Positions 1-36,692 of a DNA stretch of 36,692 nucleotides are shown in pieces. The DNA comes from an uncultured Erysipelotrichaceae bacterium. Its GTDB lineage: Bacteria; Bacillota_I; Bacilli_A; RFN20; CAG-826. Under the pieces are notes generated by a model that did no database searches, had not been told where the DNA came from, and was given only the letters and a program-made list of their open reading frames with translations. Within the stretch, counting starts at the first letter, position 1. Every line of letters starts with the position of its first letter. Where the stretch lies: positions 1-36,692 of the forward strand of contig OMVV01000008.1 in assembly GCA_900314585.1 (NCBI GenBank). The letters are read 5' to 3'. The translations under genes were made by a program, and so were the position numbers.

Positions 1-48
1 CTGAGTCCAGTTCAATATAGGATTCAGTCCCTTCAACAGTCTACTTAG
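1..48 (+). CDS. IS3-family transposase OrfB, C-terminal fragment (5' end outside window)
   Basis: Frame 1 reads LSPVQYRIQSLQQST followed by TAG at 46-48. The string SPVQYR is the conserved C-terminal signature of DDE integrase-type OrfB proteins of IS3-family elements, which usually end '..LKGLSPVQYR..' shortly before the stop codon. Only the last 15 residues are present, so the catalytic DDE core cannot be seen. The downstream sequence that looks like an IS right inverted repeat supports the call. Confidence 0.7.
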   Translation: MSPVQYRIQSLQQST

Positions 49-99
49 AAGTGATATGATTGTTGAAACGTTTCAGTCCAACATAATGGGTTCACTTCA
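1..99 (+). mobile_element. Right end of an IS3-family (IS150-like) insertion sequence, cut by the window edge
   Basis: The first 48 bases encode the last residues of an OrfB transposase. About 50 bp further on, the reverse complement of positions 60-99 begins TGAAGTGAACCCATTATG and continues into GTTGGAC. This closely resembles the terminal inverted repeats of IS3/IS150-type elements (TG...ACCCATTTTGTTGGAC pattern). The element would therefore end at about position 99 with the CA dinucleotide typical of the family. The left end lies outside the window, so target duplication and intactness cannot be judged. Family recognition is from memory of IS3 ends; no alignment was run. Confidence 0.75.
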
Positions 100-146
100 T
101 AAAGGACGACTTTTTAAATGAAATTTAAACAACTTTTAGAAATATG

Positions 147-2087
147 TTAAGCTGCTGATGGTAAGTAGTGAGTCATTAACGAGACGAATTGTGTAAAGGA
201 TAATTGCCCATATTTTGTGCAGCTTCCAACAATATCTGGATGAGCAGTTTTAACGTAATCAGGAATAGGTTCTTCAAAGAATGAAGCATCATAATGTTCT
301 AATGGCAATATTTCATCATCATGAAGACGTTTCATTGGATCGTTTTTCATGTGGTAAGTCAAATTATCGATCATTGCGTCAATTCCTTTAGAATCTCCCG
401 GATCAGATGTTCCTTTACCACCTAATTTATATGATTCACAGTTATAACCCGCAAAAGGATTGTCTGATTTATTTGGTTTTCCTTCAATCCACGGTTCACC
501 CTCTTCGATAAGCATATATTTCCAGGTTGGTTTAATTTCATCAGATGAATCGTACATATTCTCTTCGAAAGCATCGATCAGTTTTAGGTTGTTGACGGCT
601 TTACCTATATCTTTAATTGGAGTGTTCTCTGGAATCTTATTGATGAACTTAACGGATTCATAATCTTCCATAATATCGGAGACGTATAGTTTTTCTTCGA
701 TTTTATCAAAGAGAGCTTTACCATTACTGACTTCTTCATCTTTAACTTTCCAAAGGGCATCACCAATCTTTAAGTCCATGACATCACACACTAGTAAGGA
801 GTGGACCGAACTATCAAAATCGTTGATCTTTGTCTTTTTATTACAAGAGAGAATAAATAAGTCACTTCCCCACGTAATTGGGCGATGAATATCGTCGAAT
901 TCAATCATTTCAAGATTGTAAACCTTGGTTTTGTTATTATCATTAATTCTTTGTTTAACTCCATCAAGAGTAAAGTTAAATGCGCTATTTGAGGAATTAT
1001 AATCTGTAATAGTGATGCTTGCTTTGCCATCATATCGATCATTAATCTCATCATAAGTGCCTATAACATCTTTAAATGGGATGTAATCAGAGCGATGTCC
1101 ATAAGCATCAGAAATGACAAAATATTCGTAAATTGTCGGGTATTCTGGTGTTGTGTCATAGTGCATCACTTGATATGGAGCGACTAATTTGGGACCATTT
1201 GGATATTCTTCGGTTGAGTTATCAGCGCCTGCCATTTTCTTAAGAGCAGGAGAAGAATATGGAGGTTCGATAACATCGCTTACATAAAGATCATTAATAA
1301 CCTCATTAAGGTTTCCAATTGTTGCATCTTTTTTCTTCAACGCTTTCACAATTGCGGAGTCAGAAGATTTTTCTTCACCCATGATGGCGGATATTTTTAC
1401 GTCATCAAACGCACCATCTTTAGATAAATCATTAACCGTTTTATTAGCGATCGCTTTAAGGAATGCTGAATTATTAATTTCATCTTGACTAAACAAGGTG
1501 CTGATTTTCATCGTATCAATTTTCGATGATAGATAGTTTGGATCATTCATCAATGTACTTAATGTTTGTGGGATTTTATTTCCCTGTGCATCTAAAACGA
1601 AGTTTCCGTTTTCATCTGTTTGATAACAGAAGAACGCAATAACTGAGGATGGATTTTCTCCATCAGATAAAACATTGACAAGTTTTGCTTCATTGACACT
1701 TCCAAAAAGATTGTCACCAAGTTCCTCAAGCTTCCAAGTGTAAACTTCTTCTTTGGTGAGTTCACAACCCATGCCATTGAGTTCGTTTACAATGCTATCG
1801 ACATAATTATCAACAACTGGAGTGATATTCCTGATATCACCAATCGTATCAAACGACATCTTTCCCCCTATTGCATCGTTAACGATGTTAAGAACTGACT
1901 TGTTTGCATATTCTTCAGTTAAATATTCAGTGGCTTTATTACCTAATATTGTTTTTGGCTTAATTACTGCTGCGGCAGTTATGACACTTCCAACAATAAA
2001 AGCAACCCCCAAAAAGAAACCGCCAAGAACGCCAAGCAAAACCTTCCACCAGGTCCCACTTCCTTTGTTTTTATCAACGACAGGCAT
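147..2087 (-). CDS. Membrane-anchored extracellular protein of unknown function, 646 aa
   Basis: I do not recognise a named family. The start is the ATG at 2087, because it is preceded by a strong ribosome binding site (AAAGGGGGGATA, 2090-2103). A longer open frame to 2231 exists but has no such site. After a short charged cytoplasmic tip, residues about 16-42 form one hydrophobic helix, so the remaining 600 residues should lie outside the cell. The ectodomain is acidic and contains a degenerate repeated motif of the form L-x-V-S/C-D-V/I-M/I near residues 265-272, 426-434 and 467-474. Each copy follows a short amphipathic stretch, which suggests a repeated helical module. No catalytic motif is visible. 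The gene has no close co-directional neighbour and no clear terminator before the IS end at 99. Confidence 0.8.
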   Translation of the reverse strand: MPVVDKNKGSGTWWKVLLGVLGGFFLGVAFIVGSVITAAAVIKPKTILGNKATEYLTEEYANKSVLNIVNDAIGGKMSFDTIGDIRNITPVVDNYVDSIVNELNGMGCELTKEEVYTWKLEELGDNLFGSVNEAKLVNVLSDGENPSSVIAFFCYQTDENGNFVLDAQGNKIPQTLSTLMNDPNYLSSKIDTMKISTLFSQDEINNSAFLKAIANKTVNDLSKDGAFDDVKISAIMGEEKSSDSAIVKALKKKDATIGNLNEVINDLYVSDVIEPPYSSPALKKMAGADNSTEEYPNGPKLVAPYQVMHYDTTPEYPTIYEYFVISDAYGHRSDYIPFKDVIGTYDEINDRYDGKASITITDYNSSNSAFNFTLDGVKQRINDNNKTKVYNLEMIEFDDIHRPITWGSDLFILSCNKKTKINDFDSSVHSLLVCDVMDLKIGDALWKVKDEEVSNGKALFDKIEEKLYVSDIMEDYESVKFINKIPENTPIKDIGKAVNNLKLIDAFEENMYDSSDEIKPTWKYMLIEEGEPWIEGKPNKSDNPFAGYNCESYKLGGKGTSDPGDSKGIDAMIDNLTYHMKNDPMKRLHDDEILPLEHYDASFFEEPIPDYVKTAHPDIVGSCTKYGQLSFTQFVSLMTHYLPSAA

Positions 2088-2236
2088 AAAATATCCCCCC
2101 TTTATTGAAACGGCATAATTATCAATTAATCTTATAATAAATGATTTTAAATATACACGCCAGCAATACATAAGATGTGCACATATGTCTCGTTTAGATT
2201 TAATTTTGTTTTCATAATAAAAAAATATCAAAATTT

Positions 2237-2309
2237 CTATCCCATATTTATATTCATATTTCTATTTATTTAATACTATGTAGTTAACTAAATATAAATA
2301 TAGGGATAG
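2237..2309. repeat. 18-bp inverted repeat with AT-rich 36-bp spacer in the divergent intergenic region
   Basis: The left arm is 2237-2254 (CTATCCCATATTTATATT). The right arm is 2291-2309 and is its reverse complement with a single extra base (position 302 of the 2300 block unpaired). The right arm runs into TTTTT at 2310-2314. It lies between the (-) surface protein and the (+) small gene. It could be a hairpin terminator, an operator, or a MITE-like remnant. The sequence alone does not choose between these. Confidence 0.6.
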
Positions 2310-2356
2310 TTTTTGCGGCGAAAAAATAACCATTGATTATTATCTATTTTTGCTCC

Positions 2357-2362
2357 TATTAT
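2357..2362 (+). promoter_or_regulatory. Candidate -10 box (TATTAT) for the 2374 gene, leaderless arrangement
   Basis: TATTAT ends 11 nt before the ATG at 2374, and no Shine-Dalgarno lies between them. Initiation about 7 nt after the box would leave a 4-5 nt leader. The -35 region is not recognisable. This fits the pattern of the other first-in-unit genes here. Confidence 0.4.
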
Positions 2363-2373
2363 TAAAGCAATCT

Positions 2374-2748
2374 ATGGCGAAGAAAAAAGATTTAACTTAT
2401 GAAGAAAAGATGCTTGATGCTCTGACAATGCTTCCTAATCCTTTAGAAGATAAAAAGCATCGTATCCATATTTGTTTTGCCAATAACCGCGCAAGAAGTA
2501 ATGAAACGAGATTTGAACACATATCATCATATAGACATGATTTATATCCGGCCGACATCAGGAGGATAGCAAGACACATTAATAAATCAATAATGAAACA
2601 AGATGCCGAACGAAAAGATACCTACAATCTATATATCAAAAGAAATAATTACGGAAAGGAATATATTAAGATATCTTTGGAAATAGACTTCAGAAAATCA
2701 AACACCGGAATCGTTAAAACAATTTTTATCACAAGAAACATGAAATAA
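2374..2748 (+). CDS. Small basic protein, 124 aa; possibly a BECR-fold (phage-type RNase-like) domain
   Basis: The start is the first ATG (2374); an in-frame TTG at 2350 is less likely. The protein is basic (many K/R) and soluble, with no signal or membrane segment. The layout is a central R-F-E-H-I-S-S-Y-R-H motif (about residues 46-55), a helix D-I-R-R-I-A-R-H-I, then two strand-like blocks ending V-K-T-I-F-I-T. This order (His/Arg near a helix, then strands closing on a T-I-F/Y-x-T element) resembles the Barnase-EndoU-ColicinE5/D-RelE (BECR) nucleases found as phage or toxin domains. That assignment is inference from pattern only. No antitoxin-like partner lies next to it. It is followed at once by the ncRNA promoter. 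It could equally be an unrelated small DNA- or RNA-binding protein. Confidence 0.65.
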   Translation: MAKKKDLTYEEKMLDALTMLPNPLEDKKHRIHICFANNRARSNETRFEHISSYRHDLYPADIRRIARHINKSIMKQDAERKDTYNLYIKRNNYGKEYIKISLEIDFRKSNTGIVKTIFITRNMK

Positions 2749-2773
2749 TTATTCCAACATCTAAAAATGTTGT

Positions 2774-2779
2774 TATAAT
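2774..2779 (+). promoter_or_regulatory. Consensus -10 box (TATAAT) of the ncRNA
   Basis: A perfect TATAAT sits 4 nt before the base-paired 5' end of the structured RNA. The expected start is about 2784-2786. The -35 region is weak (TTCCAA at 2752-2757, spacer 16). Confidence 0.65.
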
Positions 2780-2783
2780 ACAG

Positions 2784-2951
2784 TTGTCAAGGGTGGAGAT
2801 GTACGTCCTCTTCCGCTAAGCAGTTATGCTGCCACCGGTGAGTAAACGTCAGCGTACGACCACGGCGCACCTCTTGTAGGTGGTACACAGCGATCCAGGA
2901 AACGCGCTGACCTGGTTGACAAACAATTAATGTCCAACGCGGACATTTTTT
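2784..2951 (+). ncRNA. Structured non-coding RNA of unidentified family with its own promoter and terminator
   Basis: This is a GC-richer island in AT-rich intergenic DNA. The ends pair: TTGTCAA (2784-2790) with TTGACAA (2916-2922). Other stems that I can draw are GGTGG (2792-2796) with CCACC (2832-2836), a hairpin AGCA-GTTA-TGCT inside it, a long-range stem GTCAGCG (2848-2854) with CGCTGAC (2905-2911), and within that CACCT-CTTGT-AGGTG. The result is a closing stem enclosing two arms, about 139 nt. It is followed by an intrinsic terminator (2930-2951). There is no credible open frame. I looked for the SRP hallmark (GGAAG...GCAGC), RNase P and tmRNA signatures and found none. 6S RNA also fits poorly because the structure branches. 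The opposite strand lacks a matching promoter/terminator pair. Confidence 0.7.
2930..2951 (+). terminator. Intrinsic terminator of the ncRNA
   Basis: Stem ATGTCC (2930-2935) with GGACAT (2941-2946), loop AACGC, then a run of T to 2951. Confidence 0.8.
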
Positions 2952-2969
2952 GTTACCAATTTTTCTAAC

Positions 2970-2995
2970 AAAAAAGGATGCAAGTTAATGCACCC
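2970..2995 (-). terminator. Intrinsic terminator of the MscS operon
   Basis: On the minus strand GGGTGCA (2995-2989) pairs with TGCATCC (2982-2976), followed by six T (2975-2970). It lies 22 nt past the MscS stop and faces the ncRNA terminator, so the two units end head to head. Confidence 0.8.
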
Positions 2996-3016
2996 TTTAA
3001 GTTTTTATTCAAGAGA

Positions 3017-4039
3017 CTATTTCTTGATTTCGATATCTTTTGAAAGATCTTTTTGTTCCTCGACAAATTCTTTAGCTTCATTTTTAACTTTGTTACTGAT
3101 TTTGCTCTTATCAGAACCTTCGTCATATGAAACAGTGACTTGTGGGAACGGAATGTTGATGTTGTTGTCATCAAAGACAATTTTGATTTCTCGATTGAGA
3201 TCTCTTTGAACTTGATAGATATTGGATTCTTTACATTTTGCAACAAAGAGTAAGTTCACTGAACTTTCAGCAAGTTCCGCAACACCTTTGTAGAATGGTC
3301 CTTCAACAATTGCTGGGATTTTTTCTTTAATTTTTGGTAAGTTTTCGGCAATGACCTTTTCGACTTTTTCGATACGATCACCATAGGACATACCAATATA
3401 GCACTTCGCAACGGAGAGTTCTTTGGTTTGGTTGATGATTGAACGAATGTCAGAGTTGTTGATGATTTTGATGTTTCCACCAGCGTCAACTAACTTAGTT
3501 GTTCTAATACCAATTGCTTTAACTTCACCTCTCCAACCATCGACGATAACGATATCACCAACTTGGAAGTCGCCTTCAAAGACGATGAAGATACCTGCAA
3601 GGATATCAGCGACTAATGCTTGTGAACCAAGACCTATAATCAAGGTTAACACTCCAGCAGAAGCAAGCATCATCGTTGTGTCTGCGCCCCAGGCCCATAA
3701 GATAAAGAATACAGAGCCAATTGCGATAACCCATTTAGCTAAGTTAAGAAGAAGCAATGTAACTGTAATTGTCTTCTTAGAGTCAAATGTGATTTTGGCA
3801 AGTAGTGAGAGAATCATACTTGCAGCGGCAGCGATGATGACAACTTGAACGGTTCTAATGATGGCAGGAATACCTCTAGTCATCATGTAGTTCACGAATT
3901 CGCCTTGACCTTCTTGATAGACGAAGATCGTCTCAGATCCGAAGATCTTTTTGTCGAATATGAATGAGACAATTACCCCAGCGGCAAATAGTCCAAATAC
4001 TACCCATCCGACAATTTTAATAATTTTTTTCTTATCCAT
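3017..4039 (-). CDS. MscS-family small-conductance mechanosensitive ion channel
   Basis: The 340-aa protein should sit in the cytoplasmic membrane and release ions or solutes under hypo-osmotic stress. Hydrophobic segments lie at about 9-28, 58-82, 90-118 and 122-150. The last is the pore helix, with the Gly/Ala-rich run GLGSQALVADILAGIFIVFE typical of MscS TM3. It leads into the beta domain (GDIVIVDGWRGEVKAIGIRTT, about 161-181), where V-x-x-I-G-I-R-T-T is a family signature. The C-terminal 60 residues are charged. The ATG at 4039 has a good Shine-Dalgarno (AGGAGG, 4052-4047, 7 nt spacing) placed immediately after the stop codon of the upstream InlB-repeat gene. The channel is therefore the second gene of a two-gene operon. 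Members of this large family differ in gating, so the exact physiological role is not known. Confidence 0.92.
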   Translation of the reverse strand: MDKKKIIKIVGWVVFGLFAAGVIVSFIFDKKIFGSETIFVYQEGQGEFVNYMMTRGIPAIIRTVQVVIIAAAASMILSLLAKITFDSKKTITVTLLLLNLAKWVIAIGSVFFILWAWGADTTMMLASAGVLTLIIGLGSQALVADILAGIFIVFEGDFQVGDIVIVDGWRGEVKAIGIRTTKLVDAGGNIKIINNSDIRSIINQTKELSVAKCYIGMSYGDRIEKVEKVIAENLPKIKEKIPAIVEGPFYKGVAELAESSVNLLFVAKCKESNIYQVQRDLNREIKIVFDDNNINIPFPQVTVSYDEGSDKSKISNKVKNEAKEFVEEQKDLSKDIEIKK

Positions 4040-4046
4040 AAAATAG

Positions 4047-4052
4047 CCTCCT
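4047..4052 (-). promoter_or_regulatory. Shine-Dalgarno of the MscS gene
   Basis: AGGAGG on the minus strand, 7 nt before the ATG and just after the upstream stop codon (4056-4054). It shows that operon-internal genes here use canonical ribosome binding sites, unlike the first genes of units. Confidence 0.75.
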
Positions 4053-4053
4053 T

Positions 4054-7000
4054 TTAGTTATAAATTTGGAAAGAATATAGTATATAGAAATTACTAATTG
4101 TATGTGATTCACCAGAAGCATCATCAAACATGAGAGTGACAGTGGTAACATGATTCTTCATTGCAGTAAGCAATCCTTCATAGTCATCAATTTCGAATTC
4201 AATGTATTCACCTAAAGGTGTGTCATTTTGACTTAAATCTAAATCTGTAGAGAATGTTTGTGACGTTGAATCAGAGAAGACATCAAAGATGAGCTTCACG
4301 CTTTGCATGCCTAAGCCACGATATGTTTCATCATCGCTATCGGCTGGCATACCAATAATTTGAATTGATGGATTTTCGCCTTCAACGAATGAAGAAAGTG
4401 AGAAGCCAAGGATTTCTCCTGCGCCTGCAAGCACCGCGTGTCTTGTGAAGCCAGGTTCAGCTATAACTTCGTTATTTTCATCTAAGAGTTGAAGTTCAAG
4501 ATAAGCGCCTTCATCTGGATTATAATCAGGAATAAGAACTTGAACCAATTCCATTCCACTATTGTGGAGGAATTCAGAAGGTTCACTGTTATAATTAAGT
4601 GTAAAGTTACTTCCATGGACTTCTTCGTTATAGTCAACCATATCGATGAACATTGGCAAGTAATAGTTTCCACCAATATATACAAGCGGCATATCAGTTT
4701 GATCACCTATAGGCACGTTGCCAATATAAGTGTTACGGTATTCATATTTAATTGATCTAGTTGGAGAGAAGCTACCATCAGCAATATCAGTCGTATATCC
4801 TTGTTGGGCGATTTGTGATGTGCCAAAGAGATGGTAATCAACCACTTCGTTTTCGTCTTGCCTCATCGCAACAAGAACGTTTTGTGGAAGTTCAATTGTC
4901 TCAAATGCAGAACCTGCTGAAGTATTTTCAAGATTGATCAAAACAGATTCCTCTAATCTTTCACCATTGCAATAGAAATACAACTCAAATTGTTTGTAAT
5001 CATCAGCGTTACTTATCGAATACGTGTATGAGAGTTGTCCTTGAGACATATCGATATAATCGACATGGAATGAAAGAGTGGTGGCTGGTTGCCATTGAGC
5101 ATAGAGAGTTATATCGGATTCGACCGGCATTTCTTCAAACATGTAAGTCAACGGTTGATCTTCTTCCATATAACACCATTCCATAAACTCGTAACCGTTA
5201 TAGGCTGGGTTGCTAGGTCTAGTTGCGTATTCACCTTCATTAACTTTTTGTGATGTAACTTCGCTGCCACCATTTGTATCAAATGTAACAGTGTATTGTG
5301 GAGCTGTTCCTTTTTCTTTCCATTGAGCCACTAAAGTGATGTCGGAAGAAAGACCAATTACAGTACCAACATCTAATAAGTCTTCTACGCTTTGTACCTT
5401 CCATCCGGCAAATTCGTATCCATCAGGAGCGGTAAAGCCAATAGTTTCAATATCTGGTAATTCTCTCTTATTTAAATTTCTTACTATGTAAGGACCGAAA
5501 CTACCACTTCCGCCATTGGCATCAAAATAAATATTAAATTCATTTTTAATCACCGGAGTTTCATAGACAAATTTTAAATAATTAAAAGATGCTAAACCGC
5601 TACCCTCATTATCTCTAGATAAACAGAAATATCTAGCATCAGGGTTGGTGCATTCAAATGTATAATCTTGAGCGAATTCAACTCTTTGTGTTTCGCCACC
5701 TTCGGTTACTCTTTCATAGATTGGACTTTCACTATAGACCATGTTGAGATCATAATCGACAGTTTTACTGTTTACTGTAATCGATTTTATTGGACCAGCA
5801 AATGGTGTAGTTGTAGAGATAAATCCGTCATAAAGGTACATATCTAGTGTTTCTTCATTTGAAGAATATGCAACGTTTGAATATTGGAATTCGATATCCA
5901 TTAATGTAACGCTTGAAATTTCTGTACTTGGTTGTTCTGGGAAGTAACTAAAGAAAGTTCTGTCCGCAGTAACTGTATTTTCTTGAGTTGGGAATTTACT
6001 CCATTGGGCCACTAAAGTCGTATCACTATCAACAACAATAGTTTCGCCAGGTTGGAGTGTTTCGCCTTCGCCATTTACTTGCCAGCCACCGAAGTAGACA
6101 TCATCATCCGGAACAAATATACAAACAGGAAGCGAGTATTCGCTACTAGGATCTAGTTCAAGTGAACTCATTGTTCCTGTACCGCCATTAGCGTCAAAAG
6201 TAAGTTTTAATTTATCGGCTGGTTGAGTGGCAACCCAGTTTGCAACAAGAGTTAAATCGGATGTTACTGGAGTTTCAAAATCATAGAGTTGATATTCTTC
6301 TCCAACAAGGATGTACCAACCATTAAATGTATAACCAGTCTTGGCCGGATCTTCTGGTTTAACAGCCTTTTCACCTGAGACAACACTTTGAGCAGCAACT
6401 TCACTTCCGCCATCGGAGTTGAAAGTAACTGTAAATGTAACAAATGGATCAGGTGTCTTAATATTTTCGCGATACAAAAAGTAGTTTTCCTGCGTAACGT
6501 CAATGACCGCTAACGCGTAATTGGTAGAAGGAGCGAGTTCTTCAAAATAACCTTCGTTAGGTCCTTCAACCAAAGGTTGAGTAGCAAGGAATTCTTTATC
6601 AGGATTTTCTAAAGAGATGATAACTTCATCTTCTCCGATTTCTTCGAGTTCAAGTTCATATTTAAGCGATATCGGTGTGATATCGAGATTATTCATTTTA
6701 CAACGAGCTTTAATGTAAAGGTTAATTCCAACTAAGGTTGATAATGTTGTAACCGAAACCATTGCGACACCAGCAATAGTAGCAACACTACCACTGGCGC
6801 TCGCACCAGCGCTCGCGGATGAAGCACTTGAAGAAGACCTGCTTCCTGAAGAACCGCCATTTGAACTTTCGGAGGATTTATTCTCTTCAAGTTCTTTTTG
6901 TTCTTCTTGTTTGCGCTCCTCCTCTTTTTCAGGAGCTTTGTTCTCATCGTTTGAAGCTGGGTTGTCGTTTACTTCATCACGGATTTGATCACGGTTATCA

Positions 7001-7107
7001 CTATACGAGGCGGATTCATTACTTGGTGTTGAGCCAAATTCAAAAGAAGGATTCTTTCCTTCGTTTGTAACCTTAACATAGTTATATTCGTCGTCGTAAC
7101 GAGCCAT
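4054..7107 (-). CDS. Large membrane-anchored surface protein with four InlB/Listeria-Bacteroides repeats, 1017 aa
   Basis: The N-terminus (1-106) is hydrophilic, acidic and Ser/Gly-rich and has no signal peptide. Residues 107-132 are a single transmembrane helix, so about 885 residues should be extracellular. A beta-rich, fibronectin-like segment (about 140-220) comes first. Four repeats of the InlB B-repeat/Flg_new type follow, at about 222-291, 297-372, 520-598 and 603-680. Each has the pattern V-T/Y-F-D/N-x-N/D-G-G ... G-Y-x-F-x-G/E-W ... D-x-T-L-V/Y-A-x-W. The last 330 residues are unrecognised and beta-rich. Such repeats occur in adhesins and cell-wall proteins of Firmicutes and Mollicutes. 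The ATG at 7107 lies 9 nt after a TATACT box with no Shine-Dalgarno. MscS follows 14 nt downstream in the same unit. Ligand and role are unknown. Confidence 0.88.
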   Translation of the reverse strand: MARYDDEYNYVKVTNEGKNPSFEFGSTPSNESASYSDNRDQIRDEVNDNPASNDENKAPEKEEERKQEEQKELEENKSSESSNGGSSGSRSSSSASSASAGASASGSVATIAGVAMVSVTTLSTLVGINLYIKARCKMNNLDITPISLKYELELEEIGEDEVIISLENPDKEFLATQPLVEGPNEGYFEELAPSTNYALAVIDVTQENYFLYRENIKTPDPFVTFTVTFNSDGGSEVAAQSVVSGEKAVKPEDPAKTGYTFNGWYILVGEEYQLYDFETPVTSDLTLVANWVATQPADKLKLTFDANGGTGTMSSLELDPSSEYSLPVCIFVPDDDVYFGGWQVNGEGETLQPGETIVVDSDTTLVAQWSKFPTQENTVTADRTFFSYFPEQPSTEISSVTLMDIEFQYSNVAYSSNEETLDMYLYDGFISTTTPFAGPIKSITVNSKTVDYDLNMVYSESPIYERVTEGGETQRVEFAQDYTFECTNPDARYFCLSRDNEGSGLASFNYLKFVYETPVIKNEFNIYFDANGGSGSFGPYIVRNLNKRELPDIETIGFTAPDGYEFAGWKVQSVEDLLDVGTVIGLSSDITLVAQWKEKGTAPQYTVTFDTNGGSEVTSQKVNEGEYATRPSNPAYNGYEFMEWCYMEEDQPLTYMFEEMPVESDITLYAQWQPATTLSFHVDYIDMSQGQLSYTYSISNADDYKQFELYFYCNGERLEESVLINLENTSAGSAFETIELPQNVLVAMRQDENEVVDYHLFGTSQIAQQGYTTDIADGSFSPTRSIKYEYRNTYIGNVPIGDQTDMPLVYIGGNYYLPMFIDMVDYNEEVHGSNFTLNYNSEPSEFLHNSGMELVQVLIPDYNPDEGAYLELQLLDENNEVIAEPGFTRHAVLAGAGEILGFSLSSFVEGENPSIQIIGMPADSDDETYRGLGMQSVKLIFDVFSDSTSQTFSTDLDLSQNDTPLGEYIEFEIDDYEGLLTAMKNHVTTVTLMFDDASGESHTISNFYILYSFQIYN

Positions 7108-7116
7108 ATTTGCCCT

Positions 7117-7122
7117 AGTATA
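7117..7122 (-). promoter_or_regulatory. -10 box (TATACT) for the InlB-repeat protein/MscS operon
   Basis: On the minus strand TATACT is followed by 9 nt and then the ATG at 7107. The transcript should begin within about 3 nt of the start codon. No clear -35. Confidence 0.6.
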
Positions 7123-7178
7123 TCATGTAAAACATTGTTTTAACAACAACTACTGATTACACTTATTTTTAAATCATC

Positions 7179-7203
7179 AAAAAAGCCCCGTTTTTCAAGA
7201 GGC
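7179..7203 (-). terminator. Intrinsic terminator of the lipoprotein hydrolase gene
   Basis: Minus-strand stem GCCTC (7203-7199) with GGGGC (7189-7185), one G-U pair, followed by six T (7184-7179). Confidence 0.7.
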
Positions 7204-7270
7204 ATTTATTCGTGATTTAGACAAATATATTCGAGATTTGTCGAGATTTTAGTAAACGCTAGATAGATAA

Positions 7271-9043
7271 TTAGAACTCTCCTTGTAATGGTAAAGCGTT
7301 TAAATAAACCGGATCATACGAAAGTGGACTATTTGCAGATCTAGAGACTGAGTCGCAGATGCCAATATATTCATAGGCGCCATTATTTGGAAGATAGATG
7401 TCGATGCTGCCATCTGCAAATCTTTCAGCAGAGACATGATTTGATGACATTACTCCATCTTTAAATGAGAATATTTCTTTCTTTATACTCTTTTCCATTA
7501 AGGAGAAGGAAGTTGGGTTTTCGATATGAAGAGTTTGATAGTTACCGTCATTGAGTTTACATTTCTTATCTCCCATAAAATAGGATGTACACGCACACAA
7601 GAACGAATAACTAACTTCTGGCATATGACCAATCGCAATTCCTAAGGCGTTATCTCGATATAAAAGCTGAGCTAAAACATCCTTACGAACTTTGAATGAT
7701 TCAGGGAGTAAAGCAAAGAATGCAAAACACTTGAGATAGAGTTTCTCGATGACATCATAATTCTCTTCATTTGCACCGAACATTTGAAGGAATAACATCT
7801 GCATATCCATGGCAAATTCCGAAGATTTTGTCTGTTCGAGCTCTAAAATTAATGATTTGATGAAGTCATACTCGAAGATGATTTCAATAAGAGCAGAAGG
7901 ATTGATCTTTTCGATTTGTGGGTTCGCTCCAAACATCGTCGCTATAAGTTCAGTCAAGCCAGATTGAATCGTTATGGAATAAACAATTCTAGACTTGAAT
8001 CCGCTGGTAGCAAGTTCATGAACTAAAGATCTTGAGAAACGACCTTGAGAAGGATTGACGCTTTCTCGCGGCAAGTTATTTTCTTTTGCTTTTTCTTCTC
8101 CAACATCAAAGAATTTCCAATCGTCAACTGAATAATCTGAGAAGTTTTGTGCACCATAAGTGAAGTGATAGAGGGAAATAATCTTTTCTCTTTCGGTTTC
8201 ATCAAAGTAAATATCATTGATTCGATCTGGATAGTAATGATCAGTTCCGTATCTAACAAATCCCCATTCATATGGAGCAACAAGGGGTACAAAATCGTTA
8301 TAGTTTAAGAAGTTATGAATGCCATGATATAAATCAGCATGAGCATCATCGATGCTGATTTGTACACCCATCGGTGGTTCAAAACAATAAGTATAGAAAT
8401 CATCTGCACTATAAGTGACATTTGGATTAATGAGTTCGTTAGCAGCTAATTTATTCAAAATTTTGCCTGCAGTCATGTTTGAGGTAATCGCTGCTCTAGA
8501 ATAACCAGAGATCCAAAACTTAATGTGACCTTGGACGTTATAGTTTGCTAAGTAATTAGTAACACCTTCAATGACTTTATTAGAAGCATCGTCAAATCCT
8601 TCAGCGTTTCCAGTGTCGCCGATCGTGAAATTTGATGCCCATTCCGCATCATAGTTTCCACCTCGAACCGCAATCGCAACTACGGTGAAATCAGAGATGT
8701 GTTTTGTTGAAATTCCAAAAGCAATTGAATCTGTTTGAGGCTTTACATAGTAGGAATCACTCATCCAGATATTATCAAAATGAATGTTTTCCCAATATTC
8801 ACGAAGATATTTGCTACGGACTGTGTAGTCATTATCACCATTAAATGTTGATAACGCCATCGCATGGCTTGCTAAAGCAAGTCCTTCGTGGACATCACGG
8901 TTATTATTCAAAAAAAATGTATCGTTATAATATGTGTCAAATGTGAAATCGAGGGTGTGAAAAGTAACCTTATCCGATTTCGAACAACCGACATTGGTTA
9001 ATAAGATTGGTAGTAAAATAGCAATTTTGAATTTCAATCTCAT
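7271..9043 (-). CDS. Lipoprotein with a lipase-like alpha/beta-hydrolase domain, 590 aa
   Basis: The N-terminus is a type II (lipoprotein) signal: positive MRLKFK, a hydrophobic core, and a lipobox ending in Cys20 (LTNVGC). The box is slightly atypical, with Asn at -3. Residues about 40-190 resemble the class-3 lipase/DUF2974 type of alpha/beta hydrolase. A strand F-T-V-V-A-I-A-V-R-G-G-N is followed by D-x-E-W-x-x-N. The nucleophile elbow G180-Y-S182-R-A follows strand IKFWIS, as in G-H/Y-S-x-G/A. His and Asp triad partners cannot be assigned safely by eye. The remaining 350 residues are unrecognised. An exported hydrolase acting on lipids, esters or polymers outside the cell is inferred. The ATG lies 8 nt after a TATACT box and only 42 bp from the divergent HTH-membrane gene. 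Confidence 0.82.
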   Translation of the reverse strand: MRLKFKIAILLPILLTNVGCSKSDKVTFHTLDFTFDTYYNDTFFLNNNRDVHEGLALASHAMALSTFNGDNDYTVRSKYLREYWENIHFDNIWMSDSYYVKPQTDSIAFGISTKHISDFTVVAIAVRGGNYDAEWASNFTIGDTGNAEGFDDASNKVIEGVTNYLANYNVQGHIKFWISGYSRAAITSNMTAGKILNKLAANELINPNVTYSADDFYTYCFEPPMGVQISIDDAHADLYHGIHNFLNYNDFVPLVAPYEWGFVRYGTDHYYPDRINDIYFDETEREKIISLYHFTYGAQNFSDYSVDDWKFFDVGEEKAKENNLPRESVNPSQGRFSRSLVHELATSGFKSRIVYSITIQSGLTELIATMFGANPQIEKINPSALIEIIFEYDFIKSLILELEQTKSSEFAMDMQMLFLQMFGANEENYDVIEKLYLKCFAFFALLPESFKVRKDVLAQLLYRDNALGIAIGHMPEVSYSFLCACTSYFMGDKKCKLNDGNYQTLHIENPTSFSLMEKSIKKEIFSFKDGVMSSNHVSAERFADGSIDIYLPNNGAYEYIGICDSVSRSANSPLSYDPVYLNALPLQGEF

Positions 9044-9051
9044 GCAGATTA

Positions 9052-9059
9052 AGTATACT
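9052..9059. promoter_or_regulatory. Palindromic AGTATACT: -10 box of the (-) hydrolase gene and possibly also of the (+) HTH-membrane gene
   Basis: The octamer is its own reverse complement and so presents TATACT on both strands. On the minus strand it is 8 nt from the ATG at 9043 and has a TTATCA (4/6) -35 with an 18-nt spacer. On the plus strand it is 26 nt from the ATG at 9086 and leaves a leader with AGAGG at 9066-9070. Confidence 0.5.
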
Positions 9060-9085
9060 ATTTCTAGAGGCTTCGTGATAAGAAA

Positions 9086-11062
9086 ATGAATAACTATAAT
9101 GTTCGTTTGTCAGAGCTAATAAAAGAGAGCGGGCTCTCACTTAAGGAATTATCTAAAAAGTGTGGAGTCAATAGATGGAAACTCTATTTTTATGAAAATG
9201 GTTATTTTCGCCCGACGAAAAAAGACCTAAGAAAACTTATTAAGTTTTTCAATGCAGATATTACCGTTGAAGGCGATGATGCTTATCCTGCTCCAAATCA
9301 CCATATACGCACTCCAAAACATAAAGAGAATTTAAAAGCAAAACGAATTATTTTCGGTTCTATTTCTTTTGGTATTCTCATCTCAGTTTTGACTGGCGCG
9401 ATAATGTTCAATAAATCTGTAAGCAATACTTCGTCATATTATGGCGATTCTTACACCCAGATGAAAGCGAAAGCAATTCAAGAAGGTAACTATGGCTACG
9501 ATATGGTTACATCTTTGAAATATTATTACCTTTCCAACCAAGAAAAAATTAACGAAGAAGGCACAATGCTTTTCTATGAAACAGAAAGCATCCTTTACTT
9601 TAACGAGACAACATTCACTGTCACTGATGCCGAAATTATTGGTGGCCAAACAGGATTAAGCAGATATCGTTATCAACTAGGTTCAAATCTAGGTGTTAAT
9701 TCCTACAAATGTGATTTCACTTTCGGCAGCTTTTTGGAAGGAACATATTTCAGCTGCGATTTTGAATTTACTGGCCGAAAAATTGACCATGTCGATAACT
9801 TCAAAATCTTGGTTCCTGGTACTTATGAATTAACATATGACGAGGCAATTAAAATCGTCAATTATCACGTTGAAGAAGTTAACGTTTCTTTGTCGAATTT
9901 GATGAGTAAAACTCTTGGTCGACCTGTCGACTTTTATACCGAATTTTTAGCCGATCGTGAACAAGGCCGCGTTATCAATTTTTCTCTGCAAATCTCGGCG
10001 CTTTTCCTAATTTTCCCGGGAATTATCGCCTTCTTTATTGTCTTTGGAATTTTCCTCAATTTGATGGTAAAAAATATCAAACCAAAACTTGTTGAAGTTG
10101 AACCAAAATCAGTTCGAAAAACCCTTAAACCATTACCGAAAGATTACCACATTAATTTTGGCATTCCTGACATGTTTATCATCTTTATCGGTAGGTTTTT
10201 ACAGATTGGTTCAATCGTCTGTCTTGTCATCGCCTTTTTAGCTAAACTTGGCGTGCCATTTTTCTCATTCTTCTCAAATCCAGTTTTGCTTGAAGTATTT
10301 AGACTTTCCTTGCTCGCTGGTATCTTCTTAGTGCAGTTTGTCATGGTAGGAAGAGTCAAAAATCCAAGAATTTTATTCCACGCGATTATTGCAAATATGG
10401 AAGTATTCTTGTTCATTGCAACAATGGAGACCGTTGTTATTTCGCTAACGAACGCTTGGGGATATGATTTTGCTTCTCTAATTTATTCATACATTCCAAG
10501 TAATGTTTACCAAGTTGTTGCGGTGCATTATTTGATTTTCTTATTCTTGTTCTTCCAACCATCATTCTTAAAGGATCGAGGAAAATGGGTCAGAATTCTT
10601 TGGCATTCACTTTCATTTGTGCCATTTGGATTCTTGGTAGCGACTTATTTCTTATCCAACAATTACGCATTGGTTTATGGAGTTAAAGAAAACATCTTCC
10701 TCAACTTCTGGTTCCCAAACGGATTCTTACTTTTATCAATTGTCATCGTCTTCTTCCTTTATCTAACATTCTCGTTACGTCTTTTGTATGAAAAGAAATT
10801 TGGACAACACAACGCTCAACTATTCTTTTTCGGTGATCGATACACAGTTTTTGAAAACACAATCTGTGCTGGTTTAATTATCATTGCGGCCGCAGTCGAT
10901 CTTGCCTTTAGAAACAATCAAATTGCTTATTATCTTGGCTTAGGACAAAACATCTGGTTATTCACATTAGTGCCATTTGTTCTTTTGTGCCGTTATAGTC
11001 CAAACAATCAACAAGTATTCTTGTTCGAACAACAAATAAGAAACCTTGCTCGAGAGAAATAA
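9086..11062 (+). CDS. XRE-type HTH domain fused to a polytopic membrane protein, 658 aa
   Basis: Residues 1-60 form a helix-turn-helix of the Cro/CI (XRE) class: R-L-S-E-L-I-K-E-S-G-L-S-L-K-E-L-S-K-K-C-G-V-N-R-W-K-L, then a third helix. After a His/Lys-rich linker comes one membrane helix (about 85-107). An extracytoplasmic domain of about 190 residues follows, then roughly nine further helices from about 298 to the end (for example 298-325, 360-388, 405-425). The layout is cytoplasmic DNA-binding head, external sensor, membrane bundle. A one-piece transmembrane regulator is the simplest reading, but no ligand domain is recognisable. It diverges from the lipoprotein hydrolase with only 42 bp between start codons, so that gene is a natural target. 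The HTH could instead mediate protein-protein contacts. Confidence 0.85.
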   Translation: MNNYNVRLSELIKESGLSLKELSKKCGVNRWKLYFYENGYFRPTKKDLRKLIKFFNADITVEGDDAYPAPNHHIRTPKHKENLKAKRIIFGSISFGILISVLTGAIMFNKSVSNTSSYYGDSYTQMKAKAIQEGNYGYDMVTSLKYYYLSNQEKINEEGTMLFYETESILYFNETTFTVTDAEIIGGQTGLSRYRYQLGSNLGVNSYKCDFTFGSFLEGTYFSCDFEFTGRKIDHVDNFKILVPGTYELTYDEAIKIVNYHVEEVNVSLSNLMSKTLGRPVDFYTEFLADREQGRVINFSLQISALFLIFPGIIAFFIVFGIFLNLMVKNIKPKLVEVEPKSVRKTLKPLPKDYHINFGIPDMFIIFIGRFLQIGSIVCLVIAFLAKLGVPFFSFFSNPVLLEVFRLSLLAGIFLVQFVMVGRVKNPRILFHAIIANMEVFLFIATMETVVISLTNAWGYDFASLIYSYIPSNVYQVVAVHYLIFLFLFFQPSFLKDRGKWVRILWHSLSFVPFGFLVATYFLSNNYALVYGVKENIFLNFWFPNGFLLLSIVIVFFLYLTFSLRLLYEKKFGQHNAQLFFFGDRYTVFENTICAGLIIIAAAVDLAFRNNQIAYYLGLGQNIWLFTLVPFVLLCRYSPNNQQVFLFEQQIRNLAREK

Positions 11063-11104
11063 TTATTTAAGAATTATTCATAACAAGATAAAATTTAAGT
11101 ATCT

Positions 11105-13468
11105 ATGGTCAACTTTGGTGTGGCAATTTTAATTGGATTAGCAAGTTATCTAGTTATTTTTTCAATCGTTGTTATTGTTAAGAAAATCCTTAAAAAAGTA
11201 ATCATCGAAAAGATTATCCAAGATATTAATTGGGTATATGGCTTTGCTGCCTTTTTATTGCTATACCTGGTTTCCTTGCTTGTTGTTTATTTAACTTATT
11301 CTCGCACGACATATTTCTCGCTTATATCAATGGCTGTAGCAACTTCTTTGGTTGTTATCTTCGTGCCATTTAAGTCGTTCATTAATAAGATCAGAGCAAA
11401 ACAAATTAAGGAAGTTAATAAGTTTAACTTCGTTAAGTATGTGGGAATTATTCTCATTTTACTTCTTGAAGTTTTAGCCTTCTCAAACGTTTCATCAAAG
11501 AAAGATAATGGTTTAATTGAAGTTCCGTTTAACAGCGAACTTATCTTACGAAGTGATGCGAATGTTAAAGACGGCAAGATGATTTTTGACCGCCAACGTC
11601 AATACTTTATTTTGGATAATAGAGAACATAGCTTCTCAAATATCTACCTCGATCTTGAATGCGATGTTGAAACAAAAACCCAAATTGATTTCTTTGTCTC
11701 AAAAGACGATGACAAATATGAATATGCGTTTTCATACCCATCCAATCCAAACTTTGATGAATTTGAATATTACGATATCAGCGAAATTAGCGGTGAAGAT
11801 TATATTCAAGTTGTTGTCGTTATCGATGAAACCAACGTTCATGATTCGGGCAAAATCCCTGCTGTTAGATTAAAACAAATCGCAATTAATCGAGCGTTCC
11901 CGTTTGTCTTTAACGCCTTAAGATTAGTCATTGTTGAAGCGATCTTTTTGACGGTCATGATCGTCATCAAGAAAGGTCGTCAATTAAAGTTCAAATCTAC
12001 GAATAACCTCACAATTCTCGAGCGAATTATTCTTTTGTTATGTGGTGTTGGACTCGTTTTTGTGCTCGTTGAAGCTCTTATAAATTCATCTACTCACTTT
12101 GTTTCTGTGAATGATATCAACAATGCTGAATCACCGATTTACTATCAACTGTTTCATGCATTAAAAAAGGGTCAGATGCATCTTGATATTGAACCTAGCG
12201 CTGAACTGTTAGCGTTAGAAAATCCTTATGATCCGAGCGCTAGAGCTGGTGTCTCGTATTTGTGGGATCATGCGTTCTTTAACGGCAAGTATTTTTGCTA
12301 TTATGGCGCCGCCCCAGTCTTTTTAGTGATGTTCCCAATTTATTACTTAAGCGGAATGAAGATGATTCCTTCGATTTTGCTTATTCAAGAGATTGGAACC
12401 CTGTTCTCGATACTCACATTCTTATTGGTATTGGTTAACTTAACGAAACTGATGTTCAAAGAAGTTAATATGCCAACGCTGATTCTACTTTTAGTAGGCG
12501 CGACTTTCTCGTCACTATTATTATCGAACACAATATTCAAAGTCGGTTGGTATAACGAAGGCATTTATCGAATTCCATATTCATATGGGTTGTGTTTCTA
12601 TTTCTTAACTTTGTTAATGATTCTCAAAGCCTTTAATAATTCAAGATTTCGAATCTTGTTCTTAGGATTAGCTGGTTTATCGGTTGTCCTTATGATGGCG
12701 AGCCGACCAACCTTAATAATCGGCTTTGTGTTATTTATTCCATTATTTATAAAGATTCTTTTAGAAAAGTATCCTTTGAAGAGAAAGTTGATCGACTTCG
12801 CTCCAATGATTGGTGTGGTTATTTTAGGCGCAGTTATTCTCTGCTATTACAATTACGCAAGATTTAATTCCATTACAGAATTTGGACAATCATATCAACT
12901 TACAGTTGTTGACGGAACAACCCTTAGCTACAGCCTTGAAGGTGTCTTCCCAACATTAGCAAATTATTATTTGATGCCACCATATCTTGATGGAGGCATG
13001 TTCCCAAATATCGATTATGGTTGGGGTGATTTCGCTCCGGCTTATCATTCATATAACGCTGGATCGATTGGTATTTTGATGATTCCAATGATGTGGGGCA
13101 TTTTTGCCTTACCTTTTGTTTTCAATAAAGAAGATAATCTTTACTTACGAATCATGCTTTATGCTGCTCCATTTGTAATCTTCTTTATCGCATATACAAC
13201 TTATTGCTTCGGTGGAACTTGCCCACGTTATGTCGTGGAGATAACTGCTTTATCGATGCTCTTTGGATTTATTCCGCTTCTAAAAACATTTGATCTTCTT
13301 TATAAAAGAAAACCGATTACCTCGGTTGTCTTATTAATCTTAATTGTCAGTGTAAGCTCTGTAATTGGTTTCTCGCTTTTATTCACCAACTTTGATGGTT
13401 GGAATGAAGGCGGACAATTGGGCTTACTTGAAGTTATTCGTTCAATCTTTAATCAATACAATATCTAA
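11105..13468 (+). CDS. Polytopic membrane protein, GT-C glycosyltransferase-like, 787 aa
   Basis: About a dozen hydrophobic helices are visible: three at the N-terminus up to about 125, a soluble external segment at about 130-265, and a dense membrane region from about 270. The motif Y-N-E-G-I-Y-R-I-P-Y-S-Y-G-L next to a loop, and the later 'MMASRPTLII' helix, resemble large membrane glycosyltransferases that use polyprenyl-phosphate sugars (GT-C fold) and their uncharacterised relatives. The specific donor and acceptor cannot be told. The ATG follows a TAAAAT box by 10 nt with no Shine-Dalgarno. The preceding HTH-membrane gene ends 42 nt upstream, so read-through is possible. It converges on the flavoprotein gene with 2 bp between the stop codons. 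A role in surface glycan assembly is inferred. Confidence 0.75.
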   Translation: MVNFGVAILIGLASYLVIFSIVVIVKKILKKVIIEKIIQDINWVYGFAAFLLLYLVSLLVVYLTYSRTTYFSLISMAVATSLVVIFVPFKSFINKIRAKQIKEVNKFNFVKYVGIILILLLEVLAFSNVSSKKDNGLIEVPFNSELILRSDANVKDGKMIFDRQRQYFILDNREHSFSNIYLDLECDVETKTQIDFFVSKDDDKYEYAFSYPSNPNFDEFEYYDISEISGEDYIQVVVVIDETNVHDSGKIPAVRLKQIAINRAFPFVFNALRLVIVEAIFLTVMIVIKKGRQLKFKSTNNLTILERIILLLCGVGLVFVLVEALINSSTHFVSVNDINNAESPIYYQLFHALKKGQMHLDIEPSAELLALENPYDPSARAGVSYLWDHAFFNGKYFCYYGAAPVFLVMFPIYYLSGMKMIPSILLIQEIGTLFSILTFLLVLVNLTKLMFKEVNMPTLILLLVGATFSSLLLSNTIFKVGWYNEGIYRIPYSYGLCFYFLTLLMILKAFNNSRFRILFLGLAGLSVVLMMASRPTLIIGFVLFIPLFIKILLEKYPLKRKLIDFAPMIGVVILGAVILCYYNYARFNSITEFGQSYQLTVVDGTTLSYSLEGVFPTLANYYLMPPYLDGGMFPNIDYGWGDFAPAYHSYNAGSIGILMIPMMWGIFALPFVFNKEDNLYLRIMLYAAPFVIFFIAYTTYCFGGTCPRYVVEITALSMLFGFIPLLKTFDLLYKRKPITSVVLLILIVSVSSVIGFSLLFTNFDGWNEGGQLGLLEVIRSIFNQYNI

Positions 13469-13480
13469 ATTTAATTAGAT
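13463..13480. terminator. Weak hairpin containing both convergent stop codons
   Basis: ATCTAA (13463-13468) pairs with TTAGAT (13475-13480). A T-rich tract (TCTTTTTCTT) follows on the plus strand. Both TAA stops (13466-13468 on +, 13473-13471 on -) lie inside the hairpin. The stem is AT-only, so termination strength is doubtful. Confidence 0.45.
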
Positions 13481-15027
13481 TCTTTTTCTTCATGATACTC
13501 TTTTTCAGCATTGACTTCCCAAAGAGCAGATTTTTCGGTTTGGCCTGCTTTAATATAATCCGCAGCGATAAGACCAGTTAACATTGAGTGGTCCATGTTG
13601 TTGTAGCGGTGTTGACCATTTCGACCAATGCAGTAAAGATTTTGAATCTTATCGAGTTCAGCGCGAACCTTATCAAAATGATCATAGCTACCAAAGTAGG
13701 CTGGATAAGCTTTTTTGACTTTTTGTCTAGTCGCGTCGATGACATCTTCTTTGGATTCGATGATACCCATTTTCACAAGTTCATCGATTGCCATCGCAAT
13801 GAAATCTTCATCTTTACTTTCCCACATTTTATCGCCTTCTGAACAAAAGTATTCTAGACCAATCCAAACGGTGTGTAATGGGTCATTCACCATGTATGGT
13901 GACCAGTTATTAAAGATTTGGATTCGACCCATTGTGACATCTCTTTCTTGAACATAAATCCAAGTGTCTGGAACGAGTTCGTTAAGAGTCGGAATTTTGG
14001 TTTTGTTTTTGATTTTGAGTTTATTTACGAGCACACCGACGGTGATGAAATCACGGTATGGAAGCGTGGTGGCGATTTCAAAGCTTTCTTTTGAAGTTTT
14101 ATCTTCACCGATTGCACTAAAAAGATCTTTGATTGGCATCGATGAAACAACATAATCCGCATCAAATGATTGACCATCTTTAGTAATAACTTTTGAAACA
14201 TTGTTTCCATCTAACTCAAGTTTTGATACTTCGGCATTATAAACAATCTTCACGCCTTTCTTCTTAACATCTTCAGCGAGCAATGAATAGAATTGACCTG
14301 GTCCGAATTTTGGATATTCAAATTGTTCAATTAAGGAAGTTTCAACTTTCTTTTTATTTTTCTTAAATGGTTTTGTAATCGCATTTGTGAAAGTTTTCCA
14401 CAAGGAAAGACCTTTAACGCGTTGGGCTCCCCAATCTGCACTTAACTTGGATGGATGAACACCCCAAAGTTTTTCGGTGTAGCTTTCAAAGAAGAGACGA
14501 TATAAAGGTTTGCCAAAGCGATTGATATAAAAATCTTCTAAGGAATTTTCTTTTCTTTTATGAATGACAGAGCCGATATAACCAAAACCCGCTTTCATTG
14601 TTCTCCAAAATCCCATGTTGATGAAAGTTCTCATTTTCATCGAAATTGGGTAATCAAAGAATTTTTTGATAAAGTAGATTCGCGAAACCCGATTTCTTTT
14701 TAAGATAACAACATCGCTAGTTTGTGGATCTGCTCCATTTGGATCAAGTTCGATTTTGCGGTTGAGCAAGACATCATCCATCGATGGTTTACTTTGTAAA
14801 GGCATGATTTCATGCCAGACATTTGAGACGCGCTCGTTTTTGGTGAAAAAACGGTGACCTCCGATATCCATACGGTTATTTTTATAATTAACCGTTCTTG
14901 AGATGCCACCAACGAAAGATTCTAATTCCAAAACAGTGATATCAAATTCATCACTTTTTGCTAGTTCGTATGCAGTGCTTAATCCGGCTGGACCAGCACC
15001 GATGATAACGACACGTTTCTTGCTCAT
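13471..15027 (-). CDS. FAD-dependent amine-oxidase/UDP-galactopyranose-mutase-like flavoprotein, 518 aa
   Basis: The N-terminus is a Rossmann FAD-binding motif (V-V-I-I-G10-A-G-P-A-G-L-S-T-A-Y-E-L) followed by acidic E at the end of strand 2 (T-V-L-E-L-E). G-G-I-S-R-T and D-I-G-G-H-R-F-F-T-K then follow, as in protoporphyrinogen-oxidase/UGM-like proteins. A C-terminal 'Y-C-I-G-R-N-G-Q-H-R-Y-N-N-M-D-H-S' contributes to the flavin site in this group. Close relatives are often annotated only as NAD(P)/FAD-dependent oxidoreductases and sit in polysaccharide loci. A sugar-nucleotide mutase or a lipid-linked sugar oxidoreductase are both possible. The gene is translated from the ATG at 15027, 7 nt after a perfect TATAAT. 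It diverges from the gdpP operon and converges with the GT-C-like gene, which supports a glycan role. Confidence 0.85.
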   Translation of the reverse strand: MSKKRVVIIGAGPAGLSTAYELAKSDEFDITVLELESFVGGISRTVNYKNNRMDIGGHRFFTKNERVSNVWHEIMPLQSKPSMDDVLLNRKIELDPNGADPQTSDVVILKRNRVSRIYFIKKFFDYPISMKMRTFINMGFWRTMKAGFGYIGSVIHKRKENSLEDFYINRFGKPLYRLFFESYTEKLWGVHPSKLSADWGAQRVKGLSLWKTFTNAITKPFKKNKKKVETSLIEQFEYPKFGPGQFYSLLAEDVKKKGVKIVYNAEVSKLELDGNNVSKVITKDGQSFDADYVVSSMPIKDLFSAIGEDKTSKESFEIATTLPYRDFITVGVLVNKLKIKNKTKIPTLNELVPDTWIYVQERDVTMGRIQIFNNWSPYMVNDPLHTVWIGLEYFCSEGDKMWESKDEDFIAMAIDELVKMGIIESKEDVIDATRQKVKKAYPAYFGSYDHFDKVRAELDKIQNLYCIGRNGQHRYNNMDHSMLTGLIAADYIKAGQTEKSALWEVNAEKEYHEEKESN

Positions 15028-15034
15028 ATGAGAT

Positions 15035-15040
15035 ATTATA
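15035..15040 (-). promoter_or_regulatory. -10 box (TATAAT) of the flavoprotein gene
   Basis: Perfect TATAAT on the minus strand, 7 nt before the ATG at 15027, no Shine-Dalgarno between. Predicts a leaderless mRNA. Confidence 0.65.
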
Positions 15041-15149
15041 AATCATTTTTGTTAAGTAAGGAATTTGTCGAAAATTAGCTTTTTAGCAAGAATATATTCG
15101 GGATTTGCGAAATATTTAGATATTTCTATTTTTTAGAGTCGCTTTGGTT

Positions 15150-15155
15150 TATAAT
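15150..15155 (+). promoter_or_regulatory. -10 box (TATAAT) of the gdpP-rplI-dnaB operon
   Basis: Perfect TATAAT 10 nt before the ATG at 15166, with no Shine-Dalgarno. A 7-bp-arm palindrome (GAAATAT-TTAG-ATATTTC, 15109-15126) lies just upstream of where the -35 should be. Confidence 0.65.
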
Positions 15156-15165
15156 ACATTTGTTT

Positions 15166-17181
15166 ATGAAACAAAACCTTAAGCGAACAAAAATCGTTGT
15201 ATTCATTCTCATGTTACTTGAGATCTTAGCCATTGCTGCTTTTGGTGTTTTTTATTACAACAACTTCTTCAATTTTCAAAATCTAGTTTCGATTTCAACC
15301 ATCTATATTTCCATCGCAGCAGTTTTGGGAATAGATATTGTTTTTCTTTGGGTCGAAGTTATTGTCTTTTCTCACATTCGTCACAACGCTGATTTAAAAG
15401 CTGCCGACTTGGTCGGTGCTGATATCCAAGAAGCTTATAACTTCGGTATGATCGGCCTTGTCATTGTTGATGAAAACAATGTTGTCTTATGGGTCAATGA
15501 ACTTTTCAAAGAACGTCAGATTGATATTCTTGATGTCAATATTCTTGAATGGCAACCAGCCTTGCAGGATTTAATCGGCGCACCTCCAACTGCGGTTGCG
15601 AAAGTTGAACTTAATACTCGTAACTATGATGTTAAGTATTTAGCGGACGCTGGATTATTCATTTTTAAAGATGTCACTGAATACGAAACCATCTACACAT
15701 ATTCCAGAAAACAAGCTGTCGTCGTTGGCACAATCATGATTGATAACTATTCAGATTTATCTGATAACGCTGACGATAGTAACGATGTTATCTCCAAAGT
15801 TCGTAATGCTCTTTTTGAGTACGCGCGTGACTATCAAGTCCTACTCCGTAGATATCGTAGCGATGCTTACTTCATGATTTGTAACTATGAATCACTTCGC
15901 AAGATGATCGAAGATAAGTTCTCTCTTCTTGAAACAATCCATAAGATTGGTGAAAAAGAAGATACACCTCCAACATTATCGATTGGTATCGCTCACGACT
16001 TCCCAGATGTCGTTAAACTTAATGAAATGGCGAACTCCGCAATTGAAATCGCGATGTCTCGTGGTGGTGACCAAGTTGTCGTTTCTAGATATGGCCAAGA
16101 TTTACAATTCTTTGGTGGTAAGAGCGAAGCTCAAGAAAACCGTAACAAAGTTAAAGTTCGTGTTATGGCCGACTCGGTCATTTCACTTATCAAAAATAGT
16201 AGCGACGTTCTTATCATGGGTCATACGATGGCAGATATGGATGCGATTGGCGCATGCCTTGGTATGAAGGCTATCTGTGAATACTGCGATAAGAATGCAT
16301 ATATCATTTATGATCCAAAATTAACTGAACGTAAAACTCGTGGCGCAGTCACAACTTCCTTCACTCGTGAAGAAATTTCCAAGATTATGATTTCACCAAG
16401 CGAAGCTTTGGATCATGTTCGTAACAATACATTAGTTATCGTTGTCGACGTTCACCGTCCATCGATGACAATGGCACCTAAGGTTCTTGAAAAGGCCAAC
16501 AAGGTTATGGTCATCGACCATCACCGTCGTAGTGAAGAGTTTATCGAAACTCCAGTCTTCTCGCACATTGAACCTAGTGCATCCTCATCATGTGAGCTCG
16601 TGGCCGAGTTTGTGAAATACGCTTCCGTTAACCCACGCGTTATTATTCCGCCTGCATATGCGACAATTATGCTCTCGGGTATCTTCATGGATTCCAACTA
16701 CTTCAAAGCGAAGACCTGTGGTATCAGAACCTTTGAAGCTTCGATGATTCTAAAAGAATTTGGTGCAGATAACGCTGAAGCGGATGATTTCTTAAAAGAC
16801 GAATTCGAAGAATACACTCTTATCACAAAGATTATTTCAACTCTCAAGACTCCATACTATGGAATCGTTTATTGTATCGCTGATGAAGACGATATTATTG
16901 AACCAGCAACTTTAGCAAAAGTTGGTAATCAATGTATGCAAATGCGTGGCGTGAACGCCTGCTTTGTCATCGGCAAAACTGCTGTTAATGAAGTTAGAAT
17001 TTCCTGTCGAAGTGATGGTTCTGTTAACGTTCAGTTACTTGCTGAAAAACTCAATGGTGGTGGTCACTTCACTCAATCAGCGTCCACATTTAAGAATGTG
17101 CCAATTGATCATGTCGAGTCCAAATTACTCGATGTGTTAAATGAATATTTAAACGATGCGAGAACCGGAAAGGAAAAATAA
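15166..17181 (+). CDS. gdpP: GdpP/YybT-type cyclic-di-AMP phosphodiesterase
   Basis: The 671-aa protein matches the family length (about 660). Two N-terminal membrane helices (about 10-30 and 42-67) are followed by a degenerate PAS domain (about 80-150) and a degenerate GGDEF domain (about 165-300, with R-S-D-A-Y-F in place of GGDEF). A DHH phosphoesterase domain comes next: A-D-M-D-A-I-G-A near 355 and V-I-D-H-H-R-R near 448-454. The DHHA1 domain ends with G-G-G-H-F-T near 630. Family members hydrolyse c-di-AMP to pApA and so tune potassium uptake and cell-wall homeostasis. I chose the ATG at 15166 over the TTG at 15160 because of the TATAAT spacing. It is first in a conserved Firmicute order with rplI (3 nt downstream) and dnaB. 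Confidence 0.95.
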   Translation: MKQNLKRTKIVVFILMLLEILAIAAFGVFYYNNFFNFQNLVSISTIYISIAAVLGIDIVFLWVEVIVFSHIRHNADLKAADLVGADIQEAYNFGMIGLVIVDENNVVLWVNELFKERQIDILDVNILEWQPALQDLIGAPPTAVAKVELNTRNYDVKYLADAGLFIFKDVTEYETIYTYSRKQAVVVGTIMIDNYSDLSDNADDSNDVISKVRNALFEYARDYQVLLRRYRSDAYFMICNYESLRKMIEDKFSLLETIHKIGEKEDTPPTLSIGIAHDFPDVVKLNEMANSAIEIAMSRGGDQVVVSRYGQDLQFFGGKSEAQENRNKVKVRVMADSVISLIKNSSDVLIMGHTMADMDAIGACLGMKAICEYCDKNAYIIYDPKLTERKTRGAVTTSFTREEISKIMISPSEALDHVRNNTLVIVVDVHRPSMTMAPKVLEKANKVMVIDHHRRSEEFIETPVFSHIEPSASSSCELVAEFVKYASVNPRVIIPPAYATIMLSGIFMDSNYFKAKTCGIRTFEASMILKEFGADNAEADDFLKDEFEEYTLITKIISTLKTPYYGIVYCIADEDDIIEPATLAKVGNQCMQMRGVNACFVIGKTAVNEVRISCRSDGSVNVQLLAEKLNGGGHFTQSASTFKNVPIDHVESKLLDVLNEYLNDARTGKEK

Positions 17182-17184
17182 AAG

Positions 17185-17634
17185 ATGAAAGTCATTTTGC
17201 TTAAAGATGTTAAAGGTATTGGTAAAAAAGACGACATAGTCGTAGTCAAAGATGGCTATGGCGCAAATTTCCTTATTCCAAAGGGACTCGCTGTTTCATA
17301 TTCAAATAAATCACTCGAGATTTTAGATAAACAAAAAGCCGATGCTGCTGAACAAGTCCGTCAAGACACTTTAAAGGCCCAAGAAGTTGCAAAGCAACTC
17401 GAAGGCATCACTCTTGAATTTGAAGCAGCCTGTGGAGCGGATTCAAAAATGTTTGGATCGATTTCCACGAAACAAATCGAACAAGAACTTAAAAACAAAT
17501 ACGGAATTGAAATCGATAAACGCAAATTCATCGATAAGATTTCAGTTGATCATCTTGGTTACACCAAACTTCACATTGAACTATACAAAGGTGTCGTTGG
17601 TATCGTAACCATTCATGTTAGTGAAAAGAGATAA
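17185..17634 (+). CDS. rplI: 50S ribosomal protein L9
   Basis: The 149-aa length is exactly that of bacterial L9. The N-terminal domain carries the conserved M-K-V-I-L-L-K-D-V-K-G-I-G-K-K-D and K-D-G-Y-G-A-N-F-L-I-P-K-G-L-A. It is followed by the long connecting helix (about 42-75) and a C-terminal rRNA-binding domain ending in I-H-V. L9 binds 23S rRNA near the base of the L1 stalk and affects reading-frame maintenance. It starts 3 nt after gdpP ends; AAAGGA within the end of gdpP serves as ribosome binding site. dnaB starts 4 nt after its stop. Confidence 0.97.
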   Translation: MKVILLKDVKGIGKKDDIVVVKDGYGANFLIPKGLAVSYSNKSLEILDKQKADAAEQVRQDTLKAQEVAKQLEGITLEFEAACGADSKMFGSISTKQIEQELKNKYGIEIDKRKFIDKISVDHLGYTKLHIELYKGVVGIVTIHVSEKR

Positions 17635-17638
17635 TGCT

Positions 17639-19135
17639 ATGGAAAAGAAAAAGGAAAAACGTAGGCTAGATTTGCCTCACAACACTGAAGCCGAAAAAGC
17701 GGTCTTAGGAGCGATGATTCGTTCCAATACCATTTTTATGGATTACATCTATAAATTAGATGTTGATGATTTTTATGCTGAAAATGAAAACCATCGTGTC
17801 ATTTTTGCAGCAATGCAAAGACTTAACAAAAACGGCATTCCTGTCGATAGCCAAACCATCACTAACGAACTCATTAACTCCAACGATCTTGAAGTCTCTG
17901 GCGCTCCAGAATATTTGATTGAACTTGCAGATTCTATTCTCACTTTTGAAAATATTCAAACCTATCTTGATATCGTTTTAGAGCAAGCTCTTCTTAGAAG
18001 ATATCTTCAAACGATGGAGAAAATCTCTAACGAATATTACACGCAAGAAATCGCTAGCGTGAACGACTTTGTCCGTGATGCGCAACGTCAATTAAGCGAA
18101 GTTTCTGAAAGAATCAAAACTTCCGATTTCCAATCTTCTAAAGTTATTACCGATGCTTTATCAAAGGAATTCGAAACATTAAAATCAACGAATGACGACT
18201 CGGCTGTTACTGGCACTCCAACCGGTTTCCCAAGACTCAACATGCTCACCCACGGTTTCCAAAAGGGTGAAATGATTGTCCTTGCAGCTCGTCCAGGTGT
18301 TGGCAAAACAGCCTTATCACTTAACCTTGCATTTAACGCAGCAATGAGAGGAGTACCTGTCGCATACTTCTCACTCGAAATGCCTGCGAGCATGCTTTTC
18401 AAACGTCTCATCAGTGCGGATTCAAACGTTCAATTTGACTCTCTTTTAACTGGTTATGGCATCTCACAAAACGTTCGTTTAAAACTTCAACAATCATGTG
18501 AATCTCTTGCCCAAACTAAGATTTTCATCGACGATACATCTGGCATTCAATTAGGCGATTTAGTCGCGAAATGCCGCAAATTAAAGAAAGAATATCCAGA
18601 TTTAGGACTTATTGTTGTCGACTATATTGGTCTTGTTAGCACTAAGCTCAAAGTCAAAAATGAATCTCGTCAACTTGAAGTCCAAATGATTTCTCAAACC
18701 TTAAAGAAACTTGCTCTTGAAATTAATGTTCCAGTTCTTGCCGTTGCTCAGCTTAACCGTAACGTTGAATCTCGTGGTGGTGAACCTCAATTAAGCGACC
18801 TTCGTGAATCTGGCTCTATTGAAGCGGACGCGGATATTGTCTTAATGCTTCACGAAAATAAACTTGGCGATTCTTCTAACAATTCCAAAAAGTCAATTTT
18901 CGAAAAACAAGATGAAGCCGTTCAACAAAAACAACAAGAGATCGCCCAACGTGATGGAGGACCAGACACTAAGATCGTTAACCTTCTCATTGTTAAGAAT
19001 AGATCTGGTAAGACTGGTAAAGTCCCCCTTCTGTTTAGAAAAGACTTCTGTAAATTTGATTCACCAAGCCGTGAATCTGAAGAACAAATTCGCGCTTTAG
19101 AAAGCGAAAGAGTTAATTACTTTAACCGCGATTAA
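17639..19135 (+). CDS. dnaB: Replicative DNA helicase DnaB (DnaC of Bacillus), with an insertion near the C-terminus
   Basis: The N-terminal domain starts L-P-H-N-T-E-A-E-K-A-V-L-G-A-M, the usual DnaB opening. The RecA-like motor has Walker A A-R-P-G-V-G-K-T at about 217-224, Walker B in L-I-V-V-D-Y-I-G-L, and the Q-L-N-R and L-R-E-S-G-S-I-E-A-D-A-D-I-V motifs. The length is 498 aa against about 450 in Bacillus. The excess is mostly a hydrophilic Gln/Lys/Ser-rich insert at about 405-444, between the V-L-M-L-H-E strand and the I-V-K-N-R-S-G-K-T-G motif. It unwinds DNA at the fork as a hexamer. I use the ATG at 17639, because the ATG at 17615 would overlap rplI by 20 bp. The stop codon overlaps the next ATG (TAATG). 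Confidence 0.95.
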   Translation: MEKKKEKRRLDLPHNTEAEKAVLGAMIRSNTIFMDYIYKLDVDDFYAENENHRVIFAAMQRLNKNGIPVDSQTITNELINSNDLEVSGAPEYLIELADSILTFENIQTYLDIVLEQALLRRYLQTMEKISNEYYTQEIASVNDFVRDAQRQLSEVSERIKTSDFQSSKVITDALSKEFETLKSTNDDSAVTGTPTGFPRLNMLTHGFQKGEMIVLAARPGVGKTALSLNLAFNAAMRGVPVAYFSLEMPASMLFKRLISADSNVQFDSLLTGYGISQNVRLKLQQSCESLAQTKIFIDDTSGIQLGDLVAKCRKLKKEYPDLGLIVVDYIGLVSTKLKVKNESRQLEVQMISQTLKKLALEINVPVLAVAQLNRNVESRGGEPQLSDLRESGSIEADADIVLMLHENKLGDSSNNSKKSIFEKQDEAVQQKQQEIAQRDGGPDTKIVNLLIVKNRSGKTGKVPLLFRKDFCKFDSPSRESEEQIRALESERVNYFNRD

Positions 19136-19878
19136 TGAAAATAATTGTCATCGAATCAGGCTCGAAAGGGAATGCAACTTTAATCTATGACGAAGGTTGC
19201 CTTCTTTTAATTGATATGGGCATTACTTTAACTTCGTTAAAAAACGGGTTAGCCACTATTGATAAAAGCTTACTTGATATCGATGCTTTGTTATTAACTC
19301 ATAATCACACTGACCATACAAAAGGGGTTAGATATTTGGATCCACTTCCAATCTATTGCACCAAGGGAACATATGAAGCAAGCAATGTAATCAATATCAC
19401 CCCTTATGAAAAGTTTGTAGTGGATCATTTCGTTATTACTCCTGTTTCAGCGTCCCACGATGCAAAAGATACAGTCGGTTACATCATCAAAAACAAAAAA
19501 GAGAAACTCGTCTATCTCACCGATACTGGCATGATTCCAGAGCAAACTCTTTCAAAAATGAAGAATGCTGATTATTACATCATCGAAAGCAATCACAACA
19601 TCAAAAAACTTCATCAAACAAATCGTCCAGCATCTCTCAAATTAAGGATTCTTTCTGATGAAGGACATCTTTCAAACGAGGCTAGCGCAATCTACATGTC
19701 TGAGGTTGTTGGTGATAAAACAAAAGAGATAATTTTGGCCCATCTTTCCGAAGAGGCAAATGAGCCAGAACTTGCATTAAAAGCATACGAAAAAGTGTTC
19801 CGAAAATGTCGCATTGATTTGGGTAAAATTAATCTTCACTGTGCATCACAACGACACATCGTGGAAGGAGGAAAATAA
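19135..19878 (+). CDS. Metallo-beta-lactamase-fold hydrolase, YycJ/WalJ-like, 247 aa
   Basis: The zinc motif H56-x-H58-x-D60-H61 (THNHTDH) follows the usual strand. Other MBL elements are the early G-S-K-G-N-A-T with D-M-G, a His at S-A-S-H-D, and L-T-D-T-G and I-L-A-H-L later. G-S-x-G-N and the overall length of about 250 fit the YycJ/WalJ subfamily, which in Bacilli usually sits in the walRK operon and is linked to DNA processing or cell-wall coordination. Here it follows dnaB with an overlapping TAATG and no walRK genes are in view. Translational coupling to dnaB is likely. The substrate is not known; a DNA exonuclease role (known for relatives) would fit the replication context. Confidence 0.85.
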   Translation: MKIIVIESGSKGNATLIYDEGCLLLIDMGITLTSLKNGLATIDKSLLDIDALLLTHNHTDHTKGVRYLDPLPIYCTKGTYEASNVINITPYEKFVVDHFVITPVSASHDAKDTVGYIIKNKKEKLVYLTDTGMIPEQTLSKMKNADYYIIESNHNIKKLHQTNRPASLKLRILSDEGHLSNEASAIYMSEVVGDKTKEIILAHLSEEANEPELALKAYEKVFRKCRIDLGKINLHCASQRHIVEGGK

Positions 19879-19880
19879 TC

Positions 19881-20213
19881 GTGAATTACGAGGAATTTTG
19901 CGATTTTCAAGAAATTTCTGAGTCAAAATTCGTTAAGTGTTTTCGTCTTAAAAGCGGCGAGAAATTTTACATCGAACCAGCATTCTACACTCAACTGATG
20001 TCGCTTAAAGAAATATATCCAAACGATTTCCCAAAAGTCATCGCTCAAATGAAGAAAGTTGTTGAGCAAAAGAAGCTCGTCAGCTTTGTTTATGATTATG
20101 AAAATCCGTTCCTTCCTGTTGAAGGTTCTGTGTATTTAGAAATTACCGATATCACCGATCCAATCAAAGTCTTTTACGAAGATAAGTCTCGTGGATCAGA
20201 TTATGGCGATTAG
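19881..20213 (+). CDS. Small acidic protein of unknown function, 110 aa
   Basis: I do not recognise a family. It begins with GTG at 19881, preceded by a clear Shine-Dalgarno (GGAGG about 10 nt upstream, inside the end of the hydrolase gene). It has no membrane segment or signal and looks like a compact alpha/beta cytoplasmic protein. Alternating hydrophobic strands (V-K-C-F-R-L-K-S-G-E-K-F-Y-I-E and S-V-Y-L-E-I-T-D-I) flank helices. It starts 2 nt after the preceding stop codon and ends the gdpP operon. No terminator with a T-run is seen before the next promoter. Confidence 0.75.
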   Translation: MNYEEFCDFQEISESKFVKCFRLKSGEKFYIEPAFYTQLMSLKEIYPNDFPKVIAQMKKVVEQKKLVSFVYDYENPFLPVEGSVYLEITDITDPIKVFYEDKSRGSDYGD

Positions 20214-20235
20214 CAATTTAGTAATAATTTAGATT

Positions 20236-20249
20236 TGGATTTAAATCCA
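20236..20249. promoter_or_regulatory. 14-bp perfect palindrome (TGGATTTAAATCCA), candidate operator
   Basis: It lies where the -35 of the next promoter should be (TATAAT at 20259-20264, TGGATT giving 3/6 as -35 with a 17-nt spacer). No T-run follows, so it is not a terminator. A repressor site is plausible. Confidence 0.35.
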
Positions 20250-20258
20250 TGGTTGACT

Positions 20259-20264
20259 TATAAT
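20259..20264 (+). promoter_or_regulatory. -10 box (TATAAT) of the dehydrogenase-like gene
   Basis: Initiation about 7 nt later (20271) leaves a short leader of about 13 nt. It contains all or part of GGGAG (20270-20274), the ribosome binding site 9 nt before the ATG at 20284. This is one of the few first genes here with a Shine-Dalgarno. Confidence 0.5.
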
Positions 20265-20283
20265 ATTATTGGGAGTTTTCCTT

Positions 20284-21609
20284 ATGGATATTACAATCAT
20301 CGGATTAACTCATGTTGGCTTGGTCGATGCCCTTGTGCTCGGCTCGTATTTTAACAACATCATTGCTTACGATTCCGATAAAGAATATGTAACCCTTCTT
20401 AGAGAAGGCGTTTCTCCATATGAAGAACCATTCGCTCAAGATTTAATTAACGAAACAAAGAAATATGTTCGTTTTACATCGAATATTCATGATGCCGTTC
20501 GTCCAAACAATATGATTTCAATTGCAGTGGACACATCATTCAATGAAGACGGCACATTTAATCTTGATACATATTATGAAGCTCTTGATTTAATCGCCGA
20601 AAACGCGACTAAAGATTGTTATATCTTCATTCGTTCGTTTGTTCCACCTGGCACAAACCGCAAAACCAAGGAATATCTTGAAAAGAAATCACCATATAAA
20701 TTTAATGTTATTTCTCTTCCATCCTTTGGTGCACAAGGAAGCTTGGTTGAATCAATCGTTTCCCCATCACGAATTATTGCTGGTGTTGATTCACCAGAAA
20801 CCGGTAAGATTCTTAAACAATTTGTTTCAAGTGTGTTGATGAGAAAATCACCACTTGTTATTACATCTCCAGAAAACGTCGAGCTTATCAAATGGGCTAG
20901 CAACGTCTACGTTGGAATGCACGTTTCATTCATCAATGCTTTAGCAAGACTTGCTGACGTTTATTCGGCGAATATCGATACGATTTCAACTGGCTTAGGA
21001 ATGGATCCACGTGTAAACGGCGAACTTCTCCATGCTTCTATGGGTTATGGTGGTTCAATGCTTCCAATTTCAATTACCAAAGAACCAGAAAATCCGAATG
21101 CGATTGATTATTACAACTCCGACCTCTTTAGAGCGACCGTTAATTCGAATAGATCGCAACTTAAATATTTCATCGATAAAATCTATGAACGTTATCGCTC
21201 AGTATCCGCGAAGAAGATTTGTGTTTTAGGCGCTTCATTTAAATCTGGAACTGAAGATGTTCGTAACTCACCAGCAATTTATATTATGAGATTCCTTTTA
21301 GATAAAGGAGCCTATATTCAACTATATGATCCTCTTGCAGAGGACAAGATTCAAAAGCATTTCTCGCGTCACACGCATATATCTTATTTTGATTACGCAA
21401 AGGATGCGATGAAGGGAGCGGATTTCTGCTTAATCTTAACTGATGCGAAGGAGTTCAAAGAACTTACCGCAAAGGACTTTAAAGAGAATCTTCGTAAGCC
21501 AATCATCTTTGATGGTAAGAATCTTTATTCGCTTGCGGATATGGAAGGCACCGAATATCACTCAATCGGTCGTAGAACCGTTCAACTTAAATCACCATTA
21601 GAAAAATAA
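20284..21609 (+). CDS. Nucleotide-sugar (UDP-glucose) dehydrogenase homologue lacking catalytic residues, 441 aa
   Basis: The length and three-domain plan match UDP-glucose/UDP-ManNAc dehydrogenases: N-terminal Rossmann domain, central helix with K203-W-A-S-N207, and a C-terminal domain with G-A-S-F-K-S-G-T-E-D-V-R-N-S-P. Key sites are changed. The usual G-x-G-Y-V-G reads G7-L-T-H-V-G. The F-L-R/A-E-G catalytic Glu is Gln151 (F-G-A-Q-G). The nucleophilic Cys of G-Y-G-G-S-C-F-P-K-D is Met259 (G-Y-G-G-S-M-L-P). Without that Cys, the second oxidation by a thioester cannot occur. The open frame is intact, so it is probably a functional non-dehydrogenase: a sensor, scaffold, or altered enzyme. I use the ATG at 20284 with GGGAG upstream. 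A small membrane protein follows 11 nt downstream. Confidence 0.85.
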   Translation: MDITIIGLTHVGLVDALVLGSYFNNIIAYDSDKEYVTLLREGVSPYEEPFAQDLINETKKYVRFTSNIHDAVRPNNMISIAVDTSFNEDGTFNLDTYYEALDLIAENATKDCYIFIRSFVPPGTNRKTKEYLEKKSPYKFNVISLPSFGAQGSLVESIVSPSRIIAGVDSPETGKILKQFVSSVLMRKSPLVITSPENVELIKWASNVYVGMHVSFINALARLADVYSANIDTISTGLGMDPRVNGELLHASMGYGGSMLPISITKEPENPNAIDYYNSDLFRATVNSNRSQLKYFIDKIYERYRSVSAKKICVLGASFKSGTEDVRNSPAIYIMRFLLDKGAYIQLYDPLAEDKIQKHFSRHTHISYFDYAKDAMKGADFCLILTDAKEFKELTAKDFKENLRKPIIFDGKNLYSLADMEGTEYHSIGRRTVQLKSPLEK

Positions 21610-21620
21610 AGGAGGTAGTT

Positions 21621-21839
21621 ATGGCAGTTAAAAACAAAGATTATTTTGGATTGAGTTGGTTGGTCTCATTAATCTTAGCGATTATCCCAATCACTTCTTG
21701 GATCTTCGGATTTGTTACAAGATTCAAAGACGGTCATCCAATCTGTGCATTAGTGAGAATTTTCTTTGGCTGGAATATTATCTGGATCTTAGATTTATTC
21801 TGCATGATTTTCTCACATCACATCTTCAAATTATTCTAA
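21621..21839 (+). CDS. Small membrane protein, 72 aa, two hydrophobic segments
   Basis: The ATG at 21621 follows a strong Shine-Dalgarno (AAAGGAGG) 11 nt after the dehydrogenase-like gene, so the two form an operon. Hydrophobic segments are at about 10-33 and 41-70, separated by a charged loop R-F-K-D-G-H-P. No family recognised; a membrane partner of the upstream protein is possible but unsupported. A bidirectional terminator follows. Confidence 0.75.
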   Translation: MAVKNKDYFGLSWLVSLILAIIPITSWIFGFVTRFKDGHPICALVRIFFGWNIIWILDLFCMIFSHHIFKLF

Positions 21840-21854
21840 TTAGTTAGAAAAAGA

Positions 21855-21881
21855 AAAATCTCGTCATTATGGCGAGATTTT
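21855..21881. terminator. Bidirectional intrinsic terminator
   Basis: AAATCTCG (21856-21863) pairs with CGAGATTT (21873-21880). T-rich tracts follow on both strands (TTTTCATTT on +, TTTTTCTTTTT on -). It ends the small membrane protein unit and the (-) membrane protein gene. Confidence 0.8.
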
Positions 21882-21888
21882 CATTTAC

Positions 21889-22923
21889 TTATTTAACTGG
21901 TTTGACATCAACCACTTTTTTGTTGTCTTTTAGTGGTGGATATAAGTCAGCGTTTTCTGGTCTAAGAAGCTTCATGGATAACCACATAATTCTTACACCA
22001 AGAAGGAGTGGGAACATCACTTGTGAGAAGGATGCAATCAAGAATCCTAAACCAGTGGTGAGAATCGCTGGAGATACACACGCCCAAGCGACGATCTTTT
22101 GGGTTTCCCAAATTCCAAACCAGTGAAGGTTGTTTTTACCGCGGGTTAATACCCAAAGCATGAAGCCCATAAAGATGGTAATACCAGCATTGACGCCAAA
22201 CATGATGAGAGTGGTTTGCCATGATGTTTTGATACGATTGTTATCGTAGGCTTTTCTCATGAAATACTTCCAGTTATTCCAAGTTGTCTTTTGGTCAACC
22301 TCGTTGAGAGAGTTGATTAGGTAGCCATCTGGAAGATTTTGGTAATCACCAAAGACAGTGCCGATGCTTTGGCCAGAAGATTTTCCAGCTGCATAGACAT
22401 AGAATATGACTCTTTCATCTGTGAAGATGACAAAGCTATATGTACGGTTGACTCTAGTTGCAGAATCGGCGGTTGGGAAAGTGGCGATTGTCTGATACTT
22501 TTCGTCAGTGAATTTGGCGGTTGGAATATAGTAGACGCCTAAATCAGGTAATTCATAGACACCTGTAGTTGGGTTTGGATGGAAGTGAATATAACAATTG
22601 TTTCCTGAACCATCGACCGCATTGAAGGTGGTGTTCCATTTTTCTTCATCGACAACAAGTTTCTTGTTTTCGACTTTCATTTCGATACCGCTTTTATTGA
22701 TTTCTTCAACGAAACGATATGTAGCGACATCAAATTCATAAGTATTTGATGCAACGATTGAATCACCTTCTTTTGTCCAAGTTTGAACAAAGGTTGGAAT
22801 TAAAGCAAGGATCATCGCAAAAAGGAACATTGGTACAGCAAAATACCAAGCTTTTCTACGTCCGCCTTCAACACAAGCGTGATTAGATAATAGAGATTTA
22901 AGAATTAATTTTAAGTTTTTCAT
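21889..22923 (-). CDS. Membrane protein with large extracytoplasmic domain, 344 aa (possibly DUF1189-like)
   Basis: Topology: a short basic N-terminus, a helix at about 27-47, a beta-rich external domain to about 235, then three or so helices (about 238-259 and 276-320). This resembles the YvdJ/DUF1189 group of Firmicute membrane proteins in layout only; I cannot confirm it. No catalytic motif is seen. The ATG at 22923 has no Shine-Dalgarno. A poor -10 (CATATT) lies 7 nt upstream. It is monocistronic, between the bidirectional terminator and the tmRNA promoter region. Confidence 0.75.
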   Translation of the reverse strand: MKNLKLILKSLLSNHACVEGGRRKAWYFAVPMFLFAMILALIPTFVQTWTKEGDSIVASNTYEFDVATYRFVEEINKSGIEMKVENKKLVVDEEKWNTTFNAVDGSGNNCYIHFHPNPTTGVYELPDLGVYYIPTAKFTDEKYQTIATFPTADSATRVNRTYSFVIFTDERVIFYVYAAGKSSGQSIGTVFGDYQNLPDGYLINSLNEVDQKTTWNNWKYFMRKAYDNNRIKTSWQTTLIMFGVNAGITIFMGFMLWVLTRGKNNLHWFGIWETQKIVAWACVSPAILTTGLGFLIASFSQVMFPLLLGVRIMWLSMKLLRPENADLYPPLKDNKKVVDVKPVK

Positions 22924-22996
22924 AGGCTTAAATATGTTAGCAAACTATTACGATTAATTAAATAATAAATTTCTACAAGAATATTTATTTGTGTGA

Positions 22997-23002
22997 TAGA
23001 AT
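22997..23002 (+). promoter_or_regulatory. -10 box (TAGAAT) of the tmRNA gene
   Basis: A 5/6 match placed about 12 nt before the mature 5' end. The -35 is not clear. Confidence 0.45.
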
Positions 23003-23014
23003 TACTTCGCTCAC

Positions 23015-23405
23015 GGGGTCGACTTAGTTTCGACAGGGTTGATCGCCCGGCAATAACTGCAGCTGGCTGGTAACCATTCTACCAAACAAAAATAACTGAC
23101 AACAGTTATATGAGAGCTCCTAGAGCTCAATCACTCTGCTTAGCATAAGCTACCCGACATAGGGACCGACACTAGTTGCCGGACAGAGCGTCTTATGAGG
23201 TTTTAGCCTTTCACGCTCATAGTAGACGTCATACCAAAAGGATAGGGAGACACAGTTGACTCGCTAAAGTTTACCGAAATTAAATGAGTCTCGCTTGGCT
23301 AGTTACGATATATGAAGCCCGGCTAAACAACAAATATCGTCTAAGCTGTAGACGTTATTGTGAGGCCTTCTCTGGACACGGGTGCAATTCCCGCCGACTC
23401 CACCA
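23015..23405 (+). ncRNA. ssrA: tmRNA (transfer-messenger RNA)
   Basis: tmRNA rescues stalled ribosomes and tags the nascent peptide. The acceptor stem is GGGGTCG (23015-23021) with CGACTCC (23395-23401), followed by discriminator A and an encoded CCA (23403-23405). The 5' end has the family's G-A-C-T-T-A-G-T-T-T-C-G-A-C block. The tag frame is the only open one after the resume region (AAAATAACT). It begins at GAC 23098 and encodes DNSYMRAPRAQSLCLA, then TAA (23146-23148). Alanine is added first from the charged tmRNA. The tag ends L-A like other ssrA tags, but its Cys and two Arg are unusual. The T-loop reads TGCAATT, with G where Psi55 normally sits. Length 391 nt, longer than the roughly 360 of Bacillus. 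Confidence 0.95.
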
Positions 23406-23418
23406 AGAGAACAATAAG

Positions 23419-23446
23419 CCTAATCAATTGATTAGGTTTTTATTTT
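23419..23446 (+). terminator. Intrinsic terminator of tmRNA
   Basis: Perfect palindrome CCTAATCAATTGATTAGG (23419-23436) followed by a T-rich run. Confidence 0.85.
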
Positions 23447-23450
23447 AAAG

Positions 23451-23456
23451 TATAAT
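23451..23456 (+). promoter_or_regulatory. -10 box (TATAAT) of rlmH
   Basis: Perfect TATAAT 9 nt before the ATG at 23466 and right after the tmRNA terminator T-run. No Shine-Dalgarno, so the rlmH mRNA should be leaderless or nearly so. Confidence 0.7.
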
Positions 23457-23465
23457 TTCTTAAAT

Positions 23466-23945
23466 ATGAAAATTAAGATTATCGCGGTTGGAAAAATCAA
23501 AGAACAATATCTTAAAGATGGCATCAGTGAATATTTGCAGCGACTTTCTTCATATGCGAAAGTTGAAATCATTGAAGTGAATGATTCCAAAGTTAAAGAT
23601 AATCCAAATGAGTCTGATATTAATAAGGTAATTAACGAAGAAGGTGAACGAATTTTATCAAAGATAAAAAGTGGTGACATTGTTGTTAATTTAGACTTAA
23701 ACAAAAAAGAGTTTGATAGCGTTGAATTTTCTATATTCTTGAACGATAAAATCGTTGAAGGCGGCGCGTCAGTAACGTTCGTTATTGGTGGATCATATGG
23801 TTTATCTAACCAAGTTAAAGAACGCGCGAATTATTCAATTTCTTTATCAAAGATGACTTTCCTTCATCAGATGACTCGTCTAATTCTTTTAGAACAAATT
23901 TATCGTTCATTTAAAATATTAAATAACGAAACTTATCATAAATAA
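23466..23945 (+). CDS. rlmH: 23S rRNA (pseudouridine-1915-N3)-methyltransferase RlmH
   Basis: The 159-aa protein has the standard RlmH length and ends N-E-T-Y-H-K, the conserved C-terminus. Typical elements are the start M-K-I-K-I-I-A-V-G-K-I-K-E, the SAM-site block F-V-I-G-G-S-Y-G-L, and the knot region S-L-S-K-M-T-F-L-H-Q-M-T-R-L-I-L-L-E-Q-I-Y-R. It is a SPOUT-class enzyme that methylates pseudouridine in helix 69 of 23S rRNA and acts on 70S ribosomes. It is transcribed from its own promoter after tmRNA. The next gene begins 14 nt downstream with its own -10 box. Confidence 0.97.
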   Translation: MKIKIIAVGKIKEQYLKDGISEYLQRLSSYAKVEIIEVNDSKVKDNPNESDINKVINEEGERILSKIKSGDIVVNLDLNKKEFDSVEFSIFLNDKIVEGGASVTFVIGGSYGLSNQVKERANYSISLSKMTFLHQMTRLILLEQIYRSFKILNNETYHK

Positions 23946-23946
23946 C

Positions 23947-23952
23947 TATAAT
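23947..23952 (+). promoter_or_regulatory. -10 box (TATAAT) of the O-antigen-ligase-like gene
   Basis: Perfect TATAAT only 7 nt before the ATG at 23960. It overlaps the rlmH end region. The transcript would start within 1 nt of the start codon. Confidence 0.6.
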
Positions 23953-23959
23953 ATTGATT

Positions 23960-25411
23960 ATGGCGAACAAATCATTTCAGGAAGAATACGAATCAATTGG
24001 TACGTTTTTAATCCTCGAACTATTAGCGTTAGTTTGTTTTGGTTTAGGTGGCGTTAACCTCATTTTCCAATACGCAGGTTTTATCGTTGCATTAATCTCA
24101 ACATTCTTCGCTTTTAGAAATTATTCTAAAGATGATCTTAAACCAATATTGCTAATTGCCGCTCCACTTTTCTTGATGTCAATCTTCACATCGTTTGGTC
24201 ACTTTCTTGATATCTTCGGATATTCAGTTGTGACTAGACTTGGAGCATTCTTATCATTGATATCTTTCTTAGCGATCGGTTTATCTGCTCGTCGACTTAA
24301 ATCATTCTCGGCGAAGAATGCATTACTTTGTATCGGCGGTGGTTTCGCCCTAATCACTTTAGTGTCCACGATTATCACTTGGTCACAATATGGAATGTTT
24401 TATCCATTAATTTACAAGAACACCCCATCATATTATTATGATGGAAATCTATATTCCATCACCAATGAAATGAGTTGGCTTAATGGCTTTAAAGTTGTCG
24501 AAGTCTCTCAAAACTACGGTGGTTTGTTTGGTTTACTATGTGCCTGTGCACTTACAGGTTTGTTATTCCTTAAACCAAAAGAAAACAAAGTGGCCTTTAC
24601 TTCCCTTTCTGTTATTGGTGGAATTGGCTTAATTTCAATAATTTCTATTCCCAATTTCTATGCTTTAGTGTTCCTTGCAATTACCTTTGCGGTTGCTTGT
24701 TATTATCGCTTCCTTAGGAATAATTCCTTGGCGAATAAAATTCTTCACTATGCAGTTTTAGTGGCTGCAGGCATTGCAGTTATTATGTTTTTGTTCGCGA
24801 TTTTGAATGTTTCTGTTCCAGGTGTTGCTGAAGCAATTGCCAACGCATCATTCCTCAATCGTATCTTCAATGCGAATAGAATCATGATTGTTGCTAATCC
24901 TATTTTGGAAGCTTCACTTAAACCATTTAATTTATTCGGTATTAATACCGTTACTTATTATGAAGGCTATATTCTTCCAACTTCATCAATCCTTTCTGTA
25001 TCAGGATCATTTGAAGTTGAAGTTATTAAAGAAGGTGGCATTTTAGCCTTCCTCTTATTCATTGCCTTTGCGGTCCTATCAGTATTTTCCTTTGGAAGAT
25101 ATCTTAAGCAAGGTAAAGATGATGAATATATTAAAGTCGTTTTCTTAAGTATTCTTGTTGGATTTACTTTATATCTTTCCATTTGCGATGATGTCTTCCC
25201 AATCACTCATTCGCCGACATCATATTATCCATTCACTCAATCATTACCGTTCATGATCATCATCTTTATCATCGGTTATACAATTCTTCCAATGGGCAAA
25301 GCGGAGATCAACTTTAAAGACGCTCCAAAGAAAGAAAAACCAGAAGATAAGAAAAAATATTTTGACGATGATTATAGTTTTTCAGACGTTGAAGAGGAGG
25401 AATATGTATGA
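23960..25411 (+). CDS. Polytopic membrane protein, O-antigen ligase/polymerase-like, 483 aa
   Basis: Roughly ten to twelve membrane helices are spread over residues 15-435, with one longer external loop (about 145-185, Tyr-rich) and another near 325-360. The pattern of a large loop followed by S-G-S-F-E-V-E-V-I-K-E-G-G-I-L-A-F-L-L-F resembles Wzy/WaaL-type proteins, where a loop before an 'E-x-G-x-x-G/A' helix carries acceptor-binding residues. This is a layout argument and not a motif match. The C-terminal 50 residues are charged and cytoplasmic. I use the ATG at 23960 (7 nt after TATAAT) over TTG 23954. The stop codon overlaps the next start (ATGA), so it is coupled to a lipoprotein gene. 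Confidence 0.75.
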   Translation: MANKSFQEEYESIGTFLILELLALVCFGLGGVNLIFQYAGFIVALISTFFAFRNYSKDDLKPILLIAAPLFLMSIFTSFGHFLDIFGYSVVTRLGAFLSLISFLAIGLSARRLKSFSAKNALLCIGGGFALITLVSTIITWSQYGMFYPLIYKNTPSYYYDGNLYSITNEMSWLNGFKVVEVSQNYGGLFGLLCACALTGLLFLKPKENKVAFTSLSVIGGIGLISIISIPNFYALVFLAITFAVACYYRFLRNNSLANKILHYAVLVAAGIAVIMFLFAILNVSVPGVAEAIANASFLNRIFNANRIMIVANPILEASLKPFNLFGINTVTYYEGYILPTSSILSVSGSFEVEVIKEGGILAFLLFIAFAVLSVFSFGRYLKQGKDDEYIKVVFLSILVGFTLYLSICDDVFPITHSPTSYYPFTQSLPFMIIIFIIGYTILPMGKAEINFKDAPKKEKPEDKKKYFDDDYSFSDVEEEEYV

Positions 25412-26277
25412 GAAAAAAAATAATTGCTTTAATTGCGTTAGTTCCTCTCCTTGCTAGCTGCAATAAAACCAACGAACTTTATGGTGGATATGCTTATAAT
25501 TCCCCAGACTTTATGGAGAACTATTTTGTCGAACATCATCGAGTGAATGAACTCAAAGTAGCCGAAGCAAAAAGTGCAAATTTATCGGCAAATTTCGGAT
25601 ATGTTTCCTCAAATTCGCTTAAAGGAGTGAGGTCAGAAGATAACCCAGAAAACTACACTTGGATGGAATACGACGAGGCAAACTATAACAAAGAATATGG
25701 CCGTAATCACAACCTCACAAAAACCGATGAATCATTCGCTTACGGATATCTTTCCAAACTATATGATGGCCGCGTTAGATGCGAAGGTAAGTTCCAACTT
25801 TCTCGTGTTCAATTAGATCGAAATGGATATTCAACTTTCTTCCCGAAAAAGCTTTATGATTACAAATTTTTTGCTTTCTCACTTAGAGGTGCAACCGACT
25901 ATGAAAACACAAGAAGTAATCCATCACCATTAGCGGGAAAAGTTTACGTCGATATTCATATCACTTTCTATCAACATATCACCAATTCAGATCAATATAA
26001 CACTCTTACATTCAACTTAGCGGATGTTGAGATCCCATGTGATAACGGTGGGGACACTAATCTGGTAACCATTTATCTTGCTAATGATTATCAAACCGAA
26101 TCAGGACAAGTCGAAAGATATTATCAATATCTTCTTCAAGATACAGTCGCGATGACGTTCACATATGAACTTAAAACAACACGTGCTGATTTAACAGATG
26201 ATATCAAAGTAGAAAAAGATCACCATTTTGCGGTGATGCTATACGAAGTAATGTTCCCGAACTCCGTGTGGAGATAA
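25408..26277 (+). CDS. Lipoprotein of unknown function, 289 aa
   Basis: A clear lipoprotein signal (MRKKIIALIALVPLLASC) has its lipobox L-A-S-C at Cys18, so the mature protein is anchored on the outer face of the membrane. The rest is polar and beta-rich, with many Tyr and Asn, and no family is recognised. The start overlaps the preceding stop by 4 bp (ATGA) and has a good Shine-Dalgarno (GAGGAGGAA). It may help export or attach the polymer handled by the upstream membrane protein; that is inference from coupling alone. A strong terminator follows. Confidence 0.8.
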   Translation: MRKKIIALIALVPLLASCNKTNELYGGYAYNSPDFMENYFVEHHRVNELKVAEAKSANLSANFGYVSSNSLKGVRSEDNPENYTWMEYDEANYNKEYGRNHNLTKTDESFAYGYLSKLYDGRVRCEGKFQLSRVQLDRNGYSTFFPKKLYDYKFFAFSLRGATDYENTRSNPSPLAGKVYVDIHITFYQHITNSDQYNTLTFNLADVEIPCDNGGDTNLVTIYLANDYQTESGQVERYYQYLLQDTVAMTFTYELKTTRADLTDDIKVEKDHHFAVMLYEVMFPNSVWR

Positions 26278-26283
26278 AAAAAT

Positions 26284-26309
26284 AACTACCTCATTTGAGG
26301 TAGTTTTTA
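26284..26309. terminator. Bidirectional terminator overlapping the end of the TupA-like gene
   Basis: AACTACCTC (26284-26292) pairs with GAGGTAGTT (26297-26305), loop ATTT, T-runs on both strands. The last codons and the TGA stop (26293-26291) of the (-) gene are inside the hairpin. Confidence 0.85.
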
Positions 26310-27193
26310 ATATTAAGCCATTCGCCGATTTTAAAGTCGGCTTTATCGTCATCGAATATCAATGTTCCTTTTGCAGGAGTGAATGTCATCTCTGAGAAAT
26401 ATATTTTGCCATCGATATAGTAGAGGTCAACTCTTACGAACGGGAAATCAGAGGCAAGCTTTTCAGCCATCTTAACCATTTTGTCCCAGTCTTTCGGAAT
26501 TGGAAGTTTTTCATCGCGCTTTTTCCAACCGTTGAATTGCGCTCCATCAAAAGGTGTCCAATCAATGTAATAATTGTTGTAACGAATATCGACTCCACGG
26601 CCAGTTACAACATACATATATTTGGCCTTGCCATTGAAGACATGAATTTTGTATTCTGTTGGTAAATTCTCGTCAAATCCTAAATATTTTTCCACAATAA
26701 TCTGTGGTTTGATTGGCGAATAATGACGTTCCATCGTCTTCTTACCATAGTTGGTTTTAAGCCATTTATTGAACTTCTTTTCGCTGGCAGCTTTATCCCA
26801 ATTATTCTTATTTAAAATAATTTCGTTGAAGGCGCATGCGTGAGTACATTTCAAAACAAATTGCTCAGGAAGTTTGTCAAAATCAATATCAGAAAACTTG
26901 TCATAGCAACCATATGTTGGAACAAGATTTTCTTCAAAACCTTTTTCTTTGACGAATTCTCTTACTCCCCATCTACCTGCTGCTTTTGATACAAGTGGAT
27001 CTTTTGGATACACAAATAATCTAAGATATTGAAGCTTTTCAGTGTATCTGACTGGATTCTTCAAATTTAACTTATGATGAGTGATGTATTTATATTGATG
27101 TTTAACGTATGAAACTGGACTTAGTTTAAAAAGAGGTTTGAATGGTAAAACCAACGCTCTTTTGAATTTGTTTTCTTTCAAGTTCGGATTCAT
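26291..27193 (-). CDS. TupA-like ATP-grasp protein (polysaccharide biosynthesis), 300 aa
   Basis: The sequence has the hallmarks of the TupA-like ATP-grasp family (often called 'glycosyltransferase'). An N-terminal N-P-x-R-Y-T-E-K-L-Q-Y-L-R-L is followed by D-P-L-V-S-K-A-A-G-R-W-G-V-R-E-F-V, then V-L-K-C-T-H-A-C-A-F-N-E-I-I and I-I-V-E-K-Y-L. The C-terminal F-V-R-V-D-L-Y-Y-I-D-G-K-I-Y-F-S-E-M-T-F-T-P gives the acidic Mg-ATP ligands. Family members occur in capsule, EPS and teichuronopeptide loci and are thought to form amide links. No signal or membrane segment. The ATG at 27193 is 8 nt after a TATACT box. The C-terminus is encoded by the terminator hairpin. Its glycan substrate cannot be inferred. 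Confidence 0.88.
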   Translation of the reverse strand: MNPNLKENKFKRALVLPFKPLFKLSPVSYVKHQYKYITHHKLNLKNPVRYTEKLQYLRLFVYPKDPLVSKAAGRWGVREFVKEKGFEENLVPTYGCYDKFSDIDFDKLPEQFVLKCTHACAFNEIILNKNNWDKAASEKKFNKWLKTNYGKKTMERHYSPIKPQIIVEKYLGFDENLPTEYKIHVFNGKAKYMYVVTGRGVDIRYNNYYIDWTPFDGAQFNGWKKRDEKLPIPKDWDKMVKMAEKLASDFPFVRVDLYYIDGKIYFSEMTFTPAKGTLIFDDDKADFKIGEWLNIKNYLK

Positions 27194-27201
27194 CTTAATA
27201 A

Positions 27202-27207
27202 AGTATA
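27202..27207 (-). promoter_or_regulatory. -10 box (TATACT) of the TupA-like gene
   Basis: On the minus strand TATACT lies 8 nt before the ATG at 27193. No Shine-Dalgarno. Confidence 0.6.
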
Positions 27208-27256
27208 TTCTAACAAATACTTTAATTCAATTTAGGAATGGTTTAACATTTTTCTT

Positions 27257-27601
27257 ATGAAAAAAGCATTATCAAAATGGTATACATATGCTCTTATTAT
27301 TCCGTGTTTAGGGCTCGTCGCATTAGCGGCAACTCTTCCATATTTCATCACGAATGATAATTCAGTGTATCCACTCGTTTTTGTCGCGTACACAATTCTA
27401 TTAAGTGGTGTTATTTACATCGGTGGCGGTTTTATCGCTCAAGATATATATCGCGGAGTGATTCGCAAGAAGACAAATAACTGGGATTTTCCACTTGAAG
27501 ACGTCTATTTGAATAAAGCCTGGTCAATTTATATGCCTCTACTCCTTTCAGGAGTGATCTCTTTGATCGTCGGCTTTATTTTGTTCATGCTTTTTCGTTA
27601 A
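27257..27601 (+). CDS. Small membrane protein, 114 aa, three hydrophobic segments
   Basis: Hydrophobic helices at about 12-34, 38-62 and 90-112, with a basic loop (R-G-V-I-R-K-K) between the second and third. No family recognised. The ATG at 27257 follows a TAACAT box (4/6) by 7 nt with no Shine-Dalgarno. It diverges from the TupA-like gene with 63 bp between starts. The long hairpin at 27678-27723 may also be its terminator. Confidence 0.7.
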   Translation: MKKALSKWYTYALIIPCLGLVALAATLPYFITNDNSVYPLVFVAYTILLSGVIYIGGGFIAQDIYRGVIRKKTNNWDFPLEDVYLNKAWSIYMPLLLSGVISLIVGFILFMLFR

Positions 27602-27642
27602 GAAAAGTATAATTTAGAATTTAACTATTTTATTAAATGTAA

Positions 27643-27648
27643 TATAAT
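27643..27648 (+). promoter_or_regulatory. -10 box (TATAAT) of the leader upstream of the giant lipoprotein
   Basis: Perfect TATAAT in AT-rich DNA. The expected start at about 27655 coincides with the first base of a hairpin (ACAAGT 27655-27660 with ACTTGT 27672-27677). Confidence 0.45.
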
Positions 27649-27654
27649 AAAGTC

Positions 27655-27735
27655 ACAAGTATGATATTTGAACTTGTCCCTATCTTAAATCAAATCGATT
27701 AACACGATTGGTTTTAGATGGGGCTTTTCTTTTAT
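27655..27735 (+). promoter_or_regulatory. Candidate leader RNA/attenuator: hairpin followed by a strong terminator before the surface lipoprotein gene
   Basis: Hairpin 1 is ACAAGT/ACTTGT (27655-27677). Hairpin 2 directly follows: 27678-27697 pairs with 27705-27723 (CCCTATCT with AGATGGGG, then AAATC/GGTTT and AATCG/CGATT), about 18 bp with one mismatch and one bulge, then CTTTTCTTTT. ATTTGA (27666-27671) could instead pair with TCAAAT (27690-27695) and weaken the terminator. It may simply be the terminator of the 27257 gene. Confidence 0.5.
27678..27734 (+). terminator. Long intrinsic terminator upstream of the surface lipoprotein
   Basis: The second hairpin above, with a T-rich tail at 27725-27733. 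The only good -10 box I can see for the 27777 gene lies before this terminator. Confidence 0.7.
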
Positions 27736-27776
27736 CTACTTCAATTCAAACTTAATTTCAAAGAAAGGAAAAAAGT

Positions 27777-30700
27777 ATGAAGAAAAAAATCTTATTGATT
27801 GCTCCTCTTCTCGCGGTTCTTGCAACTGGCTGTACTTTGTCAAGAAACCCAGGAACGAGGAAAAAATCTTCTAGCACCCAGACAACCAGTTCTAAGACTT
27901 CTAGTTCTAGTTCAACATCTGGTTCAAGTGGTTCTAGTGGATCATCAGGATCGAGCGGATCTTCTGGTTCTTCGAGTTCTTCAAGCTCCAGTAGTTCTTC
28001 AAGTTCATCAGTTCCTACCGATGTCAAACTTGAATCCATTGCAGTTAACAATCCACAAACTGCATACACAGTTGGTGATCAATTTGTAAAACCAAGTGTT
28101 ACTGCTAATTACACCAATGGTTCACACAAAGAAGTTAAAGATTATGCTGTATTCAGTGGCTATGATCTTAACAATGCTGGAAATCAAACCGTTCAAGTCT
28201 CCTACACAGACACAGGTTTAACTAAATCAACTTCCTATGGAATCGTTGTTAGCGACGTTCCAGTTCCAAAAGTCCTAGATTCTATTTCTGTGGCAACCGC
28301 TCCTACCAAACTTACCTACACCGAAGGTGAAAACTTTGATCCAACAGGTTTAGTTATTAACAGACTCTACACCGATCAAAGCCAGGATACCTACGCTTAC
28401 GCAGGACACACATCCGAATTTGCCTTTACACCAAGCTTATCAACCGCATTAACCACCGATGTGACAAGTGTTTCAATCTCTTATGGAAGTAAGAACACTT
28501 CTGTTTCTATTACTGTTAAAAAAGCTGTTGATCCAGCCAAGTTTGGCACGCTAGAAAATCCAATTTCAGTCGCCAATCTTCAATCATTAGCAGACGAGAT
28601 TATTGACTATTCTAAAATTGAAACAGGCAAATCCGAGACTTATAAGGATCATGTTGCTTATGTTAGAGCAAAAGTTGAATCAAGTTCTGCAATGAATGCA
28701 TCTAAGGAAATTCAATACCTTAATGTTTGTGATACCCAAAATTCAACATTAAAAGCTACTGGTTATTGGGTAATTGTCGATTCATCTGTTTCAGGTGATT
28801 ATAGCGCCAAGGATTCCTTGGCTGGTTATGAAGTTGTCATCAAAGGCTATGTTACTTTAATGAATAAAGCCGGCGTTGAAACATATGAATTAGCCAAGAA
28901 AGATAATGACAATAAAGCAACTATCATGATTGCTATCGAACCACAGCCACAACCTGAGCCAGAAAGACTCAATAGAACTCTTGCTCAAATCCTTGAAGCC
29001 GGAACAAACAATTCTCAAGCATATGTTTCTCAGGCAACAATCAAGAGTTGGGCTGACAATAAGGGCAAGGCAACAGATACAAAAACAGTATATGGTAATT
29101 TAATTCTCACCGATGGCGAACACGACATGTTTGTTTATGGCGCATCTGGTGTTGCCACCGACCTTACATGGAATAGTGGTTCTGGCGTTTACGTCATGAA
29201 AAATTCAAAAGCATTCTTAACCAACGATATTACTAAAGATTTAGAGCCAAACGATATCGTCAAATTCTGGGGTGTTTATACATCATATGGAAACATGAAC
29301 ATCATTATCACAGAAAAAGTTGAGCCAACTCCAAAAACACTCGAATCAATCACTGTTAAGACTGCTCCAACTAAAGTTACATATCTTGAAGAAGAACACT
29401 TCGATCCAACCGGATTAGTCATTACTCTTCACTATTCCGATGCATCAACTGAAGATGTTGTGTATAGTGATCAAACCGCAAGTGGATTCTCATTCAATCC
29501 ATCAACCGGTGAACAACTTTCAACATCTGTTCACGAAGTAACTATTAGTTACGGTGGAAAAAGCACAACTCAAGCAATCACCGTCGAACCAATTCCAACT
29601 CCACATGTTTTGGAATCAATTACAGTTAAAGAAACTCCAACTAAAACTGAATACGAAGCAGGTCAATCCTTCGATCCATCTGGTTTAGTTATTACCGCAC
29701 ATTACACCGATGGTGATGAAGATGTTTCCTATGATGCACATTCAGGTGACTTCACATTCAACCCATCAACCGCGGTCCAACTTACTACTGATGTTGATTC
29801 AGTTACAGTTGAATACGGAGGCAAAGAAACAGTAGTTGCTATTACTGTTACCGACGCTCCAATTCCAGTTGTTCTTGAATCAATTTCAATTAAATCTTCT
29901 CCAACTAAAACTGAATATGAAACTGGCCAATTCTTAGATCCATCCGGTTTAGTTATCACAAGACATTATAATGTCGGCGATGATTCAGATTTGGCCTATG
30001 TTGGCAATGAACAATACTTCACCTTCAGTCCAGATCCAGAAACCCCACTTTCAGTGGCAGATCATTTGGTCACCGTTACTTACGAAGGTCAAAACGATAC
30101 ATTCCAAATTAATGTTACTGAACCAATTCTTCCAGTATTAGAATCAATCGCTGTTTCTGGCGAAAAGACTCAATACAATGTCGGCGATGAATTTGTTAAA
30201 CCAACCGTCACCGCGACATACACAATTGGTGATCCAGTCGATGTTACCGATCAAGCTGAATTCAGCGGATATGATTTATCAACTGCTGGCGAACAAACAG
30301 TCAATGTTTCTTTCACCGATGGTGTTACAGCTGAAACATCCTATAAAATCACTGTTAGTGATCCAGTTCCACCAACCCCAGAGGAACATGAAGCTACAAT
30401 GACTCCAGGAACAAATGGTTCTGATGCTGTTGTAATTGTTGGTGGTGTTGAAAATGACGCAATTAAGGTTGGTACAAGCAGTAAAGGTGGCGATATGACC
30501 ATTACTGTTGGTGCCGGAGCAACCTATCTTTACTTCTATGCAGCTGCATGGAATAAAGTCACTGGCTTATCACTTAACATTACAGGCGCTACCGTTGATC
30601 CTACTTCGATTAGCTTGACTGCTGATTCTGGTATTTCAAGCAGTTCTCCATTCACGCTTGATGGTGATCCTGCAGGTTATTACTTTGTAATCAATCTTAG

Positions 30701-31481
30701 TGGAATCGAAAGTGAAACTGACATCAAATTTGAAACCTCTGCTGCAAAGCGATTTGTTATATGGGGTGCCATGTATGGTATTGGTGGTGAACCAGTTCCA
30801 CCAACCCCGGCGGAAACATATACAATTACATACAATTCCAATGGTGGTTCAGGCACAATGGAACCAACAGTTGCTGTTAGCCCAGTTGTTGCTGCATGCA
30901 GCTTTACTGCTCCAACTGGCAAGATATTCTCGTCATGGAATACAAAATCGGATGGAACAGGCACCGCTTATGAAGTCGGTACTCATGCTACAAGCGATTT
31001 GACATTGTATGCGATTTGGAAAGACGCTCCATCTGGCGATTCATATCAAAAATATAGCGGTGAAATTACTGAAGGTGATTATCTCCTTGTTTACAGTGGT
31101 GCAGCTCTCAAGGCTTCCGTTTCTTCCCAAAACCGTTTAGACTACGAGACAGTAACTGCTTCCGGAGATGTTATCTCGACAAGCGAAGCAAGTATTATCT
31201 GGCATATTGCGAAAAATGGTGATTATTGGACGATTTACAATGCTGGCGTAGAAAAATATGCTGGAAGTACAAATTCCAAGAACCAAGCCGCATTAATTGC
31301 TAGTGTTACTGATAATGCAAAATGGACCGTTACTGGAACAGAAACATATGATTTCGAGAATCTTGCTCGTTCAAAAGGGTCTGATCCTAACAATAAATGG
31401 CTGAGAAGGAATGGCACGTATGGTTTTGCTTGCTATGCAACCGGAACCGGTGGTGCTCTAACACTTTATAAAAAAGCTTAA
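27777..31481 (+). CDS. Giant surface lipoprotein with Ser/Gly linker, bacterial Ig-like (Big_3) repeats and an InlB repeat, 1234 aa
   Basis: A lipoprotein signal ends L-A-T-G-Cys19. A Ser/Gly/Thr-rich stalk (31-78) follows. Bacterial Ig-like group 3 domains, typified by L-x-S-I-x-V ... Y-x-x-G-x-x-F-D-P-T/S-G-L-V-I-x-x-x-Y-x-D ... V-x-V-x-Y-G-G-K, lie at about 82-160, 165-248, 519-600, 605-690, 692-775 and 780-860. Two OB-like segments (about 254-390 and 398-518) separate the second from the third. One InlB/Listeria-Bacteroides repeat lies near 1005-1075 (Y-N-S-N-G-G-S-G-T-M). The C-terminal 150 residues resemble a lectin-like or beta-sandwich domain but are not identified. It is probably an adhesin or polymer-binding surface protein. 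The ATG has a Shine-Dalgarno (AAAGGA), and expression may depend on read-through of the upstream terminator. Confidence 0.88.
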   Translation: MKKKILLIAPLLAVLATGCTLSRNPGTRKKSSSTQTTSSKTSSSSSTSGSSGSSGSSGSSGSSGSSSSSSSSSSSSSSVPTDVKLESIAVNNPQTAYTVGDQFVKPSVTANYTNGSHKEVKDYAVFSGYDLNNAGNQTVQVSYTDTGLTKSTSYGIVVSDVPVPKVLDSISVATAPTKLTYTEGENFDPTGLVINRLYTDQSQDTYAYAGHTSEFAFTPSLSTALTTDVTSVSISYGSKNTSVSITVKKAVDPAKFGTLENPISVANLQSLADEIIDYSKIETGKSETYKDHVAYVRAKVESSSAMNASKEIQYLNVCDTQNSTLKATGYWVIVDSSVSGDYSAKDSLAGYEVVIKGYVTLMNKAGVETYELAKKDNDNKATIMIAIEPQPQPEPERLNRTLAQILEAGTNNSQAYVSQATIKSWADNKGKATDTKTVYGNLILTDGEHDMFVYGASGVATDLTWNSGSGVYVMKNSKAFLTNDITKDLEPNDIVKFWGVYTSYGNMNIIITEKVEPTPKTLESITVKTAPTKVTYLEEEHFDPTGLVITLHYSDASTEDVVYSDQTASGFSFNPSTGEQLSTSVHEVTISYGGKSTTQAITVEPIPTPHVLESITVKETPTKTEYEAGQSFDPSGLVITAHYTDGDEDVSYDAHSGDFTFNPSTAVQLTTDVDSVTVEYGGKETVVAITVTDAPIPVVLESISIKSSPTKTEYETGQFLDPSGLVITRHYNVGDDSDLAYVGNEQYFTFSPDPETPLSVADHLVTVTYEGQNDTFQINVTEPILPVLESIAVSGEKTQYNVGDEFVKPTVTATYTIGDPVDVTDQAEFSGYDLSTAGEQTVNVSFTDGVTAETSYKITVSDPVPPTPEEHEATMTPGTNGSDAVVIVGGVENDAIKVGTSSKGGDMTITVGAGATYLYFYAAAWNKVTGLSLNITGATVDPTSISLTADSGISSSSPFTLDGDPAGYYFVINLSGIESETDIKFETSAAKRFVIWGAMYGIGGEPVPPTPAETYTITYNSNGGSGTMEPTVAVSPVVAACSFTAPTGKIFSSWNTKSDGTGTAYEVGTHATSDLTLYAIWKDAPSGDSYQKYSGEITEGDYLLVYSGAALKASVSSQNRLDYETVTASGDVISTSEASIIWHIAKNGDYWTIYNAGVEKYAGSTNSKNQAALIASVTDNAKWTVTGTETYDFENLARSKGSDPNNKWLRRNGTYGFACYATGTGGALTLYKKA
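27867..28010 (+). repeat. Low-complexity Ser/Gly-coding tract
   Basis: Encodes residues 31-78 of the lipoprotein, including S-G-S-S-G-S-S-G units. Codons alternate between TCN and AGY, so the DNA repeat is imperfect. The antisense strand has a spurious acidic open frame here. Confidence 0.8.
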
Positions 31482-31493
31482 TCATTTATGATT

Positions 31494-31524
31494 AAAAGGA
31501 CACGATTCAGTTCGTGTCCTTTTT
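31494..31524. terminator. Bidirectional intrinsic terminator
   Basis: AAGGACACGA (31496-31505) pairs with TCGTGTCCTT (31512-31521), with T-tracts on both strands. It ends the giant lipoprotein and the (-) flippase gene. Confidence 0.85.
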
Positions 31525-31530
31525 CATTTC

Positions 31531-33015
31531 TTATCTATGAATAATTGATTGAGTTAGTTTTTCTTTTGTGATTACCAAACCACTGAAGTAAACAATAACT
31601 GATCCAGCGAAGATAATTAATATATCTAATAGATACGCTAGTTCGATTAACATTGTTTTAGAGAATTCAGTTAAGAGTAATGGACTAACAAAATATGAAG
31701 GAATTGCAATAATGATTCCTAAGACAAGAATCTTTAAGTTGTTCCAATTAAGAACAATGTATTTGCTTTCTTTCCAGGTGAAGGCAAGTAAACAAATTAC
31801 AAGTAATGCATCTGTGATTGCTGTGCCTAACGCAACCCCAAAAGCTGGACGATCTTTGAAGATAACAAGTCCAAACAAGACGGATAATCCAGCGTTTAAT
31901 ACTGCTGCAGAAAACACAGAGATCAAATAATACTTTTCCTTTTTCAAAGGAATCAATATTTGAGTGTATACAATATTGGAAATTGAGAAGGTAAGCATTA
32001 AGCTCGCTAAAGCGATTAAAACAATATCAGCGTATTCATAACCAGTTTGACCAGCGATAAGCTTAGTGATTGGTTCCGCTAAGGCGATCATCAAAGCAAT
32101 AGCAGGGATAACGATCAACAAACAAATGTTTGTGGAATATTTATTAAGGTTACGGAATTGTCTCTCGTCTTTCTTTTGGTAATAGTACATTGCTCTTGGC
32201 ATAAAGATGGTTGATAAAGCAGTGATAACTCCAATGACGATTTCAACACCTTTCATTGCAACTGAATATGAACCAACACTAGCTTTACTTGAATCAATGA
32301 AACCTAAGATGAATGTGTCGGTCTTATCATAAATCGCAGCGACGACCGAAATCATAAACAACACTCCCAAAAGCGGGAGATATTGTTTGAAATCATATTT
32401 GCCAACCTTACGGAATTTAACTAGTTTTGGAAGATAAATTAAGTTCGATAAAACAGTTAAAACAGTTGTTAAGATTGATAGGAATGCATAAAGAAGAATA
32501 CCTTCTGGATAATTGATGAATGCAAAGATCAAAATATCGACAATTGCAGCGATAATGATGCTTCTAATCGCCATGTAGGTATGTTTTTCAAGGGCAGTAA
32601 ATAACCATTCAAATGAAAGAACACCAGTTAAGAAATTGAGCGATAAAACGAAGATTAATGAACGATGAAGCGGATCAGTAAAGTCTGGAATACCAATCGA
32701 TAAGACAATCGCGGTCATTAAACTAAACGAGATTAAAGTCATGACTGCTTGGATAATGAAGAATTCCTGAGTTTTCTTTGCTAGTTTCTCGGGATCATCG
32801 CGAACTTTGATACATTCTCTCACTGCGATATTCGGGATTGAGATTCTCGCTAAAACGAGGAAATAGTAAACAAAAGCAGTGGCCCATGAATATAAGCCAA
32901 CCATTTCATCGCCTAAATAACGACAGACAATCGGGAACGTAACGAATGATAAAATCATCATCGTTACAGTGCGAATTAGATTAATGACCACGTTAGAACG
33001 AACTTCGTTTTTCAT
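31531..33015 (-). CDS. Wzx-type polysaccharide flippase (MATE/MOP superfamily), 494 aa
   Basis: Fourteen or so membrane helices are spread over the whole protein. The N-terminus N-L-I-R-T-V-T-M-M-I-L-S-F-V-T-F-P-I-V-C-R-Y-L-G followed by G-L-Y-S-W-A is the usual opening of polysaccharide-biosynthesis flippases ('...PyisRvLG...G.y..a'). Family members move lipid-linked sugar units across the cytoplasmic membrane. The substrate is unknown. The ATG at 33015 lies 8 nt after a TATAAT box without a Shine-Dalgarno. It diverges from a GT4 glycosyltransferase across a 25-bp palindrome. Together with the neighbouring GT4 genes it defines a glycan export locus. Confidence 0.9.
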   Translation of the reverse strand: MKNEVRSNVVINLIRTVTMMILSFVTFPIVCRYLGDEMVGLYSWATAFVYYFLVLARISIPNIAVRECIKVRDDPEKLAKKTQEFFIIQAVMTLISFSLMTAIVLSIGIPDFTDPLHRSLIFVLSLNFLTGVLSFEWLFTALEKHTYMAIRSIIIAAIVDILIFAFINYPEGILLYAFLSILTTVLTVLSNLIYLPKLVKFRKVGKYDFKQYLPLLGVLFMISVVAAIYDKTDTFILGFIDSSKASVGSYSVAMKGVEIVIGVITALSTIFMPRAMYYYQKKDERQFRNLNKYSTNICLLIVIPAIALMIALAEPITKLIAGQTGYEYADIVLIALASLMLTFSISNIVYTQILIPLKKEKYYLISVFSAAVLNAGLSVLFGLVIFKDRPAFGVALGTAITDALLVICLLAFTWKESKYIVLNWNNLKILVLGIIIAIPSYFVSPLLLTEFSKTMLIELAYLLDILIIFAGSVIVYFSGLVITKEKLTQSIIHR

Positions 33016-33023
33016 TTCTTATA

Positions 33024-33029
33024 ATTATA
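33024..33029 (-). promoter_or_regulatory. -10 box (TATAAT) of the flippase gene
   Basis: Perfect TATAAT on the minus strand, 8 nt before the ATG at 33015. The -35 position falls in the 33037-33061 palindrome. Confidence 0.6.
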
Positions 33030-33036
33030 TGAACTT

Positions 33037-33061
33037 ATTTCGACTTTTTAAAAGACGAAAT
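33037..33061. repeat. 25-bp interrupted palindrome between divergent flippase and GT4 promoters
   Basis: ATTTCGACTTTT (33037-33048), central T, AAAAGACGAAAT (33050-33061); 11 of 12 positions match. It covers the -35 zone of the (-) promoter. Candidate operator for coordinated control. Confidence 0.5.
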
Positions 33062-33080
33062 CATCAATTTTAATTTATCA

Positions 33081-33108
33081 ATGACAAGTTTTTGCAATAC
33101 TATATAAT
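33081..33108 (+). promoter_or_regulatory. Promoter of the first GT4 gene (ATGACA-16-TATAAT)
   Basis: -35 ATGACA at 33081-33086 (5/6) and -10 TATAAT at 33103-33108 with a 16-nt spacer. The ATG at 33120 follows 11 nt later. This is the best complete promoter in the window and gives a leader of about 5 nt. Confidence 0.7.
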
Positions 33109-33119
33109 AGTAAATATCT

Positions 33120-34307
33120 ATGCGAATCTTACTTGTTTCACAATTCTATTATCCAGAGAGGTTTTCGGTTCAAGATATTGCTGAACAACTTGTTAAACTC
33201 GGTCATCAAGTTGAAGTTTTAACCGGTAAACCTAACTATGGATATCATAAGATTCTTCCTGAATATAGGAATGTTTCTTATCAAGAACTTAATGGAGTAA
33301 GCATTCACCGCGTTAAGTTATATCCACGTAAAACAACAAGATTATCCGTTATTAGAAACTACTTATCATTCCATAGAAATGCGAAACGTAAAGTTAATAA
33401 GTTAGGCAAAGGTTTTGATATTGTTTTAACAATATCATTATCACCAGTCATTTCAATTGCTCCTGGAATTAAATATGCAAGAAAATTCAAAGTTCCATGC
33501 GTTTTATATTGCCAAGACTTATGGCCAGAATCGACAGTTGTCACTGGGGCGGTTCGTAAGAATTCATTGATGTACAAGATTCTTTATAAATGGTCGACTT
33601 CTTTATATAAGAAATGTGACAAGATTATTATTTCTTCCCCGTCATTTAAAGATTACTTTGTAAATGAACTTCATATCACCGATAAAGGTTTCCCGACTGT
33701 TTATCAGCCAATCATTATTTCGAAAGGCAGCGCCGCTCCAATTGTTTATAAACATAAACACAACATTGTTTACGCTGGTAACATCGGCACGATTCAGTTA
33801 ATCGATCAACTTGTCAGTGCGATGAAAGAAGTGAAAACTGAAGACACCAAACTATATTTGATGGGTATGGGTTCACAACTTGAAAAGATCAAAGCGAGAA
33901 TCAAAAACGAACATCTTGAAGATCGAGTTGAATATGTTGGAGCCTTACCAATTGAAAAAGCCGAAGCTTATTACTTTAACGCTGATGCATTAGTGGTCTC
34001 TTTGAAAAATGAAGGAACGGTTGGCAAAACTATTCCTAACAAAGCCATCCAATACATGAAATATGGTCGCCCATTATTGGGGGTTGTAAAAGGCGACGCA
34101 AAAGACCTTCTTTCGAAAGCAAACGGAACAGTCTTTAGTGATGAAAATCCAAGTGATATCGCGGCAAAAATCGATTATTTGCTCTCAAAAAGCGATAAAG
34201 AAAAAGGCCAAATGGGCCTTAACAACAAATCATATTTTGAGGAACATTTAACCTCAAAAAAATTAGTTGAACAAATCAATCAAGAATTGATGGAATGTAA
34301 GAAGTAA
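33120..34307 (+). CDS. GT4-family glycosyltransferase (WbuB-like), 395 aa
   Basis: A GT-B fold with N-terminal M-R-I-L-L-V-S-Q-F-Y-Y-P-E-R and an acceptor domain V-Q-D-I-A-E-Q-L-V-K-L-G-H-Q-V-E-V-L-T-G, the usual opening of WbuB-type enzymes. I-V-Y-A-G-N-I-G-T begins the second Rossmann domain (about 221). The donor site is S-L-K-N-E-G-T-V-G-K-T-I-P-N-K-A-I-Q-Y-M-K-Y-G-R-P-L-L-G near 300-325. It transfers a sugar from a nucleotide donor to a lipid-linked glycan at the inner face of the membrane. Donor and linkage are unknown. Its 3' end overlaps the convergent GT4 gene by 28 bp, and no terminator is seen there. Confidence 0.9.
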   Translation: MRILLVSQFYYPERFSVQDIAEQLVKLGHQVEVLTGKPNYGYHKILPEYRNVSYQELNGVSIHRVKLYPRKTTRLSVIRNYLSFHRNAKRKVNKLGKGFDIVLTISLSPVISIAPGIKYARKFKVPCVLYCQDLWPESTVVTGAVRKNSLMYKILYKWSTSLYKKCDKIIISSPSFKDYFVNELHITDKGFPTVYQPIIISKGSAAPIVYKHKHNIVYAGNIGTIQLIDQLVSAMKEVKTEDTKLYLMGMGSQLEKIKARIKNEHLEDRVEYVGALPIEKAEAYYFNADALVVSLKNEGTVGKTIPNKAIQYMKYGRPLLGVVKGDAKDLLSKANGTVFSDENPSDIAAKIDYLLSKSDKEKGQMGLNNKSYFEEHLTSKKLVEQINQELMECKK

Positions 34308-35440
34308 GAGATTCTTTCTCCTTGATTCTTCACTCCATAAATCTCATAAACCTTAACGCGTGCTGTTGTCGCGCGTTTTTTCAATTTAGCTTGATCTTGA
34401 ATAATGAAACTATTTAATGCGCGTTTGATTCCGCTTGCTGAATCATCTTCAATCCAGAAGACATCATCTTTAAAGATTTCGTAGAGCGCTGGATGCTTGG
34501 TTGAAATTGTCGGAGTGCCACTTGCTAAGTATTCAAGTAATTTTGAAGGAACTGATTCTTCGTCGAGCTTTTTAATAAGTGGACGAGGATTGATATTTGC
34601 AATTGAGTGTTGTTCCAAACCATATACCTTTTCCTTCGGAAGCTGAGAAAGATAAAGAATTCTTGAATTCTTTTCAGTGTTTTGGAAGATATATTCACGG
34701 AGTGGGCCGCTACCGGCGATAACAAGTTTCTCTGGAATATTTGATTCAATGAAAGAGTGGATCAATGTTTTAACGCCATATCTTTCATATAGTGAACCAC
34801 CAAAGAAATAATAGTTACCAATTGGTTGTTTTCTTGTTTCAACGGTTTCATCCACTAAACCTTCGAAGACGTAATGAGGTTTGCTGTTAACATGGAATGC
34901 TCTTAAAAGACCATTTGATAAAGACAAGAATCCATCAAACTTAGAGGCTGTTTTCATTACTTTTCTTGCATATGAACGTTTAACACCACTTAAGTTAAAT
35001 GGATTATCGGTTAACATACCGACGATTTTCACACCATGCTTACGAGCAAACTTTAATGCTCCTTTAGCAAGATTGATTCTTAAACAATCGGCGACAACAA
35101 CAAAATTGCCGGTTGGGAAATCTTGAGCGGCTTTATCACCCATATATGTGACTTCGTCAGCTTCTTCAAAAACCTTGTATGAACGATTGGCTTCAAGTCT
35201 AGTGTAAAAATACTTAACTGAGCCATCGCTTGTTTGACGTCTTTCTAAATAATTATCCTCAAACATTCCTTTGGAAAAAGGGCGATGAGATACGACAGAA
35301 ACATTGTTTTTAAAAGATAATGCTTTAATGAGTTTTGAATAGAAGTTTTGATTGGATGGGTTTGGTTTAAAAATCGCTTCGTTTTGATATTTAGCGAATT
35401 CTGATTCAACCATTGCAGAAGTAAAAACAATTATATTCAT
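34280..35440 (-). CDS. Glycosyltransferase, GT4-like, 386 aa
   Basis: The second half has a GT-B donor domain: Y-Y-F-F-G-G-S-L-Y-E-R-Y-G near 213, L-V-I-A-G-S-G-P-L-R-E-Y-I near 241, and E-E-S-V-P-S-K-L-L-E-Y-L-A-S-G-T-P-T-I-S-T near 305-325. This last is the E-x7-E type donor motif (E-S-V-P-S-K-L-L-E). The N-terminal domain is more diverged. Its ATG overlaps the stop codon of the upstream GT4 gene by 4 bp, so the two are translationally coupled on the minus strand. The C-terminal 28 bp overlap the convergent GT4 gene. Confidence 0.85.
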   Translation of the reverse strand: MNIIVFTSAMVESEFAKYQNEAIFKPNPSNQNFYSKLIKALSFKNNVSVVSHRPFSKGMFEDNYLERRQTSDGSVKYFYTRLEANRSYKVFEEADEVTYMGDKAAQDFPTGNFVVVADCLRINLAKGALKFARKHGVKIVGMLTDNPFNLSGVKRSYARKVMKTASKFDGFLSLSNGLLRAFHVNSKPHYVFEGLVDETVETRKQPIGNYYFFGGSLYERYGVKTLIHSFIESNIPEKLVIAGSGPLREYIFQNTEKNSRILYLSQLPKEKVYGLEQHSIANINPRPLIKKLDEESVPSKLLEYLASGTPTISTKHPALYEIFKDDVFWIEDDSASGIKRALNSFIIQDQAKLKKRATTARVKVYEIYGVKNQGERISYFLHSINS

Positions 35441-36537
35441 TTCTCAAGTATCCTTTTAAAAATATCCAAATGCGCTTCGACCATTTTTTCAATGGTATTT
35501 TCATAAGCGGTCGCGATAGCGTTCTTAGCTAATGACTTATCTAAAACATTGTTAACCGCATCAACAAGTTCGTTATTTTCTAATGAAGATATAATGTATC
35601 CATTATAACCATCATTAATTAACTTTTTACTCGCATTGACGTTTGGAGTAGAAATAACAGGAAGACCTTGTGACATGGCTTCATTGATGACGTGACCGTA
35701 TATGTCTTCATCGGACGCAAAGACAAATGCATCCGAAAGGTGATAGAAGTTGAATAAATCTTGATGCTTTAAATAGCCAATTAAATGGACGTTTACTAAA
35801 CGATTATCATTGATATATTTTTGAAGCATCTTCTTTTGTTTACCATCTCCGATGATATACAAGCCATAGTTAGGATTAACTTCTTTCCATTTTTTAATCA
35901 ATTCAAAATAGTTTTTGCGTTTGATTAATTGACCGCAAGAAACAAAGATTTTTTCTTCGTGCGCTGAAGCGTTTTGCCTCATCTCAAGTTTATCTTCTAA
36001 ATCGTATGGAACCGGAAGAACCTCGCTCTTATATATGGTGGAGTAGGGGTAATTGAAAATTTTGGATGAGTCCGCTCCATAGTAGACAAGATATTTGTTA
36101 GAGTTCTCATCTGGGGACAAATAATGTGAAGCGTGAGAAATATATTTCGTTTTGAGTTTTCGCCTAAACGAAGATTCCTTGCTATGAATAACCCCTCCAT
36201 TGATATAAAGGGTGTAAGGAATATTGTTTTTGATCAAATAACGAATTGTTTTCATCTCGGCAAATTGAGAATAACCATTCATGATGACTAAATCATATTG
36301 GTTTGCTTTAAGATGTTTGATGATTCCTTTGGAAATAATGTTTTCTCTACCAAGCTTAATGCCTTTAATCTTGACTGTTTTAAACTTGTATAGCTTCTCT
36401 TCATAGAAAGCTTGATTTCGATCACTTGCTTTATCGCGTTCAAAAATAACCGTTAAATCGACATATTTAGCGAGTTCATTGAACAATTTAACTTTGTAAG
36501 GTGCCGGGTGATTAAATACGATTAGAACTTTCTGCAT
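35437..36537 (-). CDS. Glycosyltransferase family 4, 366 aa
   Basis: M-Q-K-V-L-I-V-F-N-H-P-A-P-Y-K-V-K-L-F-N-E-L is a typical GT4 opening (P-x-P-Y-R/K). The C-terminal domain starts F-V-S-C-G-Q-L-I-K-R-K-N near 191. It has Y-I-I-G-D-G-K-Q-K and the E-D-I-Y-G-H-V-I-N-E-A-M-S-Q-G-L-P-V-I-S donor motif with E-x(8)-E spacing near 276-285. First gene of a two-gene (-) unit with the coupled GT4 gene. The ATG at 36537 lies 13 nt after a TATAAT box without a Shine-Dalgarno. Confidence 0.92.
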   Translation of the reverse strand: MQKVLIVFNHPAPYKVKLFNELAKYVDLTVIFERDKASDRNQAFYEEKLYKFKTVKIKGIKLGRENIISKGIIKHLKANQYDLVIMNGYSQFAEMKTIRYLIKNNIPYTLYINGGVIHSKESSFRRKLKTKYISHASHYLSPDENSNKYLVYYGADSSKIFNYPYSTIYKSEVLPVPYDLEDKLEMRQNASAHEEKIFVSCGQLIKRKNYFELIKKWKEVNPNYGLYIIGDGKQKKMLQKYINDNRLVNVHLIGYLKHQDLFNFYHLSDAFVFASDEDIYGHVINEAMSQGLPVISTPNVNASKKLINDGYNGYIISSLENNELVDAVNNVLDKSLAKNAIATAYENTIEKMVEAHLDIFKRILEK

Positions 36538-36550
36538 AAAGATTACAACA

Positions 36551-36556
36551 ATTATA
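36551..36556 (-). promoter_or_regulatory. -10 box (TATAAT) of the (-) GT4 pair
   Basis: Perfect TATAAT on the minus strand, 13 nt before the ATG at 36537; leader of about 6 nt expected. Confidence 0.55.
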
Positions 36557-36582
36557 CATTGTTATTCTTTTTAGTGAATAGT

Positions 36583-36588
36583 TATAAT
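36583..36588 (+). promoter_or_regulatory. Candidate -10 box (TATAAT) of a very short orphan transcript
   Basis: Perfect TATAAT on the plus strand with only about 20 nt between the expected start (about 36595) and a strong terminator hairpin. No (+) gene ends upstream within 2 kb. Confidence 0.4.
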
Positions 36589-36614
36589 TACTTTATCTGT
36601 TTAACAAATAATGT

Positions 36615-36650
36615 AATCTAGCCATGTACTTGGTTAGATTTTCTTTTTAT
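36615..36650 (+). terminator. Orphan intrinsic terminator upstream of the last gene
   Basis: AATCTAGCC (36615-36623) pairs with GGTTAGATT (36632-36640), nine pairs including one G-U, loop ATGTACTT, then TTCTTTTTAT. Orientation is plus; on the minus strand the tail is poor. Confidence 0.65.
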
Positions 36651-36658
36651 CTAACAAG

Positions 36659-36664
36659 TATAAT
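36659..36664 (+). promoter_or_regulatory. -10 box (TATAAT) of the gene cut by the window end
   Basis: Perfect TATAAT 6 nt before ATG 36671. With initiation 7 nt after the box, transcription starts at the A of the ATG. Confidence 0.55.
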
Positions 36665-36670
36665 CAATAT

Positions 36671-36692
36671 ATGCCGTTATCCTGCTTAATTA
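36671..36692 (+). CDS. Start of a gene truncated by the window edge
   Basis: Seven codons only (MPLSCLI). The call rests on the TATAAT-6-ATG arrangement, shared with other first genes in this window, and on the terminator just upstream. Product unknown; the ATG could also be a chance codon. Confidence 0.4.

Follow-up and report, generated by a model that had tools for sequence, protein, structure and literature searches.

A structured RNA of dozens of uncultured bacteria, most likely serving as the antidote in a novel type of toxin-antitoxin pair

To our knowledge, only a handful of families exist in which a protein toxin is paired with an RNA antitoxin, and in the classical ones the toxin is ToxN-like. 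The toxins ToxN, CptN, and TenpN have a PemK/MazF-like fold; the BECR RNase superfamily includes RelE, HigB, colicin D, and the MuF-C domains of phages. In canonical type III systems, RNA repeats are found upstream of the toxin gene, the locus has a single promoter, and a terminator lies between the two genes (PMC5086642). AvcID is reported to be a type III system in which the toxin is a deoxycytidylate deaminase and the antitoxin an RNA (PMC10511110). The active site of PBECR nucleases consists of a histidine in an N-terminal helix and a threonine or serine in a C-terminal strand, and an RNA partner for the PBECR/MuF-C nucleases is not described in the sections consulted (PMC5512222).

The window considered here, the whole stretch of 36,692 nucleotides that was analyzed, is contig 8 of the 1.04 Mb draft genome of an uncultured Erysipelotrichaceae bacterium. 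It contains a structured RNA that lies directly downstream of a gene for a small protein (Table 1). The RNA, which dozens of uncultured bacteria carry beside this gene, most likely acts as the antidote in a novel type of toxin-antitoxin pair.

Table 1. Features of the protein gene and the downstream RNA, with their positions in the window
Feature	Position	Strand	Evidence or remark
124-aa protein, predicted BECR-type RNase toxin	2374-2748	+	Alignment, AlphaFold2, weak Pfam matches, Foldseek
Inverted repeat over the RNA promoter, candidate operator	Arms 2748-2760 (ATTATTCCAACAT) and 2767-2779 (ATGTTGTTATAAT)	not assigned	Overlaps the −10 box
TATAAT −10 box, RNA promoter	2774-2779	+	Exact match
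Structured RNA, 139 nt core, candidate antitoxin	2784-2922	+	Covariance-model matches (71/279 order genomes), covariation
P1, 5′ strand TTGTCAA	2784-2790	+	Pairs with 2916-2922; both-side changes at 7/7 pairs
Proposed P2, GTGG with CCAC	2793-2796 with 2860-2863	+	Nearly invariant
Variable arm	2801-2857	+	Proposed closing GTACG 2801-2805 / CGTAC 2853-2857
Pseudoknot, 5′ strand CAGC	2850-2853	+	Pairs with GCTG 2906-2909; both-side changes at 4/4 pairs
Near-invariant core CGACCACGGCGC	2857-2868	+	Conservation
P3 hairpin CACC...GGTG	2868-2882	+	Loop and stem vary; compensatory changes
P4, 5′ strand CCAGG	2895-2899	+	Pairs with CCTGG 2911-2915; both-side changes at 5/5 pairs
Pseudoknot, 3′ strand GCTG	2906-2909	+	Inside the P4 loop
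P4, 3′ strand CCTGG	2911-2915	+	Pairs with CCAGG 2895-2899
P1, 3′ strand TTGACAA	2916-2922	+	Pairs with 2784-2790
Intrinsic terminator of the RNA	2929-2951	+	Stem 2929-2947 and T-run

Structure and distribution of the RNA

The original prediction had placed an unidentified, independently transcribed structured RNA in a GC-rich island of AT-rich DNA, with a perfect TATAAT, paired ends (TTGTCAA/TTGACAA), and a terminator of its own. Each of these sequence features is present: G+C content is about 48% at 2750-2899 compared with roughly 21-41% for most surrounding segments, the −10 box and the paired ends are exact, and the terminator stem is followed by a T-run. A generic sigma-70 scan gave the promoter no score because the −35 consensus is not met. 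Of 106 copies, 67 have an exact TATAAT no more than 16 nt from where the RNA begins, compared with 4.6% in shuffled sequences, and 93 are followed by a terminator-like hairpin, compared with 30% of shuffles. The conservation of both signals suggests that the RNA is probably transcribed on its own account; where copies are directly tandem, the second one lacks a separate promoter box. The inverted repeat that covers the promoter is a possible operator for autoregulation. Similar CAAC/GTTG repeats were noticed by eye at four other loci (L019, L032, L046, and L018).

The case for the RNA rests on comparison, because the fold energy of the 143 nt alone is no better than that of shuffled sequence (z = +0.13; with the terminator included, z = −1.8), and thermodynamic stability was dropped as a proof. 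RNA segments were cut at fixed sequence anchors and not by complementarity, to avoid fitting. Among 61 distinct sequences, changes on both sides occurred at all 16 pairs of P1, the pseudoknot, and P4, and 95.8% of the cells in these helices were paired, compared with 82.3% after shuffling and at most 45% when the strands were slid. None of 500 shuffles reached the real values for paired cells and covariation score. Judged by this covariation, the element is a real structured RNA.

Compensatory changes occur in both of the stems that the original prediction had singled out for a covariation analysis, TTGTCAA/TTGACAA and GTCAGCG/CGCTGAC. The second of these is exact (2848-2854 / 2905-2911) and is a real helix, but it forms a pseudoknot and not a nested stem that closes an arm. 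The four core pairs extend to GTCAGC/GCTGAC in the window copy, and because the 3′ strand falls inside the loop of CCAGG/CCTGG (P4), the arrangement is an H-type pseudoknot, which is enclosed by P1. The pairing rate of the pseudoknot is 97.5%, with six main helices: CAGC/GCTG, CAGT/ACTG, GAGC/GCTC, CGGT/ACCG, CGCT/AGCG, and TAGC/GCTA.

All copies have in common P1, an AAGGTGGARA-like 5′ sequence, a near-invariant CGACCACGRCGC core, P3, and P4, and the conservation of the core makes it a candidate site of protein contact. The proposed P2 is beyond the reach of covariation because it is nearly invariant; a diverged member in genome G153 has GGGAGT/ACTCC in its place. Some copies share the window's arm with its GTACG/CGTAC closing stem, and the members of about 90 nt lack it. 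In some copies the P4 loop is enlarged by a long insertion, for a total of 134-177 nt (L049, L072, L075, L009/L039, and L045), and TAATAGATGACCTCTAACG is an example of the conserved sequence in this second optional domain. Different RNA backbones at L043 (three copies), L023, L044, and L031 have one and the same P3 hairpin, CACCAAAATACTAGTATTGGTG, which suggests that this arm has been exchanged between copies or spread by gene conversion.

BLASTN recovered homologs of the RNA in 10 of 59 genomes, the window's own included. A covariance model built from six sequences was run on 224 genomes of the family and located about 119 copies in 62 of them; a core model built from 109 copies, run on 279 genomes of the order, matched 136 copies in 71 of them. 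All of these belong to the window's own family except one marginal match of 30 bits in genome G053, and no match was found outside the order in samples of 395 genomes of the class and 344 of the phylum. Copies are 87-177 nt in length and their distribution is patchy: the RNA is absent from most relatives and often multicopy where it occurs, with tandem copies at six loci (L051, L052, L086, L049, L072, and L075) and single copies at most others. The G053 match (L142:987-1063), from another family of the order, has promoter-like and terminator-like context and no toxin gene beside it; a further match of 29 bits in G075 looks like chance. Searches of phage, plasmid, and viral-contig collections found no relatives, and an origin in such elements was rejected on that ground; the best viral match to the covariance model (L152) lies inside a coding frame and was discarded.

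The RNA has no match in Rfam, and the scan returned nothing meaningful for it even at E-values up to 10. The sole Rfam match in the window is a tmRNA at 23015-23405 (90 bits), which ARAGORN missed. With covariation and no Rfam match, the suggestion that this could be a new RNA class is supported, and the element can be described as a previously undescribed, putatively self-transcribed RNA family with a well-supported pseudoknot.

The linked protein and its association with the RNA

The original prediction overlooked the gene at 2374-2748, which lies outside the interval that it covered. This ORF stops 35 nt upstream of the RNA, and its 124-aa product falls in no sequence family of Pfam, NCBIfam, PADLOC, PHROG, or the PDB. 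Its homologs are stand-alone bacterial chromosomal proteins of 118-140 aa; among 38 aligned homologs, H49, H55, D61, and R90 are invariant and R41 is nearly so. The AlphaFold2 model (pLDDT 90.5, pTM 0.82) gave plausible leading Foldseek matches in the PDB to BrnT, a CDI toxin, and a HigB-type toxin, with E-values above 0.001, and matches among viral models to MuF-C and polyvalent nucleases at probabilities of about 0.8-1.0. Profile matches were obtained in relatives only and lie below the curated cut-offs, at E = 1.7e-5 and 25.3 bits for MuF_C (cut-off 27.6) and at best E = 2.4e-4 for PBECR3. H49 falls in the helix 46-50 and is a histidine in 38 of 38 homologs, and at the position of T116, in the last strand (111-120), 37 of 38 have T or S; the two fit the published PBECR active-site arrangement (PMC5512222). 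We therefore predict, from the model and these weak matches, a BECR-type RNase related to the phage MuF-C/PBECR3 domains.

A profile of 38 members run against 220 genomes of the family yielded 55 strong intact ORFs, and the RNA lies downstream on the same strand at 54 of them. Gaps between ORF and RNA are 20-48 nt across the linked set, with one of 123 nt. The lone unlinked protein locus is 134 nt from a contig end, and its genome has the RNA elsewhere. Every genome with a strong protein match also has the RNA (48 of 48), and about 23 genomes have the RNA and no strong protein match, a few of them (e.g., G053) lying outside the protein sample. Toxin-antitoxin pairs show such one-way dependence; here the strong protein never occurs in a genome without the RNA, and the RNA without the protein is common. 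The recurrent neighbor of the protein gene is the RNA, and no gene for an antitoxin protein was seen to recur beside it.

Some of the solo RNAs retain traces of the missing gene. N- or C-terminal toxin remnants stand 32-47 nt before the RNA at L029, L037, L049, and L096; at L029 and L049 the remnant is a C-terminal scrap, at L037 it comprises the N-terminal 13 residues, and at L083 and L096 the toxin frame is broken by in-frame stops. The structure of the RNA is intact beside these eroded nuclease genes.

The association persists at deep divergence. Genome G028 encodes a 162-aa homolog found only by profile (E = 3e-12), with a diverged RNA 46 nt downstream, GTAGCAAT...ATTGCTAC, surrounding CAGC/GCTG and GCGGG/CCCGC. 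This RNA has a promoter, a terminator, and the P1/pseudoknot/P4 plan, and the covariance model sees it weakly, at 24 bits. A still more distant toxin homolog in G153 (L138, contig C3, ORF 356-919) has a 100-nt element downstream on the opposite strand, tail to tail, in which a P1/pseudoknot/P4-like plan was seen by eye; we mention it as a lead only. RNA and protein distances are strongly correlated (r = 0.73, with none of 2,000 permutations as high), which is in line with cognate pairing but may reflect plain co-inheritance or shared descent alone.

Proposed mechanism and competing explanations

The likely explanation, in our judgment, is a toxin-antitoxin module of type III-like character, with a BECR RNase as toxin and the pseudoknotted RNA as its direct inhibitor. 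The upstream gene would encode a small BECR-fold endoribonuclease, and the downstream gene, with its own TATAAT and terminator, would produce a stable RNA whose binding to the enzyme shuts it off, in the way that ToxI acts on ToxN. Because there is no terminator between the genes, the toxin mRNA would carry one copy of the antitoxin at its 3′ end, and the RNA's own promoter would supply an excess. Conservation and covariation in the RNA, the nearly exclusive linkage, the one-way dependence, the decay of the toxin gene beside retained RNAs, the conserved promoter and terminator, and the BECR-like predicted fold argue for this module; counted against it are the sub-cut-off Pfam matches, the Foldseek E-values above 0.001 in the PDB, the lack of any family match for the window protein itself, the toxin-first order, the single-copy RNAs, and the lack of phage or plasmid matches. 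From comparative sequence data and the structure model we infer transcription, RNase activity, toxicity, and direct neutralization, and the pair may have a role in phage defense, element maintenance, or dormancy.

We lean somewhat toward a wider reading, that this is a new class of RNA-neutralized toxin: a large pseudoknotted RNA, made from a promoter of its own, would keep a BECR RNase in check, and the type III principle would have originated independently in one family of small-genome bacteria. The solo RNAs would then serve for anti-addiction or for immunity to related modules. If this is true, toxins of different folds have come under RNA control on more than one occasion, and a large RNase superfamily would have a compact RNA inhibitor; the abundant solo RNAs offer a natural test of anti-toxin immunity.

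The strict linkage, the co-variation of protein and RNA, and the highly conserved RNA core would also suit an RNA that activates or aims the nuclease, as cofactor or guide of an active ribonucleoprotein effector (e.g., one directed against phages). We consider this unlikely, since it leaves unexplained the RNA-only genomes, the many solo copies, and the intact RNAs next to eroded nuclease genes; a guide role is further disfavored by the lack of any apparent variable guide segment, the pseudoknot strand being paired internally.

An RNA adjoining a likely toxin gene could instead repress the toxin mRNA, by base pairing in the manner of type I systems or in a CRISPR-like manner, as in type VIII (CreTA-like) systems. 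This is quite improbable: across 45 RNA-toxin pairs the RNA was no more complementary to the start of toxin translation than expected by chance (mean z 0.03), and the RNA is not cis-antisense because it lies downstream on the same strand as the toxin gene. Type I antisense action was rejected on these two grounds.

A palindromic element 3′ of an ORF, occurring in tandem and solo copies in differing contexts, also recalls a recombination or mobility site such as the integron attC, with the ORF as its cargo. Such a site, however, would here have a single cargo family, a −10 box and terminator conserved around its copies, and a pseudoknot and sequence-invariant core that go beyond a mere palindrome, and we regard this reading as very improbable.

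It is scarcely credible that the RNA is a diverged SRP or 6S RNA, the first guess of the original prediction, or a stand-alone sRNA unrelated to its neighbor: an independent promoter and terminator would suit such an RNA, and the Rfam model found no 6S RNA in the whole genome, but SRP RNA is present elsewhere in it (C16:1518-1615), most relatives lack the element, which is patchy, multicopy, and sometimes tandem, and its distribution and its 54/55 linkage to one protein family do not fit a 6S RNA either.

Comparison with known toxin-antitoxin systems

The predicted nuclease half of the module resembles the PBECR/MuF-C phage nucleases (Iyer et al. 2017, PMC5512222), to which it is connected by weak but consistent profile and fold matches; unlike these, it is a stand-alone bacterial chromosomal protein with an RNA partner and falls below the Pfam cut-offs. 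The type II toxins BrnT, HigB, and RelE are Foldseek neighbors or members of the BECR superfamily, but they are neutralized by proteins, whereas the recurrent neighbor here is an RNA. In the open-access literature we found no recognizable description of a BECR toxin with an RNA antitoxin. AvcID likewise combines an RNA antitoxin with a toxin that is not ToxN-like, so that the toxin class is not fixed; its toxin is a deaminase and the one here a predicted RNase, and the likeness is one of description, not of alignment (PMC10511110).

The module also resembles ToxIN, CptIN, and TenpIN (AbiQ). As in those systems, a small, putative endoribonuclease-like toxin is adjacent to a noncoding RNA with an H-type pseudoknot, and the distribution is chromosomal, patchy, and multicopy; tandem copies of the RNA occur at some loci, and most loci have one. 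The toxin, in contrast, is predicted to be BECR-like where theirs are ToxN-like, and searches of Pfam, PADLOC, NCBIfam, and PDB sequences linked the window protein to none of ToxN, CptN, and TenpN. The layout also departs from the canonical type III arrangement, with the toxin gene first, the RNA downstream with its own −10 box and terminator, and a mostly single-copy RNA unit of 87-177 nt with P1, P3, P4, and an optional arm. Because toxin homology, gene order, and the promoter and terminator layout all fail to agree, we do not class the module with ToxIN, CptIN, or TenpIN, even though it probably works like them.
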